Part shown: in pieces, positions 1-64,000 of the stretch
Layout of the letters: each line of letters starts with the position of its first letter
Numbering within the stretch: position 1 is the first letter of the stretch
NCBI GenBank assembly: GCA_000597885.1
Contig: CP004371.1
Span: 4,989,001-5,053,000 of the forward strand
Reading direction: 5' to 3'
Source of the DNA: Flammeovirgaceae bacterium 311
GTDB taxonomy: Bacteria > Bacteroidota > Bacteroidia > Cytophagales > Cyclobacteriaceae
DNA length: 64,000 nucleotides
Made by a program: the position numbers and the translations under genes
The notes under the pieces: generated by a model
The model's database searches: none
The model's input: only the letters and a program-made list of their open reading frames with translations
Told to the model about the DNA's origin: nothing

Positions 1-1
1 C

Positions 2-667
2 GTGAAGGAGGCTGTAAATGTTATCTCACAGTATTGCGATATTATTGGCGTACGCAGCTTTCCCGGCTTACAGAACAGGGAAGCAGATTATCAGGAAGGT
101 GTACTGAATAAATTCATTGAGCACAGCAAGGTGCCCGTGGTGAGCCTGGAAAGTGCTACCCGCCACCCCCTGCAGGGTTTTGCCGATTTGCTGACCATCG
201 AAGAGTACAAGAAAAAGCAAAGACCAAAGGTGGTCTTAAGCTGGGCGCCTCATCCCAAAGCACTGCCACAGGCCGTGCCAAACTCATTTGTTGAGTGGAT
301 GCAGGTAGGCGAGGTAGACCTGGTAATTACCCATCCCGAAGGTTACGAACTGGCACCCGCTATTGTAAAAAACAGCCAGGTGGAATATAACCAGGATAAG
401 GCATTTGAGGGAGCAGATTTTATCTACGCCAAAAACTGGAGCAGCTATACCGAGTATGGTAAAATTCTTTCGAAAGACCCCAGTTGGACCATCACCGAGC
501 AAAAAATGGCTTTAACGGACAGCGCACGCTTTATGCACTGCCTGCCCATTCGCCGTAACGTTATAGCCACCGATGCAGTAGTAGATAGCAGTATTGTTAT
601 TCCGCAGGCCGAAAACCGCCTCTGGACTGCACAGCTGGTGCTGAAGAAGATGCTGGAGAATATATAA
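2..667 (+). CDS. argF': N-acyl-L-ornithine transcarbamylase ArgF' (5' truncated)
   Basis: The window opens inside this gene; the last 221 residues are visible. The product would transfer carbamoyl from carbamoyl phosphate to N-acetyl- or N-succinyl-ornithine in the acylated arginine pathway used by Xanthomonas and Bacteroidota. The transcarbamylase signature HCLPIRRN lies near visible residues 179-186. The frame runs into the window edge, so the first visible codon is not the true start. In the Xanthomonas acetylornithine enzyme, as I recall it, a carboxylated lysine follows this signature (RRNxK); here that position is isoleucine, as I recall for the Bacteroides succinylornithine enzyme. The decisive acyl-pocket residue (Pro versus Glu near 90) lies outside the window. 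argB, argE and argH downstream confirm the pathway. Confidence 0.9.
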   Translation: MKEAVNVISQYCDIIGVRSFPGLQNREADYQEGVLNKFIEHSKVPVVSLESATRHPLQGFADLLTIEEYKKKQRPKVVLSWAPHPKALPQAVPNSFVEWMQVGEVDLVITHPEGYELAPAIVKNSQVEYNQDKAFEGADFIYAKNWSSYTEYGKILSKDPSWTITEQKMALTDSARFMHCLPIRRNVIATDAVVDSSIVIPQAENRLWTAQLVLKKMLENI

Positions 668-723
668 AGCGAATGTAAGCGAGGGAATCAATTCTCTCGC
701 TATGAAATGCGCCGCAGCCTGAT

Positions 724-925
724 ATTATGCCGCAGCCCCCGTAGCGTCGTTGTAGTACAACGACGTGGTAGAGGCAGGCAGCAAGGCTAGTTTTAAATAG
801 GTGCTTTTTCAGATTTGTAGAGGCTTTGCTCTTGTTTCAGGTTGTGCGGGTAGTAGTTTTGTTTCAGCTATTTCGCTAGCACGTCGTTGTACTACAACAA
901 CGCTACAGGACGGGCTGCATGATAT
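724..925. repeat. Pair of inverted palindromic repeats (REPIN-like)
   Basis: The spacer between argF' and the lipoprotein gene (668-968) contains two 27-bp copies, 741-767 and 880-906, in opposite orientation and matching at 26 of 27 positions. Each copy is itself nearly palindromic around CGTCGTTGTA/TACAACGACG; the second has one change. Similarity continues outwards on both sides (ATAT, ATGC and AGCCC words near 724-740 and 907-925), so the whole 200 bp could fold into one long hairpin with about 112 nt between the cores. This is the geometry of a REP doublet (REPIN), normally mobilised by a TnpA-REP (RAYT) transposase; none is visible here. No other copy was seen in the window by eye. Confidence 0.7.
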
Positions 926-968
926 GGTGGCTTCTCCATAGTTTAGGGCAAGAATTTATTTTTAGAAC

Positions 969-1577
969 ATGAACAAACTAACTATTCTTCTATTTGGCTG
1001 CTGGTGCTTGACAGCCTGCGGCGGGTCTGGAAATGAAAACACCGCATCCACATCAGAAGAAGCATTAACAGAAGTAGAGGGACCGACTGTAGCAGCAGAT
1101 GATATCAGGGAAGATTCTCCTGCACCAACCGCATCTGAAAAGAAAGGCGAAAAAGTAAACTTTGATTTTTTATCGGACTGTAACTCTCTGGAAACATGGC
1201 AGGGAGCCATCCAGGGCGTGCAAAATGCTGGTTCTCCCGGAATTTATATCATGGGCCAGTGCTTCTCCAACAGGCACTACGACGTAATTGTGTACAGCAG
1301 GCAGGCGATTAAGCTGGGAGAAGCTACAGACACTAAGAGTGGCAACATCAGGCAGGGATTGCCCGGGGCTACCTATTATGCTTTTGAGATCCCCAAAAAA
1401 GAAGCTGAAGATCCTGAAGATGAGTTTGAATCCTTCGACTATGTTTTTCCAAGTGAAGTAAAAGTCTACCAGCGCCGTGAAGACGGCTGGTACCTGATTA
1501 ACCGCAAAAGGGTAGGCTCATTTGAGGAGCTGGGTAGATTAAAGCTGAACACCATTCAGCAAAATCAGGCCTCTTAG
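969..1577 (+). CDS. Small hypothetical lipoprotein
   Basis: A 202-residue protein with a short lipoprotein signal ending in the lipobox LTAC, cysteine at residue 17. An acidic, Ser/Thr-rich stretch (about residues 18-60) follows and probably tethers the protein. The remainder (about 65-195) includes Cys residues near 73 and 99 and ends in charged sequence. I do not recognise a family. It sits between argF' and argB on the same strand, 58 bp before argB, so it may be co-transcribed with the arginine genes although nothing suggests a biosynthetic role. The inverted repeats upstream suggest that this part of the operon was rearranged. Confidence 0.75.
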   Translation: MNKLTILLFGCWCLTACGGSGNENTASTSEEALTEVEGPTVAADDIREDSPAPTASEKKGEKVNFDFLSDCNSLETWQGAIQGVQNAGSPGIYIMGQCFSNRHYDVIVYSRQAIKLGEATDTKSGNIRQGLPGATYYAFEIPKKEAEDPEDEFESFDYVFPSEVKVYQRREDGWYLINRKRVGSFEELGRLKLNTIQQNQAS

Positions 1578-1635
1578 CCTGTTTCCTATTTTATCGGCGG
1601 CTGCGGGCTGCCCCTAACCTGAAAATATCAGCCAA

Positions 1636-2415
1636 ATGAATAAGCTAAGCATTGTAAAAATAGGCGGGAACGTGGTAGACAGCCCGGAGCTGCTACAGGA
1701 GGTACTGCATAAATTTACACAGCTGCAGGGCTACAAGTTGCTGGTGCATGGCGGCGGCAAGCTTGCTACCCAAATGGGCGAGAAGCTGGGCATCAAAGCA
1801 CAGATGGTAGATGGCCGACGGATTACTGATGCCGATACCCTACAGATTGTAACAATGGTCTATGGCGGGGGCATCAACAAACGTATTGTGGCGGGGCTGC
1901 AGGCCCTGGGGTGTAATGCCCTGGGCCTTACCGGTGCCGATGGCAACCTGATCCCTGCGCACAAGCGCCAGAAGGGCGATCGCGACTGGGGCTTTGTAGG
2001 CGACTTTGAAGCAGCCCATATCAACGTAGCGCTGCTGGAGAACCTTTTTGCAGCGGGTATTACCCCGGTAGTGGCTCCGCTCACACATGATGGAAAGGGT
2101 AGCTTGCTGAATACCAATGCAGATACCATTGCCTCCGGCCTGGCCGTGGCCCTTAGCAAAAGCTTTAAAACAACACTGGTGTACAGCTTTGAAAAGAAAG
2201 GGGTACTTACTGATATAAATGATCCGGATTCTGTTATAGCCAACATCACTCCCGAAAGCTACAGCCAGTACAAGCAGGAGGGTGTGATTGCCGATGGCAT
2301 GATCCCGAAACTCGATAATGCTTTCAATGCCATTGAGGCAGGCGTAAGCAGCGTCAGGATCTGCTATGCCACCAATATTGCCGACCTGCAAAGCGGAACT
2401 ACGCTATGCCTGTAG
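1636..2415 (+). CDS. argB: Acetylglutamate (or N-acylglutamate) kinase ArgB
   Basis: Amino-acid kinase fold of 259 residues that phosphorylates N-acylglutamate, the second step of arginine synthesis, in the cytoplasm. The N-terminal KIGGN motif (about residues 8-12), the HGGGK nucleotide-binding loop (about 39-43) and a late TDI segment typify the family. Length matches bacterial ArgB. Its end overlaps argE by 10 bp, indicating translational coupling. In Bacteroidota with a succinylornithine transcarbamylase the physiological substrate may be N-succinylglutamate, which cannot be settled from sequence alone. Confidence 0.93.
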   Translation: MNKLSIVKIGGNVVDSPELLQEVLHKFTQLQGYKLLVHGGGKLATQMGEKLGIKAQMVDGRRITDADTLQIVTMVYGGGINKRIVAGLQALGCNALGLTGADGNLIPAHKRQKGDRDWGFVGDFEAAHINVALLENLFAAGITPVVAPLTHDGKGSLLNTNADTIASGLAVALSKSFKTTLVYSFEKKGVLTDINDPDSVIANITPESYSQYKQEGVIADGMIPKLDNAFNAIEAGVSSVRICYATNIADLQSGTTLCL

Positions 2416-3479
2416 ACTATTCAGATACACTGCACAGGGAAGCTGTTGAGCTCCTGAAAGCCCTGATCAGCACCCCATCCTTCTCCAGGGAGGAGGGACC
2501 AACGGCAGATCTGATCGAAAGCTTTCTTCAAAAAAAGGGGCAGCCGCCGCAGCGGCAGGGCCATAACGTTTGGTGTGTGGCTACAAATCATAATGCCGGT
2601 GCTCCAACGCTACTGCTCAATTCTCATCATGATACCGTAAAACCTGTAGCCGGCTGGACCAAAGATCCTTTTGAACCAGTGGTAGAAGAGGATATACTCT
2701 ACGGTTTGGGCAGTAATGATGCCGGTGCTTCGGCAGTTTCCTTATTAGCTGCTTTTCTCCATCTTAGCAGGCTGCCAAAGCTCCCATACAAACTTATTGT
2801 TGCCATTACGGCAGAAGAAGAGGTTTCCGGCCCCGGAGGTGTGCAGTCCATCCTGCCACAGCTGGGAGAGATAGCCCTGGCCGTAGTGGGGGAGCCTACA
2901 TCACTGGAGTTGGCCATTGCTGAAAGAGGCCTGATGGTACTTGATTGTGTAGTCCGCGGCAGGGCAGGCCATGCCGCCCGCAACGAAGGGGAAAATGCAC
3001 TTTACAAAGCCCTGGCCGATATAGAATGGTTTCGCACCTATCAGTTCTCTAAAACCTCTGAAGTGCTGGGGCCGGTTAAAATGTCGGTCACCCAGATTCA
3101 GGCCGGTACTCAGCACAATGTGGTGCCCGATGAGTGTCGCTTTGTGGTAGATGTGCGCACCAACGAGTGCTACCGCAACACTGAACTGCTGGAGCTCATT
3201 CGCCAGCAGGTGGGGGCAGAAGTAACTCCCCGTTCCACCCGCTTAAACTCTTCCGGTATTGCGCCAGACCACCCGCTGGTGCAGAAAGCCCTTAGCATGG
3301 GGGTTGGCCTCTATGGCTCGCCTACCTTATCGGACCAGGCGCTGATGCCTTTTCCATCCGTTAAAATTGGTCCAGGCGACTCTGCCCGATCGCATACAGC
3401 CAATGAATACATACGCCTGTCGGAGATCAAAGCCGGCATTCAACGCTATATTGCGCTTTTAGAAGATCTTCATTTTTAA
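2406..3479 (+). CDS. argE: M20-family acylornithine deacylase ArgE
   Basis: Zinc-dependent M20 amidohydrolase (357 residues). Metal-site motifs are visible: SHHD (His74, Asp76), the bridging Asp105 in SNDAG, the catalytic Glu pair at 137-138 in TAEEE and the ligand Glu163 in VGEPT. A dimerisation-domain RGRAGHAA motif follows near 183-190. It should remove the acetyl or succinyl group from the product of the ArgF' branch (acylcitrulline) or from acylornithine. The start at 2406 lies inside the end of argB, and argH follows after 13 bp, so argB, argE and argH form one tight operon. DapE is a related alternative, but the context favours arginine synthesis. Confidence 0.87.
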   Translation: MPVDYSDTLHREAVELLKALISTPSFSREEGPTADLIESFLQKKGQPPQRQGHNVWCVATNHNAGAPTLLLNSHHDTVKPVAGWTKDPFEPVVEEDILYGLGSNDAGASAVSLLAAFLHLSRLPKLPYKLIVAITAEEEVSGPGGVQSILPQLGEIALAVVGEPTSLELAIAERGLMVLDCVVRGRAGHAARNEGENALYKALADIEWFRTYQFSKTSEVLGPVKMSVTQIQAGTQHNVVPDECRFVVDVRTNECYRNTELLELIRQQVGAEVTPRSTRLNSSGIAPDHPLVQKALSMGVGLYGSPTLSDQALMPFPSVKIGPGDSARSHTANEYIRLSEIKAGIQRYIALLEDLHF

Positions 3480-3492
3480 ATCATCCGCTGCC

Positions 3493-4836
3493 ATGAAACT
3501 CTGGGATAAAGGATTTACCGTTGAAAATAAAATAGAAAGCTATACCGTAGGCAAAGACCGGGAACTGGACATTCACCTGGCCCCCTATGATGTTCTCGGC
3601 TCCCTGGCACATGCTACCATGCTGCAGTCGGTTGGCCTGATTAGTGAGGAAGAATTAGAGCAGCTGAAGCAGGGGCTGCAAGGTATCTATCAGCAGATAG
3701 AAAGGGGGCAATTCACCATTCAGGATGGGGTGGAGGATGTACACTCGCAGGTGGAGTTACAGCTTACGCAGCAGCTGGGCGATGCAGGCAAGCGTGTGCA
3801 TACGGCACGCTCCCGCAATGACCAGGTGCTGGTAGACCTGAAAATGTACCTGCGGGCAGAGGTAAAAGAGCTGGTAGGGCTTGTAAGCGGGTTATTCGAA
3901 ACCCTGTTACAGGCAGCAGAACAGCATAAAGATATACTTATCCCAGGCTACACCCACCTGCAGGCCGCCATGCCCTCTTCTTTTGGACTGTGGTTTTCGG
4001 CCTATGCCGAATCGCTGGCCGATGACCTGCGCCTGCTCTATGCCGCTTATGGCATCATCAACCAGAATCCCCTGGGTTCCGGTGCCGGATATGGCTCTTC
4101 CCTGCCCATTAACCGCACGCTCACCACAGAACTGCTGGGTTTTGACAGCATGCATGTAAATGTAGTAAATGCACAGCTTTCGCGGGGCAAAACAGAGCTT
4201 AGCCTGGCCTTTGCCATGGCCGGCATCAGTCATACCCTAAGCAAGCTGGCGATGGATGTTTGCCTCTATAACAGCCAGAATTTCGGCTTCCTTACCTTTC
4301 CCGATGAGCTCACTACCGGCTCCAGCATTATGCCGCACAAGAAAAATCCTGATGTGTTTGAGCTGATGCGCGGCAAAAGCAACCGGCAAATGGCCCTGCC
4401 CAACGAAATCATGATGCTGACCGCCAGCATGCCCAGCGGCTACCACCGCGATTTTCAGCTGCTGAAGGAAATTCTCTTCCCTGCCCTGGAGGAGCTGAAA
4501 AACAGCCTGGGCATATGCAGCTATATGCTGCAGCGGGCAAAAGTAAACCCCGACGCCATCCGGGACGATAAATACAAATACATTTATAGTGTAGAGGAAG
4601 TAAACAAAAAGGTTATGGCTGGAGTGCCTTTCCGCCAGGCTTACAAAGAGGTGGGAGCTGCCATCAATGATGGAACTTATCAGCCTGCCCTGGAAGTTCA
4701 GCATACCCATGAAGGGAGCATCGGCAACCTGCGACTGGACCTCATCCGCCAGAAGTTCAGATCAGTACAACAGCAATTCAGCTTTCATAAATGGGAGCAG
4801 GCTCTTGAGAAACTGCTTATGGCTCAAAATGCCTGA
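3493..4836 (+). CDS. argH: Argininosuccinate lyase
   Basis: Fumarase/aspartase-superfamily lyase (447 residues) that splits argininosuccinate into arginine and fumarate in the cytoplasm. Seen: the superfamily signature SSIMPHKKNPD (about residues 277-287) with the catalytic serine loop, HTARSRNDQ (about 102-110) and TPGYTHLQ-like PGYTHLQ (about 151-157). Length is normal for bacterial ArgH. It is the last gene of the operon, followed within about 35 bp by a strong terminator. argG, argC and argD are not in the window and may lie upstream of its left edge. Confidence 0.95.
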   Translation: MKLWDKGFTVENKIESYTVGKDRELDIHLAPYDVLGSLAHATMLQSVGLISEEELEQLKQGLQGIYQQIERGQFTIQDGVEDVHSQVELQLTQQLGDAGKRVHTARSRNDQVLVDLKMYLRAEVKELVGLVSGLFETLLQAAEQHKDILIPGYTHLQAAMPSSFGLWFSAYAESLADDLRLLYAAYGIINQNPLGSGAGYGSSLPINRTLTTELLGFDSMHVNVVNAQLSRGKTELSLAFAMAGISHTLSKLAMDVCLYNSQNFGFLTFPDELTTGSSIMPHKKNPDVFELMRGKSNRQMALPNEIMMLTASMPSGYHRDFQLLKEILFPALEELKNSLGICSYMLQRAKVNPDAIRDDKYKYIYSVEEVNKKVMAGVPFRQAYKEVGAAINDGTYQPALEVQHTHEGSIGNLRLDLIRQKFRSVQQQFSFHKWEQALEKLLMAQNA

Positions 4837-4868
4837 TGCTGTTATAGCATTATTGAAAGCTTCAAATC

Positions 4869-4904
4869 AAAAAAGGTATCTAACTTAATAGATACCTTTT
4901 TTTT
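4869..4904 (+). terminator. Intrinsic terminator of the arginine operon
   Basis: Stem GGTATCT/AGATACC (4875-4881 and 4890-4896) around an 8-nt loop, preceded by an A run and followed by eight Ts. It ends the argF'-argH transcript; the A run makes it potentially bidirectional. Confidence 0.85.
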
Positions 4905-4995
4905 GATAAGAATGAACTGGATAAATTGCCAATTCTTTAAAAATTAACAAACATTGTCGCAACATTAGTAATATGTCATTAGTCTTTATTTTGAT

Positions 4996-5685
4996 ATGGA
5001 GAAAGATGAAATACAACTAAATGACTGGGAGCGCCTCCTGATTGGGAATAATCCCTGGGGGTTTATGATAGAGGTTTTTTTTCGTACACTTATCATTTAT
5101 TTTTTTCTGATAGTTGTTATGCGCTTGTTGGGCAAACGCATGAATGCCCAGTTAACCATTACAGACTTAGCAGTTATGCTTACCCTGGGTGCCATTGCAT
5201 CTGTACCCATGCAGGCATTTGACAGGGGTATTTTGCCTGGGATTATTCTTCTGTTTGCCATCTTACTTTTGCACCAGGGCCAAACCCTGCTTACCTATAA
5301 AAAGCGTAAGTTTGAAATTCTCACACAGGGTAAAATCTCACCCCTGATCAAAGATGGCGTGATAAATACAGCACAATTAAAAAGGTTGCGCATCAGCAAA
5401 GATCAGATTATGGCCACGCTGCGATCTAAGGGTGTTCGCCACCTGGGTCAGGTAAAAAGGCTTTATTCCGAAGCCGACGGGCATTTTAGTTTATACAAGC
5501 TGCCGGAATCCAAACCTGGCCTGTCTGTTTATCCAAGAACTGATGGTGGGCTGCCTCCATCAACCAAAAAAATAGATCATCACAGAGCCTGTGGCTATTG
5601 TGGTAACATGGTGGATAGGAGCAGTGACTCCAGGGAGGAGTGTAACAACTGTAGTAATACAGAATGGGTCCCTGCTATTCAATAA
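4996..5685 (+). CDS. DUF421 (YetF-like) membrane protein with C-terminal zinc ribbon
   Basis: A 229-residue protein. Three hydrophobic segments (about residues 24-45, 55-75 and 80-95) surround the DUF421 core motif MRLLGKRMNAQLTITDL; a soluble YetF-type domain follows (about 100-175). The C-terminus carries CGYC and CNNC pairs (about 197-218), a likely four-cysteine zinc ribbon that ordinary YetF proteins do not have to my knowledge. DUF421 proteins are inner-membrane proteins of uncertain function, linked in Bacillus to spore or stress membranes. A close paralogue starts 24 bp downstream, so the pair is probably one operon made by duplication. Confidence 0.85.
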   Translation: MEKDEIQLNDWERLLIGNNPWGFMIEVFFRTLIIYFFLIVVMRLLGKRMNAQLTITDLAVMLTLGAIASVPMQAFDRGILPGIILLFAILLLHQGQTLLTYKKRKFEILTQGKISPLIKDGVINTAQLKRLRISKDQIMATLRSKGVRHLGQVKRLYSEADGHFSLYKLPESKPGLSVYPRTDGGLPPSTKKIDHHRACGYCGNMVDRSSDSREECNNCSNTEWVPAIQ

Positions 5686-5709
5686 TCAATAAAATCAACA
5701 TCAAAAACA

Positions 5710-6408
5710 ATGAATACAGCAGATGCGGAACTGTGGGATTGGATGCGAATTCTTATGGGAGATGAAGTGCCTCCCATTTTTTTGCTTGAGGTAATTCTGC
5801 GGGTTGTAGTTATTTATTTACTGCTGATCGTTAGTATGCGGATCATGGGAAAGCGCATGTCTGCACTGATCAGCAGAAACGAAATGATCGCCATGATTTC
5901 ACTGGCAGCGGCCGTTGGTATCCCCATACAAGATCCTGAAAGAGGACTATTACCCGCGTTTATTATAGCAGGGGTGGTGATGGGCGTACAACGCATCGTT
6001 TCCACAAATACAATGAAAAATCCGGGGTTTGAGAGCCTGGTAGTAGGGAGTGTGGGTGCGCTGGCAAGCGATGGCCGCCTGCAGTTAAAAAATATGCAGA
6101 AGAGCAGGGTTTCACGCGAGCGCATGTTCACAGAATTAAGGCTTAAGGAAGTTATTAGTCTGGGAAGGGTGCAACGGGCTTATCTGGAAGCAAATGGATC
6201 TTTCACGATTTACCTGCATGAGGATCATGAACGCGAAGGGCTGTGCATTTTGCCTGACTGGGATAAGGAATATCTTCAGGAGTTAAAAGTGGTTGATGGA
6301 AAATTCGCCTGTGGCAGTTGTGGTAATTTAACAGAAAGTCAGCAGAAGCCCCGGCACGAATGCGGCCATTGTGGCCATAATGAATGGTACAAAGCAGTTA
6401 AGGCATAA
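5710..6408 (+). CDS. DUF421 (YetF-like) membrane protein with C-terminal zinc ribbon, paralogue 2
   Basis: A 232-residue paralogue of the preceding gene with the same plan: N-terminal membrane segments (about residues 20-105), the core MRIMGKRMSALISRNEM, a soluble domain, and paired cysteines CGSC and CGHC (about 199-221) for a presumed zinc ribbon. The two proteins align along their whole length but have diverged clearly, so the duplication is old or inherited as a pair; they may form a hetero-oligomer. Function unknown. The cysteine pairs are the best-conserved part of both C-termini, which argues that the ribbon matters. Confidence 0.85.
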   Translation: MNTADAELWDWMRILMGDEVPPIFLLEVILRVVVIYLLLIVSMRIMGKRMSALISRNEMIAMISLAAAVGIPIQDPERGLLPAFIIAGVVMGVQRIVSTNTMKNPGFESLVVGSVGALASDGRLQLKNMQKSRVSRERMFTELRLKEVISLGRVQRAYLEANGSFTIYLHEDHEREGLCILPDWDKEYLQELKVVDGKFACGSCGNLTESQQKPRHECGHCGHNEWYKAVKA

Positions 6409-6440
6409 GCAGTTTTAGCTTTGAATTTGATATTACTTTT

Positions 6441-6986
6441 CTAAGGTTTACCCCGCAGCAGCACCTCTGCGGTTAATTCTCCGGTTTGGCCGTTCCATTT
6501 TGATGCTCCAAAGGGCTGATCCCGCACATCCCAGTATACTTCAACTTTATTGCCATCAGGGTCTTTCAGGTACAGCGACCAGCTGATCTTATTATCCTCC
6601 ATCTCCAGGCCTTCTACATTTTTAAGCGTTTGGTAGGCCTTAACCAGGCCTGCATGATCCGCTACCTGAAAGGCTATTTGCTGCAAAACCCGCTGCTCCC
6701 GATCCGGCAGCTCCTGCTGCTGGATCAGCACCAGCTGATGATGGCTGTCTGTGCTACTAAGAAAATAGCGTGTGACTCCCTCATAGGTAGTTTTTTCTTT
6801 GAGTTCCATCTGCAGGTATTGTCGGTAAAACCGCATGGAGGCTTCTACATCTGATACCCGCAGCATGATATGTCCCAGCACAGGAACATTACTTTTATCT
6901 TCTGCAGGCGGAGCGGTCCTGTAGTCAACAGTTGTAAAAGCGAAAAATACCAGCAGGATAGCTAAGAAACCGAATAGCCTGTTCAT
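6441..6986 (-). CDS. Exported or membrane-anchored VOC-family protein
   Basis: A 181-residue protein with an N-terminal hydrophobic segment (about residues 3-20, signal peptide or anchor) followed by a vicinal-oxygen-chelate (glyoxalase/dioxygenase) fold. HIMLRVSDVEASMRFYRQYL (about 39-58) is the typical first strand and helix, and KDPDGNKVEVYWDV (about 141-154) is the closing metal-ligand Glu strand. The substrate cannot be read from the sequence. An export signal on a VOC protein is unusual. Transcribed convergently with the DUF421 pair. Confidence 0.8.
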   Translation of the reverse strand: MNRLFGFLAILLVFFAFTTVDYRTAPPAEDKSNVPVLGHIMLRVSDVEASMRFYRQYLQMELKEKTTYEGVTRYFLSSTDSHHQLVLIQQQELPDREQRVLQQIAFQVADHAGLVKAYQTLKNVEGLEMEDNKISWSLYLKDPDGNKVEVYWDVRDQPFGASKWNGQTGELTAEVLLRGKP

Positions 6987-7015
6987 AATACTGTCGAAGG
7001 TATATCTATAAATAT

Positions 7016-7124
7016 GCTATCCAGCCTCGATTGTTTGCTTTAGGCAGGGAAAATAGCGCTAATACCAATAATGCTGACGCTGGTCTTAAATATTGACTTA
7101 AGTCAGCATTAGCTATCCAGCCTC
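7016..7124. repeat. Direct repeats bracketing a 10-bp inverted repeat
   Basis: The 13-mer GCTATCCAGCCTC occurs at 7016-7028 and 7112-7124. Between them TAATGCTGAC (7069-7078) and GTCAGCATTA (7102-7111) form a perfect 10-bp inverted repeat. It lies just downstream of the Dabb gene on the minus strand and could fold in its 3' end, but no T run follows. Direct repeats around an inverted repeat could be the scar of a small excised element; too short to decide. Confidence 0.5.
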
Positions 7125-7138
7125 AGCAAGAGAGGGTG

Positions 7139-7438
7139 TCAGTCAACCGAATCATACACAACCACCTTCGACCACAGATGGGAGCACTCCTTTACAAATC
7201 TTTCATGCACAGGGTGTACCTGGTAGGTTTCCTGATCTTCCAGGTTATCAAAAATAAGTAAAAGGGAGAGTGCATAACCTCTTTCAATCACAGGGCGGTT
7301 GGTACTGGCCGGCACACCCACATGAAAGGTGCGGATAACATCAACTTTTTCGAGCTCCAGCAGCCCTTCTTCCAGCTGGTTTCTGTCTTCTGACGAGTCG
7401 GGGTTCTTTAACCAGAAAAATACGTGGTGAACAAACAT
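7139..7438 (-). CDS. Dabb-family (stress-responsive alpha/beta barrel) protein
   Basis: About 99 residues from the ATG at 7438. The opening MFVHHVFFWLK is the usual start of Dabb ferredoxin-like dimeric barrel proteins. A 14-codon extension from a TTG at 7480 is possible but not family-like, so I chose the ATG. The late HPVHERFV motif is also typical. Members form small homodimers, some enzymatic; no specific reaction can be assigned. It is divergent from the ccoS operon, with the 7603-7640 operator between them. Confidence 0.82.
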   Translation of the reverse strand: MFVHHVFFWLKNPDSSEDRNQLEEGLLELEKVDVIRTFHVGVPASTNRPVIERGYALSLLLIFDNLEDQETYQVHPVHERFVKECSHLWSKVVVYDSVD

Positions 7439-7602
7439 AGCTTTGGCTTTTAAAGCCTCTAATGTATAAAAATCATCCAAAACATAGCAAGTTAAATACC
7501 TCGCCGGGCAAAAGTATATTTTTTGATTTTAGTGGTAGTATCCTGTTTTAAAGCTTTTTACCGCCGGGGCCATCCTCCTCATGGGTAAAAGAAAGATCTC
7601 TG

Positions 7603-7671
7603 AAACTGATATATATCAGTTTTTGGGGTGATGGCTGTCATACCTAAGCTGCAGCTATCTGGGGAGATTTG
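7603..7671 (+). promoter_or_regulatory. Double TGA-N6-TCA operator and -7 box of the ccoS-ccoG operon
   Basis: A perfect 20-bp palindrome, AAACTGATATATATCAGTTT (7603-7622, centre 7612.5), is followed by a second site, TGATGGCTGTCA (7629-7640, centre 7634.5). Both fit the TGA-N6-TCA half-site pattern of FNR/CRP-family regulators. The -7 box GAGATTTG (7664-7671) matches TAnnTTTG at 5 of the 6 fixed bases. Site 2 is centred 36.5 bp before the last base of that box, near -42 if transcription starts about 5 bp on. No -33 TTTG is present, as expected for an activator-dependent promoter. The same module recurs at 12765-12834. Confidence 0.75.
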
Positions 7672-7692
7672 TAGTGTAAACAAGTGTAAAAT

Positions 7693-7860
7693 ATGAGTGC
7701 ATTGTTTCTGCTGATTGGAATAAGCCTGCTGGTAGCTATCGGTTTTTTGATAGCTTTTCTCTGGGCCACCCGCTCAGGCCAGTACGAAGATGACTACACC
7801 CCCTCTGTGAGGATGTTATTTGATGATAAACCTGCCCAAAAACAAACTACTACTAAATAA
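7693..7860 (+). CDS. ccoS: cbb3 oxidase assembly protein CcoS
   Basis: A 55-residue single-span protein: one hydrophobic helix (about residues 3-24), then WATRSGQYEDDYTP, the characteristic CcoS continuation in which the charged stretch after the helix ends in acidic residues and a proline. CcoS is needed for cofactor insertion (haem b and CuB) into CcoN. It starts at ATG 7693, right behind the operator/promoter module, and ends 12 bp before ccoNO. The Cu-exporting ATPase CcoI, which usually precedes it in Bacteroidota, is absent here. Confidence 0.9.
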   Translation: MSALFLLIGISLLVAIGFLIAFLWATRSGQYEDDYTPSVRMLFDDKPAQKQTTTK

Positions 7861-7872
7861 TTTCCGAGACCT

Positions 7873-10086
7873 ATGAGTACAGGCGTATTAACACAAGAGA
7901 CAACCGCCGGTTATAAGCCACCCAGGCTGGAGCTGGAGCGCTTCTCTTACGACAACGCAATTGTTCGGATGTTCGCCTACGCCACCATGTTATGGGGTGC
8001 AGTGGGGATGCTGGTAGGGCTATTTGTAGCGCTGCAGCTCGTATTTCCGGCATTGAACTTTGGTATTGAATATACCACCTTCGGGCGTATTCGTCCGCTG
8101 CATACCAATGCAGTGATCTTTGCCTTTGTGGGCAATGGTATCTTTACCGGTGTGTACTACTCGCTGCAGCGGCTTTGCAAAGCCCGCATGTACAGCGATA
8201 CCCTTAGCCAGATTAACTTCTGGGGCTGGCAGCTGATTATTGTAGCCGCTGCCATTACCCTGCCCTTAGGCTATACCACCTCTAAAGAATATGCTGAGCT
8301 GGAGTGGCCCATTGATATAGCCATTACCCTGATGTGGGTGGTGTTTGGCTACAATATGTTTGCTACCATTATGCAGCGCCGCACCCGGCACCTGTATGTG
8401 GCCATCTGGTTCTACATAGCAACTTTTGTAACCGTAGCGGTGCTGCACATTGTAAACTCTTTTGAGCTGCCTATTTCGTTCATGAAGAGCTACAGCTGGT
8501 ATGCAGGTGTGCAGGATGCGCTGGTGCAGTGGTGGTATGGCCACAATGCAGTGGCATTCTTCCTCACTACGCCTTACCTGGGCCTGATGTATTACTTTGT
8601 ACCCAAGGCTGCTAACCGTCCGGTTTACTCTTACCGCCTGTCAATCATTCACTTCTGGGCGCTGATCTTTCTTTACATATGGGCTGGTCCGCACCACCTG
8701 CTGTATAACTCCCTTCCAGACTGGGCGCAGTCGCTGGGTGTGGTGTTTTCCATAATGCTCCTGGCTCCAAGCTGGGGTGGTATGCTTAACGGTCTGTTAA
8801 CCCTGCGTGGGGTTTGGGATCGGGTGCGCGAAGATCCGGTGCTGAAATTCTTTGTGGTGGCGCTTACCGCCTATGGTATGGCTACTTTCGAGGGACCTAT
8901 GCTGTCGCTGAAAAACATCAACGCCATTAGCCACTTTACCGACTGGACTATTGCACACGTGCACGTAGGTGGCCTGGGATGGAATGGTATGCTTACTTTT
9001 GGTATGCTTTACTGGCTGTTCCCGCGCATGTGGAATACCAAATTATACTCTGTTAAGCTGGCTAACTGGCACTTTTGGATCGCTACCCTGGGTATTATAT
9101 TTTATGCAGTACCCATGTACTGGGCTGGCTTAACCCAAAGCTTAATGTGGAAAGAGTTTACCCAGGAAGGCTTACTGGCCTATCCAAACTTCCTGGAGAT
9201 TGTAACGCAAATGAAGTCTATGTACGCCCTGCGTGCATTCGGTGGTGCGCTCTTCATCAGTGGTGTGTTCATCATGGCCTATAACCTGATCAAGACTGCC
9301 AAAGCCGGTAGCTTTATTGCCAATGAAGAAGCAGAAGCTGCTCCGCTAAGTGATACCTACGAGAAACACGAAGGTGAGCACTGGCATCGCTGGATTGAGC
9401 GCCGCCCTGTGCAGCTGATGGTGGGTAGCCTTGTGGTGATCCTGATTGGTGGCCTGGTAGAAATGATGCCTACCTTCCTGGTAGAATCTAATGTACCAAC
9501 CATTGCTTCTGTAGCACCTTATACTTCCCTGGAACTGGAAGGCCGCGATATCTACATCAAGGAAGGCTGTAATAACTGCCACAGCCAGATGGTAAGGCCA
9601 TTCCGCTCCGAAACCGAGCGTTATGGCGAGTACGCCAAGGCGGGTGAGTTTGTGTACGACCACCCATTCCTGTGGGGCTCCAAACGTACCGGTCCGGACC
9701 TGTTGCGCGAAGGTGGCAAGTATCCCGACAGCTGGCATTACAACCACATGATCGATCCGGAGAGCATGTCGCCGGGCTCCATCATGCCAGCATACCCCTG
9801 GATGGCCGAGAAGGACCTGGATATTAGCAAAACCGGGACAAAAATCAAAGCTATGCGCACCATGGGGGTACCTTACCCTGAAGGCTACGAAGATAAGGCT
9901 GTTGCCGACCTGAAACTGCAGGCCGAGGAGATCGCTGCCAGGCTGGAGCAAAGCGGTGTGAAAGTAAGCAGCGATAAAGAAATCATTGCCCTGATCGCCT
10001 ACCTGCAACGCCTGGGTACCGATATCAAAGCTGATCCGGACAAAGAGGTAAAATCTTATGAAATCAGACCGCAAACCAGGAAATAA
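7873..10086 (+). CDS. ccoNO: Fused cbb3 cytochrome oxidase subunits I and II (CcoNO)
   Basis: A 737-residue fusion. Residues about 20-470 are CcoN, the polytopic haem-copper subunit, with low-spin and active-site histidines in HTNAVIFAF, WYGHNAVAFF, GPHHLLY and AHVHVGG. A charged linker (about 475-510) leads to a further transmembrane helix and the CcoO monohaem cytochrome c domain with C566xxC569H570 and the axial methionine in GSIMPAYPWM. The complex reduces oxygen to water at high affinity and pumps protons across the inner membrane. The N-O fusion is usual in Bacteroidota. Preceded by ccoS and followed after 2 bp by ccoQ. Confidence 0.96.
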   Translation: MSTGVLTQETTAGYKPPRLELERFSYDNAIVRMFAYATMLWGAVGMLVGLFVALQLVFPALNFGIEYTTFGRIRPLHTNAVIFAFVGNGIFTGVYYSLQRLCKARMYSDTLSQINFWGWQLIIVAAAITLPLGYTTSKEYAELEWPIDIAITLMWVVFGYNMFATIMQRRTRHLYVAIWFYIATFVTVAVLHIVNSFELPISFMKSYSWYAGVQDALVQWWYGHNAVAFFLTTPYLGLMYYFVPKAANRPVYSYRLSIIHFWALIFLYIWAGPHHLLYNSLPDWAQSLGVVFSIMLLAPSWGGMLNGLLTLRGVWDRVREDPVLKFFVVALTAYGMATFEGPMLSLKNINAISHFTDWTIAHVHVGGLGWNGMLTFGMLYWLFPRMWNTKLYSVKLANWHFWIATLGIIFYAVPMYWAGLTQSLMWKEFTQEGLLAYPNFLEIVTQMKSMYALRAFGGALFISGVFIMAYNLIKTAKAGSFIANEEAEAAPLSDTYEKHEGEHWHRWIERRPVQLMVGSLVVILIGGLVEMMPTFLVESNVPTIASVAPYTSLELEGRDIYIKEGCNNCHSQMVRPFRSETERYGEYAKAGEFVYDHPFLWGSKRTGPDLLREGGKYPDSWHYNHMIDPESMSPGSIMPAYPWMAEKDLDISKTGTKIKAMRTMGVPYPEGYEDKAVADLKLQAEEIAARLEQSGVKVSSDKEIIALIAYLQRLGTDIKADPDKEVKSYEIRPQTRK

Positions 10087-10088
10087 GC

Positions 10089-10289
10089 ATGCTTAAGTTT
10101 ATAAAACATCATATGGAGACGATAATCGGGATAGAGCTCTATCCCATTATCTCCCTCCTGATCTTCTTCATCTTCTTCACCCTGTTGCTGATCATCGTGA
10201 TAAAAACCGGGAAGGAGCGCATCAGTGAATTATCGGCCATGCCACTTGATGAGGAAGAGTTAATTACAGGCTCACAACAAAAAAGCTAG
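10089..10289 (+). CDS. ccoQ: CcoQ/FixQ-like small subunit
   Basis: A 66-residue single-span protein (hydrophobic about residues 19-38) with an acidic tail. Position between ccoNO and ccoP, with 2-bp and 3-bp gaps, and the size identify it as the CcoQ-type subunit that stabilises the cbb3 complex. Sequence conservation in this family is low, so identification rests mainly on context. Confidence 0.82.
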   Translation: MLKFIKHHMETIIGIELYPIISLLIFFIFFTLLLIIVIKTGKERISELSAMPLDEEELITGSQQKS

Positions 10290-10292
10290 ATC

Positions 10293-11183
10293 ATGAAGAA
10301 GCAAACCCTTACATATAAAGGTATCATGGCTGCCCTTGCTCTAAGCACCATTCCAGGGCTGGTAACGGCCCAGCAGGCTTCAGGTGCTTCGGGTACAGCG
10401 GCAGGCGGTATTAGCCAGGTAGATCTGTTATTAGGAATTGCCGTAGTACTGGCCGGACTTATCTTCCTCTGTACCCTGGTGCTTCTGTACGCCGTGGTGG
10501 TGATGAAAAAGGTAATGCTGAAGCCCGAAGAAGCCGGAGCAACAGTAGCTGTTGCAGAAACTGCACAGCAACCTCAGAAGCTCAGCATCTGGTCTAAGCT
10601 CAACGATGCCGTTCCGGTAGAGCGTGAGGAAGAAGTAATGACCGACCACGAATATGATGGTATCCGCGAACTGGACAATAACCTGCCACCCTGGTGGAAG
10701 GCCATGTTCTATGCCACCATCGTATTTTCAGTAGTATACCTGGCGGCTTATCACGTAATGGACTGGGCACCCCTGCAGGATGAAGAATACGAGCAGGAAG
10801 TACTGGCGGCAAAACTGGAGGTGGAGGCTTACCTGGCAGAAAAAGGCGGCGCCATTGACGAAACCAATGTGGAGCTGCTTACCGATGAGGCTGCGCTTGC
10901 AGAAGGCGCAAAAGTATATGGTTCTTACTGCGGTGCCTGCCATGGTGCAGAGCTGCAGGGTGGCGTAGGTCCAAACCTGGCCGATACCTACTGGATACAT
11001 GGCGGTGATGTAAAAGATGTGTTCAAGACCATTAAGAAGGGTGTACCGCAAAAAGGCATGATCAGCTGGGAAGCGCAGTTAAGCCCTGAGCAGATCCAGC
11101 AGGTAACCAGCTTCATCATCAGCAAAGAAGGCAGCAATCCCGAAAATGCCAAAGAGCCGCAGGGAGAAGAGTTTAAGAGATAG
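10293..11183 (+). CDS. ccoP: cbb3 oxidase subunit III, monohaem CcoP
   Basis: A 296-residue membrane-anchored cytochrome c that delivers electrons to CcoO/CcoN. A signal-like N-terminus (about 1-26) and a hydrophobic segment (about 43-70) precede the FixP_N-type region ELDNNLPPWWKAMFYATI with a second helix (about 127-150). Only one haem-binding motif, C213xxC216H217, is present, with a candidate Met ligand in KGMISW. Classical proteobacterial CcoP has two c haems; a single-haem CcoP is known from Bacteroidota. The additional N-terminal helix is also unlike proteobacterial CcoP. Confidence 0.93.
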   Translation: MKKQTLTYKGIMAALALSTIPGLVTAQQASGASGTAAGGISQVDLLLGIAVVLAGLIFLCTLVLLYAVVVMKKVMLKPEEAGATVAVAETAQQPQKLSIWSKLNDAVPVEREEEVMTDHEYDGIRELDNNLPPWWKAMFYATIVFSVVYLAAYHVMDWAPLQDEEYEQEVLAAKLEVEAYLAEKGGAIDETNVELLTDEAALAEGAKVYGSYCGACHGAELQGGVGPNLADTYWIHGGDVKDVFKTIKKGVPQKGMISWEAQLSPEQIQQVTSFIISKEGSNPENAKEPQGEEFKR

Positions 11184-11198
11184 TTTTAGGGAAACGAT

Positions 11199-11213
11199 CC
11201 GCCGCAGAGGCGG
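11199..11213 (+). other. Intercistronic hairpin between ccoP and ccoG
   Basis: Perfect 5-bp stem CCGCC/GGCGG with a 5-nt loop, without a T run. It may stabilise the upstream oxidase mRNA or slow transcription rather than terminate it. Confidence 0.45.
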
Positions 11214-11236
11214 TCTAATCCATTACAACTAACAAA

Positions 11237-12670
11237 ATGAGCGTAGTCTATAAAGGTAAACCGTTTGATCCTCAGAGTTACCGGGACAGTATCTCTACTG
11301 TAGACCGGGAAGGGAAGCGGGTGTGGGTTTACCCTAAAAAGCCAAAGGGAAAATTTACCAATTATCGTACCTGGGTTAGCTGGGTGCTGCTTGCAATTCT
11401 GTTCTCGGGTCCTTTTATCCGGATAGGCGGGCAGCCCCTGCTCATGCTCAATGTGCTGGAACGTAAGTTTGTCCTCTTTGGGCAGGTGTTCTGGCCACAG
11501 GATTTTTACCTGTTCGTGCTGGCTTCTATCATCGGGCTAATCTTTATTGTACTCTTTACAGTGGTGTACGGTAGGGTATTCTGTGGATGGATCTGCCCCC
11601 AGACCATTTTCATGGAAATGGTTTTCCGCAAGATTGAGTACTGGATAGAAGGCGATAATACGGCACAGAAAAAACTCGATAAGCAGGCATGGAACAGGGA
11701 AAAGGTCTTGAAAAAAGGCAGCAAGCATGCTATCTTCTTTGCCATCTCTTTCCTGATTGCCAATACTTTCCTGGCTTACATCATTGGTAGTGAAGAATTG
11801 CTGGATATTGTAACAGATCCGCCTGCTGAGCATACAGCAGGATTGATCTCTATCCTGTTATTCACAGGGGTGTTCTATTGGGTATTTGCCAGCTTCAGGG
11901 AGCAGGTTTGTACCACAGTTTGTCCCTATGGCCGCCTGCAGGGCGTACTGCTTGACCGCGAATCTGTGGTAATCAGCTACGACTACACCCGTGGCGAGGA
12001 GAGGGGCAAATTCCGGAAAGGAGAAGACCGTAAGGCTGCTGATAAAGGAGACTGCGTGGATTGTAAACTCTGCGTGAGTGTTTGTCCCACCGGTATCGAT
12101 ATCCGCAATGGCACTCAGCTGGAGTGTATTAACTGTACCGCCTGCATCGATGCCTGCGACAGCATCATGGAAAATGTTGGTTTGCCCACTGGTCTTATTC
12201 GCTATGAATCTGAAGCAAACCTGGTAGCCGGCCGTACCGGCATGCACTGGACCAAAAGAAGCATTGCTTATACAGTGTTACTGGGAGTACTGATGGTGAT
12301 GTTTGTAGGCCTGCTGTTTTTGCGTGGACAGGTAGAAACAAGCCTGCTGCGTACACCTGGCATGTTGTATCAGGAGCAGGAGGGAGGCTACATCAGTAAT
12401 TTATACAACTATAAAATTATCAATAAAACCCAGGAAGCAGTGCCCCTTACCTTACAGCTTTTGGATGAAACAGGTAAAATAAGGCTGATCGGCAATCAAT
12501 CAGAGATCCAGGTGCCGGAAGGAGGAGTTGCAGAAGGTGCGCTTTTCATCCTGATACCAAAGGAGTCTATTGCTAAAGCATCTCAAAAGATAAAGATAGG
12601 CGTATTTAAGGGCGAGGAACAGCTGGAGACCCTGAAGACAAAGTTTATGGGCCCGGTGTATAGTGAATAA
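11237..12670 (+). CDS. ccoG: cbb3 oxidase accessory ferredoxin-like protein CcoG
   Basis: A 477-residue polytopic iron-sulfur protein (FixG/RdxA family). Seen: transmembrane segments near residues 48-65, 90-115, 158-178, 195-215 and 337-357; the CGWICPQT motif (about 115-122); a two-cluster ferredoxin module with CVDCKLCVSVCP and CINCTACIDAC (about 274-310); and a C-terminal immunoglobulin-like periplasmic domain (about 380-477). Reported CcoG proteins act as cupric reductases supplying Cu(I) for the oxidase. It lies 53 bp after ccoP and is followed by a strong terminator, so it closes the ccoS-led operon. Confidence 0.94.
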   Translation: MSVVYKGKPFDPQSYRDSISTVDREGKRVWVYPKKPKGKFTNYRTWVSWVLLAILFSGPFIRIGGQPLLMLNVLERKFVLFGQVFWPQDFYLFVLASIIGLIFIVLFTVVYGRVFCGWICPQTIFMEMVFRKIEYWIEGDNTAQKKLDKQAWNREKVLKKGSKHAIFFAISFLIANTFLAYIIGSEELLDIVTDPPAEHTAGLISILLFTGVFYWVFASFREQVCTTVCPYGRLQGVLLDRESVVISYDYTRGEERGKFRKGEDRKAADKGDCVDCKLCVSVCPTGIDIRNGTQLECINCTACIDACDSIMENVGLPTGLIRYESEANLVAGRTGMHWTKRSIAYTVLLGVLMVMFVGLLFLRGQVETSLLRTPGMLYQEQEGGYISNLYNYKIINKTQEAVPLTLQLLDETGKIRLIGNQSEIQVPEGGVAEGALFILIPKESIAKASQKIKIGVFKGEEQLETLKTKFMGPVYSE

Positions 12671-12731
12671 GGGGACCTGCCTGTATGGCTTGTTGAAAAG
12701 TATCCATTAATTTTATCTTCATACCTGTTAA

Positions 12732-12760
12732 AAGGCCGGTCTCCAAGACCGGCTTTTTTT
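12732..12760 (+). terminator. Intrinsic terminator after ccoG
   Basis: Stem GCCGGTCT/AGACCGGC (12735-12742 and 12746-12753) with a 3-nt loop, then seven Ts. It separates the ccoS-ccoG operon from ccoH, which has its own promoter immediately downstream. Confidence 0.92.
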
Positions 12761-12764
12761 GTGG

Positions 12765-12834
12765 AAAACTGATATATATCAGTTTTTGCGGTGATTCGGC
12801 TCATACCCTATGCTCCCAATCCTGGCGAAATTTG
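12765..12834 (+). promoter_or_regulatory. Double TGA-N6-TCA operator and -7 box of the ccoH operon
   Basis: The same 20-bp palindrome as upstream of ccoS (12766-12785, centre 12775.5; here extended by one A/T pair) is followed by TGATTCGGCTCA (12792-12803, centre 12797.5). Site spacing is again 22 bp. The -7 box GAAATTTG (12827-12834) again ends 36.5 bp after the centre of the second site, and no -33 box is seen. Sequence between the modules' fixed elements has diverged, so the shared parts look selected. Confidence 0.75.
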
Positions 12835-12900
12835 TAAAGTGAGTAAGGCATACCATTATGTTCACAGATGCTTTCTGCTCATACTAAACAAATTAGGTGC

Positions 12901-13341
12901 ATGACTAAATTTAACTGGGGCCACGGAATCATCGTTTTCTTCTGCTGCTTTATAAGCTTTATGGGCTACCTGGCCTACAGAAGCAGCAAGGAAAACATAG
13001 ACCTTGTAACCGAAGACTACTATAAGCAGGAGCTGGGCTACGGCTCACAGATGGACAAGATGCGCAATGCTCAGGCTCTGGCCAAGCCTGTACAGGTAAT
13101 GGTAGAGGGGCGCGCTGTTGCGGTTGCCTTTCCAGCCCTGGAAGGAGTTGTGAGCGGAGAAATTCAGATGTTCCGCCCTTCTGACGCCCAGTTTGACCGA
13201 ACAGTTGCCATTACACCCGATGCCAGTGGCAAACAGCAGCTGGATGTAACAGACCTGCCAGCCGGTTTATACCGCCTGAAGATTGACTGGAAAGCCGGCG
13301 ATAAATCTTTTTATACAGAAGAAGCCATCAACTTACAGTAA
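12901..13341 (+). CDS. ccoH: cbb3 oxidase accessory protein CcoH/FixH
   Basis: About 146 residues from ATG 12901. A membrane helix (about residues 7-26) follows the family opening MTKFNWGHG; the motif DLVTEDYYKQELGY (about 36-49) is the FixH signature; the rest is a periplasmic beta domain. I reject the upstream ATG at 12868 because it would add 11 residues before the conserved start. CcoH stabilises early oxidase assembly intermediates. The next gene begins 2 bp after its stop. Confidence 0.9.
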   Translation: MTKFNWGHGIIVFFCCFISFMGYLAYRSSKENIDLVTEDYYKQELGYGSQMDKMRNAQALAKPVQVMVEGRAVAVAFPALEGVVSGEIQMFRPSDAQFDRTVAITPDASGKQQLDVTDLPAGLYRLKIDWKAGDKSFYTEEAINLQ

Positions 13342-13343
13342 AG

Positions 13344-14045
13344 ATGCAGTATTGGTCAGCAGTATTGATCGGTTTTCTGGGAAGCATGCACTGCGTAGCC
13401 ATGTGCGGACCTTTGGCCCTGGCAGTACCTGCGGGTAAGACAACTGCCACCTGGCTGCAGGGCCGTTTGCTGTACCAGGCCGGGCGCATCCTTACCTATG
13501 CTGCACTTGGTGCAGTGATTGGTGCGCTGGGGAAAAGCTTTGTACTGGCAGGCTGGCAGCAGGGTTTGTCAATTGCCGGTGGCCTGCTTTTACTGCTCTT
13601 TGCCCTTTCTCCCAGCCGTGTGGAGCGCTATGTGGGCAGTGCGGGCTTCTTCGGGAACCCACTGCACAGACTCAAGCAAAGTATGGCTGCGGTCTTAAGG
13701 CGTCGCTATAAATTATCAGGCTTTCTGCTTGGGCTGCTGAATGGTTTACTGCCCTGTGGGCTGGTTTACCTGGGGCTGGCAGGCGCGCTGGTAACAGGCT
13801 CTGCTTTAACAGGTGCGGCTTATATGGCTGCCTTTGGTGCGGGCACTTTGCCTGCCATGCTGGCAGTAGTACTGGCGGGTAAATGGCTTAAGGGTGGCTG
13901 GCAGCTGCAACTGAAGCGTTTAGCACCGGCAGCCGCTTTTGTAATGGGGCTGGCGCTGGTTGCCAGGGGACTTGAATTAGGCATCCCTTACCTAAGTCCG
14001 GTGCTGGCCTGGGTAGAAAAAGGAATTCCGATTTGCGGACAGTAA
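13344..14045 (+). CDS. SafE/DsbD-like membrane protein of the cco cluster
   Basis: A 233-residue integral membrane protein with about six hydrophobic segments. MHCVAMCGP (about residues 16-24) and LLPCGLVY (about 132-139) are the two conserved cysteine motifs of the DsbD_2/TauE-SafE-like family found beside cbb3 genes. Because it directly follows ccoH and copper must reach CcoN, a role in copper handling or thiol transfer at the membrane is likely, but the substrate is inferred only. Not a true sulfite exporter on this evidence. Confidence 0.85.
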   Translation: MQYWSAVLIGFLGSMHCVAMCGPLALAVPAGKTTATWLQGRLLYQAGRILTYAALGAVIGALGKSFVLAGWQQGLSIAGGLLLLLFALSPSRVERYVGSAGFFGNPLHRLKQSMAAVLRRRYKLSGFLLGLLNGLLPCGLVYLGLAGALVTGSALTGAAYMAAFGAGTLPAMLAVVLAGKWLKGGWQLQLKRLAPAAAFVMGLALVARGLELGIPYLSPVLAWVEKGIPICGQ

Positions 14046-14158
14046 TGATACCAACAGAGAGAATGACTGCAACGACTAACTGTAACAGGTAATAGAACAG
14101 GATCAGGCATTATTATTTACAGCTCTTATTCTCCCGCTCTTCAACTACCACATAGGCT

Positions 14159-14172
14159 TTGAATAAGATCAA
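14159..14172 (+). promoter_or_regulatory. Candidate FNR-like site upstream of hemN
   Basis: TTGA-ATAAGA-TCAA fits TTGA-N6-TCAA, the FNR/FixK consensus form. It lies 32 bp before the hemN start. Unlike the cco sites it has no -7 box at the standard distance, so a role as activator site is uncertain; it could be a repressor site or chance. The 12-mer AAAACTACTACT is repeated at 14171-14182 and 14189-14200 next to it. Confidence 0.35.
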
Positions 14173-14204
14173 AACTACTACTCCAACAAAAACTACTACT
14201 AACC

Positions 14205-15563
14205 ATGAATATCCAGCTTATCAGAAAATATAACGTTCCGGGGCCAAGGTACACCAGCTATCCAACAGTGCCTTACTGGAGCGAAGTGCCTCCTACCGAA
14301 GAGGAATGGAAGCAGCAGGTGAAAGGGGCATTCGATGATAGTCGCGAACAAGGTATTAGCCTTTACTTACACCTTCCTTTTTGCGAGAAGCTTTGTACCT
14401 ACTGTGGCTGTAACAAGCGCATTACCATAAATCATAAAGTTGAAGATCCTTATATCAGTGCACTTCTAAAGGAATGGCAGCTTTACCTCAAACTGTTTGG
14501 CGAGAAGCCGCTGATCCGGGAGCTGCACCTGGGCGGAGGTACTCCTACTTTCTTCAGTCCTCATAACCTGAAGCGTCTGATTGATGGTATTACCGAAGGA
14601 GCTGAAGTAGCCGAAGGCGCAGAATTTAGCTTTGAGGGGCACCCCAACAATACCACGGAAGAACACCTGCAAACCCTCTACGAGCTGGGCTTTCGCCGGG
14701 TGAGCTTTGGCATCCAGGATTTTGACCCGCAGGTACAGGCCATCATTAACCGTATACAGCCTTACGAAAATGTGCTGCGGGTAACCGAGCAGGCACGCCG
14801 TATAGGTTACACCTCTATTAACTATGACCTGATTTATGGGCTGCCCCTGCAAACAGCAGAAAGTGTGCACAAAACCATTAGCATGGTGAACAGCCTGAGG
14901 CCCGACAGAATAGCCTTTTACAGCTATGCCCATGTACCCTGGACCAGTCCCGGCCAGCGCCGCTACACCGAAGCCGATTTACCCTCTGATGAAGTAAAGC
15001 GCGGGCTTTACGAAATGGGCAAGGATCTGTTTGAGCAGCAGGGGTACCTGGAGATTGGTATGGACCATTTTGCCCTGCCATCAGACTCACTTAGCCAGGC
15101 GGCAGGAAATGGTACGCTGCACCGCAATTTTATGGGCTACAGTACAAACCAGACCAGGCTAATGGTAGGGCTGGGATGTTCCTCCATCAGCGATACCTGG
15201 ACTTCCTTTGGCCAGAACCTGAAAAAGGTTGAAGATTACCAGGATGCTGTAAACAAGGGACGCTTTCCAATTTTCAAGGGGCATATTCTGAACCGCGAAG
15301 ACCTGGTAGTACGCCAGCATATTTTAAATATCATGTGTCGTTTCCAAACCACCTGGACTGGGAACGATCAGAAGACTTTTGCCCTGGTAGAAGCCAGAGA
15401 ACGTCTGAAAGAGCTTGCTGCCGATGGCCTGATCAGGGTAGAAGGCGATTCTGTACAGGTGCATGAACACGCCAAGCCCTTTGTCCGCAACATCTGCATG
15501 GCCCTGGATGCCCGCCTGTGGCGCAACAAACCCACTACACAAATCTTCAGCAAGACCATTTAA
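14205..15563 (+). CDS. hemN: Oxygen-independent coproporphyrinogen III dehydrogenase HemN
   Basis: Radical-SAM enzyme (452 residues) that makes protoporphyrinogen IX without oxygen. The cluster motif is C60xxxC64xxC67 within LPFCEKLCTYCGCNK; GGGTPTFF (about 111-118) is the SAM-binding glycine motif; the N-terminal PRYTSYPT is typical of true HemN rather than HemW. Placing hemN behind the cbb3 operons fits haem supply at low oxygen. It ends 19 bp before the small DUF6787 gene. Confidence 0.95.
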   Translation: MNIQLIRKYNVPGPRYTSYPTVPYWSEVPPTEEEWKQQVKGAFDDSREQGISLYLHLPFCEKLCTYCGCNKRITINHKVEDPYISALLKEWQLYLKLFGEKPLIRELHLGGGTPTFFSPHNLKRLIDGITEGAEVAEGAEFSFEGHPNNTTEEHLQTLYELGFRRVSFGIQDFDPQVQAIINRIQPYENVLRVTEQARRIGYTSINYDLIYGLPLQTAESVHKTISMVNSLRPDRIAFYSYAHVPWTSPGQRRYTEADLPSDEVKRGLYEMGKDLFEQQGYLEIGMDHFALPSDSLSQAAGNGTLHRNFMGYSTNQTRLMVGLGCSSISDTWTSFGQNLKKVEDYQDAVNKGRFPIFKGHILNREDLVVRQHILNIMCRFQTTWTGNDQKTFALVEARERLKELAADGLIRVEGDSVQVHEHAKPFVRNICMALDARLWRNKPTTQIFSKTI

Positions 15564-15582
15564 AATACCCAATACTATAGAT

Positions 15583-15879
15583 ATGAACAGACTTAAAAAT
15601 AAATGGGGATTAACCAGTAGCTGGCAGGTACTGCTTATCCTGCTTACGTTTTCACTGGCAGGCTCTTCTGTGGTGGTGTTAAAGCAATGGTACTTCGGGG
15701 CCTTAGGCTTTAATGAACAAACCGCTTTCTGGCTGAAAGCCTTTGCCTACTTAATATTTGTTTTCCCTGCTTATCAGGTGCTGATTTTAGCCTATGGTAC
15801 GCTGCTGGGGCAGTTCCGCTTTTTCTGGGAAAAGGAAAAACGCCTGGTACAGGTAATTGCAAGGCCTTTCAGGGCTTAA
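15583..15879 (+). CDS. DUF6787-like small membrane protein
   Basis: A 98-residue protein from ATG 15583 with two or three hydrophobic segments (about residues 15-34, 47-75). The opening RLKNKWG and the tail GQFRFFWEKEKR match small Bacteroidota membrane proteins that I recall as DUF6787. A longer frame from 15463 overlaps the end of hemN and adds 40 unlikely residues, so I reject it. Co-transcription with hemN is probable (19-bp gap, terminator after this gene). Function unknown. Confidence 0.75.
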   Translation: MNRLKNKWGLTSSWQVLLILLTFSLAGSSVVVLKQWYFGALGFNEQTAFWLKAFAYLIFVFPAYQVLILAYGTLLGQFRFFWEKEKRLVQVIARPFRA

Positions 15880-15888
15880 AGAGCATAA

Positions 15889-15922
15889 ACAAAGAGCGGG
15901 TATATAAACACTCGCTCTTTGT
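15889..15922 (+). terminator. Hairpin after the hemN operon
   Basis: Perfect 10-bp stem ACAAAGAGCG/CGCTCTTTGT (15889-15898 and 15913-15922) around a 14-nt loop; T-rich sequence but no clean T run follows. Likely ends the hemN transcript, perhaps with the next hairpin. Confidence 0.6.
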
Positions 15923-15975
15923 ATTTAATCGTATACCCTCTTTTCCAAACCACTCCCTCAATAAACCATCAAGAA

Positions 15976-16004
15976 GCCGCCAGCACTAAAGCAGCGGCAT
16001 TTTT
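15976..16004 (+). terminator. Second terminator-like hairpin between convergent genes
   Basis: GCCGC/GCGGC stem (15976-15980 and 15994-15998) followed by ATTTTT. A further hairpin, CCTACTCC/GGAGTAGG (16007-16014 and 16020-16027), follows without a T run and lies near the stop of the convergent dehydrogenase gene. Confidence 0.5.
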
Positions 16005-16051
16005 CTCCTACTCCTCAAAGGAGTAGGGCAGGGGATGCTGTGTCAGTGTGT

Positions 16052-16969
16052 TTAATCCTCAATAGACTGAATAGCCTTTTTGATTACCTCGGCAGAGTGC
16101 TTCAGGGCTTTGAGTTCCTGCTCATCCATTTGTGGTTCCAGCACCCGGGTGGCGCCATCGGAGCCTACAATGGTAGGGAGCGATAAGGCAACATCTTTCA
16201 ATCCAAAGGTGCCATCCTGCACCCTGGAAACGGTTAATACCCGCCTTTCTCCGCGCAGGGCCCATTTAAGCAGGGCAGCGGTAACCAGGCCAATGGCATG
16301 ATTGGTAACACCCTTGCGTTTGATGATCTCCTGCGCGGCTGTTCTTACTTCACGGGACAATTTTTCTTCTTTTTCAGCTGTCCAGCCTGGCCAGTCCCGT
16401 AACAATGCACCCCCAATTTCTGCCCCTGACCAGAGCACCACTTCCGAGTCGCCGTGCTCGCCGATCACCTGTGCATGAATAGAATCCGATTCCAGCTCAA
16501 GCTCCCGACCCAGTATTTGCCTCAGGCGGGCAGTATCGAGCATGGTGCCGGTGCCAATAACGCGCTCTGGCGGCAGGCCCGATGCTTTTTGCAGCACATA
16601 GGTTAATACGTCAACCGGGTTGGCAATCATGATCAGGAGGCCAGTGGCGCTTTTGAGCTTTTCTCCCAGTTCCTTAATGATACGCGCATTATCTTTTAGC
16701 AGGTCCAGGCGCGATTCTTCTGGCTTGCCGCCACGGCCGGCAGCGATCACAATGGCATCTGCTTTAAGCATTTGCTCAGGAGTTGCGGTACGTACTGTGG
16801 CCGTAGGGTAAAAAGAAACGCCATGGGCCATATCCATGGCTTCGCCTTCTGCACGCTCCTGGCGGGCATCATGCAGCAGCAGTTCATCTGCCAGGCCGGT
16901 TTGCAGTACAGAAAATGCTACACTGGTTCCTACAGAACCAATGCCTATAATACCTATGGTACGTTTCAT
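16052..16969 (-). CDS. LDH/MDH-family 2-hydroxyacid dehydrogenase, substrate uncertain
   Basis: A 305-residue NAD-dependent dehydrogenase. NAD-binding GIGSVG (9-14) with Asp34 favours NAD over NADP. The catalytic set is complete: Arg87 (mobile loop), Asp146 and Arg149 in LDTAR, His172 in GEHGDS. The residue that separates lactate (Gln) from malate (Arg) dehydrogenases, position 102 in LDH numbering, is Gly81 here (GRGGKP), so neither name is safe; a small residue suggests a bulkier 2-oxoacid or relaxed specificity. Overall it is more LDH-like than MDH-like. The truncated haemoglobin gene lies 65 bp upstream on the same strand. Confidence 0.85.
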   Translation of the reverse strand: MKRTIGIIGIGSVGTSVAFSVLQTGLADELLLHDARQERAEGEAMDMAHGVSFYPTATVRTATPEQMLKADAIVIAAGRGGKPEESRLDLLKDNARIIKELGEKLKSATGLLIMIANPVDVLTYVLQKASGLPPERVIGTGTMLDTARLRQILGRELELESDSIHAQVIGEHGDSEVVLWSGAEIGGALLRDWPGWTAEKEEKLSREVRTAAQEIIKRKGVTNHAIGLVTAALLKWALRGERRVLTVSRVQDGTFGLKDVALSLPTIVGSDGATRVLEPQMDEQELKALKHSAEVIKKAIQSIED

Positions 16970-17034
16970 ATTTTAAGCTTAAAAAATTCCAAATTTGTTT
17001 CTCGTCCAGATACACTTACCTGCTTATAACAAAA

Positions 17035-17436
17035 TTATTGGATTCTGTTCTCGGGGCTCGACCAGCCTTCATCTTTGAGCAGCCCCATTTTGCCCATAAA
17101 TACCAGTGCAATGGCCCGTGCTCTGCCTTTTGCTTCTTCTGCTTTTTCACCTTCAAAGAGCTTATTTACGGTAGACTCAAACAAGTTGATCCACTGCATA
17201 AAATGATCAGGACTGATAGGCAGCGGCGCATGCTTGGGAAATGGTCGGCCGCTGTAACGAGCGGTGCCCAACAGCAGGTTCTCCCAGAAAGTGTACATAA
17301 TAGGCAAATGACTGTCCCAGTCTACAGTGGCAACTTCATTGAATACAGGCCCCAACAGCGGATCCGCCTGCACTTTCTCATAGAAGGTATTCACTATTTC
17401 TCGTATATCTTCGGGAGTTGTAATATCCTTTTTCAT
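17035..17436 (-). CDS. Group III truncated haemoglobin
   Basis: A 133-residue globin. DPLLGPVFNE (about residues 25-34) and FWENLLLGTARYSGRPFPKH (about 50-69) are typical of group III truncated haemoglobins. A His downstream in SPDHFMQW (about 77) is the likely proximal haem ligand. The group is linked to microaerobic oxygen or NO chemistry. It starts just 4 nt after a perfect -7 box, and an FNR/CRP-type palindrome sits at activator distance, tying it to the oxidase genes. Confidence 0.9.
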   Translation of the reverse strand: MKKDITTPEDIREIVNTFYEKVQADPLLGPVFNEVATVDWDSHLPIMYTFWENLLLGTARYSGRPFPKHAPLPISPDHFMQWINLFESTVNKLFEGEKAEEAKGRARAIALVFMGKMGLLKDEGWSSPENRIQ

Positions 17437-17440
17437 GTTG

Positions 17441-17484
17441 CAAAAGTACTTTCAGCTGGCAGAGTAAAACATGACCGGGGTCAT
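17441..17484 (-). promoter_or_regulatory. TGA-N6-TCA operator and -7 box of the truncated haemoglobin gene
   Basis: On the minus strand the -7 box TACTTTTG (17448 to 17441) matches TAnnTTTG exactly. The inverted repeat ATGACC/GGTCAT with two central bases (17471-17484, centre 17477.5) contains TGA-N6-TCA and is centred 36.5 bp from the last base of the -7 box, the same distance as in both cco promoters. The GC-rich inner bases differ from the cco sites, so a different member of the family (for example an NO-responsive one) is possible. Confidence 0.7.
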
Positions 17485-17601
17485 AAAATACAAACTACAT
17501 TCTGGTCTGCAAAGATGCAGTTTTATGGTAAGGATGTTTAGTTGTTGCTCAGTGTAGTACTTTTAGCAGTATACTTGCAGTAAATTAGTTTCTGTTGTTT
17601 T

Positions 17602-18033
17602 ATGAAATGGATAGGGCTGGTATTGATGTTTTTGAGTACGCTTTGTTGTGCGCCTGCTTATGCCCAGAAGCCTAAGCAGGAGATTACTAAAATTTTGCAG
17701 CAGCAAATCGAAGCCTGGAACCGGGGCGACCTGGAGGCTTTCATGCAGGGCTACTGGAAGAGCGATTCTTTGCTGTTCATTGGCAAGAGCGGCCTTACCT
17801 GGGGCTGGCAGCAAACACTCGATAACTACAAAAAGAATTATGCGAGAGCCGAGGCAATGGGCAAACTTTCCTTCGATATTAAGGTGGTGAGGCCACTGGA
17901 GGGAGGCAAGGCATGGCTGGTGGTAGGAAAATGGCACCTGGCCCGCAGCATTGGCGATCTGGAGGGGCACTTTTCCCTGGTTTGGGAGCAGCGCAAGGGC
18001 AAATGGGTTATTGTGGCAGATCATTCCAGTTAA
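17602..18033 (+). CDS. Exported SnoaL/DUF4440-like protein
   Basis: A 143-residue protein with a signal peptide cleaved near AYA-Q (about residue 21) and an NTF2-like fold: the helix QQQIEAWNRGDLEAFMQGYW, a central SGLTWGW and a closing HFSLVWEQRKGKWVIVADHSS strand pair are typical of the DUF4440 group. Such domains bind small molecules or act as isomerases; no specific activity can be named. Its stop is 2 bp before the methyltransferase gene, so the two are co-transcribed. Confidence 0.82.
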   Translation: MKWIGLVLMFLSTLCCAPAYAQKPKQEITKILQQQIEAWNRGDLEAFMQGYWKSDSLLFIGKSGLTWGWQQTLDNYKKNYARAEAMGKLSFDIKVVRPLEGGKAWLVVGKWHLARSIGDLEGHFSLVWEQRKGKWVIVADHSS

Positions 18034-18035
18034 AC

Positions 18036-18734
18036 ATGGCAGCAGATGTACAAGGCCAGGCCCTGATGGACTACTGGCTGAAGAAAGATAAAAAAGTGCA
18101 CTTAAGGCTGCACACCAGTTATGGTAAGCCGGAGAAAATGCCGGTTTCTGTTTTTTTCAGAGATCCCCGCAAATATTCCGAACTGGAACGCAATGCGCTG
18201 CAGTACTGCAAGGGGCATGTGTTGGATGTTGGTGCCGGTGCAGGTGCTTTTCCACTGGTATTGCAGGAAAAGGGATTTGCAGTAACAGCCCTGGAAAATT
18301 CTCCCCTAAGTTGTGAGGTAATGCGGCTGCGGGGTGTAAAAGATGTGCTGATGGGCGATGTGTGGGAGCTGGAGGGTGTGCAGTACGACACCCTGCTGCT
18401 GATGATGAACGGACTTGGCATTGCTGGCACGCTGCCCGATTTGCCGGGTTTGCTGATGCAGCTGCAGTCTATACTGGCACCGGGCGGCCAAATACTTTTT
18501 GATAGTTCAGATATTAGTTATCTGTACGAAGGTGGTGTGCCGGTGCCCGAAGACCGCTACCATGGTGAAATTACCTATCAGTTTGAATATAAGGGTGAGC
18601 GCGGAGAATCCTTTAGCTGGCTCTATATAGATATGGAACTGCTGTCGGTGGTGGCCAGAGATATGGGCTTTGTTTTTGACCTGCTATGGGGACCCGAGCA
18701 GGATCAATACCTGGGCCGGTTAACCCTGGTCTGA
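18036..18734 (+). CDS. Class I SAM-dependent methyltransferase
   Basis: About 232 residues from ATG 18036 (an in-frame upstream ATG at 17913 lies inside the preceding gene and is rejected). Motif I VLDVGAGAGAF (about residues 62-72) and the acidic motif II end ALENS (about 84-88) show a Rossmann-type SAM site. The mid-region NGLGIAG matches small-molecule methyltransferases. Substrate unknown. It is convergent with the next gene, with a 7-bp gap and no terminator visible. Confidence 0.85.
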   Translation: MAADVQGQALMDYWLKKDKKVHLRLHTSYGKPEKMPVSVFFRDPRKYSELERNALQYCKGHVLDVGAGAGAFPLVLQEKGFAVTALENSPLSCEVMRLRGVKDVLMGDVWELEGVQYDTLLLMMNGLGIAGTLPDLPGLLMQLQSILAPGGQILFDSSDISYLYEGGVPVPEDRYHGEITYQFEYKGERGESFSWLYIDMELLSVVARDMGFVFDLLWGPEQDQYLGRLTLV

Positions 18735-18741
18735 TGTTATT

Positions 18742-19113
18742 TTACCCAATCCTGATGAGCACAAGCCCTGCCATGATCAGTAAAACAGCAATCAGGAGTT
18801 GTAAAAAACGCATGCCCCTGACAGCAGCAATACTTTGTACCATGAGGGGCTCCTGCGGATTAAGAGGCGAATAATCTACTACGATTTGCTGGCCCATGTA
18901 AAAATTGCCTGCCTGTGGGGCAGTTATAAGGATAGTGTATGTGTTATTTCCGGCCAGGTAGCGGATGTTAAGCTGTTGACTATGGCTTCTTACCTCCAGC
19001 ACAATTCCGGGACTGCGCCTGGTATCTTTAGGAGGCTTTTTTTCTCCTAATAGCGAGATGATGACCAGCAAACACAGGCCTGCGCCAGTTACCAGGAGTC
19101 CGGCAATAAGCAT
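18742..19113 (-). CDS. DUF3592-like two-helix membrane protein
   Basis: A 123-residue protein with a hydrophobic segment at each end (about residues 3-23 and 100-121) and a beta-rich middle including YMGQQIVVDYSPLNP, the layout of DUF3592 proteins. It starts 2 bp after the upstream gene's stop, so the two are one operon. Function unknown. Confidence 0.7.
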   Translation of the reverse strand: MLIAGLLVTGAGLCLLVIISLLGEKKPPKDTRRSPGIVLEVRSHSQQLNIRYLAGNNTYTILITAPQAGNFYMGQQIVVDYSPLNPQEPLMVQSIAAVRGMRFLQLLIAVLLIMAGLVLIRIG

Positions 19114-19115
19114 GC

Positions 19116-19631
19116 TTAATGTTCGCGCTCGCGCCAGCGAAAGCTAAGGTAGGAGAGCAGGTCGCCAAAGGCATTCACGGCAGGCATAATTTCCTGGTCT
19201 ACAGTTTTGCCATTCAGCTTCAGTAACAGGTAGCCATAAACGCCATTCAGTGCTGCCTGTACAGGATCTGTAACCGCACCACCGGAGGCTTCCATGCTGT
19301 TGCGGATGTGTACGGCCGTTTTGCTGTAGGTCTGGCGGTACTGCTGATCGGTTTTCAGCAGCTGCTCATGCAGGGTGAAGAGCCGCTTTACATACTCCTG
19401 TGTTTCCTTCAGGTGGCCGCTTTTTTCCAGACCCTGCTCTTGCATGCGCCGGGCCAGATCGGTATACCATTCCAGTGCCGCCTGCTGGTCTTCGACGGGT
19501 AAATGGTCTATTACATTTCTTTTAAGATCCTCAATATCAAAAAAATAAGCCCTTAACAGGTCTTCCGTCTGATACATATATACAATGTATTCAGAAATAT
19601 TTTCCTTGCGTTTTCTTTCGGCAATTAGCAT
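19116..19631 (-). CDS. DUF4924-family protein
   Basis: About 171 residues from ATG 19631. The opening MLIAERKRKENISEYIVYMY is what I recall as the start of the Bacteroidota-specific DUF4924 family; a 16-codon extension from a TTG at 19679 is therefore not used. Largely alpha-helical, soluble, acidic, with a conserved ending LLSYLSFRWRE. Function unknown. Divergent from lepA; the promoters share about 150 bp. Confidence 0.78.
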   Translation of the reverse strand: MLIAERKRKENISEYIVYMYQTEDLLRAYFFDIEDLKRNVIDHLPVEDQQAALEWYTDLARRMQEQGLEKSGHLKETQEYVKRLFTLHEQLLKTDQQYRQTYSKTAVHIRNSMEASGGAVTDPVQAALNGVYGYLLLKLNGKTVDQEIMPAVNAFGDLLSYLSFRWREREH

Positions 19632-19758
19632 AGCAGGAGAAAAAGAGTCTGTCCAAATATGCGCATAATCTAGCTGCAATACAATATAATGCGCTATCAG
19701 CTTTTTTAAGGCACTTTCTGACTATTGAACACTGTTAGGGAAAATGCAGCTATTTCAC

Positions 19759-19766
19759 TACTTTTG
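19759..19766 (+). promoter_or_regulatory. -7 box of lepA
   Basis: TACTTTTG matches TAnnTTTG exactly, 17 bp before the lepA start. No convincing -33 TTTG at 19-20 bp spacing was seen. Confidence 0.5.
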
Positions 19767-19783
19767 TGCTACCATTTTGAACT

Positions 19784-21571
19784 ATGAAAAACATTCGCAA
19801 CTTCTGCATCATTGCCCATATCGACCACGGTAAAAGCACCCTGGCCGACCGCCTTCTGGAATTTACCCAGACTGTAAGCGGGCGGGATATGAAAGCACAA
19901 TTGCTCGATAATATGGACCTGGAGCGTGAACGCGGTATCACCATCAAGAGCCACGCCATCCAGATGAACTATTTAAAAGACGGGCAGGAGTACATCCTGA
20001 ATCTGATAGACACCCCCGGCCACGTAGACTTTAGCTACGAGGTGTCGCGCTCTATTGCTGCCTGTGAAGGAGCACTGCTGATTGTGGATGCCTCACAGGG
20101 CGTGGAAGCACAGACCATCTCCAATATGTATATGGCCCTGAACCACGACCTGGAGATCATACCGGTGCTTAACAAGATAGACCTGCCAGGTGCCATGCCA
20201 GAAGAAATGGCCGACCAGGTGATTGAGCTGCTGGGCTGTAAGCGGGAAGATATTATTCTGGCCAGCGGTAAGGAGGGTATTGGCATCAAGGAGATTCTGG
20301 ATGCAATTGTGGAGCGCATTCCTGCTCCGACCGGCGATCCGGATGCACCGCTGCAGGCCATGATCTTCGACTCACAATTCAACTCTTACCGGGGTGTAGA
20401 GGTAATTTTCCGCGTTCTCAACGGCACCATCCGCCAGGGCGATAAAGTAAAATTCCTGGCTACCGGCAAAGAATATGGTGCTGATGAGATTGGCACGCTG
20501 AAAATGACCCAGGTAGCAAAGAAAGAAATTAAGGCTGGAGACGTAGGCTACCTGATCTCTGGTATAAAAGTAGCCAAAGAGGTTAAAGTTGGAGATACGA
20601 TTACACACCAGGAGCGTCCGGCCATCAAACCTGTTAAAGGTTTTGAAGAGGTAAAACCCATGGTGTTTGCCGGTATTTATCCGGTAGAGACCACCGATTA
20701 TGAAGAGTTGCGCTACAGCATGGAAAAGCTGCAGCTGAATGATGCTTCCCTGGTTTGGGAGCCCGAAACCTCAGCTGCCCTTGGTTTTGGTTTCCGTTGC
20801 GGCTTCCTGGGCATGCTGCACATGGAGATTGTGCAGGAGCGCCTGGAGCGGGAGTTTGATATGACGGTGATCACCACCGTACCAAGTGTGCAGTTCCATA
20901 CTTACCTTAAAGATGGTAGCAAAGTCACCGTGAACGCACCTAGTGAGCTGCCCGAGCCAAACTATGTAGATCGTATCGAAGAGCCTTTTATTAAGGCGCA
21001 GATCATCTCCAAGTCTGAGTATGTTGGTTCCATCATGACGCTCTGCATGGACAAGCGCGGTATCCTGAAGAACCAGGTGTACCTGACTAGTGACCGGGTG
21101 GAGCTTACTTTCGATATGCCGCTAAGTGAAATGGTTTTCGATTTTTTCGATAAGCTGAAGACCATCAGCCGGGGCTATGCCTCTCTCGATTATGAGCTGC
21201 TGGGCTTCCGGGAGTCTACCATGGTAAAGCTGGATATAATGCTGAATGGCGAAAAGGTAGATGCCCTATCGGCCATTGTGCACCGCGATAAAGCCTATGA
21301 CTGGGGCAAGCGCCTGTGTGAGAAGCTAAAAGAGCTGCTGCCACGCCAGCAGTTTGAAATTGCCATACAAGCTGCCATTGGTACCAAGGTAATTGCCCGC
21401 GAAACCGTAAAAGCCCTGCGCAAAAACGTATTGGCCAAGTGTTACGGCGGTGATATTTCGCGGAAACGTAAACTTCTGGAGAAACAGAAAAAAGGAAAGA
21501 AACGCATGCGCCAGGTAGGCAATGTGGAGATACCACAGGAAGCCTTCATGGCTGTACTGAAACTGGATTAA
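19784..21571 (+). CDS. lepA: Elongation factor 4 (LepA)
   Basis: Ribosomal back-translocase GTPase, 595 residues, the normal LepA length. Seen: P-loop AHIDHGKST (about residues 11-19), switch [13 protein letters not shown] (about 76-86), NKID (about 130-133), LepA-specific [14 protein letters not shown] (about 341-354) and the positively charged C-terminal tail [17 protein letters not shown]4 acts on stalled or mistranslocated ribosomes. Followed by folD after 86 bp. Confidence 0.97.
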
Positions 21572-21657
21572 CATCAATAGCAGCTTTGGCTTAATGCCAG
21601 AGCTGCACTGTTTTAAAGCATTCAGCTCAACCTATATAAAATACCCTTGCACATACC

Positions 21658-22560
21658 ATGATAATGCATCAGCGCGGCCATTTGCTTGATGGCAAAACTC
21701 TTAGTGAAACTATACAGGGCGAAATTGCCCAGCAGGTAACCGAACTGAAGAAAAAGGGCCATAAATCGCCTCATCTGGCTGCGGTGCTGGTAGGAAGCGA
21801 TGGTGCCAGCGAAACTTATGTGAGCCATAAGGTAAAAGCCTGCGAGCGGGTTGGCTTTGAAAGCACGCTGGTGCGCCTGCCCGATACCATCGTGGAGCAG
21901 GAACTGATGGAAGTGATTGACGGGTTAAATAATGATGTTAACATAGATGGCTTTATTGTACAGCTGCCCCTGCCCAAGCATATCCGGGTAGATAAGGTGC
22001 TGGAGCGCATTAAGCCCTCGAAAGATGTGGATGGTTTTCACCCCATCAATACCGGCCGTATGGTGGCTAACCTGCCCGCCTACAAGCCCGCTACGCCCGA
22101 TGGTATAGTGGAGATGATCAATCGTTTCAACATCCCTACGCAGGGATGCCACGTGGTGGTAGTAGGCCGCAGCCTTATTGTAGGCACGCCCATCAGCCTG
22201 CTGCTGAGCCGTGATGGCTATCCGGGCGATGCAACGGTTACACTTTGCCACCGTTATACCAAAGACCTGGCCAGCTACACACGGCGGGCCGATATCCTGA
22301 TCGTAGCAGTAGGCATACCCGCCTTTATCACCGCCGATATGATAAAAGAAGGGGCTACGGTAATAGATGTGGGCATTACACGCGTAGCCGACGAGTCCAA
22401 AAAATCAGGCTTTAGCCTGAAGGGTGATGTGGCTTTTGAAGAAGTAGCTCCTAAAGCCGCTTTCATTACGCCGGTACCAGGTGGGGTAGGCCCCATGACC
22501 ATTGCCTCTCTGCTGAAGAATACTTTACTGGCAGCCAAAGGCGCTGTTTACGGTAAGTAG
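21658..22560 (+). CDS. folD: Bifunctional methylenetetrahydrofolate dehydrogenase/cyclohydrolase FolD
   Basis: A 300-residue cytoplasmic one-carbon enzyme interconverting methylene-, methenyl- and 10-formyl-THF. Catalytic Tyr/Lys pair in YVSHKVKACE (about residues 52-61), QLPLPKH substrate loop (about 101-107), DGFHPIN (about 123-129), NADP-binding GRSLIVGTP (about 172-180) and the closing TPVPGGVGPMT (about 272-282). In GRSLIVGTP the usual Asn (GRSN) is Leu, a mild variation. ATG at 21658 or the third codon are both possible starts. Confidence 0.96.
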   Translation: MIMHQRGHLLDGKTLSETIQGEIAQQVTELKKKGHKSPHLAAVLVGSDGASETYVSHKVKACERVGFESTLVRLPDTIVEQELMEVIDGLNNDVNIDGFIVQLPLPKHIRVDKVLERIKPSKDVDGFHPINTGRMVANLPAYKPATPDGIVEMINRFNIPTQGCHVVVVGRSLIVGTPISLLLSRDGYPGDATVTLCHRYTKDLASYTRRADILIVAVGIPAFITADMIKEGATVIDVGITRVADESKKSGFSLKGDVAFEEVAPKAAFITPVPGGVGPMTIASLLKNTLLAAKGAVYGK

Positions 22561-22702
22561 CTGAATGTGTAACAGGTATCAGCTATAGTAGTATAGTAGA
22601 GAGGCTGGAGGATTTGTAATGGATCGATATTGTATAAACCGTCCGCCTCAATGCCGGAGCAGTGGGAGGAGATAGCAGGACAGGAGAAGGAAAGAGAAGA
22701 TT

Positions 22703-23347
22703 TTGGAAAAGTTAACCCTACATAAAAAAGAAACAACAACAGCCCGTGGCGCTATACTGCCGGTGATGGAGGCTTTCTACACCCTGCAGGGAGAAGGCGC
22801 CTACCAGGGCCAGGCTGCTTATTTTATTCGCCTGGGTGGCTGCGATGTGGGCTGCCACTGGTGCGATGTTAAAGAATCCTGGGATGCAGACGCCCATCCT
22901 AAGCGTACAGTAGCGGAAATTGTGGCCGAAGCAAGCCAATATCCAGGCCGTTTGGCCGTTATTACGGGTGGAGAACCCCTGATGCACCCGCTGGAAGAGC
23001 TGACCGCTGCGCTGCAGAGCGCGGGATTCAAAACAAACATTGAAACTTCAGGCGCTCACGCCATGAGCGGGCACTGGAGCTGGGTTTGTCTTTCGCCAAA
23101 AAAATTTAAAGCTCCACTGCCACAGCTATATGCTTTTGCAAATGAGCTGAAAATCATCATTTACAACAAGAGCGATTTCGCCTGGGCCGAAGATCATGCC
23201 GCACGGGTAAACCCTGACTGCCGTTTGTTTCTGCAGCCCGAGTGGAGCCGAATGCAGGAAATGCTGCCACAGATCATTGAGTACATCAAGGAAAACCCCC
23301 GGTGGCAAATCTCATTGCAGGTGCACAAGTTCATGAACATACCTTAA
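22703..23347 (+). CDS. queE: 7-carboxy-7-deazaguanine synthase QueE
   Basis: Radical-SAM enzyme (about 214 residues) of queuosine/7-deazapurine synthesis, converting CPH4 to CDG. VMEAFYTLQGEG (about residues 21-32) is the family start and C50xxxC54xxC57 in GGCDVGCHWCDV binds the cluster. TGGEPLMHP (about 92-100) is the SAM motif. The frame has no ATG before the conserved block; the TTG at 22703 follows a purine-rich stretch (GGAAAGAGAAG) and is the best start. A QueD homologue lies about 30 kb downstream. Confidence 0.9.
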   Translation: MEKLTLHKKETTTARGAILPVMEAFYTLQGEGAYQGQAAYFIRLGGCDVGCHWCDVKESWDADAHPKRTVAEIVAEASQYPGRLAVITGGEPLMHPLEELTAALQSAGFKTNIETSGAHAMSGHWSWVCLSPKKFKAPLPQLYAFANELKIIIYNKSDFAWAEDHAARVNPDCRLFLQPEWSRMQEMLPQIIEYIKENPRWQISLQVHKFMNIP

Positions 23348-23355
23348 AGATTTAC

Positions 23356-25287
23356 ATGCGATACCTCTTTTTGCTACTGGCAATGCTGATTTGCCTGTTT
23401 GTGCCGAACCCTGCCCAGGCCCAGCGCCCGGCTGCTTATTCAACAAGCAATAAAAAAGCCATCAAAGCCTACGAAGCCTCCGAAAATTTTCTGGTACGCA
23501 GGCAATGGGAGCAGGTAGTAAAGCTGCTGGAAGATGCAGTAGCAAGAGACGGAGATTTTCTGGAAGCACGTGTGCGTTTGGCGGCTGCCCACAGAGCCCT
23601 GGGAAACCAGGAAAGAGCTGTTACCCACCTGGAGGCAGCTGCAAATCCTAAAAAAGGCAACCCGGCACCCGAGGCGCTTTTTGCACTGGGCGAATTATAC
23701 TGGCAGCTGGGGCGCTACCAGGAAGCACAGGACAAACTGCAGGCATACCTGGCCACAAATCCCCGGCAGAAACCCCTGCTCACTGCTGCCAGTCAGATGG
23801 TGAAAGGAGCAGCGTTTGCTATTGAGCAGACAAAGAATCCGCTTCCTTTCGATCCCAAACCGCTGCCTGAACAGATCAACAAGTATGTGCTGCAGTATTT
23901 TCCGGTACTGACTGTTGATGGGCGCACCCTTATTTATACACGCCGCGAAGGTTTAAGCCCTGCTTATGATGAAGACATCATGGCCGCCAACCTCAATGAG
24001 GCAGGCGAGTGGGGTGAACCCTACTCACTGTCGGATGCCATCAACACCCAAACCAATGAGGGTACCAGTACCATCTCTGCCGATGGCCGCACCCTGATCT
24101 TTACCTCCTGTCAGGGCAGGCGCAGTTATGGCAGCTGCGATTTATACATCAGCATCAGAACTGGCAATACCTGGAGCGATCCCATTAACCTGGGCGCTAA
24201 TGTGAACTCCAGGGAATGGGAGTCGCAACCCTCTCTTTCTGCCGATGGCCGCACTTTATATTTTGTATCTACCCGCCCGGGGGGCAGGGGAGGCATGGAT
24301 ATATGGGTGAGCCAGCGCGGTGAAGATGGAAAATGGATGGAGAGCAGGAATATGGGAGCACCTATCAATACCCCGGGCGATGAAATTTCACCTTTCATTC
24401 ATGCGAACGGCCGTACCCTTTACTTTTCATCGAACGGGCATACAGGCATGGGCGGTTATGATTTATTTATGGCCGAGCAGCAGGAGAACGGGTGGCAGGA
24501 GCCGCGTAACCTGGGTTACCCTATCAATACTAACAAAGACCAGGTTTCGCTCTTTGTATCGGCCGATGGTACCCAGGGTTATTATGCCCATGAGGAAAAG
24601 CAGGGAGATCGGCTGGTATCCAGTCAGCTCTACACGTTTCAGCTGCCGCCTGAGGCACAGGTAAAAAACCGGAGCAGCTACATTACCGGCAGGGTGTATG
24701 ATGCAGAAACCAAAAAACCGCTCGGCGCCGGTGTTCAGCTTTTTAACCTGGATAGCCAGGCCATGGAGCAGCAGGTAGGCGCCGATGCTCAGAGCGGCAT
24801 GTACTATATGGTGCTGACTGAAGGGGCGCCTTATGCGCTGTACGTTAGCCACCCCGGGTATTTGTTTAAGAGCCTTTCATTCGATTACGGACAGGGAAAT
24901 AATCCCAAGCCAGTGCAACTGGATGTTTACCTGGATCCGATCAGGAGTGGTATGATTACCCGTTTAAGTAATATTTTCTTTGAAACAGACAAACACGAGA
25001 TAAAGCCCAGGAGTGAAACAGAATTGCAGCGTGTGATAAATTTTTTAAATCAAAACTCTGATATTCGTATTGAAATTGCCGGGCATACAGATGATGTGGG
25101 CAATGCTTCTTACAACCAGCAGTTATCAGAAAAGCGTGCGCAGGCTGTCTATCAATGGCTTGTTAAACAGGGAGTTAGTGCCGAAAGGCTTAAGGCCAGG
25201 GGCTACGGACAGAGCCAGCCGCAGGTGCCCAATGCCTCAGAAGAGAACCGCCAGCAGAATCGCCGGATAGAATTTAAGATCTTGTAG
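23356..25287 (+). CDS. OmpA-family protein with TPR, beta-propeller and CRD domains (PorE-like)
   Basis: About 643 residues from ATG 23356. Signal peptide with cleavage near AQA-Q (about residue 23), TPR-type helices (about 30-150), PD40/WD40-like propeller blades with repeated SADGRTLYF-type strands (about 175-430), a carboxypeptidase-regulatory-like domain (about 452-530) and a C-terminal OmpA peptidoglycan-binding domain with GHTDDVGNASYNQQLSEKRA (about 578-597). This domain order is that of PorE, a type IX secretion component anchored to peptidoglycan. PorE of Porphyromonas is a lipoprotein; no good lipobox is seen here. The window's subtilases need such a system, but other Cytophagales OmpA proteins share the plan. 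Confidence 0.85.
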   Translation: MRYLFLLLAMLICLFVPNPAQAQRPAAYSTSNKKAIKAYEASENFLVRRQWEQVVKLLEDAVARDGDFLEARVRLAAAHRALGNQERAVTHLEAAANPKKGNPAPEALFALGELYWQLGRYQEAQDKLQAYLATNPRQKPLLTAASQMVKGAAFAIEQTKNPLPFDPKPLPEQINKYVLQYFPVLTVDGRTLIYTRREGLSPAYDEDIMAANLNEAGEWGEPYSLSDAINTQTNEGTSTISADGRTLIFTSCQGRRSYGSCDLYISIRTGNTWSDPINLGANVNSREWESQPSLSADGRTLYFVSTRPGGRGGMDIWVSQRGEDGKWMESRNMGAPINTPGDEISPFIHANGRTLYFSSNGHTGMGGYDLFMAEQQENGWQEPRNLGYPINTNKDQVSLFVSADGTQGYYAHEEKQGDRLVSSQLYTFQLPPEAQVKNRSSYITGRVYDAETKKPLGAGVQLFNLDSQAMEQQVGADAQSGMYYMVLTEGAPYALYVSHPGYLFKSLSFDYGQGNNPKPVQLDVYLDPIRSGMITRLSNIFFETDKHEIKPRSETELQRVINFLNQNSDIRIEIAGHTDDVGNASYNQQLSEKRAQAVYQWLVKQGVSAERLKARGYGQSQPQVPNASEENRQQNRRIEFKIL

Positions 25288-25291
25288 AGCA

Positions 25292-25318
25292 GCAGTTGAA
25301 ACAACTGCAATCATTTTT
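25292..25318 (+). terminator. Weak terminator after the OmpA-family gene
   Basis: Stem GCAGTTG/CAACTGC (25292-25298 and 25302-25308) with an AAA loop; a T-rich tract begins 5 nt later. Confidence 0.6.
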
Positions 25319-25484
25319 AGTTATGCTTGCATAAAAGTGAGCTGGAATATGAAAATATTTAAATTTTTTACATTCAGTCATAATATTTAGATGTACTGTA
25401 TTTCAGTAATAAAGATTTTTACTAGATTGGCCGGGTGAAGATTTAATGTTTTTTTAAGTTTTTTTTAATTAGTTTAATTAGTTT

Positions 25485-28400
25485 ATGAAGAGGATTTTAC
25501 TATTGAGCTTCGCAATGCTCATGGCCATTGGTATGGCCTGGGCTCAGCAGGCAGTAACCGGGAGAGTAATCTCCAGAGCAGACGGGCAGGGCCTGCCTGG
25601 TGTTGCTGTCAGAGTGCAAGGCACTGGTACAGGTGCTGTAACCGACATTGATGGTCGTTACAGAGTTGACGTTCCATCAGGAGATGCCACATTGGTTTAT
25701 TCTTTTGTAGGTTTCGTAGATCAGACAATTCCGGTACAGAACCGGTCTGTGATTGATGTAACGCTTGCAGAAGATGTTGAAACGCTTAGCGAAGTGGTGG
25801 TTACCGCCATGAACGTATCAAGAGAAAAAGCATCTCTTGGTTATTCGCAACAGACACTTGATGCCGATGCAGTTACTAAAGTTAAACAAGACAACTTTAT
25901 CAACTCCCTTTCGGGTAAAGTAGCTGGTGTGAACATCAGAACCAACAACACCATGGGTGGTTCTACCAACATCACCATCAGGGGTAACTCATCATTTACC
26001 AATAACCAGCCCCTGTTTATTGTAGATGGTGTACCCATCAGCAACGAAACCAACAACTCACTAAATCAGCAGAATGGCCGCCGTGGTTATGATTATGGTA
26101 ACCCTGCTGCCGATATCAACCCGGAAGATATTGCTTCCATGTCGATTTTGAAAGGTGCTGCTGCTACTGCTCTCTATGGTTCAAGAGGTCAGAATGGTGT
26201 AATCCTGATTACTACCAAAAGAGGAACAGGTAAAAAAGGTATTGGCGTTACTGTAACCAGTGGCCTTACCGTAGGTAGAATCGACAGATCTACTTTTGCC
26301 GAATACCAGAACCAGTATGGTGCAGGTTACGCCCCATTCTATTATGGGCAGAGAGAAGATGGTCCATTCCTGGAGGAAGACATCAATGGTGACGGCCAGT
26401 TAGAGTGGGTAGTTCCTACCTATGAGGATGGTTCCTATGGTGCCCAGTTCAATCCGAACCTAAGTGTATATCAGTGGAATGCCTTTGTTCCGGAATCTCC
26501 TTATTTTGGCCAGAAGCGCCCCTGGGTAGCCGGAGCAAACTCACCAGTTGAATTTTTTGAAACCCAAAAAACCTGGAACAACAGTGTATCACTGGCTGGT
26601 GGCAACGAAAAATCAAGCTTCCGTCTGAGCTACACAAACCTGGACATGAAAGACATCATGCCAAACAGCTCCATGGACAAGCATACCATTAACTTTAATG
26701 GTGCAACTGAGCTTACCAGCAGACTTTCTGCCGATGTTATGTTCCAGTACAACAGACAGGATGTTGTGGGTCGTTTCTCTACCGGTTATGGCGATAACCT
26801 GATGGCTAATTTCCGTCAGTGGTGGCAGACAAACGTAGATATTAAAGAACTTGAAGATCTTTACAGAAGAACAGGCCGTAACTACACCTGGAACCCTGGC
26901 GACTATACAGATCCTTTAACGCCTATTTTCTGGGATAATCCGTACTGGACCCGTTATGAAAACTTTAACTCAGATAACCGTGACCGTTATCTGACCAGGT
27001 TAGGTGTGAATTATAAGTTTACCGACTGGATGTCGCTGAATGTAAGTGCATCAATAGATGCCTTCAATGAAGTAAGAGAAGAAAGACGTGCTGTGGGTAG
27101 TGTGCCTACCGAGTTTGGTGTAAACAGCACAGATGAACCTTCTGGTTACGACAGAACTATAATTGCTAATGCAGAGTACAACTACAATGCTGTGCTTAAT
27201 GTAAACAGAGATCTGAACGAAGATTTCTCACTGGCTGGTTTAGTTGGTTTTAACTTAAGAAGTGAGCGCTACGACTTCACTCAGTCCTCTACCAGCGGTG
27301 GTTTGGCTGTACCAGGTTTGTATTCGCTGAGCAACTCGGTTTCCAGCAACCCATTCCCATTCACTTATCTGTGGGAAAAAGAAGTATGGGGATATTTTGC
27401 CAATGCTAACATAGGCTTCCGCGACTTCCTGTACCTGGATGGTAACTACCGGATTGACGTTTCTTCAGCTTTACCTGTAGAAAACAACCAGTATAACTAC
27501 TATTCATTAGGTTTAGGCTTTGTGTTCTCGCAACTCATTGATGCAAACTGGCTGGATTTCGGAAAGCTTAGAGCCAGCTATGGTACTGTAGGTAATGACA
27601 CAAGAGCCCTTCGCGTATATGATGTATACCAGCGTGAGGATAACTTTGGTAACACCATTCTTACCAGGCTTCCATGGACCAAGAACAACCAGAACCTGCT
27701 TCCTGAAGAAACAGCAGAGTATGAGTTTGGTCTGCAGGGTAACGTCTTCAAAAACAGGCTTAATTTTGATATTTCTTACTATAACAGAGAAACCTCTAAC
27801 CAATTGTTGAGTGTAGGTGTATCACCTGCTACTGGTTATAGCTCTAAGTTTATCAATGCCGGTACTATACAAAACAAAGGTATAGAGCTGGTACTTGGTG
27901 GTGATATTATTCGTACTACAGATGTACGTTTCAATACTACCCTAAACATGACCAGAAACAGAAGTAAAGTGCTTGACCTGGATACAGAAGATGGCACAGG
28001 ACCAGATAACTACGTACTGGCTAACTTCCAGGGGGGTGTAACCTCTAACGCTACTGTTGGTCAGCCTTTTGGTGTGCTCAGAGGTACAGGCTACCAGTAC
28101 CACGAAGGTGAGAGAGTTTTAACTGAAAGTGGTTATTACGCTGCCGTTGCCGACCAGATTATTGGAGATCCTAACCCTGATTATATCCTGGGTATCAACA
28201 ACAACCTTTCTTACAAAGGTTTCAACTTAGGCTTCCTGATTGATATGCAAAAAGGTGGCGATGTTTACTCTCTGGATATGCACTACGGACAAGGAACTGG
28301 TATTTTCGCAAATACTGTAGGTACCAACGAAAGAGGTGCCCCTATAAGAAACCCGCTTTCTGAAGGTGGAGGGGTATTCAACCCAGGCTACATCTTAACC

Positions 28401-28772
28401 GAAGAGGGTAATTATGTTGCTAACTTCAATCCTAATGCCGAAAACGCAGTATATGCACGTGCTGATTACTATGGCGGTGCGTTTTACTGGGGTAATGCCG
28501 TCAGAAACCCTAGCCAGATGACTGTATATGATGCCTCTTACGTGAAACTGCGTGAGATGTCACTGACTTACAGCCTGCCTGCTAATCTAATTGGCAAGTT
28601 TGCCAACAGAATTGACTTGTCTCTGGTAGGCAGAAACCTTTGGATCATTCACAAAAATGTACCTTATGCAGATCCTGAATCAGGTTTAGGTGCAGGACCG
28701 GCACAGGGTTACCTGTCAGGTTCTTATCCTACTGTTCGTACATTAGGTTTCAAGGTTGAAGTTGGACTATAA
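25485..28772 (+). CDS. SusC/RagA-family TonB-linked outer-membrane transporter (locus A)
   Basis: A 1095-residue protein: signal peptide to about residue 20, carboxypeptidase-regulatory-like domain (about 22-105), the TonB-box-bearing segment ETLSEVVVTA (about 98-107), plug domain with GVNIRTNNT, ITIRGNSS and LFIVDGVPI (about 115-240), then a 22-strand barrel to the C-terminal aromatic/hydrophobic end. With its SusD partner it forms a lidded importer for oligosaccharides or peptides. The first 28 nt of the gene match the locus C susC at 27 positions. The substrate is not evident; no glycoside hydrolase or peptidase is in the operon. Confidence 0.93.
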   Translation: MKRILLLSFAMLMAIGMAWAQQAVTGRVISRADGQGLPGVAVRVQGTGTGAVTDIDGRYRVDVPSGDATLVYSFVGFVDQTIPVQNRSVIDVTLAEDVETLSEVVVTAMNVSREKASLGYSQQTLDADAVTKVKQDNFINSLSGKVAGVNIRTNNTMGGSTNITIRGNSSFTNNQPLFIVDGVPISNETNNSLNQQNGRRGYDYGNPAADINPEDIASMSILKGAAATALYGSRGQNGVILITTKRGTGKKGIGVTVTSGLTVGRIDRSTFAEYQNQYGAGYAPFYYGQREDGPFLEEDINGDGQLEWVVPTYEDGSYGAQFNPNLSVYQWNAFVPESPYFGQKRPWVAGANSPVEFFETQKTWNNSVSLAGGNEKSSFRLSYTNLDMKDIMPNSSMDKHTINFNGATELTSRLSADVMFQYNRQDVVGRFSTGYGDNLMANFRQWWQTNVDIKELEDLYRRTGRNYTWNPGDYTDPLTPIFWDNPYWTRYENFNSDNRDRYLTRLGVNYKFTDWMSLNVSASIDAFNEVREERRAVGSVPTEFGVNSTDEPSGYDRTIIANAEYNYNAVLNVNRDLNEDFSLAGLVGFNLRSERYDFTQSSTSGGLAVPGLYSLSNSVSSNPFPFTYLWEKEVWGYFANANIGFRDFLYLDGNYRIDVSSALPVENNQYNYYSLGLGFVFSQLIDANWLDFGKLRASYGTVGNDTRALRVYDVYQREDNFGNTILTRLPWTKNNQNLLPEETAEYEFGLQGNVFKNRLNFDISYYNRETSNQLLSVGVSPATGYSSKFINAGTIQNKGIELVLGGDIIRTTDVRFNTTLNMTRNRSKVLDLDTEDGTGPDNYVLANFQGGVTSNATVGQPFGVLRGTGYQYHEGERVLTESGYYAAVADQIIGDPNPDYILGINNNLSYKGFNLGFLIDMQKGGDVYSLDMHYGQGTGIFANTVGTNERGAPIRNPLSEGGGVFNPGYILTEEGNYVANFNPNAENAVYARADYYGGAFYWGNAVRNPSQMTVYDASYVKLREMSLTYSLPANLIGKFANRIDLSLVGRNLWIIHKNVPYADPESGLGAGPAQGYLSGSYPTVRTLGFKVEVGL

Positions 28773-28789
28773 AATTCGATAACTGAATC

Positions 28790-30256
28790 ATGAAAAGATT
28801 ACTATATATATCAATACTTACCCTGTTTTTTATAGGGTGCGATGATCGATTGGAAGAACTGAATACGGATCAGCGTAATCCTGCAGAGGTAGATCCAACA
28901 TCTTTGTTTGCACAAGGTTTGCGCCAGACCCACGATAACATGGCTAGTATCAGTGTGAACAATAACCCTTTCAACCTGTATGCACAATACTGGGCACAGA
29001 CCACTTACCCCGACGAAAGCCAGTATAACCTGGTAACGCGTTCTATTCCTTTTTTCTTCTGGAGAGGTGTGTACAGAGATGCCTTGGCACAATTCCAGGA
29101 AGCGCGGGATTTGACTGTTACACAACTCGAATCAGGTGAATCAGGGCTGGAGGATGTAGTGTTGGAAAACAGGTTGGCTGCACTGGATATCATGATAGGT
29201 TATAATTATCATGTGCTGGTAGACGTATTCGGAGATGTGCCTTATACTGAGGCACTGGATTCTGACAACCTGCAGCCTGCGTATGATGATGCACGCGACA
29301 TCTACAACAGTGTAATAGAAAACATCCAATCTGCAACAGCTTCCATTGATCCTGAAGAACCAGGGTTTCCCTCAAATCAGGACCCAATGTACCAGGGTAA
29401 CATGGCAAAATGGCAGAAATTTGGCAACTCCCTACTATTAAGATTGGGTATGCGCCTGGCTGATGTAGACCCGTCTGCTTCTGTATCTGTTGTAAATGCT
29501 GCCTTAGCTGGTGGTGTGTTCGAAAGCAACGATGATAATGCATCTCTTACTTACCTGGGTGCTTCTCCTAATACCAACCCAATTTATGAAGATCTGGTAT
29601 TGAGTGGCCGTGCAGACTTTGTGGCAGCTAACACACTGGTTGATATCATGAACGACCTTGAGGATCCAAGAAGAGCAGCATACTTCAGGCAAAACCTGGG
29701 TGATGGTGTGTACTCAGGAGGCGTTTATGGTAGTGCAAACAACTATGGCGCCAACACTCAGGTAGGAGATGCCCTGCACCAGCCTGATTTCCCTAGTACT
29801 CTTTTGAACTATGCTGAAGTAGAATTTCTGATGGCTGAGGCTGCTGCCAGAGGTGGTTATGCTGTTGGTGGTTCTGCAGAATCTCATTATAATGAAGGTA
29901 TCGAAGCTTCTTTCAATCAGTGGGGATTGTCTGATGAACAGGCTGCTGCTTACATTTCGCAATCTGATGTTAACTACTCAACCGCTCCCGGCGACTGGAG
30001 ACAAAAAATTGGTCTGCAGATGTGGTTAGCCCTTTACAACGAAGGCTTTGAAGCATGGAGTACCTGGAGAAGACTTGACTTTGTAGCTTTGACGCCTCCC
30101 GAGGATATGGATATGGCTGATATTCCTTTGCGCTTTACTTATCCACTGGAAGAAGGACAGCTCAACAATCCTAACTATACTGCTGCAGGAGCGAAGATAG
30201 GAGGGGATGAAGTGGGCTCACCTATATTTTGGGATACACTCCAGCCTTTATTGTAA
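28790..30256 (+). CDS. SusD/RagB-family lipoprotein (SusD-like 2 type), locus A
   Basis: A 488-residue surface lipoprotein, lipobox FIGC with Cys16, followed by the TPR-helical SusD fold (YNLVTRSIPFFFWRGVYRDA, DVFGDVPYTEAL, GNMAKWQKFGNSLLLRLGMR). It caps the barrel of the preceding SusC and captures ligand. It begins 17 bp after the susC stop, so the two are co-expressed. The Asp residues right after the cysteine (CDDR) resemble Bacteroidota surface-export signals. Confidence 0.92.
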   Translation: MKRLLYISILTLFFIGCDDRLEELNTDQRNPAEVDPTSLFAQGLRQTHDNMASISVNNNPFNLYAQYWAQTTYPDESQYNLVTRSIPFFFWRGVYRDALAQFQEARDLTVTQLESGESGLEDVVLENRLAALDIMIGYNYHVLVDVFGDVPYTEALDSDNLQPAYDDARDIYNSVIENIQSATASIDPEEPGFPSNQDPMYQGNMAKWQKFGNSLLLRLGMRLADVDPSASVSVVNAALAGGVFESNDDNASLTYLGASPNTNPIYEDLVLSGRADFVAANTLVDIMNDLEDPRRAAYFRQNLGDGVYSGGVYGSANNYGANTQVGDALHQPDFPSTLLNYAEVEFLMAEAAARGGYAVGGSAESHYNEGIEASFNQWGLSDEQAAAYISQSDVNYSTAPGDWRQKIGLQMWLALYNEGFEAWSTWRRLDFVALTPPEDMDMADIPLRFTYPLEEGQLNNPNYTAAGAKIGGDEVGSPIFWDTLQPLL

Positions 30257-30283
30257 CAGCTACCTTATTAATACAGATACATA

Positions 30284-31561
30284 ATGAAAAATAGAATATA
30301 TATAGCATTTATATTCCTGCTAACTGCGTTTGCAGTATCATGCGAAGACTATGAAATGGATGAGTTCACGGGTCCATATCGCCTGAATTTAGCAGGTCCT
30401 GAACATGTAGCTCCTGGTGATGAAGAAGAGTACACCATTGGAGATATCGCTAACCCTGAATCTTATAACTGGACAGTTACAGGCCCCGCTACCATCACCA
30501 GCGGGACCACTGGCAATACTGTAACAGTAGCGTTCCAGGAGCAAGTAGGCGATGTAACCCTTTCTGTTACTAACGGCAGAGATTCCCGTGATTATCACAT
30601 CACAGTTGAGAATGTGGAGCCGGCAGTAAGCACCTCATATAACCCCGCTGGTTATGGCGCATTGATGAGCGGTGCTTCCGATACTGTATTCTTCAGCTTT
30701 GACGCACCTCTTGCTAAGGATCCTGACTTACTGATGAATGAAGATATCTCTGAATTCATGTCGGGCAGCTTAGGAGAGCTTATCAAGGTAGATGCACAGA
30801 ATTACTATGCTATCTACACTGCTGGTGAGGGTAATGGTACTCCGCAGGCTATGTTCAGAAACATTATTGCCGCTTCTACTTACGGTTCTGATACCCTGGA
30901 TAGTGTAATGGTGCAGCTGTACCGTGTAGACAATATTGCGCCGGTAGCGGATGTATCTTACTCAGAACAATTAGTAAATGACAGCACAGTTGTTACCGTT
31001 ACTGTAACCTTTAGTGAAGCCGTTACTTTTGCAAACAGAGCTGACAGTGCTTTATATGTTACATTCTCCGGTGCAGGTGTTGAAACAGAGAGAGATACAC
31101 TGGTTCAGTCTTCCGACGATCCTTTGGTATATACTTATGAGTACACGGTAAATGGGGAAGGGAACGGAACGGTAGATGTTGAATTTGAAAACATCATGGA
31201 CCAGGCCGGAAACCCACTTACCATTGTGAATTACGAGTCCGAACTGATGGTTGATAACTTCAGACCTGTAGTGCTGGGAACGGCCATGGCTAATGGTAGC
31301 TCAGCTATCATAAGTATATCCGCCAACGAGGCAGCAACAGGTATGTACCTGATTCTGGATAGCGAGGAAGATGCTCCGGAAGATGCTGAAGCCTTCATGG
31401 AAATGTCGGGTGTTGCCTCTGGTTCCTTAGAGCTTAATGCTATTACCCCGAAAAGGACTACTGTTGGCCTTACTTCCGGAGAATATGTTGTTTACTTCCT
31501 GGCTCAGGACAGAGCTGGTAATTACAGCACAATTCAGGATACCAGCTTAACAATTCAGTAG
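30284..31561 (+). CDS. SusE-like surface lipoprotein with Ig/PKD-like domains
   Basis: A 425-residue lipoprotein (lipobox FAVSC, Cys20, then acidic EDYEMDE, a likely surface-export signal). A PKD-like beta domain (about residues 38-110, SYNWTVTGPATI), a middle domain and two further Ig-like beta domains follow, the last two resembling each other (VTFSEAVTF..., DQAGNPL, QDRAGNYS). Position as third gene after susC and susD suggests an accessory binding lipoprotein. No enzyme motif seen. A strong terminator follows. Confidence 0.82.
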   Translation: MKNRIYIAFIFLLTAFAVSCEDYEMDEFTGPYRLNLAGPEHVAPGDEEEYTIGDIANPESYNWTVTGPATITSGTTGNTVTVAFQEQVGDVTLSVTNGRDSRDYHITVENVEPAVSTSYNPAGYGALMSGASDTVFFSFDAPLAKDPDLLMNEDISEFMSGSLGELIKVDAQNYYAIYTAGEGNGTPQAMFRNIIAASTYGSDTLDSVMVQLYRVDNIAPVADVSYSEQLVNDSTVVTVTVTFSEAVTFANRADSALYVTFSGAGVETERDTLVQSSDDPLVYTYEYTVNGEGNGTVDVEFENIMDQAGNPLTIVNYESELMVDNFRPVVLGTAMANGSSAIISISANEAATGMYLILDSEEDAPEDAEAFMEMSGVASGSLELNAITPKRTTVGLTSGEYVVYFLAQDRAGNYSTIQDTSLTIQ

Positions 31562-31634
31562 TGAATTGTCTGTCAACAGAAGACAATAATTATCAATGTT
31601 TTTAATTACAACATTGTTTAAGTTCTGATTTAGA

Positions 31635-31667
31635 AGAGATTGCCTCCCTGAGGCAATCTCTTTTTTT
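31635..31667 (+). terminator. Intrinsic terminator after locus A
   Basis: Perfect 12-bp stem AGAGATTGCCTC/GAGGCAATCTCT (31635-31646 and 31650-31661) with a CCT loop and a T run to 31667. Confidence 0.95.
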
Positions 31668-31901
31668 ATAAGTAAGGCTGAGGATTCGCCCTCCTTTAAT
31701 CAGGATTGGCCAGGTTTAGAAATAGTTTCAGCTTTATAAATTTCACTCCTGCTGAATCAACCATATTATTGCGAAAATTTCTTAATTTAGGTCAGGTTTG
31801 ATAATGTTAATTTTTACATGCCTGATGTATTGGCTCCAGCATCAGCAATTTTTATCAGCTAATATTATCTCAATCTCTTCAGCAAAAGGAGAACGCTTTT
31901 C

Positions 31902-34574
31902 ATGAAAAACCGCCTTTTATTAATAGTTTGTTTGTTTGCCACCGCTACGCTCCAATTAAAAGCGCAGGGAATCAGGAACATCAGGATAAGTGATGAAGCG
32001 AATGGCAAAATGCTGACTGCCTTTTTGCAGGAGATAGAAAAGGAACATAAGCTGGATTTTATTTTCAATGATGCAGATATTGCCCCGCTTGTAGTTTCAG
32101 GAATAACAGATGGAATGTTTTTGAACAGTTATCTGGAGGTGCTTTTGGGCCAGTATGATCTTCAGCTGGTGAGAGCCCGTACCAATGTCTTTTTCATTCT
32201 TAACAAAGCTCAGAAAACACAATTCGAGCAGAAGAATCAAAGTTATTTAATACTCACCAAACAACAATCTAAAGAACAGCTCCTCAGGGGAGTGCTGAAA
32301 GATGCCGAAAGCAGGGAGCCTGTTATTGGGGCCCGTGTTGTGATTCCAAAAACAGGGGCAGGTGTTTTAACAGATGTAAATGGTAGTTTTCAGCTAACTA
32401 CCCCAGCAGGGGTGCAGGAGCTTGAAATTAGCTATGTTGGTTATGAAACAGCCTCTTATTTAGTAGGATTTAGTCCTTTGATAGAAACAAGTACGCTTAG
32501 CATTAGCCTGCAAGCTGCTGAAACAGAGCTGGAGGGTGTAACCATCACGGCAGAAAGAGAAGATAATAACATACAGAGCGTGGTGCCCGGCATTCAAAGA
32601 ATGGGCATAGAAGCCATTAAACAATTACCTACTTTTTTGGGAGAAGTAGATCCAGTAAAAAGTATGACAACGCTTCCGGGTGTAAGCACGGTTGGCGAGC
32701 TTTCTTCCGGCTTTAACGTACGTGGCGGCGAAACAGGGCAGAATCTGATCCTGCAGGATGGTGCCGTTATCTATAATCCAACCCACCTTTTCGGCTTTTT
32801 CTCAGCCTTCAATCCTGATATTGTAAATGATGTGGCCCTGTACAAAGGTGGGGGCCCGGCAGCCTTTGGGGGGCGCGTATCCTCTGTTCTGGATGTAAAG
32901 CTTAGAAATGGCGATGCTGGCAGGCATACCATAAAGGGAGGAGTGGGCCTGGTTTCCAGCAGACTTGGGCTGGAAGGACCCATCATCAAAAATAAAGCTT
33001 CCTATATAATAGGAGGCAGGGCTTCTCACAGCAACTGGCTTTTAAAAGCAACTGATAATATACAGCTGCAAAACAGCTCTGCCAGTTTTTATGATGTTAC
33101 AGCCAAAACATTTTTCCGCCTCAACGAAAATAATTACCTGAGCTTTACCGCTTACAAAAGCAACGACAGCTTTCGTTTTGCCTCCGACACAACCTTTAGC
33201 TGGGGCACAACAAACGCCTCTCTCAGGTGGGACCATACCTTCAGAGATAATCTTTTCAGTGGATTAACCCTTGCTTTCAGTGATTACCATAGCAGTGTTG
33301 CCGATGATAATGAAATAGATGCTCATACTTATAAGAATGGAATAAAAAATATCAGACTGCATTACGATATAGGGAATAAAACCCGTGAATGGCTGCAATA
33401 CAACTTTGGCCTGGAAGTAAATGGTACCCTGCTGGAACCGGGAGAGCTAAAGCCTGATCTGGAGGGGGGGAATGTATTTGCGGTAGATCTGAATGACCAG
33501 ACTGTACTGGAAACTGCTGTTTACTGGCAGGGCGATTTTAACCTGTCACAGAAGTGGGCATTATCTGCGGGGCTCAGATACTCCCATTTTTTAAGGCTGG
33601 GACAGGACCAGATTTATATTTTTGATTACAACAACATCAGGGGCCGGTATCCGGCAATTACAGATAGCATACATTATGGCAGTGGAGAGCTTATCACTGA
33701 CTATGGTGGTTTTGAGCCCCGGCTTTCTGTACGGTACCTGCTCAATAGCAGTACTTCCATAAAATCAAGCTATTACCGCACCTATCAGTACCTGCACCTC
33801 ATATCGAACACAACCTCTGCCACCCCGCAGGATTACTGGGTGGCCAGCGGCCCTTACCTGGAGCCGGCAATTAGCGACCAGGTGTCGCTGGGGGTTTTCA
33901 AAAACCTGCTTGAAAACAGCTATGAGTTTTCAGTAGAAGGCTTCTACCGGAAAATGACCAATGCAGTAGACTATATTGAGGGTGCTGATATAACATTGAA
34001 CAAGGCACTGGAAGCAGGGTTGGTGAGCGGAGAAGGGCGCGCTTATGGTGTGGAATTACTGGCCCGTAAAAACAGTGGCAGGTTTGAAGGCTGGGTAGCC
34101 TACACCTATTCCAGAAGTTTAAGGAGATTTTCCGCCAATGAAAACGGATTACAGAAAATAAATGGTGGCGACTATTATCCCACCCAGTTTGATCAGCCAC
34201 ACAACCTGTCAGTTATTCTAAACTATAAACTAGGGGCCAGGGCAACATTCTCGAGCAACTTTAGCTATAGCACGGGCAGACCCATTACAATCCCTGTTTC
34301 TAAATTCAGTTATGATGCCTACTTAGCTGTATTAAATTATTCTGAAAGACACGAATACAGAATTCCTGATTACCACCGCCTGGATCTTTCCCTGACCATA
34401 GAGGGAAAGGCCCGGAAAAGCACCCGCTTTAGAGGAGACTGGGTATTTTCGGTGTACAATGTTTACAGCAGAGACAATGTCTACTCAATTTTCTTCACTA
34501 AATGGGGTAACGCCAGAAAGCTCTCCATTCTGGGGAGTGCTTTTCCTTCTGTTAACTATAACTTCAGATTCTAA
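31902..34574 (+). CDS. TonB-dependent receptor with N-terminal STN domain (locus B)
   Basis: An 890-residue outer-membrane receptor: signal peptide (about residues 1-21), STN/secretin-N domain (about 30-105, as in FecA), carboxypeptidase-regulatory-like domain (about 128-210), plug with VRGGETGQNLILQDGAVIYN (about 274-293) and barrel. STN receptors usually signal to an anti-sigma/ECF sigma pair, yet neither gene is nearby. A good ribosome-binding site, AAGGAGA, lies 10 nt upstream. Its stop overlaps the next start in TAATG, so receptor and DUF4249 lipoprotein are coupled; this pair is widespread in Bacteroidota and of unknown substrate. The 340-bp gap upstream holds the locus A terminator and otherwise nothing recognised. 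Confidence 0.92.
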   Translation: MKNRLLLIVCLFATATLQLKAQGIRNIRISDEANGKMLTAFLQEIEKEHKLDFIFNDADIAPLVVSGITDGMFLNSYLEVLLGQYDLQLVRARTNVFFILNKAQKTQFEQKNQSYLILTKQQSKEQLLRGVLKDAESREPVIGARVVIPKTGAGVLTDVNGSFQLTTPAGVQELEISYVGYETASYLVGFSPLIETSTLSISLQAAETELEGVTITAEREDNNIQSVVPGIQRMGIEAIKQLPTFLGEVDPVKSMTTLPGVSTVGELSSGFNVRGGETGQNLILQDGAVIYNPTHLFGFFSAFNPDIVNDVALYKGGGPAAFGGRVSSVLDVKLRNGDAGRHTIKGGVGLVSSRLGLEGPIIKNKASYIIGGRASHSNWLLKATDNIQLQNSSASFYDVTAKTFFRLNENNYLSFTAYKSNDSFRFASDTTFSWGTTNASLRWDHTFRDNLFSGLTLAFSDYHSSVADDNEIDAHTYKNGIKNIRLHYDIGNKTREWLQYNFGLEVNGTLLEPGELKPDLEGGNVFAVDLNDQTVLETAVYWQGDFNLSQKWALSAGLRYSHFLRLGQDQIYIFDYNNIRGRYPAITDSIHYGSGELITDYGGFEPRLSVRYLLNSSTSIKSSYYRTYQYLHLISNTTSATPQDYWVASGPYLEPAISDQVSLGVFKNLLENSYEFSVEGFYRKMTNAVDYIEGADITLNKALEAGLVSGEGRAYGVELLARKNSGRFEGWVAYTYSRSLRRFSANENGLQKINGGDYYPTQFDQPHNLSVILNYKLGARATFSSNFSYSTGRPITIPVSKFSYDAYLAVLNYSERHEYRIPDYHRLDLSLTIEGKARKSTRFRGDWVFSVYNVYSRDNVYSIFFTKWGNARKLSILGSAFPSVNYNFRF

Positions 34575-35695
34575 TGGTCAGATCAATTATAAGGCTGGTG
34601 CTAATTGCCTGCATGTTAACAGGCTGTATTGAGCCATATACATTTGTTATTGAGAATAACTATCCTACACTGGTCGTGGAAGGATTCATTTCTGATGTTT
34701 CCTATAACGAAACAGTTGGCTATCCTTCTGATGGTCGTTACTTTACGGTAATCTTACGCTACACCAGCGATGTAAGTGCTACGATAGACAAATTAGCAGA
34801 AAACGCGTCCGTGACCTTGATATCTGATTCGGGAGAACGATGGATATATTCACAATCCCCCCGGAAGCCAGGTCATTATTTTTTGGATAACAAAGATTTT
34901 AAGGCCAGGGCTGGAACCGAATATAAGCTTCAGATAAGCCTTGCAGATGGAAAATCATATGAATCTGGCTGGGAAAAACTGCCTGAGAATGCCACAGATG
35001 CCATTGGTGCCATAGATTTTGAGGAAACAAGCAAACAGGTATATGAGGTGCAGGCGGGAGAAGAAGTGGTTACTACCAGAAAAGGCATAAACTTACGCAT
35101 AGATCTACCCAGGCGGGAGCCGGGAAATACTGTTTATTACAGATGGAAATTTGAGCCAACCTGGATATACGTTGCACCGCTGGCAAGGTCCAGCCAGCCA
35201 GATTTCAGATGTTGGGCTACCAGCGGAAATTTTCTCTCCGGCTATGCCCTGCAGGCCGATCATACAGGGGGCTACAAAAAAGATTTGTTCTTTATGGAGG
35301 TTGATGGGAATGAACGCATTTTTGAACGGTTGTCGGTGCTGGTAAATCAATATGCTATGACTGAAGACCATTACTACTTCTGGAAAGAAATGCAGGATCA
35401 GGCGGAGGGTGGGTTCATACAGGATAAACCTCCCTACAATCTTCAGACAAATATAAAAGCTGTGGATAGCGACGAACGTGTTTCCGGCTATTTTGGAGTA
35501 GTGAATGAAGAGGCAAAAAGATGGTATTTCAGTACCAAAGACCTGTCGTATTATGTCTATGATTATCTGAAGGAAGAATGCCTGAAGCCCTACGGGCCAC
35601 CGGTCAGGGGTGAACCTAATCCCTGCTTAAGCTGTCTGGCATATCCCCATGGTTCTGCAACCAACATCAAACCCTCCTGGTGGGAGGGGCAGTAG
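34574..35695 (+). CDS. DUF4249 lipoprotein (locus B)
   Basis: A 373-residue lipoprotein, lipobox MLTGC (Cys18) then IEPY. The beta-rich N-terminal domain (NNYPTLVVEGFISD, about residues 28-41) and a Cys-containing tail are the DUF4249 pattern. It overlaps the receptor stop by one base (TAATG), implying translational coupling, and probably acts as the receptor's surface partner. Cysteines near the C-terminus (ECLKPYG, NPCLSCLAY) may form disulfides. No terminator was recognised after it. Confidence 0.88.
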   Translation: MVRSIIRLVLIACMLTGCIEPYTFVIENNYPTLVVEGFISDVSYNETVGYPSDGRYFTVILRYTSDVSATIDKLAENASVTLISDSGERWIYSQSPRKPGHYFLDNKDFKARAGTEYKLQISLADGKSYESGWEKLPENATDAIGAIDFEETSKQVYEVQAGEEVVTTRKGINLRIDLPRREPGNTVYYRWKFEPTWIYVAPLARSSQPDFRCWATSGNFLSGYALQADHTGGYKKDLFFMEVDGNERIFERLSVLVNQYAMTEDHYYFWKEMQDQAEGGFIQDKPPYNLQTNIKAVDSDERVSGYFGVVNEEAKRWYFSTKDLSYYVYDYLKEECLKPYGPPVRGEPNPCLSCLAYPHGSATNIKPSWWEGQ

Positions 35696-36503
35696 GGGAG
35701 GGTATAATTATGGTAAGCTATCTTAATGCATACATACTCCGTTAGCATGGAGACTGGTGTGACGAAAAATTTTTTTTACCATGGAGAATAAAATTATAAC
35801 ATTAAATATAAGCAGCAGGAGTATAACCTAAACTTTTAACAGATGTAGGATTTTGTCTTGTATTTGCTTCATATACAGTAACTAATCCAGGTGATTTTAT
35901 TGGAAAAAACGGAAAAACTATTCCTTTGGATGGTAAGATATATTTTAATGAAATTTTAATAATCAAAAATACAGCTGGTATTGGTAGCTTCTGTTATTAT
36001 CACTTTCCATCATATTTCAGCAGACCAAAGTTGGCGTTGTTGCATATCAATCTGCTGACTAAAAGTATTTTAACTTGCTTTCTTACATTGGCATGCTGTT
36101 GAGTGTAAAGCCTATAAATTGGATTAATTTGATAAAAGGGCTGCGTTCAAATGCGTTTTTGGGGCTTCAGGTCAGGTGCATTGAAATTTTCTTTGGATTA
36201 ACACTTCGTTTTTTAGTATAAGCTTAGCTGTATACAGATTAATGTCATGGATAAAAAAGCCTGTTTAAAAGGAGTATAGAGCAAACGATGTTCAAACGTT
36301 AGCATTGAGTTGCCAGGCTGAAAAAAGTGTAAAAAAGCTTCATTTTGCTTTCCAACCCTTTAGCGAAATAGTGTGTCGTTAAGGGGGGCAGAGTAAAAAT
36401 ATTTGAGGGTTAACTGCACATATTGCAAGTATGGTATTGTGATAATTAACCTAAAAGTATAACTTGGTCCCTAGAAATTTTTTCTAACCTAATCAAAAAA
36501 AGA
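35696..36503 (+). other. 808-bp AT-rich gap; contains an ATG-less open frame (35827-36102)
   Basis: No gene with a normal start is visible. One plus-strand frame stays open for 91 codons from after a TAA (35824-35826) to a TGA (36100-36102), without any ATG. Its translation includes the stretch TVTNPGDFIGKNGKTIPLDG and reads more like protein than the neighbouring frames, so it may be a gene remnant. The rest probably holds the promoter and leader of the locus C susC; no clear TAnnTTTG/TTTG pair was found. Confidence 0.35.
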
Positions 36504-39500
36504 ATGAAGAGGATTTTACTACTGAGCTTCGTGCTCCTTGGGCTGATAACCTCAGCCTGGGCGCAACGGACTGTTTCAGGAAAGGTAACCGCCGATGGGG
36601 AAGCCTTGCCTGGGGTAGCCGTGCGCATCAAAGGCACTTCACAGGGTACGGTTACCGATATGGACGGTAACTATCGTATGGAGGTACCAGGCAACAACAC
36701 TGTTCTGAATTTTTCCTTTATTGGTTATGCTGATAGGGATGTGACAGTAGGCAACAGAACCGTTCTGGATGTTGTACTGACTGAGGATGTTGAAACACTT
36801 TCTGAAGTAGTTGTAACCGCAGTTGGTATTCAGCGCGAACAGAAAGCGATTGGTTATGCAGTTGAGCGAGTACAGGGAGAGGCCATTCAGCAGGTAGCTG
36901 AGCCTGACCCGCTTCGTGCGCTGCAGGGTAAAGTAGCTGGTGTAAACATTGGTGGTAGTAGTGGTGCTCCTGGTAGCTCTACCCGTATTACTATCCGTGG
37001 TAACTCTTCTTTATTAGGTAACAACCAGCCACTCTTTGTTGTAGATGGTATTCCTTTTAATAACGATGCCAACAATACTTTTGCAGGCTTAACACAGGGT
37101 AGTGCTAACTCAAGCCGTATTGCCGACCTTGACCCTAACAACATTGCATCCATGACTGTACTGAAGGGCGCTGCTGCTGCTTCCTTATATGGTACACGTG
37201 CTGCCAATGGTGTTATCCTGATCACTACCAAAACCGGTAGCGCAGGCATGTCTAAAAAAGGTCTGGAAGTTACCTACTCTACTTCTTACTCATGGGAGAA
37301 CATTGCTAACCTGCCCGACTATCAGAATGTATACGGTGCCGGTACTAACTATCAGTATGCTGCAGTAAACGGTTCATGGGGAGCTCCTTTTATCGGAACA
37401 AGGCCTTATGCTACCACAGACTCTATTGCACACTGGTATGCCGGCAGACCCGGCATGGAAGAATTTAATGGGGTTCGTGTACCTTACAGAGCATATCCTA
37501 ACAACGTAAAGGATCTGTTCCGCACCGGCCATATCTTCGAAAACTCTTTCTCTGTTCAGGGTGGAACAGATAAATCTACACTGGGTGTTACAGTATCTCG
37601 CACCGACCACGAAGGTTATGTGCCTAATACCGAGTTTGAAAGAACAAACGTAAGTGTAGGTGGCCGCACCACACTTGAAAATAGTCTGACAGTAGGCGCT
37701 AACCTGCTTTATAGCCGGATCAATCAAAGAGCCGTACAGAGTGGTGTTGGAAACTCCGGTGGTAACAACCCATCTGCTTTTGCCCGTGCCTTGTACTTAG
37801 GCCGTAACTGGGATATGCAGGGCCAGCCTTACCAAAACCCGCTTGACCTGGGTTCTGAATTCTTTGTAGCTCGCGGACAGGCTGATAACCCTTACTGGTC
37901 TTATGAAAACGCCGGTTCTACTGAAAGAACTGACCGTATCATGGGTTCAGTAGACTTAGGCTACAACCTGACTGACTGGTTAACGGCCAGCTACAAAGTA
38001 GGTATCAGTACGTACAACCAGAACAACCTGCACTTTATACGTCCGGGCTCTACCGGTCCTTCTACCAACCCGGGTGCCGGTCAGGTAACTGAAGATAATA
38101 TTCGCTTCGAAGAAATTGAAAGCAACTTTATCTTATCAGCAGACCTTGACTTTAACGAAGACTTCAGCCTGCGTGCAACTGCAGGTCATAACGTAAACCA
38201 GAGAACCAGAGATCAACAGGCTTTCCAGGGTCTGAACTATGTTGTATTTGACATAGACGACCTTGACAATACCAACAACGTAACGCCTTTTGGTGGTGGT
38301 TACAGCCAGCGCCGTATTGTAGGTGTATTTGGTGACTTCAGCTTTGGTTTCAGAGACTGGGCTTACCTGACCCTTACCGGCAGAAATGACTGGTCTTCAA
38401 CGCTGCCAGCACAAAACAACAGCTTCTTCTATCCAGCAGCTTCACTTTCAGTGATCTTAACAGATGCCTTGAACATCCGTTCAGGTGTTCTTGATTATCT
38501 GAAGTTAAGAGCTGGTGCTGCACAGGTAGGTGCCGATACCGATCCTTACCAGCTGCAGGCTACCTACAGCGTTAACCCTACACTTCAGGTGCTGTTACCT
38601 AGTGGTTCTTCAAGCCCATTCCCATTCAGGGGTGTACCTGGTGCAACACTTGAAAACACCCAGTACGATCCAAACCTGAAACCAGAGCGTACCCGTGAGT
38701 ATGAGTTAGGTATGGATGCACGTTTGTTTAACAACAGGGTTGGATTTGAATTCTCGGTTTACGATAAAACATCCTTCGACTTGATTGCGCCAATCAGCCT
38801 GCCTTCTGTATCAGGTTACAGCCAGTTGTATACCAACTTTGGTACCATTAAAAACCGTGGTGTTGAACTTGGCCTGGACCTGACGCCAATCCAAACCAAT
38901 GACTTCAGATGGAATATGTACGGTACTTTTACCCACAACAGAAACACCATCGAAGAGCTGACAGACATTGTACCTGAAATTGTATTTGGTTCTGGATTTG
39001 CCGGAGGTGTAATCTCTGTACACAGAGCTGGCCAGGAGTATGGACTGCTGCTGGGTTCTGTAGACATGCGCGATGATGAAGGCAACCTGCTGATCGACCC
39101 AGCTAACGGACAGCTGATTCCTGATCCGGAGCAAAGAATCATTGGCAATCCTAACCCTGACTTTATTGTAGGTTTAACCAACAGCCTTACTTTCAAGGGT
39201 ATCAGGCTGTCTGCTGTATTTGACTGGCGTCAGGGTGGCGACCTTTGGTCAAACACTACGCTGTCATTACTGGGTAGGGGTGTAACCAGAGACACTGAAG
39301 GCAGAGAGCAAAACTATATCATTCCTGGTGTATACGGCGACCCTGTAACACGTGAACCACTGCGTAATGCTGAAACAGGTGAGAAATACCAGAACCAGAC
39401 TCAGATTGATGTGAATACCCTGTACTTCGGTCAGACTTTCGCGATCAACGGATCTGATGAGTGGGCTGTATGGGATGCTACCACTTACCGTTTACGTGAA

Positions 39501-39731
39501 GTTACCTTAGGGTACGATCTGCCTAAAAAATGGCTGGGAGCAACACCATTCGGTAAAGTTTCAGTGAATTTCACTGGCAGAAACCTTTGGTTCTCTGCAC
39601 CTAACTTCCCTAAACACACCAACTTCGACCCTGAAGTGAACCAGTTTGGTAACTCTAACCAGCAGGGTATTGAGTGGAGTGCAACACCAACAACTAAGCG
39701 CTATTCTGTGAACTTAAGAGTTACCTTCTAG
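36504..39731 (+). CDS. SusC/RagA-family TonB-linked outer-membrane transporter (locus C)
   Basis: A 1075-residue protein with the same architecture as the locus A SusC: signal peptide to about residue 20 (AWA-Q), regulatory-like domain (about 22-100), ETLSEVVVTA TonB segment (about 95-104), plug with ITIRGNSSLLGNNQPLFVVD (about 168-187) and barrel. The N-terminal third is clearly paralogous to the locus A protein while the barrels differ, suggesting different cargo. It opens a four-gene operon with a SusD and two lipoproteins; no sigma factor, hybrid sensor or hydrolase lies beside it. Confidence 0.93.
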   Translation: MKRILLLSFVLLGLITSAWAQRTVSGKVTADGEALPGVAVRIKGTSQGTVTDMDGNYRMEVPGNNTVLNFSFIGYADRDVTVGNRTVLDVVLTEDVETLSEVVVTAVGIQREQKAIGYAVERVQGEAIQQVAEPDPLRALQGKVAGVNIGGSSGAPGSSTRITIRGNSSLLGNNQPLFVVDGIPFNNDANNTFAGLTQGSANSSRIADLDPNNIASMTVLKGAAAASLYGTRAANGVILITTKTGSAGMSKKGLEVTYSTSYSWENIANLPDYQNVYGAGTNYQYAAVNGSWGAPFIGTRPYATTDSIAHWYAGRPGMEEFNGVRVPYRAYPNNVKDLFRTGHIFENSFSVQGGTDKSTLGVTVSRTDHEGYVPNTEFERTNVSVGGRTTLENSLTVGANLLYSRINQRAVQSGVGNSGGNNPSAFARALYLGRNWDMQGQPYQNPLDLGSEFFVARGQADNPYWSYENAGSTERTDRIMGSVDLGYNLTDWLTASYKVGISTYNQNNLHFIRPGSTGPSTNPGAGQVTEDNIRFEEIESNFILSADLDFNEDFSLRATAGHNVNQRTRDQQAFQGLNYVVFDIDDLDNTNNVTPFGGGYSQRRIVGVFGDFSFGFRDWAYLTLTGRNDWSSTLPAQNNSFFYPAASLSVILTDALNIRSGVLDYLKLRAGAAQVGADTDPYQLQATYSVNPTLQVLLPSGSSSPFPFRGVPGATLENTQYDPNLKPERTREYELGMDARLFNNRVGFEFSVYDKTSFDLIAPISLPSVSGYSQLYTNFGTIKNRGVELGLDLTPIQTNDFRWNMYGTFTHNRNTIEELTDIVPEIVFGSGFAGGVISVHRAGQEYGLLLGSVDMRDDEGNLLIDPANGQLIPDPEQRIIGNPNPDFIVGLTNSLTFKGIRLSAVFDWRQGGDLWSNTTLSLLGRGVTRDTEGREQNYIIPGVYGDPVTREPLRNAETGEKYQNQTQIDVNTLYFGQTFAINGSDEWAVWDATTYRLREVTLGYDLPKKWLGATPFGKVSVNFTGRNLWFSAPNFPKHTNFDPEVNQFGNSNQQGIEWSATPTTKRYSVNLRVTF

Positions 39732-39759
39732 GCTTAGACAATCTTAAATCTGAAATAGA

Positions 39760-41379
39760 ATGAAAATACGAAATATATTTACTTACGTATTATCCGCTAG
39801 TATGCTTTTCGCGTCTACTTCCTGCGAAGACTTCCTGGATATTAACGTAGACCCCAATAACCCGGTAGATGTGCCCCTGCGCCAGCTACTGCCTACTGCA
39901 CAGGTAATTACTGCTCGTTCTGTTGGTATGAACTCACGGGGCCTTTCCTGGATTGGCTCTATGTACATGCACCAGGTCGTAGCAAGAGGTACTGCAACCA
40001 GCGACTATGCTTTTGATGGCAATACTTTTAGTGTAACAGCACCCTGGAATGCGCTGTACCAGGTTTCACTGACCGACCTTCAGGTTATGAAGGAGAAAGC
40101 GGAAGCCGAAGAAAGTTTTCAGTACCTGGGGGTAGCCCAGATCATGGAAGCCTACATCTATAGTGTGATGGTAGATGTGTGGGGCGAAATACCTTATTCT
40201 GAGGCTAACCAGGGCTTTGAAAACACAAACCCTAACTTTGAAGATGGCGCTGCCATTTACAATGACCTGTTTTCTAAGCTGGATGCTGGTATTGCCAATG
40301 TAAAAAGATCTTCTACCTTTTCTCCGGGAGATGATGATGTGATCTACGGTGGCAACATGGAGAACTGGGAGCGCTTTGCCAATAGCTTAAAGCTCAAAAT
40401 GTACAACCAGATCAGGTTAACCAGAGATGTTTCAGCAGAGGTGAATGCACTGCTTAGCAGCGGAAGATTGATTCAGAACCAGTCTCAGGATTTTGAACTG
40501 GCGTATGGTGGAAATTCTGCTCCTGATGACAGGCACCCAGGTTATGTAGAGGAGTGGGCACCAGGTGGTGCCGGCTATCACATCAGCCCTTATTTCTATG
40601 AGATGATGATGGGCAAGCGTACCTTCTTTGCTGCTAATATTCTGGAAAATATACAGGATCCTAGAGTACCCTACTACTGGTATAACCAGGTAGCGCCAGA
40701 TCTGGGTGAAGAGCCTGAAAACGATCCTGCTTATTACGATCCTGCTACTGGTTTTCTTGGAATCTACCAGTTCTCTTTCAACATCGACCCGAACGAAGGT
40801 TTTGACCAAGGTTCATCGCAGGCTGTTGCCGGTCTGTATCCCCTTGGAGGTCGTTATGATGAAGGGCAGGGTGTAACTGCCAACTACAATGGCTATGGAT
40901 CTACTCCACAGCGCATGCTGACTTACTTCTCCCAGCTATACACCAGAGCCGAGCTGGCACTGGTAGGTGTTACGGAAGAAGATGATGCAGAACTGTTCCG
41001 TATGGCAATGGAAGCTTCGTTTGCGAAAGTAAACCAGGTTGCAGCTGCTGCCGGTGCGCCTCTAATCACAGAAGGCAGAAGAAATGCCTACATCAATTCT
41101 GTAATGGAGCTTTATGAGCCAGGTAGCGCACAAACCAGGCTGCAGCTGATCATGACGCAGAAATGGATTGCCTCTTTTGGTTATGCAGTGGATGCCTACA
41201 ATGATTATCGCAGAACTGGTTTCCCTATTCTGCACGATGGCAATGCCGACCTTTTGAATGTTACAGTTCGTGGTCGTGATTTCCCGGTTTCATTCCCATA
41301 TCCTGTTGCAGATCTTAACCTGTTACCAGGCCGTAGTCAAAGAAACGTCTATCTGGATAGAGTATTCTGGGACAGATAG
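39760..41379 (+). CDS. SusD/RagB-family lipoprotein (SusD-like 2 type), locus C
   Basis: A 539-residue lipoprotein: lipobox STSC (Cys22) followed by EDFLDINVDPNNP, a typical SusD start, then helical repeats (VDVWGEIPYSEA, GNMENWERFANSLKLKMYNQ, and a late IMTQKWIASFGYAVDAYNDY). It pairs with the preceding SusC; 28-bp gap. Larger than the locus A SusD by about 50 residues, with an insert around residues 245-300, probably in ligand-facing loops. Confidence 0.92.
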   Translation: MKIRNIFTYVLSASMLFASTSCEDFLDINVDPNNPVDVPLRQLLPTAQVITARSVGMNSRGLSWIGSMYMHQVVARGTATSDYAFDGNTFSVTAPWNALYQVSLTDLQVMKEKAEAEESFQYLGVAQIMEAYIYSVMVDVWGEIPYSEANQGFENTNPNFEDGAAIYNDLFSKLDAGIANVKRSSTFSPGDDDVIYGGNMENWERFANSLKLKMYNQIRLTRDVSAEVNALLSSGRLIQNQSQDFELAYGGNSAPDDRHPGYVEEWAPGGAGYHISPYFYEMMMGKRTFFAANILENIQDPRVPYYWYNQVAPDLGEEPENDPAYYDPATGFLGIYQFSFNIDPNEGFDQGSSQAVAGLYPLGGRYDEGQGVTANYNGYGSTPQRMLTYFSQLYTRAELALVGVTEEDDAELFRMAMEASFAKVNQVAAAAGAPLITEGRRNAYINSVMELYEPGSAQTRLQLIMTQKWIASFGYAVDAYNDYRRTGFPILHDGNADLLNVTVRGRDFPVSFPYPVADLNLLPGRSQRNVYLDRVFWDR

Positions 41380-41407
41380 TATTTGTAGACGACTTAAATA
41401 GAAAACA

Positions 41408-42400
41408 ATGAATAAAATATTATTATATACAAGCATGTTGTTTCTCTCTGCAGCAGTTCTAATGGGCTGTGAGGATGAGGACGCTGTAAGGGTACCAGAG
41501 CTTAGAGAAGGCGCATCTCTTCGGGTAGTATTTCCCGATCCGTTGCTTTCATTCTTTAACTTTGAAAATCCTGAAACATCACGCGTGCAGTTCGATCTGT
41601 ACACACAGAACAGTAACATCGATTCGGTGAATATTTATGCCACCTTTACTGATGTTTCTGAAGTACCAAGTGTAACATACCCAATCACTCCTGCAGGTCA
41701 GCCCCAGCGCCGTCAGCTGGTAAAGACTTACCGTCAGAGCGATTTCGATAGTGAGGGAGCTCTTAGAAATGCTACCATTACGTTAGGTGAGGTGGCTGCA
41801 GCAATGGGTCTGGAGCTTTCTGATATTGAAGGTGCTGATGTGGTGAATTTTTATAATCAGGTGGTGCTGACCGACGGACGCAGGTTTCCGGAGGCGATTC
41901 CACTCCCGGATGATTATAACTCTAACACAGTAACTCCGGATATCGAAGGCAGGGGTGTACAGACATCAAGCTTTAATGCAGGTTTTACGGCTTTTGTAGC
42001 TTGTCCGCTTCCTGCGGGTTTTGCTACAGGCAGGTATAGAATTGAGCAGATCGCAGGCGAACCTGATCCATTCTCTGGCGCTCCCGGCCGTTTTGCTCCA
42101 ATGCAGGTGAATTTAACACAAACTTCTCCTATTGGCAGAACGTTCTCACCTACCTATTATGGTTTTGATGCAAGGACTTTTAATTTCAACCTGGTATGCG
42201 GTGATCTAATTGTACCTCCAACTGGAGCTGGTTTGAGCTGCGGCGGACCCAGCCTGGGATGGAGAGCTGCTCCAACTCCTGGTGAGTATGATGTTGCGTC
42301 TGATGACGTGCTCATCCTCGAAATCCTGGACAATCCTGATGGAGCTTGCGGACTTACAGTAGATGTACCTCTTACGCTGAGGCTCACCAAGGTTGAATAA
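41408..42400 (+). CDS. Locus C lipoprotein, third gene (SusE-like)
   Basis: A 330-residue lipoprotein, lipobox VLMGC (Cys21) with acidic EDEDA after it, a likely surface-export signal. An Ig-like N-terminal part (about residues 35-170) precedes a C-terminal beta domain with four cysteines (CPLP, VCGD, SCGG, ACGL) that may pair. Position after susC/susD suggests an accessory surface binder. No enzymatic motif recognised. Confidence 0.8.
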   Translation: MNKILLYTSMLFLSAAVLMGCEDEDAVRVPELREGASLRVVFPDPLLSFFNFENPETSRVQFDLYTQNSNIDSVNIYATFTDVSEVPSVTYPITPAGQPQRRQLVKTYRQSDFDSEGALRNATITLGEVAAAMGLELSDIEGADVVNFYNQVVLTDGRRFPEAIPLPDDYNSNTVTPDIEGRGVQTSSFNAGFTAFVACPLPAGFATGRYRIEQIAGEPDPFSGAPGRFAPMQVNLTQTSPIGRTFSPTYYGFDARTFNFNLVCGDLIVPPTGAGLSCGGPSLGWRAAPTPGEYDVASDDVLILEILDNPDGACGLTVDVPLTLRLTKVE

Positions 42401-42409
42401 ACAATTCCT

Positions 42410-42432
42410 GAACAGGCCTTAAAGGCCTGTTC
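42410..42432 (+). terminator. Intercistronic hairpin within locus C
   Basis: Perfect 9-bp stem GAACAGGCC/GGCCTGTTC with a 5-nt loop but no proper T run. Probably a partial terminator or mRNA-stability element that lowers expression of the last gene. Confidence 0.55.
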
Positions 42433-42462
42433 ATTAAAATCACTATTTCAAAAGTCTATACC

Positions 42463-43899
42463 ATGAATAAAATATATAATGTTCTTTTGTGGTTGGGTGT
42501 AATGGTAGCTTCTGTAGCTTGTGTAGACGACTACTTTGAGGCAAACCCACCCCTTCCGCAGGATTCACCCTATTCAACCCTAACGGTTGAAGAAGATACT
42601 CTCTTCGGAGGTGAAACCACTAATTTTAGTGTAAGAGTTGTAGATGCCCCGGGGCTGATCGACTCAATCGGTTATCAGACCACAGACAGTAAAGGTACCG
42701 TGGTATTTGATCAGGCAAGTTTGAATGCTGCGATGGGTAACACCTCAGGCGTGATCAATGGTCAGTTTACCGCCCCTACCAATGCTTCAGGTGCTTTTAC
42801 CTTAAGCATCATCGTTTATGATGCACAGGGTGAACAACGCAAGACTCATACCATGTCTGAAACCATCTTTATCAGATACTCCCTGAATGCGCCTACCTAT
42901 ACGATCACAGCACAAAATGCTGAGATCAATCCGGGTGGTACCACTGAGGTGTACCTTGATATCAATGCACCAGGCGGTATTGCAGATGCCCGTATCTTTG
43001 CAAACTTCGGAACAGTTGTTTTAGATACAGCTACGCTCGATGCTGTTAGAGGTATGGAAACCGGTAGGGTAACTGCACGTTATACAGCTCCTTCAATCCC
43101 TACTACCAATGTTGGCCCTGTAACCTTTACTGCGTTTGTTGAGGATGAACTGCAGGAAAGAGAAGTTAGAATGACAGGTCAGCCAGTAACAATTGTTTAT
43201 ACTGAGGCTGCTCCTACCATTGCGATCACTGGTCCTACAACTGCTGAAAGAGGTACTTATAGCATGAATGCTAACATTACTTCTCCAGGTATTATTGATA
43301 CTGTTATCGTAACAGCATTTATCAATAACAGAGATACAGAAGTAGGACAGATAACCTTATCTGATGAAGATTTGGAAGCCCTGGAAGGCGAGACATCTGG
43401 TACACTGCCTATCAGCCTTACTGTAAATGATTTTATCGGTTATGTAGACCTGCGTGTTACTGTTATTGACAGACAGGGACGTAGCAGTACACAGACTTAT
43501 ACAGTACGGGTAGACCCATGTACTTATAATATGGCTGGTACTTATACTACCTCCACCAACGCAACATCTACAGATCCTGATTGTGATGACGCAACAGCAC
43601 TGAATAACTTTGCTTCTACTGCTACCATTACCAGAACCAACGAAACTACTTACAGAATAAGTAATATCCTTGGTGGTGCTTACGTAGAGTGGTATGGTGA
43701 TTGCTATGGCCAGGCAGCTCAGACTGCTGCTAACGTGAGGTTCGATTGCGAGAACAATACAGTTTCTATTGTAGGTTTCACAGGTCCGTTCAGCTCTCGC
43801 ATCACAGGTTCAGGAACGGTTGATCCGGCTACTGGCGCAATCACGATCACCTGGAGAAATACATTTGGTGATACCGGAACTACAGTATTTAGAAAATAA
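42463..43899 (+). CDS. Locus C lipoprotein with three tandem Ig-like repeats
   Basis: A 478-residue lipoprotein, lipobox SVAC (Cys20), then VDDYFEAN. Three repeats of about 105-115 residues (about 38-145, 146-250, 251-350) share the plan Gly-rich turn, PG-I(A/I)D segment (APGLIDS, APGGIAD, SPGIIDT), a TLD/SLN/DLE helix-like turn, G-T/E-SG and a closing strand before the next unit. The C-terminal domain (about 355-478) begins CTYNMAGTYT, contains the strand YRISNILGGAYVEWYG and ends in a beta meander, similar to terminal domains of other SUS-associated lipoproteins. Probably a long surface stalk with a terminal binding domain. Confidence 0.82.
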   Translation: MNKIYNVLLWLGVMVASVACVDDYFEANPPLPQDSPYSTLTVEEDTLFGGETTNFSVRVVDAPGLIDSIGYQTTDSKGTVVFDQASLNAAMGNTSGVINGQFTAPTNASGAFTLSIIVYDAQGEQRKTHTMSETIFIRYSLNAPTYTITAQNAEINPGGTTEVYLDINAPGGIADARIFANFGTVVLDTATLDAVRGMETGRVTARYTAPSIPTTNVGPVTFTAFVEDELQEREVRMTGQPVTIVYTEAAPTIAITGPTTAERGTYSMNANITSPGIIDTVIVTAFINNRDTEVGQITLSDEDLEALEGETSGTLPISLTVNDFIGYVDLRVTVIDRQGRSSTQTYTVRVDPCTYNMAGTYTTSTNATSTDPDCDDATALNNFASTATITRTNETTYRISNILGGAYVEWYGDCYGQAAQTAANVRFDCENNTVSIVGFTGPFSSRITGSGTVDPATGAITITWRNTFGDTGTTVFRK

Positions 43900-43948
43900 G
43901 TAATATACTACTGATCTTACCCTGACTTCAGGGCATGATCAATCAAGA

Positions 43949-44007
43949 TTAGCCTTCTGTTAGTAAACGATTATCGTTTTACATAAACAGAAGGCTAATT
44001 CTTTTTT
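43949..44007 (+). terminator. Intrinsic terminator of locus C
   Basis: Long hairpin: outer stem TTAGCCTTCTGTT/AACAGAAGGCTAA (43949-43961 and 43986-43998) with an inner GTAAACGAT/ATCGTTTTAC stem, then TTCTTTTTT. Confidence 0.93.
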
Positions 44008-44590
44008 GTCCTGCCTGCTGCGGTTATCAAAGGTCTTAGTATACACAGGTAAAATGCTGTTTAGGTTTTGCTATAGCATAAAAATCAAACAGAATATAAA
44101 ACATTAATAACTGCAGACAGGGCGGTTATCGTCTGCTGTAACATTCTTTATAGCTAAGTTGTGTTACTCTGTATAATTAACTAAATTATTTAAGGAAAAT
44201 AAGTCAAAAGCTTGCTGCAGCTGCAGTATGTGAAAAATGTATTTATTTACCTGATTATTATAATTTTGGGCTATTGATGAAGGTTGAAAAGTTCTGATTT
44301 TGTCTTTTTGCTAAAGAAGTAACCTGCTCACAACAAGGTGATGTTGATGAAAGAGAATATATAGAAAAGCTGCTTTTTTGCCTGTAAAGCATTTATGAGA
44401 TGAAGAGCATAGAAGTGTATCTATTCATATTAGATACAAGAGGTAAGGAGGATTACCCGCTCTACTGGAGATGGCTTGCTTTAATTTACTGAAATACATT
44501 ACTTTAACAGGTAATTAACAACTACTTAAAATAAACATCTGTTATATTACATTCTGATACTATTCTATTGTACGCTATAAATATTAAAAC
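44008..44590 (+). other. AT-rich gap without a recognisable gene
   Basis: Contains a small hairpin GCAGAC/GTCTGC (44113-44118 and 44131-44136), the palindrome CTGCAGCTGCAG near 44215 and a 30-codon ATG frame (44400-44492) without supporting signals. Presumably carries the promoter of the downstream secreted-protein gene; no canonical -33/-7 pair was found. Confidence 0.5.
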
Positions 44591-45298
44591 ATGAGACTCA
44601 TTCTTATACTGATTTTGATATCCTGCTCGGAATTACTGGCTCAGGATTATACTACACAGGCAGTTTCAAGGCGACTCGATGATCTTGCCACCATGACTCC
44701 GCAGGCAGCCACCCCAAATGTAGGGTTCGATACCCGGGTTTCTAAGCTGAAGGGATCTGAGTATATGAACGATAACTGGCTGTTAGGAGGTTTACTCTTT
44801 CAGGGTGAAGATAAATACATAGAGAACCTCACCGTGAGATATAACATCCTGAATGAAGTGCTGGAAATACAGAATAAGAATTATGTGAAAGTTGCTTCTA
44901 CTACAAATATTGATGCATTCTATATAGTAGGCGTAGGTAACCAAAGACATTTCAAGGCAGCTACTAACTACAAAAATGACAAAGGTGAAGCACTTACCGG
45001 ATTTTTGGAAGTATTAGAGGATGGCAAATACCAGTACCTTAGGCATAACAGGGCCTATATTAAGAAGCCGAATTATAAAGAAGAGTTTCATGTTGGCAGT
45101 ATGGATTACGAAATTGTACCAACTACCGATGAGTATATTGCGGAAAACAATGTTTTATACCCGGTTAATGCTTTCATCAAAGAAAAAAGAAAGAATAATC
45201 CCGCACTGAAGAAGTTTATAAGAGTGAATAGTCTTTTTGTTAAAGAACCTGATCATGTGGCAAAAATGGTTGAATTCCTCAACCAGAATGAGGAGTAA
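44591..45298 (+). CDS. Secreted hypothetical protein upstream of the subtilases
   Basis: A 235-residue protein with a signal peptide (hydrophobic residues 2-16, cleavage near LAQ-D). The mature part has the segments EYMNDNWLLGGLLF (about 57-70) and LTVRYNILNEVLEI (about 80-93), seen in other Cytophagales exported proteins as far as I recall, but I cannot name a family. Basic C-terminal third. It lies 45 bp before the first subtilase gene on the same strand, with no terminator between, so the two are probably co-transcribed; an accessory or inhibitor role is speculation. Confidence 0.75.
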   Translation: MRLILILILISCSELLAQDYTTQAVSRRLDDLATMTPQAATPNVGFDTRVSKLKGSEYMNDNWLLGGLLFQGEDKYIENLTVRYNILNEVLEIQNKNYVKVASTTNIDAFYIVGVGNQRHFKAATNYKNDKGEALTGFLEVLEDGKYQYLRHNRAYIKKPNYKEEFHVGSMDYEIVPTTDEYIAENNVLYPVNAFIKEKRKNNPALKKFIRVNSLFVKEPDHVAKMVEFLNQNEE

Positions 45299-45343
45299 CA
45301 AAAAGACTATTACGGAAGTACATTATCTCAAGACTTAGTTTAT

Positions 45344-48235
45344 ATGCAAAAACATCTATTTCTGATTATATGCGGGCTGCTGGTTTTTATGCTGAGTCCG
45401 GATGCACATGCCGATTCAGACCCTACTTATATCAACAAAGGCCAGGTACTAGTTAAGCTAAAGCCTGCTTTTGCGTATATGAATAGTGACGGTGCCGGTA
45501 TGCGTACAAATGCGTGGGAAAGCCTGGCACCTGCCTTATCCGTGCATAAAGTCCATTCTTTCAGTACAGGGAAAGTAAAAAATGCGGCAGCTGCAAAAAG
45601 GGCAACCGGTAAATCAAATATAGACCTGCGCCTGTATCATCAGATTAGCATAGATCCCGAAATGCCGGTAGAAGAAGCGATTGCCATGCTCTATAAGTCC
45701 GGTGCTGTAGAAATTGCAGAACCTGTTTATGCAGCAGAGTCCTATCTGACACCAAATGATCCCCGCCTTACCAATCAGTACTACCTGCCTTTGGTGAATG
45801 CACTGGATGCCTGGGACCTGGTTTCTAATCCAACTAACATCATCATTGCTATTCTTGATTCAGGTGTAGAACTTCAGCATCCGGACCTGGCAGCTAATAT
45901 TTATACAAACGAGGCAGATCCGATCGATGGAGTTGACAACGATGAAGATGGTTATGTAGATAACTACTATGGATGGGATTTTGCAGGCAATGATTATATT
46001 AGCCTGACGGGTGATAATGATCCGGGTACGGACCTGGAAAACTTATCGCATGGTACCATGGTGGCTGGTGCTGCCTCTGCTGTTACCAATAACGGAGAGG
46101 GCATAGCCGGTGTTGGTTTCAATGCCCGTTTAATGATTCTGAAGCATTCTGCAGATAATGATACCCGTGGAGACGGTGGAAATGCCCTGTTGAATAACAT
46201 ATTACAAGGGGTGCTGTATGCGGCAGAACATGGTGCCGATATCATCAATTCCTCCTATGGAAGTACTTATTACAGCCAGATTTCTCACGATATCTACAGG
46301 TATGTGGCGCTTGAATATGATGTATTGGTTGTAGCTGCTGCTGGTAATGAAAGCAGCGTAGAGCCTCATTATCCTTCAGACTATGACTATGTGCTGTCTG
46401 TTGCAGCAACTACACAAACAGATGCCAGGGCATCATTCTCAAACTATGGCTACAAAGTAGATATTTCTGCACCCGGCCAGAGTATTCTTACCACAGCAGT
46501 AGGAGGTGGTTATACCTCAACAAACGGTACTTCATTTGCTTCTCCTATCGTAGCGGGAGCGGCTGCGCTTGTTAAAACGCTTTATCCTGATTTTAACGGG
46601 GCTCAGGTAGGAGAGGTGCTGCGTACCACTGCCGATCCGGCCTTTAATAACAGCCTTTCCGCTACCTATAAAGATAAAATGGGCAGAGGCCGTTTAGATA
46701 TGTATAGAGCACTTACCGTGCAAAGCCCTTCTATCCGAATGGATAATTCCTATATCCAGGGGCCTAACGGGGATGTAGCAAAAGCGGGTCAGGAAGCACT
46801 CATTTATGGTGACTTTATTAACTTCCTGTGGCCAGCGTCGGGTGCCAGTGTTACCCTGACACCGCTTAGCGGCCATATTACCATGCTACAGGCTACTGTC
46901 GAATTGGGAGATATGCAAATGATGGACAGGAAATCGAACGAGACCACTCCCTTCAGAATCAGGGTTAATGCCGGTGCTCCATCCAATGCAGAGATTGTTT
47001 TCCGCCTAGATTTTACAGCCAATGGCTATACCGATTATCAGTACATTAAAATACTGATCAATCCTTCTTATTTCAACATCAATGAAAACCTGGTGGCAAC
47101 CACACTGGCCGGAAACGGGCGCCTGGGTTACCAGGATACCAATCAGGCTCAGGGGCTGGGCTTTGTGTACAACGATGTTAACATGCTCTTTGAAATGGGC
47201 GTTATGATGGGTATCAGCCAGTCACGCCTGGTAAGTACTGTACGCAATGCTACACCTGGCGAAACTGATAATGATTTCAGAGTGGTGAACGAAATCTTAA
47301 GGGATAATCCCGGAATGGTTTCTGATGCAGATGTTTATGGTACCTTTGATGACTCCAGGGCAAGCCCACTTTCAAGGCTGAATGTAGAGGTAGATTACCG
47401 GAGCTTTGTTTGGCGGGAAACTCCTTTTGAAAAAATGGTTATGGTTGAATATGATGTAACCAACATAGGGAACAGCGACCTGGAAGATTTCTATCTGGGC
47501 CTGTATGCCGACTGGGATATCAATCAGGATAACTTTCAGGACAAAGCAGGCTGGGATGCCGCTACCCAGACTGGCTATATATACACCCCCGACCCTGCAG
47601 AAAGATGGGTTGGTGCCATACAGGTACTTACCGGCACGCCCAATTACTGGGCTATAGATAACGACGAAGATATTGAAGACAATCCCTTCGGTGTATACGA
47701 TGGGTATACGGATGACGAAAAATTCAGATCTATGTCCAATGGCGTTGGGCGTGAAGAAGCTGGAATTACCGGAGAAGGCACGGGCAATGATGTTAGCCAT
47801 ACCGTTTCTTCCGGACCTTACAGTATTCCTGCTGGTGGTACTGTCAGAATAGCCTTTGCCCTGCATGGAGGTTCTTCTATAGAAGATATTCTAAGCTCTG
47901 CAGAAGCCACTACAGCGCTCTACGCAACCATCAAGGATGGAGAAAGGCCGGATCCTGCACTGCCTCCTACAGGTATTATTCAGAATGATGTGCCAGGCCT
48001 GAGCATCTATCCTAACCCGGCGCAGGATATCCTCAATATCTCACTGCCGCAAACAGGTAAAGAACCAGTTTTGGTGCGCCTGATGGATATAACCGGCAGG
48101 CACCTGGAGAGTAGAAAGTATGTGGCCGGCAACACCATAGTGCAGCTTGACATGCCCCGCAAAGATGGAATTTACATTCTGGAAGTAACACAGGGAGAAA
48201 AACGCACCATCAGACGGGTAGTTGTTCAGCATTAA
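45344..48235 (+). CDS. S8 subtilisin-like protease with T9SS type A sorting domain, copy 1
   Basis: A 963-residue secreted protease. Signal peptide (about residues 1-23), an I9-like propeptide region with KGQVLVKLKPAFAY (about 32-45), then the catalytic domain: Asp in IAILDSGVELQHPDL (about 172), His in LSHGTMVAG (about 236), oxyanion Asn in AAGNESS (about 337) and Ser in NGTSFASPIVAG (about 396). Two beta-rich domains follow (about 480-880), and the C-terminal ~80 residues (LSIYPNPAQDILNISL... GIYILEV... RRVVVQ) are a type A C-terminal domain for export by type IX secretion. Substrate range unknown. Confidence 0.93.
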   Translation: MQKHLFLIICGLLVFMLSPDAHADSDPTYINKGQVLVKLKPAFAYMNSDGAGMRTNAWESLAPALSVHKVHSFSTGKVKNAAAAKRATGKSNIDLRLYHQISIDPEMPVEEAIAMLYKSGAVEIAEPVYAAESYLTPNDPRLTNQYYLPLVNALDAWDLVSNPTNIIIAILDSGVELQHPDLAANIYTNEADPIDGVDNDEDGYVDNYYGWDFAGNDYISLTGDNDPGTDLENLSHGTMVAGAASAVTNNGEGIAGVGFNARLMILKHSADNDTRGDGGNALLNNILQGVLYAAEHGADIINSSYGSTYYSQISHDIYRYVALEYDVLVVAAAGNESSVEPHYPSDYDYVLSVAATTQTDARASFSNYGYKVDISAPGQSILTTAVGGGYTSTNGTSFASPIVAGAAALVKTLYPDFNGAQVGEVLRTTADPAFNNSLSATYKDKMGRGRLDMYRALTVQSPSIRMDNSYIQGPNGDVAKAGQEALIYGDFINFLWPASGASVTLTPLSGHITMLQATVELGDMQMMDRKSNETTPFRIRVNAGAPSNAEIVFRLDFTANGYTDYQYIKILINPSYFNINENLVATTLAGNGRLGYQDTNQAQGLGFVYNDVNMLFEMGVMMGISQSRLVSTVRNATPGETDNDFRVVNEILRDNPGMVSDADVYGTFDDSRASPLSRLNVEVDYRSFVWRETPFEKMVMVEYDVTNIGNSDLEDFYLGLYADWDINQDNFQDKAGWDAATQTGYIYTPDPAERWVGAIQVLTGTPNYWAIDNDEDIEDNPFGVYDGYTDDEKFRSMSNGVGREEAGITGEGTGNDVSHTVSSGPYSIPAGGTVRIAFALHGGSSIEDILSSAEATTALYATIKDGERPDPALPPTGIIQNDVPGLSIYPNPAQDILNISLPQTGKEPVLVRLMDITGRHLESRKYVAGNTIVQLDMPRKDGIYILEVTQGEKRTIRRVVVQH

Positions 48236-48260
48236 TGTAGATTTTATTTTATAAACAGGA

Positions 48261-48286
48261 GCTCCGCTAACAAGCGGAGCTTTTTT
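48261..48286 (+). terminator. Intrinsic terminator after subtilase copy 1
   Basis: Stem GCTCCGCT/AGCGGAGC (48261-48268 and 48273-48280) with an AACA loop and six Ts. The second subtilase therefore has its own promoter. Confidence 0.93.
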
Positions 48287-48670
48287 GTTGTTAAATGCTT
48301 TCTGTTAACATACTGAACGAGGCTGTTTAATTGCATGAGTTACTGAGTTCTCCTGTCAAAATCAGTATTAAAAAAATACATCTAAATACAAAATATTGTA
48401 TATTAGGTGCATTCGTGTTGAGCGCGCATCCTATCTGCCATACTGATTAGCATATTGTATTCAAGTAATCTGCAGCAAAAGGTGTTTGTATGTAATATCC
48501 GAATTGCAACTGCAGGTAAGCAGGTTAGTATTGTATGGGAAGTTCTTCCATTGCGTAACTGCCTGGCCTGCTTATTAATGATTTTTTGAATAAAAGTAGC
48601 GTATCTGTAATTGGTGAAACAGGTATAAGTTTAGCTGTAGAATTTTTTAACAGTAGTCTCCGGGATAGAT
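48287..48670 (+). other. Gap upstream of subtilase copy 2
   Basis: No gene seen. TAAGTTTA (48626-48633) resembles a -7 box (TAnnTTTG, last base off), but no -33 element stands at the right distance. Confidence 0.4.
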
Positions 48671-51523
48671 ATGAGGAAATTTTTACCCCTTCTTTTTTTA
48701 TCTTTTTTACTGATCGTTTCTGCTCATGCGGCCGGTCCCGATAAACCTGACGCTATCCCAGGCCAGCTCCTTATAAAATTAAAACCTTCTTTTGCCTATC
48801 TGAATGCTCATGGAAAGGGCATGCGCACTAATGAGTGGAGCAGACTGGCTCCTGCTTTATCAATTAACAATACGTTTGCTTTTAGTTCTTTCAGCGCGCA
48901 GGGTAGTAAAGCACAATTCCGCACAGGCGGGCAATCCGGTGTGGATCTTCGGCTTTATCATCAGATAAGCTTCGATCAACAACTTCCTGTAGCGTATGCC
49001 ATGGAGCAGCTATATAAATCTGGTGTGGCGGAGCTTGTGGAACCAGTGTATGCGGCAATGCCTTTCCAAACAGCCAACGATCCGTTTATGAGCAGGCAGT
49101 ACTACCTGGATCTGATTAAAGCTCAGGATGCCTGGACGCTCGGCACAGGCAGCGAGAATCTTGTGATAGCCATCATAGATTCTGGTGTAGACCTGGAGCA
49201 TCCTGATCTGGCCGCTAATATTTACCTGAATGAAAACGATCCTGTAGACGGGATTGATAATGATGAAGATGGTTTTGTAGATAATTACCGGGGCTGGGAT
49301 TTTGCGGGTGATGATTATACCACACTAATGGGCGATAATGACCCCGGTACAGCTTTATCAAATGCCTCACATGGCACAAAAGTGGCCGGAAGCGCCTCTG
49401 CAGTAACCAATAATGGTGTTGGGGTTGCAGGCATTGCTTTTAACTCAAGGCTCATGGCCCTTAAGCACACAGCAGATAATGACAAACGGTATAATGGCAT
49501 CGGATACCTGCTTAACCTGATGCAGGGGGTGCTTTATGCAGCCACTCACGGAGCAGATATCATCAATGCCTCCTATGGCAGCACCTCTTACAGCCAGATA
49601 GAGCAGGAACTCTATAAGATGGTAGCCCTGGATTATAATGTATTGGTGGTAGCTGCTGCGGGAAACAGCAACAGCGAAGCCCCCATGTACCCAGCCAGTT
49701 ATAACCATGTTCTTTCGGTTGGTGCTTCTACTGGCGAGGATAAAAGGTCCGGGTATTCTAATTACGGACATCAGCTGGACCTGACAGCTCCCGGAGATGG
49801 CATTCTTACTACAAAAATCGGAGGGGGTTATGAAGCCACCACCGGTACCTCCTTTTCTGCTCCGCTGGTTGCCGGCGCTGCAGCCCTGCTTAAGGCTAAA
49901 TATCCGGATTTTACCGGCGTACAGCTGGGGGCGCTGCTTCGGGTAGCAGCAGATACCAATTTTAACACATCTTTATCAAGCCTGCATAAAAGTAAAATGG
50001 GCAGGGGCAGGCTGGATGTAGCCAATGCCCTTACCATAAACAGCCCTGCGCTCAGAGGGCATGATTTTACACTGGAGCGGGCCGCCGCAAGTAATGGTGT
50101 GGAAACAGAAGCAAAGGCAAGCCTGTGGGGCAATTTTGAGAACCTGTTATGGCCTGCTTCGGGCCTGCAGGTAAAACTTGTTTCGCTTAGCAATTTTATC
50201 ACTGTTCACGAACCTGTTAAAAGCCTTGGCGATGTAGGTATGCTGGAGGTGGTTTCAGTAAGGGAAGCGCCTTTCAGTTTAACAATTAGCGATGAGGCAC
50301 CAGCTAACTACAAGGTGCTGTTCAGGCTGGAGTACACTGCAGATGGCTATACCGACTATCAGTATTTTACTCTTATCATTAATCCTACTTATATTGATGT
50401 TCATGAGAATATGCTTGCTACCACACTTGCTTCCGATGGCAGGGTGGGCTATGGCGATGCCTCCAGAGAGTTTGGCCAGGGCTTTATGTACAAGGGCATC
50501 AATATGCTCTATGAAATGGGCATAATCATGGCAACTAAAGAAGAGAACGTGCTAAGCAACGTTCGCTCTGTTAGCGGTCGTATCGATAATGACTTCAGGG
50601 AAACCACCAGCATCAGAAAAATTAGTCCGGGTACACTGGCAGATGCTGAAGTGTTTGGCAGTTTTAACGATGCCGGAGACACTATCTCAAACCTGCACGT
50701 AGACGTTGATTTCAGGGCTTTTATTTGGCGGGAGTCACCAAACGAAAAATCGGTGATTGTAGAGTACATCATCAGGAACAAGAGCCGGACTGATATTGAA
50801 GATTACTACATGGGCCTGTATGCAGACTGGGACATTAATTCAGACAACAACAGGGATAAAGCAGACTGGGATTCCCTCACCAACACCGGTTATGTGTATC
50901 CGGCAAACGCAGAAGGGGGTAGTGTTGGGGCAATACAGGTGTTAAGCGGCGAGCCTAATTACTGGGCCGTAGATAATGATGCCAACATTGCAGATAATCC
51001 GCTTGGGGTGTATGATGGGTTTACGGATGAGGAGAAGTTCAGGAGTATATCCAGCGGCATAGGCCGTGTAAAGGCAGGTCTGGAAACAGGCACAGATGTG
51101 AGCCATTCAGTTGCTTCTGGCCCCCACAGCATTGCTGCAGGCGATTCTGTTATTGTTGCCTTTGCCCTCCATGGTGGTGCTACCGTCAGTGAGGTGCTGC
51201 AGGCTGCTAAAAACGCTCAACAAAGATATGTAGATACCATCTTAGCCTCGCGCATCGTGGCAGGAATTCCTGCCGACGATTTCTTTGGCGTAAGGGTGTA
51301 TCCAAACCCAACCAGGGGGGCGCTTAATATTGCATTTCCGCAGCAACACTACAAGCCATTAAACATCAGGGTGCTGGATGCAAGCGGCAGGCAACTGAAG
51401 GCGCTAAGCTACGCTGCAGGCACACAAACAGCAGCTCTGGATATGCCCGGCAGGCCCGGCATGTACCTGCTCGAGTTCACCTCTTCCGGCAAACGTCTGC
51501 TCAAAAGAATAGTGGTGCATTAG
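48671..51523 (+). CDS. S8 subtilisin-like protease with T9SS type A sorting domain, copy 2
   Basis: A 950-residue full-length paralogue of the preceding protease. Signal peptide ends near residue 20. Catalytic Asp in IAIIDSGVDLEHPDL (about 169), His in ASHGTKVAG (about 233), Asn in AAGNSNS (about 334) and Ser in TGTSFSAPLVAG (about 393) are intact. The C-terminal sorting domain reads VRVYPNPTRGALNIAF... GMYLLEF... KRIVVH. The two proteins align from propeptide to tail, including the LGLYADWDIN-type segment near residue 720, so this is a tandem duplication followed by divergence. Not obviously co-transcribed with copy 1. Confidence 0.93.
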   Translation: MRKFLPLLFLSFLLIVSAHAAGPDKPDAIPGQLLIKLKPSFAYLNAHGKGMRTNEWSRLAPALSINNTFAFSSFSAQGSKAQFRTGGQSGVDLRLYHQISFDQQLPVAYAMEQLYKSGVAELVEPVYAAMPFQTANDPFMSRQYYLDLIKAQDAWTLGTGSENLVIAIIDSGVDLEHPDLAANIYLNENDPVDGIDNDEDGFVDNYRGWDFAGDDYTTLMGDNDPGTALSNASHGTKVAGSASAVTNNGVGVAGIAFNSRLMALKHTADNDKRYNGIGYLLNLMQGVLYAATHGADIINASYGSTSYSQIEQELYKMVALDYNVLVVAAAGNSNSEAPMYPASYNHVLSVGASTGEDKRSGYSNYGHQLDLTAPGDGILTTKIGGGYEATTGTSFSAPLVAGAAALLKAKYPDFTGVQLGALLRVAADTNFNTSLSSLHKSKMGRGRLDVANALTINSPALRGHDFTLERAAASNGVETEAKASLWGNFENLLWPASGLQVKLVSLSNFITVHEPVKSLGDVGMLEVVSVREAPFSLTISDEAPANYKVLFRLEYTADGYTDYQYFTLIINPTYIDVHENMLATTLASDGRVGYGDASREFGQGFMYKGINMLYEMGIIMATKEENVLSNVRSVSGRIDNDFRETTSIRKISPGTLADAEVFGSFNDAGDTISNLHVDVDFRAFIWRESPNEKSVIVEYIIRNKSRTDIEDYYMGLYADWDINSDNNRDKADWDSLTNTGYVYPANAEGGSVGAIQVLSGEPNYWAVDNDANIADNPLGVYDGFTDEEKFRSISSGIGRVKAGLETGTDVSHSVASGPHSIAAGDSVIVAFALHGGATVSEVLQAAKNAQQRYVDTILASRIVAGIPADDFFGVRVYPNPTRGALNIAFPQQHYKPLNIRVLDASGRQLKALSYAAGTQTAALDMPGRPGMYLLEFTSSGKRLLKRIVVH

Positions 51524-51617
51524 CACGACTGGTTCTGCGCAGTTAAGGTGTAAATCAAATCTATCCGGCGGGCATTGCTTATTACTTCTTTAGCCTGATC
51601 AATAAGCTGCTTGCTGC

Positions 51618-52568
51618 TTATTGGTTAAGCCTCTGCACATATTGTGCTACGCCATCTTCTAGTTCGGTGAAAGCCTTATCATAGCCAATGCTCCTGATTT
51701 TACTCATATCGGCTTCAGTAAAGTACTGATATTTGTCCCTGATGTCGGCCGGAGTATCGATAAATTCTATGGCGACGGGTAGCTGAAGGTTTGTGAATAC
51801 TGCTGTTACAAGATCTTTGAAAGTACGGGCTTTTCCGCTGCCAAGGTTATAGATGCCGCTGTTCTTCCGGTGGTGCATCAGCCAGAGGCACACATCTGCC
51901 ACATCCTCCACAAATACAAAATCGCGCATTTGCTCCCCATCTTTAAAATCGGGGTGGTGCGAACGGAACAGGCGCATTTTTTGAGTTTCCTTTATCTGCT
52001 TAAAGGCATGCCAGATTACAGAGGCCATACGGCCCTTATGATGCTCGCCCCAGCCATACACATTAAAAAACTTCAGTCCCGCCCAAAAGAAAGGCTGCTC
52101 CTGCTGCTCCAGCACCCACTGGTCAAACTCATTCTTGGATTCACCGTAGGGATTCAGGGGTTTTAGCTGCGGAATAATTGATTCATCATCTTTATAGCCC
52201 AGCTCGCCGGCACCATAGGTTGCGGCAGAAGAAGCATACACCAGCGGAATCTGGTACTGTACACACTTCTCCCACAGCTTTTTGCTGTAGTTGGTATTGA
52301 GCTCCCACAGCAGCTCGTAGTTAAATTCAGTGGTATCGGTGCGGGCACCCAGGTGAAAAACAAATTCAACCTCCTGCTCATGTTTATCCAGCCAGGTGAA
52401 AAGCTCGGCCCGGTCTACCCGTTCCAGCAGACGTGCTCCTTCCAGGTGACGGTTCTTCTGCGGATTATCAAATCTATCCACCGCCACAAGGTAGTTGTAG
52501 CCTTCGCTGTTCAGTTTATGGATTAAGCGGCTGCCTATAAAACCAGCTGCACCGGTAACTACAATCAT
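51618..52568 (-). CDS. hldD: ADP-L-glycero-D-manno-heptose 6-epimerase
   Basis: Extended short-chain dehydrogenase (316 residues). NADP-binding TGAAGFIGS (about residues 5-13), catalytic Ser region SSAATYGAG (about 113-121) and YGESK (about 139-143) give the Ser/Tyr/Lys set; FNVYGWGEHHKGRMASV (about 166-182) is specific for HldD. It makes the heptose precursor of lipopolysaccharide inner core. lpxB nearby also serves LPS. Convergent with the second subtilase gene; no terminator was recognised in the 94-bp gap. Confidence 0.93.
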   Translation of the reverse strand: MIVVTGAAGFIGSRLIHKLNSEGYNYLVAVDRFDNPQKNRHLEGARLLERVDRAELFTWLDKHEQEVEFVFHLGARTDTTEFNYELLWELNTNYSKKLWEKCVQYQIPLVYASSAATYGAGELGYKDDESIIPQLKPLNPYGESKNEFDQWVLEQQEQPFFWAGLKFFNVYGWGEHHKGRMASVIWHAFKQIKETQKMRLFRSHHPDFKDGEQMRDFVFVEDVADVCLWLMHHRKNSGIYNLGSGKARTFKDLVTAVFTNLQLPVAIEFIDTPADIRDKYQYFTEADMSKIRSIGYDKAFTELEDGVAQYVQRLNQ

Positions 52569-52732
52569 ATTAGAAAAGGTTAAGGAGCTTAAAAATACGT
52601 AAATTATACTAACATGGCTGCTTCTGGTAAACCAAACACGGCTTTAAGTCTTTATGTTGATAGCATCAGCCCTTTTACAGCAACGACTGTTGGCGTATAT
52701 TTGCACCTCTATTTAGATTTAGTGTAGTAAGC

Positions 52733-53155
52733 ATGGTACACATTAGCCGGAAAGAGCATTTTAACGCAGCCCATAAGCTGTATAATCCTGCCTGGAGTGC
52801 AGAAAAGAATACCGAAGTATTCGGCCCCTGCGCGAATGCCAACTGGCACGGCCATAATTTTGAGCTGATTGTAACCGTAAAAGGGAAACCCGATCCTGAA
52901 ACAGGTTTTGTGGTAGATTTAAAAAAGCTTAGCACCCTTATCCGTGAAAGCGTAATTGATAAGCTTGACCATAAGAACCTGAACGAAGATGTGGATTTTA
53001 TGAAGGGAAAAATGGCCAGCTGCGAAAACCTGATCATGGAGATCTGGAAAATACTCGATGAGCCTGTTACCGACCTGACTCCCTACGGAAAACTATACAG
53101 CCTGCGCCTCTATGAAACTCCCCGCAACTATGTGGAGTATTTTGGCGAAGAGTAG
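52733..53155 (+). CDS. queD: 6-pyruvoyl-tetrahydropterin synthase/QueD family protein
   Basis: A 140-residue pterin enzyme. Zinc ligands are His15 (FNAAH) and His39/His41 in NWHGHNF, with the catalytic Cys in FGPCANANW (about 33) and a Glu near the end (LYET, about 128). QueD makes 6-carboxytetrahydropterin from dihydroneopterin triphosphate, the substrate of QueE, which is also in this window. The GPCANANWHGHNF motif resembles animal PTPS as well as QueD, so a pterin role is possible; queuosine synthesis is the more likely one in bacteria. Confidence 0.85.
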   Translation: MVHISRKEHFNAAHKLYNPAWSAEKNTEVFGPCANANWHGHNFELIVTVKGKPDPETGFVVDLKKLSTLIRESVIDKLDHKNLNEDVDFMKGKMASCENLIMEIWKILDEPVTDLTPYGKLYSLRLYETPRNYVEYFGEE

Positions 53156-53357
53156 TAAGGGTTTTATTTTATGCCATTACGGGTGCTAAAAACAGGTAGC
53201 CGCTACGGTATTTATTTCTAAACAGGAGGAAGTATCGAGAAGGCGGGCAAACTAATTGCGCTACGATTCACTACCTGCGCCGCTGCTTAATTCCTGAAAC
53301 ACCACCCCAGCTTGTGTGCAAAACACCACGGCCTATAACTCCTGCAGCAGCCCCAAC

Positions 53358-53427
53358 AGCACATTAACCCATTAGCAAATTAGCACATTATCCCACCATT
53401 CTGTACATTGTTGATCGTTGTACATTG
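53358..53427. repeat. Short direct repeats upstream of lpxB
   Basis: AGCACATTA(A/T)CCCA occurs at 53358-53371 and 53382-53395, and TGTACATTG at 53402-53410 and 53419-53427, with further ATTAGCAAATTAGC-like words between. The 280-bp gap (53156-53435) has no gene. The spacing looks like a low-complexity intergenic repeat family rather than an operator; the lpxB promoter must lie here or upstream. Confidence 0.5.
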
Positions 53428-53435
53428 ATTCAGAT

Positions 53436-54545
53436 ATGAAGTATTTCCTGATTGCCGGAGAGCGCTCCGGAGATTTGCACGGAGGCAACCTTGTAAAAGC
53501 GCTCCGAAAAGAGGATTCTGAAGCTAACTGCCGGGGGTTTGGCGGAAACTATATGGCTGATGCCGGTATGCAGGTGCTTGTAAACTATGAGCAGATGGCC
53601 TTTATGGGCTTTGCCGAAGTAGTGGGAAACCTGCCAGCCATTATGGGTTTGTTTCGCAGGTGCAAAGAGGAAATTATCAAATTCAGGCCGGATGTGATCA
53701 TCATGATCGACTATGCCGGCTTTAACCTTAGAATGGCCAGGTGGGCCAAGCAGCAGGGCTTTAAGGTTTTCTACTACATTTCTCCCAAAGTCTGGGCCTG
53801 GAACCAGAAGCGCGCGCTCAAGATCAAGAAGTACGTTGACCAGATGTTCGTGATCATGCCCTTTGAGCAGGAGTTTTATTCACGCTGGGGCATGGATGTG
53901 GATTTTGTAGGTAACCCGCTCCTGGATGCTATCCGCGATTTTACACCCAACCCCCAGTTTAATGAGCAAAACCAGCTACCCGATAAACCCATCATTGCCC
54001 TTTTGCCTGGTAGCCGTAAGCAGGAGGTGCTAAGCCTGCTGCAGGTAATGCTGCCGGTAAGCAAAGATTTTCCTGAATATACGTTTGTGGTGGCGGGGCT
54101 CACTTCGCTGCCGGGGGTGATGTACGCAGCTGCCGAAAATTTTCCGCAGGTGCGCATCGTCTACGATCAGACCTACGAGCTGCTTAGCCATGCCACAGCA
54201 GCGGTGGTGGCATCGGGTACTGCTACCCTGGAAACAGCCCTTTTCGAAGTGCCACAGGTAGTCTGTTACAAAACAAGCTGGCTTACCTACCAGATTGCCA
54301 AAAGAATAGTAAGTGTTCCCTACATTAGCCTGGTGAACCTGGTAGCAGGAGAGGGGCTGGTGAAGGAGCTGATACAGGACGATTTTTCAGAAAAAAAGCT
54401 GCAGGAAGAACTAAAGAAAATATTGCCCCGAGGCGAAGACCGACCCCGTCAGCTGCAGGGTTATGAAAAGCTGAAAGCATCCATGGGAGAAGAAGCTGCT
54501 TCTGAACGTACGGCCCGCCTGATGGTAAATTATCTGAAAAAGTAA
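53436..54545 (+). CDS. lpxB: Lipid-A-disaccharide synthase LpxB
   Basis: GT19 glycosyltransferase (369 residues) joining UDP-diacylglucosamine and lipid X at the inner membrane. MKYFLIAGERSGDLHGGNLV is the typical start; the ATG at 53436 is preferred over a TTG six codons upstream. GFGGNYMADAGM (about residues 33-44), SPKVWAWNQKR (about 113-123), LLPGSRKQEV (about 189-198) and the late ASGTATLE (about 258-265) are family motifs. Convergent with clpX across a shared terminator. Confidence 0.95.
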   Translation: MKYFLIAGERSGDLHGGNLVKALRKEDSEANCRGFGGNYMADAGMQVLVNYEQMAFMGFAEVVGNLPAIMGLFRRCKEEIIKFRPDVIIMIDYAGFNLRMARWAKQQGFKVFYYISPKVWAWNQKRALKIKKYVDQMFVIMPFEQEFYSRWGMDVDFVGNPLLDAIRDFTPNPQFNEQNQLPDKPIIALLPGSRKQEVLSLLQVMLPVSKDFPEYTFVVAGLTSLPGVMYAAAENFPQVRIVYDQTYELLSHATAAVVASGTATLETALFEVPQVVCYKTSWLTYQIAKRIVSVPYISLVNLVAGEGLVKELIQDDFSEKKLQEELKKILPRGEDRPRQLQGYEKLKASMGEEAASERTARLMVNYLKK

Positions 54546-54551
54546 TTAAAA

Positions 54552-54584
54552 AAAACACCCCGACCATCAGGCCGGGGTGTTTTT
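54552..54584. terminator. Bidirectional terminator between lpxB and clpX
   Basis: Stem ACACCCCG/CGGGGTGT (54555-54562 and 54573-54580) flanked by an A run on the left and a T run on the right, so it can stop transcription from both sides. Confidence 0.9.
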
Positions 54585-54606
54585 ATATGATCGTCTGGCT
54601 GCCTTA

Positions 54607-55845
54607 TCAGGCGACCTTCAGTTTTTTGAATTTCGATTTTTCAATTTTCTCTTCGGCATACTCACGTGTTACCACAAACTCGTTCACGTCTTTTTCCGAT
54701 GGCAGCTCATACATGGCATCGGTAATGATGCTCTCGCAGATAGAGCGAAGACCACGGGCGCCAAGTTTGTTTTCCATAGCCTTAGTCACAATATAGTCAA
54801 GGGCATCATCGGTAAATGACAACTTGATCTCCTCCATATCGAACAGCTTCTGGTACTGACGCACCAGTGCGTTTTTAGGCTCAGTAAGAATACGTTTCAG
54901 CGTTTCGGCATCCAGCGGATTCAGGTAGGTAACGATGGGCAAACGGCCGAGCAACTCGGGAATCAGACCGAATGATTTCAGGTCCTGTGAAGTAACATAC
55001 TGCAGCAGGTTGTCCTCATCGATGCTGGTACGGTCCAGCATCTGGTCTACGTTGGCAAAGCCAAGCTGACGGGTGTTCAGGCGGTTGCCTATAATACGGT
55101 GAACACCATCGAAAGCACCACCGCAAATAAAGAGAATATTCTCAGTATTGATGGAGATCATTTTCTGATCGGGATGCTTACGGCCACCCTGGGGCGGTAC
55201 GTTTACCACAGAACCTTCCAGCAGCTTCAGCAGGCCCTGCTGAACGCCCTCGCCGCTTACATCGCGGGTAATAGAGGGATTGTCAGACTTGCGGGCAATT
55301 TTATCGATCTCGTCGATGTAAACAATGCCACGCTCGGCTGCTTCCACTTTATAATCGGCAGACTGCAGCAGGCGGGTCAGGATGCTCTCCACATCTTCGC
55401 CTACATAGCCGGCTTCGGTAAGTACGGTAGCATCGGCAATGCAAAAGGGTACTTCCAGAATTTTAGCCAGCGAGCGGGCCAGGTAAGTTTTACCCGTACC
55501 GGTCTCACCCACCATAATGATATTTGATTTCTCGATAATAATATCATCATTCTTTGACCGCTTTTTCTGCAGTACACGCTTAAAGTGATTGTACACCGCA
55601 ACAGACAGAATCTTTTTGGCTTCGTCCTGCCCAACCACATACTGGTCGAGGTGCTTTTTCATGTCTGTGGGTTTAATCAGCTTAAACTCCGGCAGACTTT
55701 CCTTATTTTTAGTCTTCAGCTCCTCGGTCAGGATCTGATTTGCCTGGGTAATACATTTGTCGCATATATGAGCATGGATGCCGGAAATCATCAGATCCAC
55801 ATCTTTTTTGCTCCTACCGCAAAATGAACAGGTTACCTGCGCCAT
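54607..55845 (-). CDS. clpX: ATP-dependent Clp protease ATP-binding subunit ClpX
   Basis: AAA+ unfoldase (about 412 residues from ATG 55845; a TTG seven codons upstream is not used). N-terminal zinc-binding domain with CSFC and CDKC (about residues 5-30), Walker A GETGTGKT (about 110-117), pore loop GYVGEDVE (about 142-149), Walker B YIDEID (about 172-177) and the sensor region PELLGRLP (about 293-300). It feeds substrates to ClpP. clpP lies 44 bp upstream on the same strand, so clpP-clpX is an operon. Confidence 0.96.
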
Positions 55846-55889
55846 AAAGTCCCTTCTTTTCTCCAATTAATTTAACCTATTCTACTAAG

Positions 55890-56585
55890 TTAATCTTTCT
55901 TTTTTTCACGTACCAGAACTTCGTCGATAAGGCCATACTCTTTTGCCTCTTCTGCACGCATCCAGTAATCACGATCAGAGTCTTTCTCTATTTGTTCATA
56001 CGATTTGCCGGAGTGCTGAGCTAAAATTTCGTAAAGTTCTTTCTTAAGCTGCAGGATCTGGCGGGCTGTAATCTCAATATCAGAGGCCTGGCCTTGTGCA
56101 CCACCCAGCGGCTGGTGAATCATAATACGGGCGTGTGGCAGCGAAGAACGCTTGCGTGCAGCACCACCCGCTAATAGCACAGCGCCCATAGAGGCTGCCA
56201 GGCCGGTGCAAATGGTAGAAACATCTGGTGTGATATACTGCATTGTATCGTAAATGCCTAAGCCGGCATAAACAGAACCACCCGGGCTGTTAATATACAG
56301 CAATACGTCTTTCTTAGGGTCGGCAGACTCCAGGAACAGCAGCTGTGCCGTGATCACGTTGGCGATCAGGTCATCTACCTGGGTGCCTAAAAAGATAATG
56401 CGGTCCATCATCAGGCGGGAGAATACGTCGATTTCCCGGAAGTTAGTGGGACGCTCCTCAATAACTGAACGGGTCATGCCCTGCGGCTGCATCAGTTCAA
56501 CATGCTTAAAGTAGCTGTCGATGGCTGATCCGCTGATGCCCCTGCCTTGTACGGCATATTTTCTGAATTCGTCTTTATTTAACAT
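55890..56585 (-). CDS. clpP: ATP-dependent Clp protease proteolytic subunit ClpP
   Basis: Serine peptidase (231 residues). Catalytic Ser in [11 protein letters not shown] (about residue 130), His in [10 protein letters not shown] (about 155) and Asp in DSDRDYW (about 204) are intact. The N-terminal extension of about 35 residues is probably a propeptide, as usual for the family. It forms the tetradecameric barrel for ClpX. A terminator after tig (upstream) implies a separate clpP promoter. Confidence 0.96.
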
Positions 56586-56612
56586 GTCGGCTCCGAATTA
56601 ATAGGTAGTGTA

Positions 56613-56649
56613 CAAAAATAAAGAAAAAGTCCTTTGTTGAAAGGACTTT
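56613..56649 (-). terminator. Intrinsic terminator after tig
   Basis: On the minus strand the stem AAAGTCCTTT/AAAGGACTTT (56649-56640 and 56635-56626) is followed by TTCTTTATTTTT. It separates tig from clpP. A smaller CGCTC/GAGCG hairpin sits at about 56660-56673, right after the tig stop. Confidence 0.88.
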
Positions 56650-56678
56650 CTCAATAACCGCTCTTTTGAGCGATTAGT

Positions 56679-58019
56679 TTACTGTGGTTGTTGTAACTGG
56701 TTTCTGAATTCGTCGGCCGTAACCGTATTTTCTTCCAGCTGTACTTTCTGGCGCACAACTTCCATCACTTTGTCGTGGCGGAGCTTGTTGTACACCTGCA
56801 TATAATTTTGACCGTCTTTTTCCTGCAGGTAATTGTTGGCATAATTATCCAGCATATCTTCTATTTCATCGCCCATGCCATAAGAACGGAACTGCTGGCG
56901 GATACCTTCTTTTACATTTTCCACCACTTCTTTGGTGTCTACCTTTACCTCGTTCTCTTCGGCCAGCTTGTTCTGGATAAGCGTCCAGCGCAGGTCACGG
57001 GCAAACATTGGGTACTCCTTCTCCAGGTCTTCGTCGCTTACCTTTTCGTTGGTAGCTTTCAGCCAGGTTTTCAGAAAATCGTCCGGCAGATCAATTTCAG
57101 TGTTAGCCAGCAGCTCTTCGCGAATTTTCTGATTGGTCAGGCGCTCCGACTCACGATCGTAATTCTCGGCAATGGTTTCGCGCACTTTGGTGCGGAATTC
57201 TTCTTCAGAAGTTACCACACCCGGACCAAATACTTTATCAAACAGCTCCTGGTTAAGCTCGGCCGGCTCGTTGCGGTTTATTTTTTCTACCGTAAAGGTA
57301 AAGTCACCTTCCAGCTTTTCGGCCTCTTCGGCGCTTAAGCCGGTAGCAGTTGCCAGGGCAGCTGGGTTTGTAAAAGCTTCTTTAATGTCGAAAGAAACAG
57401 AATCGCCTTTTTTAAGGCCCTTAAAAAGTTTCCTGGTTTCTTCGCTTAGGTCGGCCGGAGACAGAACGCCATTATTTACAAAATCGCCTTCTTCTGCCTT
57501 TAACTCACCACTCACCAGATCGCCTTCCTGGTACTCATCAACTTCAACAGAATTGCTAAGCTGTGGCTGGGTACGGATGTTCTCAATGGTTTCGTCCATC
57601 AGGGCATCGTTTACATCCACAGTGTAACGGGTTACCTTTACCTCATCCAGCTTCAGGCTAAAATCACCGGCCATGCCAATGTCGTAGGTAAAAGTAAACT
57701 CTTTCTGCTTATCCCAGTCAATGGCATCGGCATCTTTGCGCTGGGGCAGGGGCTCACCCAGCACGTTGATTTTATTCTCGCGCAAATAATCCTGCAGAGC
57801 ATGGCTTAAGGCGTGGTTAACTTCATCAACCAAAATAGCCTTGCCATACATTTTCCGAACAAGACTATCGGGCACCTTACCAGGGCGAAATCCTTTTATC
57901 TGTGCTTTCTTTCTGTAATCCCGGATTTTTTCTTCTACCTTGGGTTGATAATCCGCTTCGCTTAAAGTAATTTTAATGGAAGCCTCGGTAGGGTTTTTCT
58001 TTTCTAACTGAATGTCCAA
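56679..58019 (-). CDS. tig: Trigger factor
   Basis: Ribosome-associated chaperone and prolyl isomerase, about 446 residues. The ribosome-docking GFRPGK (about residues 43-48) lies in the N-terminal domain; a PPIase-like middle part and a long helical C-terminal domain follow. No ATG precedes the conserved start; the TTG at 58019 gives MDIQLEKK, the family-like beginning, so a TTG start is inferred (the alternative TTG at 58046 adds nine residues). The middle PPIase region is divergent from E. coli, as I expect for Bacteroidota. Tail ends in Gln-rich QLQQPQ. Confidence 0.9.
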   Translation of the reverse strand: MDIQLEKKNPTEASIKITLSEADYQPKVEEKIRDYRKKAQIKGFRPGKVPDSLVRKMYGKAILVDEVNHALSHALQDYLRENKINVLGEPLPQRKDADAIDWDKQKEFTFTYDIGMAGDFSLKLDEVKVTRYTVDVNDALMDETIENIRTQPQLSNSVEVDEYQEGDLVSGELKAEEGDFVNNGVLSPADLSEETRKLFKGLKKGDSVSFDIKEAFTNPAALATATGLSAEEAEKLEGDFTFTVEKINRNEPAELNQELFDKVFGPGVVTSEEEFRTKVRETIAENYDRESERLTNQKIREELLANTEIDLPDDFLKTWLKATNEKVSDEDLEKEYPMFARDLRWTLIQNKLAEENEVKVDTKEVVENVKEGIRQQFRSYGMGDEIEDMLDNYANNYLQEKDGQNYMQVYNKLRHDKVMEVVRQKVQLEENTVTADEFRNQLQQPQ

Positions 58020-58051
58020 AGCTCTAAACCTTATAGGGTGGAACAAAATAC

Positions 58052-58089
58052 AAAACCCCCAACTATGATGTGGTAGTCATAATCGGGGG
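58052..58089 (-). terminator. Terminator of tRNA-Leu on the minus strand
   Basis: CCCCC/GGGGG (58085-58089 and 58056-58060) with an imperfect inner ATTATGA/TCATAGT stem, followed on the minus strand by TTTTG. It lies between the tRNA gene and tig. Confidence 0.7.
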
Positions 58090-58099
58090 TTCGAATTAG

Positions 58100-58181
58100 T
58101 GCGGATGGAGGGACTCGAACCCCCATGCCTTGCGGCGCTAGATCCTAAGTCTAGTGCGTCTACCAATTTCGCCACATCCGC
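58100..58181 (-). tRNA. tRNA-Leu (anticodon UAG)
   Basis: 82 nt on the minus strand including the discriminator A. Acceptor stem GCGGATG/CATCCGC, D-arm with GGCGAAATTGGTAGACGC (class II spacing), anticodon stem CTAGA/TCTAG with loop CTTAGGA giving anticodon TAG, a short variable arm and T-arm GGGGGTTCGAGTCCCTC. CCA is not encoded. Class II form and anticodon both indicate leucine. Confidence 0.96.
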
Positions 58182-58197
58182 TGATTGAATTGGTAGG

Positions 58198-58205
58198 CAA
58201 AGGTA
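58198..58205 (-). promoter_or_regulatory. -7 box for tRNA-Leu
   Basis: On the minus strand TACCTTTG matches TAnnTTTG exactly, 17 bp from the tRNA 5' end. The -33 region shows only TATGG, a weak match. Confidence 0.6.
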
Positions 58206-58307
58206 GGAATATAATTTTAATTGATCCATAATTTCCAGCAACAAATTTACAGGATTTTTTTCCTTTCTTTCAGGGTTGTTATTGAGAGCAGACAGGGAGC
58301 ACGATAA

Positions 58308-60518
58308 ATGGTAACCATAGATCTAGAAGCTGAAAAACAAGAAATAATACGTAGGTACCGAAAGCTGTTGCGGCACGCAAAGCCTTTTTTAAAAGATGGC
58401 GATGCCAAAATTATCAAAAAAGCTTTTCATACTTCCAGCGAGGCACACCGCGAAATGCGGCGAAAATCCGGGGAACCCTATATTTACCACCCGCTGGCTG
58501 TAGCCCAGATTTGTGTTGATGAGATTGGTCTTGGTACTACCTCTATTGTGGCGGCTCTTCTGCATGATGTAGTAGAAGATACAGAGCTGGAGCTGGAGGA
58601 TATTCAGCGCGATTTTGGCCCAAAGGTGGCCCGCATCATCGATGGCCTTACCAAGATCAGCGGTGTTTTTGAACATGGCCGCTCCCAGCAGGCGGAGAAC
58701 TTCCGCAAAATGCTGCTCACGCTATCGGAAGATGTGCGGGTAATCCTCATTAAGCTGGCCGACCGCCTGCACAACATGCGCACCCTCGACAGCATGCCCC
58801 GGCACAAACAGCTTAAGATTGCCTCGGAAACCATGTACCTCTATGCACCCCTAGCGCACCGCCTGGGGCTTTATGCCATTAAGAGCGAGCTGGAAGACCT
58901 GTACCTGAAATACACCGAGCCTGCTACTTACCGGGAAATTGCTCGCAAGATCAGTACCACCCGGGCAGCCCGTACCAAATTTATCCGCCAGTTTACCAAG
59001 CCCATTGAAGACGAACTTCGCCGCTTTGGGCTGCACTTTGTGATAAAAGGGAGGCCTAAAAGTATTTACTCCATCTGGAATAAAATGCGCAAGCAAAATA
59101 TTCCCTTCGAGGAAGTGTACGACCTGTTTGCCATACGAGTAATTGTAGATGCCGACGATGAGCAGGAAAAAGCAGCCTGCTGGCAGGTATATTCTGTGGT
59201 AACGGATTTTTATAAACCCAATCCTGATCGCCTCCGCGACTGGATCAGCACCCCTAAGGCGAATGGCTACGAAAGCCTGCACACCACTGTAATGAGCAGC
59301 ACCGGCTCCTGGGTGGAGGTACAGATACGCACCAGCCGCATGGATGAGATTGCTGAAAAAGGCTATGCTGCGCACTGGAAGTATAAAGAACATAAAAGTG
59401 TGCAGAGTAAGGAAATGGGGCTGGAGCTCTGGATATCCAGGGTGCGCGAAATGCTGGAAGCTTCCAATGCCTCGGCCATTGAGTTTGTGGATGACTTCCG
59501 CTCCAACCTGTTTCAGGAGGAGGTATTTGTTTTTACCCCTAAAGGAGAACTCAAGACCCTGCCCATAGGAGCCACCGCGCTGGATTTTGCCTTCGATATT
59601 CACACAGAGATAGGTGCTCATTGCATTGGGGCCAAGGTAAACCAGCGCCTGGTGCCGCTTAACCATGCCCTGAAAAATGGCGATCAGGTAGAAATACTGA
59701 CTTCAGAAAAGCAGAAGCCTAACGAAGACTGGCTTAGGTTTGTGGTAAGCTCCAAGGCTATTGCCAGGATCAAGGAGTGCCTCAAGGAAGATAAGAAATC
59801 GGCAGCGATAGATGGGCGTGAGATTGTAGAGCGTAAGCTCAAACAGATGAAACTGCAGCCAAACCACGAAATTATTAACCAGCTGCGGGCTTTTTTTGAC
59901 TGTAAAACACCGCTTGAGTTCTACTATAAAGTAGGCACCGGCCAGATAGATCCTAAAGATGTAAAGCGCTTCCGCGAGTTCAGAGATGAGCGTAAGCAGC
60001 TTAAAAAACCTGAAATTCAGGATGCCCAGACCTTTGAGCAGGAAATCAGGAAGGTAAAAAGCTCAGAACAGGATTACCTGCTCATTGGCGAAGATATGAA
60101 TGTGGTGGATTACAAGCTCTCGCGCTGCTGCAGCCCGATTCCCGGCGATGATGTTTTTGGCTTTGTAACCGTGAACGAGGGCATCAAAATACACCGTGTT
60201 ACCTGCCCCAATGCAGTAGAGCTGCTCTCTAACTATGGTTACCGGGTAGTAAAGGCCAAATGGACAAGCCGGCAAAAGATTGCCTTTCTTGCCGGACTTA
60301 AGATCGATGGCACCGATCGTGTAGGGCTTATCAACGATATTACCAAAATTATCTCCGATGAGCTGCATGTAAACATGCAGTCCGTGTCTATTGAAACAGA
60401 AGATGGTATATTTGAGGGAACCATTCGTTTATATGTAAATGATACCCGCCATCTGGACCTGCTCATCAAAAAGCTGGAGAAGGTAGAGGGAATCAACAAA
60501 GCATTTAGATTTAATTAA
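58308..60518 (+). CDS. relA/spoT: Bifunctional (p)ppGpp synthetase/hydrolase (Rel/SpoT)
   Basis: Stringent-response enzyme, 736 residues, full domain set. HD hydrolase domain (about residues 45-180) with HPLAVA, LLHDVVEDT and KLADRLHNMRTL intact; synthetase domain (about 225-350) with RPKSIYSIWNKM, ANGYESLHTTV and EVQIRTSRMDEIAEKG; TGS domain (about 405-465, FTPKGELKTLP); zinc-finger-type CCSP region (about 604-608); C-terminal ACT domain (about 660-736). Both catalytic halves keep their key residues, so it should synthesise and degrade the alarmone. Confidence 0.95.
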   Translation: MVTIDLEAEKQEIIRRYRKLLRHAKPFLKDGDAKIIKKAFHTSSEAHREMRRKSGEPYIYHPLAVAQICVDEIGLGTTSIVAALLHDVVEDTELELEDIQRDFGPKVARIIDGLTKISGVFEHGRSQQAENFRKMLLTLSEDVRVILIKLADRLHNMRTLDSMPRHKQLKIASETMYLYAPLAHRLGLYAIKSELEDLYLKYTEPATYREIARKISTTRAARTKFIRQFTKPIEDELRRFGLHFVIKGRPKSIYSIWNKMRKQNIPFEEVYDLFAIRVIVDADDEQEKAACWQVYSVVTDFYKPNPDRLRDWISTPKANGYESLHTTVMSSTGSWVEVQIRTSRMDEIAEKGYAAHWKYKEHKSVQSKEMGLELWISRVREMLEASNASAIEFVDDFRSNLFQEEVFVFTPKGELKTLPIGATALDFAFDIHTEIGAHCIGAKVNQRLVPLNHALKNGDQVEILTSEKQKPNEDWLRFVVSSKAIARIKECLKEDKKSAAIDGREIVERKLKQMKLQPNHEIINQLRAFFDCKTPLEFYYKVGTGQIDPKDVKRFREFRDERKQLKKPEIQDAQTFEQEIRKVKSSEQDYLLIGEDMNVVDYKLSRCCSPIPGDDVFGFVTVNEGIKIHRVTCPNAVELLSNYGYRVVKAKWTSRQKIAFLAGLKIDGTDRVGLINDITKIISDELHVNMQSVSIETEDGIFEGTIRLYVNDTRHLDLLIKKLEKVEGINKAFRFN

Positions 60519-60604
60519 GGGCGTTGTTTCTGCCAGTCTGATGGTTTCCACACGAGTGGTGCCAGCAGCTGTTAGATATTCAACACCCAACAACAAACAA
60601 TAAA

Positions 60605-61090
60605 ATGGCGCTAAACCAAGAAGTATTTGATAAAGTACGAAAGATCTTTACCGCCTACCTGGAGAGCAAAACCCTGCGGAAAACACCAGAGCGTTTTGCC
60701 ATTCTGGAAGAGATCTATTCGCGTGACGGGCATTTTGATGTAGAGTCGCTGTACATCAGCATGAAAAATAAAAATTACCGCGTAAGCCGCGCAACAGTTT
60801 ATAATACATTAGACTTATTGGTGGAGTGCGATCTGGTAACCAAGCATCAGTTTGGGCAGAGCCAGTCGCAGTATGAGAAAAGCTATGGCTTTAAACAGCA
60901 CGACCACCTGATTTGTACTGATTGCAGCCGTGTACTGGAGTTTTGCGATCCGCGCATCTATAACATTCAGAAAATGGCCGGCGAGGTGCTTGGTTTTAAA
61001 ATTTTACACCATTCGCTCATTCTGTATGGGAATTGCATCCGGGAAAATTGCGAAAATCGTAAAGAACCTGCCATCGAGCCTGTCAATTAA
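60605..61090 (+). CDS. fur: Fur-family transcriptional regulator
   Basis: A 161-residue metalloregulator. Winged-helix DNA-binding part (about residues 20-85) with [14 protein letters not shown] as recognition helix; dimerisation domain with metal-binding HDHLICTDC (about 100-108) and a second cysteine pair CIRENC (about 141-146) for structural zinc. Fur or a close relative (PerR, Zur) cannot be separated with certainty; the FEF/CDPR region favours Fur. It is 117 bp before purA. Confidence 0.9.
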
Positions 61091-61103
61091 TCAGGAGGGG
61101 CTG

Positions 61104-61179
61104 TTTGCCTTACTCCATTAAACAGTTACCTTTGCCCGCGGCAAAGAACGTGTGTCCAAAATAAAGAAAATTACTTTTG
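61104..61179 (+). promoter_or_regulatory. Two promoters of purA with a palindrome on the first
   Basis: P1: TTTG (61104-61107), 19 bp, TACCTTTG (61127-61134), a full consensus. P2: -7 box TACTTTTG (61172-61179), 29 bp before the purA start, with TGTG at about the right -33 distance. CTTTGCC/GGCAAAG (61130-61136 and 61140-61146) forms a 17-bp palindrome overlapping the P1 -7 box and probable start site; it could be an operator or a weak fur terminator. Confidence 0.65.
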
Positions 61180-61207
61180 GGCAGTAAATGCTTGTCCTTT
61201 TATAATC

Positions 61208-62497
61208 ATGAAGATAGATGTATTGCTTGGCCTTCAATGGGGCGACGAAGGCAAAGGTAAAGTAGTTGATTTTCTGGCACCGGAATACGATGTAGTAGCC
61301 CGTTTTCAGGGTGGACCAAATGCAGGTCATACCCTGGAATTTGATGGGATCAAGCACGTATTGCACCAGATTCCTTCCGGCATCTTTCGCCCGGATATAA
61401 TCAACATCATCGGCAATGGTGTGGTGCTGGATGCCGTAGTGCTGCGCCGGGAGATTGAAGGGCTGAAAAAGTATGGCATTAATGCCTGCAAAAACCTGAT
61501 CATCTCTAAAAAAGCACAGCTTATCTTGCCTACCCACCGGCTAATGGATGTGGCCTCTGAAAAAGCAAAAGGCGTTAGCAAGATTGGGTCTACCCTAAAG
61601 GGGATTGGGCCTACTTATGCCGATAAAATTGCCCGCCAGGGCATCAGGGTAGGAGATCTGCTGTTGCCCGATTTTCAGAAACGCTACGAAGCCCTGCGCG
61701 ACAAGCATATGAATGTACTGGCCTTCTACAACGAACCTGTAGAATTAGCCGAAGCCGAAGAAGCTTTTTTCGAGGCTGTAGAATACATGAAGCAGTGCAA
61801 ATTTGCAGATACTGAATATCTCATTAACAAATACATCAAAGAAGGTAAAGGCATTCTGGCCGAAGGGGCCCAGGGTTCTTTGCTGGATATCGACTTTGGC
61901 AGCTATCCTTATGTAACCTCCTCCAATACCATGGCGGCAGGTGCCTGCACAGGGCTTGGTATTGCGCCTGCTTCAGTAGGGGAGGTGTATGGCATCTTTA
62001 AAGCTTACTGCACCCGCGTTGGTAGCGGACCATTCCCCACTGAGCTGCACGACGAAACCGGAGAGCGCATGCGTAAAGAAGGGAATGAATTTGGCTCTAC
62101 CACCGGGCGTCCGCGTCGTTGCGGCTGGATGGATATCCCCGCCCTGCGATACGCCATTCTGCTCAATGGTGTAACACAGCTTTTTATGATGAAAGCCGAT
62201 GTGCTGAATATTTTTGAAGAAATAAAAGTCTGCACACACTACCAGTTGCCTGATGGCAGCACAACAGAAGAGCTGCCGTACGATATGGATGCTGTGCAGG
62301 TAACGCCTGTATACAAAACACTGTCCGGATGGAACCAGAGCCTTAAAGGCATCAGGCAGTATAATGATTTGCCGCAGGCTTTACTGGATTATGTAAGCTA
62401 CCTGGAGCAGGAACTGGGCGTACCCATCAACATCATCAGTACCGGACCGGATCGTACCCAAACCATCATCAGGAAAAAAATAAAGGAAACTATTTAG
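61208..62497 (+). CDS. purA: Adenylosuccinate synthetase
   Basis: First committed AMP-branch enzyme: IMP + Asp + GTP to adenylosuccinate. 429 residues, full length. GLQWGDEGKGK (about residues 8-18) is the GTP/catalytic loop with the catalytic Asp; FQGGPNAGHT (about 34-43) includes the catalytic His; TTGRPRRCGWMD (about 298-309) and the late STGPDRTQTI (about 413-422) are family motifs. It uses aspartate, as does AsnA encoded downstream. Confidence 0.97.
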   Translation: MKIDVLLGLQWGDEGKGKVVDFLAPEYDVVARFQGGPNAGHTLEFDGIKHVLHQIPSGIFRPDIINIIGNGVVLDAVVLRREIEGLKKYGINACKNLIISKKAQLILPTHRLMDVASEKAKGVSKIGSTLKGIGPTYADKIARQGIRVGDLLLPDFQKRYEALRDKHMNVLAFYNEPVELAEAEEAFFEAVEYMKQCKFADTEYLINKYIKEGKGILAEGAQGSLLDIDFGSYPYVTSSNTMAAGACTGLGIAPASVGEVYGIFKAYCTRVGSGPFPTELHDETGERMRKEGNEFGSTTGRPRRCGWMDIPALRYAILLNGVTQLFMMKADVLNIFEEIKVCTHYQLPDGSTTEELPYDMDAVQVTPVYKTLSGWNQSLKGIRQYNDLPQALLDYVSYLEQELGVPINIISTGPDRTQTIIRKKIKETI

Positions 62498-62505
62498 CCA
62501 TTCCT

Positions 62506-62537
62506 TTTGTCAATTCGCAACGATTACTATATCTTAG
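62506..62537 (+). promoter_or_regulatory. Promoter of the asnA leader
   Basis: TTTG (62506-62509), 20 bp, TATCTTAG (62530-62537; TAnnTTTG with one mismatch). A start near 62543 would place the first leader frame about 20 nt into the transcript. Confidence 0.55.
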
Positions 62538-62562
62538 TGTAAATACTTGAAAGAAGTAGCAA

Positions 62563-62637
62563 ATGCTTTACCAAATCAATAATAATCACAATTCAAATTG
62601 CCTGAATAATAAACAGGCCCTGGAAGGTTATTGTTGA
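62563..62637 (+). CDS. Asn-rich leader peptide 1 of asnA
   Basis: A 24-codon frame, ATG 62563 to TGA 62635. Seven Asn codons, all AAT, at residues 6, 7, 8, 10, 12, 15 and 16. Asn-rich content directly upstream of asparagine synthetase, plus a terminator 40 nt after the stop, marks it as an attenuator leader. RNA 62622-62629 (GGAAGGTT), inside the last codons, can pair over 8 bp (one G-U) with the whole 5' arm of the terminator (62677-62684). A ribosome finishing at the stop would cover that segment and let the terminator form; one stalled at the Asn codons would leave it free. Seen: frame and pairings. Inferred: function. Confidence 0.8.
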   Translation: MLYQINNNHNSNCLNNKQALEGYC

Positions 62638-62676
62638 TCCTGAACATGTAGATCCACAGGATAAATATATCAGCAA

Positions 62677-62705
62677 AGCCTTCCTTAAACAGGGAAGGCT
62701 TTTTT
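62677..62705 (+). terminator. Attenuator terminator 1 (asnA leader)
   Basis: Stem AGCCTTCC/GGAAGGCT (62677-62684 and 62693-62700) with an 8-nt loop and a T run. Its 5' arm is the partner of the antiterminator segment in leader frame 1. It also serves as purA readthrough stop. Confidence 0.92.
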
Positions 62706-62739
62706 GTTCCCTGCTGCTCGCATTATTAATTTAAATAAC

Positions 62740-62847
62740 ATGTACCAGTACAGCATCAGTAATAGTTGTAATCGTAATGATAACTCTCCCCCCAAGGGTG
62801 AGCTGGCCTGGTCATATCCCTACAGAGCCCTCTCACCCAGCCGGTAG
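62740..62847 (+). CDS. Asn-rich leader peptide 2 of asnA
   Basis: A 35-codon frame, ATG 62740 to TAG 62845, starting 35 nt after terminator 1. Asn codons at residues 8, 11, 13 and 15 (three AAT, one AAC). Like leader 1 its second-to-fourth residues include YQ. Three mutually exclusive helices can form: 1:2 CTCTCCC (62784-62790) with GGGTGAG (62796-62802), one mismatch; 2:3 GGGTGAG with CTCACCC (62832-62838), 7 bp perfect; 3:4 the terminator (62826-62853). Helix 1 begins at the last base of the final Asn codon, so a ribosome stalled there masks it. The frame ends inside the terminator, unlike classical leaders. Confidence 0.72.
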   Translation: MYQYSISNSCNRNDNSPPKGELAWSYPYRALSPSR

Positions 62848-62857
62848 AGGGCTTTTT
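62826..62857 (+). terminator. Attenuator terminator 2 (asnA leader)
   Basis: Stem AGCCCTCT/AGAGGGCT (62826-62833 and 62846-62853) with a 12-nt loop and a T run, 50 bp before the asnA start. The 5' arm and loop overlap CTCACCC (62832-62838), the partner of the antiterminator. Confidence 0.92.
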
Positions 62858-62907
62858 ATTGCTCATACCACTAACAAGATTATACAAGCTAAAATATTCA
62901 AATACCA

Positions 62908-63951
62908 ATGAAAGCCCATTCAGCAACTGCACATGATACTCAGGCTCCGGCCTTAAGCCCGCTGGCACTTGAATTAGCCATTGAGCTGGTAAAAACCGAG
63001 TTCTCCTCACAGCTGGCCAGACACCTGAACCTTTATAAGGTAACTGCGCCTATGTTCGTGAAAAAGGGGACCGGAGTTAATGACGACCTGAATGGTACCG
63101 AAAAAGCGGTGAGCTTTTCTGCTCCTGCCCTGGATGGCTGCACTGTAGAAATAGTGCATTCATTGGCCAAGTGGAAAAGAATGAAGCTGGGGCAGCTGGG
63201 CCTTCAGATAGGAGAGGGCATTTATACCGATATGCGTGCCATCCGTGCCGATGAAGTACTTAGCCCCCTGCACTCACTCTATGTAGATCAGTGGGACTGG
63301 GAGAAAGTGATCTCTCCGGCCGACCGCAGGCTGGATACACTTAAAGCCACAGTTCACTCTATTTATGGGGCAATGAAAGCCACAGCGGAAACCCTTCGGA
63401 ATAAATTTGCAGATATAGTGCCTCAGCTGCCCGAGGAGATCACCTTTGTACATGCTGAAGAACTGGAGGCAAAATATCCGCAGCTTACGCCCAAGCAGCG
63501 CGAAGATGAAATTACCAGAGCCCTGGGAGCTGTTTTTTTGATTGGCATTGGAGGTACTTTGCCAGGTGGAGAACCTCATGATGGCCGTGCTCCTGATTAC
63601 GACGACTGGAGCACCCCAAGCCCCGAGGGGTTCAAAGGCCTGAACGGTGATATTCTGGTATGGAACGCTGTGCTGGGCAGGTCGTTTGAGTTATCTTCCA
63701 TGGGCATCCGGGTAGATGCCTTAACCCTTAAACGCCAGCTCGACCTTGCCGGCTGCCCCGAAAAGAGTAGCCTTGGCTTCCATTCAGCGCTGCTGGCAGG
63801 TAAACTGCCTCAAACCATGGGCGGTGGCATTGGCCAGTCCAGGATGTGCATGTTCCTGCTGGGCAGAAAGCATATTGGCGAAGTACAGGTCAGCCTGTGG
63901 CCTGATGAAATGCTGGGAGCCTGTGCGACAGAGGGTGTAAACCTGCTGTAA
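62908..63951 (+). CDS. asnA: Aspartate--ammonia ligase (asparagine synthetase A)
   Basis: Class II aminoacyl-tRNA-synthetase-like enzyme (347 residues) making asparagine from aspartate, ammonia and ATP. FVKKGTGVNDDLNGTEKAVS (about residues 48-67) with VNDDLNG is the AsnA signature; VHSLAKWKR (about 81-89), DMRAIRADE (about 109-117) and the late GGGIGQSRMCMFLL (about 305-318) are the catalytic/ATP motifs of the family. Slightly longer than E. coli AsnA at the N-terminus. Expressed behind two Asn-rich attenuators. The last 49 bp of the window after it show nothing recognisable. Confidence 0.95.
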   Translation: MKAHSATAHDTQAPALSPLALELAIELVKTEFSSQLARHLNLYKVTAPMFVKKGTGVNDDLNGTEKAVSFSAPALDGCTVEIVHSLAKWKRMKLGQLGLQIGEGIYTDMRAIRADEVLSPLHSLYVDQWDWEKVISPADRRLDTLKATVHSIYGAMKATAETLRNKFADIVPQLPEEITFVHAEELEAKYPQLTPKQREDEITRALGAVFLIGIGGTLPGGEPHDGRAPDYDDWSTPSPEGFKGLNGDILVWNAVLGRSFELSSMGIRVDALTLKRQLDLAGCPEKSSLGFHSALLAGKLPQTMGGGIGQSRMCMFLLGRKHIGEVQVSLWPDEMLGACATEGVNLL

Positions 63952-64000
63952 CTGATCTGCCACCTGTAAAGATCCACAGTGGATGGCCTCTCATCCCGGC

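Follow-up and report, generated by a model that had tools for sequence, protein, structure and literature searches.

Features between purA and asnA

The window analyzed here is the whole 64,000-nucleotide stretch of the Flammeovirgaceae bacterium 311 genome presented above, and all of the features described at this locus lie on its forward (+) strand. asnA, which encodes aspartate--ammonia ligase and is the gene proposed to be regulated (62908 to 63951), occupies the end of the window. Its upstream neighbor is purA (adenylosuccinate synthase; 61208 to 62497), which lies outside the attenuator. Both genes were identified with NCBIfam models (TIGR00184/NF002223 for purA and TIGR00669 for asnA, the latter at 412.6 bits against a cutoff of 292.8), and they are separated by a gap of 410 bases that contains two leader open reading frames (ORFs) and two terminator hairpins. 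An earlier reading of this DNA, made from the letters alone (the sequence-only reading), had described two leader/terminator units in series in this gap, each with an alternative pairing that would destroy its terminator, and both units and both pairings are present.

A promoter-like sequence, TTTG / TATCTTAG with a spacing of 20 nt, was picked out by eye at 62506 to 62537, 25 nt 5' of leader 1, by comparison with what we take to be the relevant consensus. A perfect TAnnTTTG is found 18 to 32 nt 5' of leader 1 in 6 of the 16 loci tested and the remainder have one or two mismatches, a count made without a shuffle control.

In unit 1, leader ORF 1 (62563 to 62637), which appears in the ORF list and is matched in relatives, encodes MLYQINNNHNSNCLNNKQALEGYC, a peptide of 24 amino acids with 7 Asn codons, all of them AAT; it is the 24-codon frame of the sequence-only reading, and a hairpin and T run follow it as claimed. 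Its first Asn codons (region 1, 62575 to 62587) are paired with 62626 to 62638 in the minimum free energy fold, forming what we call the protector helix. Region 2 (62622 to 62634, GGAAGGTTATTGT, beginning GGAAGG) is the antiterminator strand, identified from pairing conservation and stalling folds, and can pair with the left arm of the terminator. That intrinsic terminator (regions 3 and 4, 62675 to 62702; hairpin scan and alignment) has arms at 62675 to 62686 and 62691 to 62702, 12 pairs, and a loop of 4, and is followed by a T run. The fold energy of unit 1 has a z score of −4.68 relative to shuffles and was reached by 0 of 200 of them.

Leader ORF 2 (62740 to 62847 in the sequence of this genome) begins with ATG at 62740 and ends at a stop (62845 to 62847) that falls inside the terminator; it encodes MYQYSISNSCNRNDNSPPKG..., 35 amino acids with 4 Asn codons followed by Pro-Pro. 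The ORF list gives 47 amino acids from an upstream TTG, and the length of 35 is counted from the ATG. Region 2 of this unit is GGGTGAG (62796 to 62802), which by eye pairs with CTCACCC (62832 to 62838) as the antiterminator. The terminator (62824 to 62855) has arms at 62824 to 62833 and 62846 to 62855, with 10 pairs and a loop of 12, followed by T; a hairpin scan restricted to loops of 3 to 8 did not report it. Region 2 and the terminator were both located from the sequence, an alignment of four genomes (A3), and the stalling folds. The fold energy of unit 2 has a z score of −3.06, reached by 3 of 200 shuffles.

Under a rule that defines a unit as an ATG-initiated ORF of at most 60 amino acids with at least 4 Asn in 13 codons, followed by a perfect terminator, the real gap yields both units, and not one unit was obtained in 2,000 dinucleotide shuffles of the gap. 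We also scanned the window and 60 further stretches of its genome (1.264 Mb; 894 regions upstream of ORFs of at least 150 amino acids) with a stricter Asn fraction, below which window unit 2 falls. A terminator is contained in 107 of the 894 regions, and the only Asn unit is that of asnA. The same rule applied to other residues returned 0 to 6 regions each (Ser, 6; Leu, 6; Ala, 5; Gln, 4; Lys, 3; Arg, 2; Ile, 2; Pro, 1; Thr, 1).

Pairing conservation and simulated stalling

We aligned 30 first or single units (alignment A2). This alignment omits L080, a copy of L134; six loci that are too distant to align (L078, L099, L139, L141, L142, and L145); and two that were found later (L264 and L265). 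Without prompting, RNAalifold recovered both the terminator and the pairing of the first Asn codons to region 2. In the protector helix, 94.2% of cells are paired, 22 cells carry double changes, and the covariation score is 0.398, each of these values being reached in 0 of 500 shuffles, although relatedness alone, in the absence of any structure, can carry sequences beyond such shuffles. The number of pairs with a double change was reached in 11 of 500 shuffles and that of further pair types in 139 of 500, so that two of the five measures were not extreme. Slid versions of the helix were paired in only 26 to 59% of cells. Paired cells in the terminator likewise exceeded the shuffles (0 of 500). 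The sequence-only reading had proposed an alignment of upstream regions as a check, and in these 30 units the Asn codons are conserved and the protector helix covaries.

The antiterminator behaves differently from the protector helix. Its pairs are kept in 99.6% of the cells of A2, and because the helix hardly varies in these 30 units, it carries no covariation by itself; near invariance is what would be expected of a segment that has to match two partners. Between families, both antiterminator segments change together, as judged by eye: GGAAGGCT/AGCCTTCC in family f13, GAGAGGCT/AGCCTCTC in L141, GAAAGG/CCTTTC in L139, and CCGGAAG/CTTCCGG in L142.

Stalling was simulated by folding the RNA through its terminator loop, with one codon after another occupied by a ribosome footprint of 27 nt. 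The test covered 26 units: 20 from the 10 tandem loci, those of L003, L142, and L145, and 3 from the 22 f13 loci. Folds with the ribosome on the middle Asn codon were compared with folds at the stop, and the shuffles permuted single bases in the segment that separates the last Asn codon from the terminator. In window unit 1, the antiterminator had a probability of 0.82 at every Asn codon and 0.01 at the stop (0 of 100 shuffles); in window unit 2, the corresponding values were 0.70 and 0.15 (1 of 100 shuffles). In silico, therefore, stalling at the cognate codons frees the antiterminator in both window units and a ribosome at the stop does not, as expected of a ribosome-mediated attenuator. In unit 2, the free RNA already favors the antiterminator (0.70), and a protector helix is not evident there; among second units, only that of Mesonia is clearly protected (0.04 free).

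Across the set, the stalled-minus-stop difference was reached by at most 5 of 100 shuffles in 20 of the 26 units (means, 0.60 versus 0.13). The six units that did not exceed the shuffles were those of L003, L004, and L005 (unit 1), L110, L134, and L145. In L003, L004, L005, and L110, the stop lies beyond region 2 and the antiterminator still has a probability of 0.49 to 0.83 with the ribosome at the stop; the codon profiles of L003, L004, and L005 (unit 1) show the antiterminator blocked soon past the last Asn codon. L134 failed in part because Asn is the final residue of its leader, so that region 2 was misplaced. By our own reading of the profiles, the switch occurs at the last Asn codon or no more than three codons later in 19 of the 26 units.

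Units before asnA in other genomes

An Asn leader with a terminator precedes asnA in 39 of the 195 loci read, and these 39 belong to at least five family-level groups; because four genomes were counted twice (L008/L052, with identical asnA starts, L111/L030, L134/L080, and L137/L062), this corresponds to 38 of 191 distinct loci. The 195 comprise 161 catalogued loci plus 4 and 30 later ones, drawn from samples that overlap. asnA was present in 28 of 148 genomes searched in the family of the window, 38 of 390 in the order, 23 of 395 in the class, 5 of 46 in the order of G767, and 1 of 36 in the order of G803. Further loci came from the family of G571 (f53), in which 364 of 399 genomes have asnA and 30 loci were read, and from the best 80 of at least 589 named loci, near relatives excluded. 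Two loci (L123 and L131) fell below the automatic thresholds, having been scored as lacking a unit or a terminator, and were added after their sequences were read. L145, with 4 Asn in 18, was counted as a weak case. Two candidates, L111 and L030, were rejected as units because the stop lies inside the hairpin, and L148 was rejected because it has no Asn cluster.

All five of the nearest genomes (L001 to L005, the window's own included) have an Asn leader and terminator before asnA, and in four of them the units are in tandem. The fifth, L003 (G099), has the first unit only, though it is congeneric with the tandem L005, and may reflect either a loss or a unit never gained. The 10 tandem loci are L001, L002, L004, L005, L078 (Mesonia), L099 (a Bacteroidales MAG), L139, L141, L264, and L265. 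Family f13, whose leaders agree with those of Hymenobacter and Solirubrum among the named loci, has one unit in 22 of 24 loci. The other 156 of the 195 loci showed no unit, and two of these (L020 and L055) offer fewer than 150 bases of upstream sequence. In f53, the 30 loci examined yielded no complete unit, and a loose Asn-rich ORF in 3 cases.

The sequence-only reading had stated that related genomes lacking these features would count against it. Its expectation holds for the five nearest genomes and for the recurrence of units outside the family; it does not extend to the family as a whole, where 5 of 29 asnA loci have a unit and 24 do not. Leader sequences diverge among loci but keep their Asn runs and complementary segments. 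Of 161 loci, only L001 to L005 have a purA C-terminal motif 5' of asnA within the stretch of sequence examined; the units thus go with asnA. In a quick AsnA tree (163 rows, L266 and L267 excluded), tandem versus other arrangements took at least 6 changes and any unit versus none took 5, with the placement of L078 and L099 unsure because of their long branches.

No Asn unit with a terminator was found before 30 asnB loci, drawn from many matches in 139 of 148 genomes, where there were 3 loose Asn-rich ORFs without a terminator. The best asnB matches of G000, G030, and G101 also lacked an Asn unit, that of G000 being the one tested of 5. A covariance-model search returned matches in 184 of 241 genomes at an E value of ≤0.01, with only 12 candidates scored per genome; we judged these E values to be inflated by AT-rich sequence and therefore counted only the 8 matches of at least 95 bits (the next was 48). 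Six of the 8 precede asnA, and those of G268 and G357 do not.

The latter two genomes belong to a Hymenobacter-like genus (g96) that also includes the Hymenobacter pini copy, L134. Each has an Asn leader and terminator (L269:1311-1461 in G268 and L270:1315-1469 in G357) that is not followed by asnA in the 5 kb examined, and the next long ORF runs in the opposite direction. Both genomes are absent from the 38 genomes of the order that have asnA, and their leaders are probably orphans left after the loss of that gene.

Other arrangements were seen upstream of asnA. In L007, L008, L010, L015, L017, and L021, from the family of the window, asnA follows a PF10282 lactonase gene without a leader unit. 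An adjacent AsnC/Lrp regulator of asnA in unit-less relatives was considered and rejected for these six loci, since their upstream ORF of about 150 amino acids corresponds to the C-terminal portion of a lactonase with 7 blades (PF10282). L030 (a Sporocytophaga MAG), L111, and L112 (f16) share a common hairpin, GGAATAGCAAT..ATTGCTATTCC, about 190 to 250 nt 5' of asnA, without such an Asn leader.

Proposed control of asnA

We consider it very probable that asnA at this locus is under ribosome-mediated attenuation that responds to asparagine. The occurrence of units in relatives, the covarying protector helix, and the switching in simulated stalling support the Asn-codon attenuation put forward in the sequence-only reading. 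The asnA mRNA would begin just downstream of purA and carry two attenuators in series, in each of which a ribosome would trail RNA polymerase along the short Asn-rich leader. When charged tRNA-Asn is scarce, the ribosome would stall on an Asn codon, in unit 1 also disrupting the protector helix; region 2 would then pair with the left arm of the terminator to form the antiterminator, and transcription would continue. When charged tRNA-Asn is plentiful, the ribosome would move past the Asn codons and cover region 2, the terminator would form, and the transcript would end. asnA would be transcribed only when the polymerase clears both gates.

Second leaders have a signature of their own. In 9 of the 10 second leaders (window, 62780 to 62803; L002, L004, L005, L099, L139, L141, L264, and L265), the Asn run is followed by Pro-Pro or Pro-Pro-Pro, Mesonia (L078) being the exception, versus 0 of 37 distinct first or single leaders; the ten second leaders come from few lineages, so that the count is not independent and the Fisher P value (7e-9), uncorrected for relatedness, overstates the difference. 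In the nine Pro-Pro leaders, the antiterminator falls from a probability of 0.6 to 0.8 before or at the first Pro to 0 to 0.4 by the last Pro codon, and a pause at these codons would help gate 2 to close. It is possible that second units act as dual or braked sensors, in which Pro-Pro, dependent on EF-P or tRNA-Pro, slows the ribosome where it blocks the antiterminator. Gate 2 would then close more tightly or respond to a second input, in addition to Asn attenuation and not in place of it. The distribution of Pro-Pro, the varied codons that encode it (CCA, CCC, CCG, and CCT), and the blocking of the antiterminator at those codons favor this idea, as does mgtP in the Salmonella mgtCBR leader, described in PMC3641672 as a proline-codon attenuator within a tandem leader. 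The few lineages and the Mesonia leader weigh against it, and the Pro codons could instead reflect C-rich RNA opposite a G-rich region 2. Tentatively, we speculate that the arrangement is a conserved two-gate Asn sensor with a classical, protected gate 1. Gate 2 would be of a distinct type, in which the Pro-Pro brake holds the ribosome over the antiterminator strand and thereby tightens the gate or makes it sensitive to proline or EF-P status as well. Several Bacteroidota lineages would have retained or reacquired this layout for an ultrasensitive or two-threshold response of asnA.

In the window genome itself, we think it reasonably likely that both gates still work, but the second leader is unusual. 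The 35-codon frame with 4 Asn codons given by the sequence-only reading is present as read; its length is probably the product of a frameshift. In three tandem relatives of the same clade, leader 2 has 16, 17, and 18 codons and ends with TGA or TAG at or just before GGTGAG, so that the 35-codon form is peculiar to the window genome, and the Asn codons number 4 compared with 5 to 6 in the relatives. Alignment A3 places a probable frame change relative to the three relatives at a run of six C residues at the Pro codons (62788 to 62793), which may reflect either genuine decay or a misassembly.

A rather unlikely reading of these observations is that only unit 1 works here and that unit 2 is decaying after the frame change, so that asnA would now have one Asn gate, like that of G099 and the Hymenobacter-like genomes. 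Single-unit relatives do exist, the leader enters its own terminator and has fewer Asn codons than its counterparts, and with a simulated ribosome at the displaced stop, terminator 2 has a probability of 0.00; such a ribosome would cover terminator 2, and gate 2 may therefore leak in this genome. Yet GGTGAGC, which is invariant in all four genomes of A3, and the AGCCCTCTCACC segment are intact in window unit 2, the unit still switches at its Asn codons beyond all but 1 of 100 shuffles, and the change itself may not be real if the C run was misassembled. It is very improbable that the terminators merely end purA transcription, with the Asn-rich ORFs fortuitous or encoding small proteins with another role, since, even though unit 1 lies directly 3' of purA and the same hairpin motif follows apparently ordinary genes at sites 1099507 and 6394318 of this genome, other families have units before asnA without the purA motif, none of the 2,000 shuffles gives a unit, leaders that otherwise diverge retain their Asn runs and complementary segments, and covariation in RNA helices is not what a protein role would lead one to expect.

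The proposed attenuation of asnA by Asn codons has well-known counterparts. The trp, his, leu, thr, and pheA leaders of enterobacteria are ribosome-mediated amino acid attenuators, and the locus described here resembles them in its cognate-codon leader ORF, its 1:2 protector, 2:3 antiterminator, and 3:4 terminator helices, and the cognate biosynthetic gene downstream; it differs in the asparagine signal, the asnA target, the Bacteroidota host, and the presence of two complete units in series. The Asn T-box riboswitches of Firmicutes sense uncharged tRNA-Asn by direct tRNA binding, without a leader peptide, and can be tandem. They share with the control proposed here the charging of tRNA-Asn as the signal and the possibility of tandem arrangement, and the leader peptide is the feature that sets the asnA units apart. 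An Rfam search at E values up to 10 gave 9 matches, none at the gathering score (best, Phe_leader at 24.1 bits versus 55), and a T-box was rejected because none was among them.

A further leader of this general kind was seen in the window's genome. L271 (G000:C1:6438396-6438543, − strand) contains a leader rich in Thr and Ile, MRSNLFNTIIIITSGIITITGITGCARGKASNKN, and a terminator that is almost the same as that of unit 1, and this leader (MRSNLFNTIIIITSGIITITGITGC...) lies directly 5' of thrA, which encodes an 816-amino-acid bifunctional aspartate kinase/homoserine dehydrogenase. It is a probable thr attenuator, and the lineage thus seems to use such control for more than one amino acid.

Within the phylum, the main text of PMC9723704 reports strong clues for leader-peptide attenuation upstream of amino acid biosynthesis operons in Flavobacterium psychrophilum, together with family-conserved 5' elements such as those of pheA, hisG, ftsY, acsA, alaS, and rimP and a supplementary list of 64 structured 5' regions. 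The phylum is the same as that of the window; the term "asparagin" does not occur in that main text. The Salmonella mgtCBR mRNA leader, as described in PMC3641672, has two leader ORFs that each control transcription into the operon and sense different signals, ATP and proline. It resembles the asnA locus in having two leader ORFs, one of them with Pro codons; the leaders of the asnA locus are both Asn rich, and Pro-Pro is also present in 9 of 10 second leaders. The part of PMC4974804 that we covered mentions tandem attenuators of Mg transporters only, and PMC1262725 contains none of the terms "asparagin," "asn," or "tandem." No Asn attenuator was found among the titles and abstract openings listed by our literature searches, and the sequence-only reading likewise knew of no described tandem Asn attenuator controlling asnA. 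The mechanism is known in kind; what appears to be new within the literature searched is the Asn signal, the phylum in which it occurs, and the tandem layout with one signal read twice.

Because the design recurs in distant Bacteroidota, members of this phylum that carry these units probably sense asparagine shortage by ribosome stalling, sometimes with two gates in series. The locus would provide an Asn-specific ribosome-stalling attenuator in a phylum in which such systems have barely been described. With the same signal read twice in one leader, it would also be a natural case, in a compact module of 400 bases, that makes testable what two like sensors in series gain: multiplied repression, a sharper response, or two thresholds. 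The Pro-Pro signature, if it acts as we speculate, would extend the textbook model of attenuation by a brake on the ribosome that is built into the leader.
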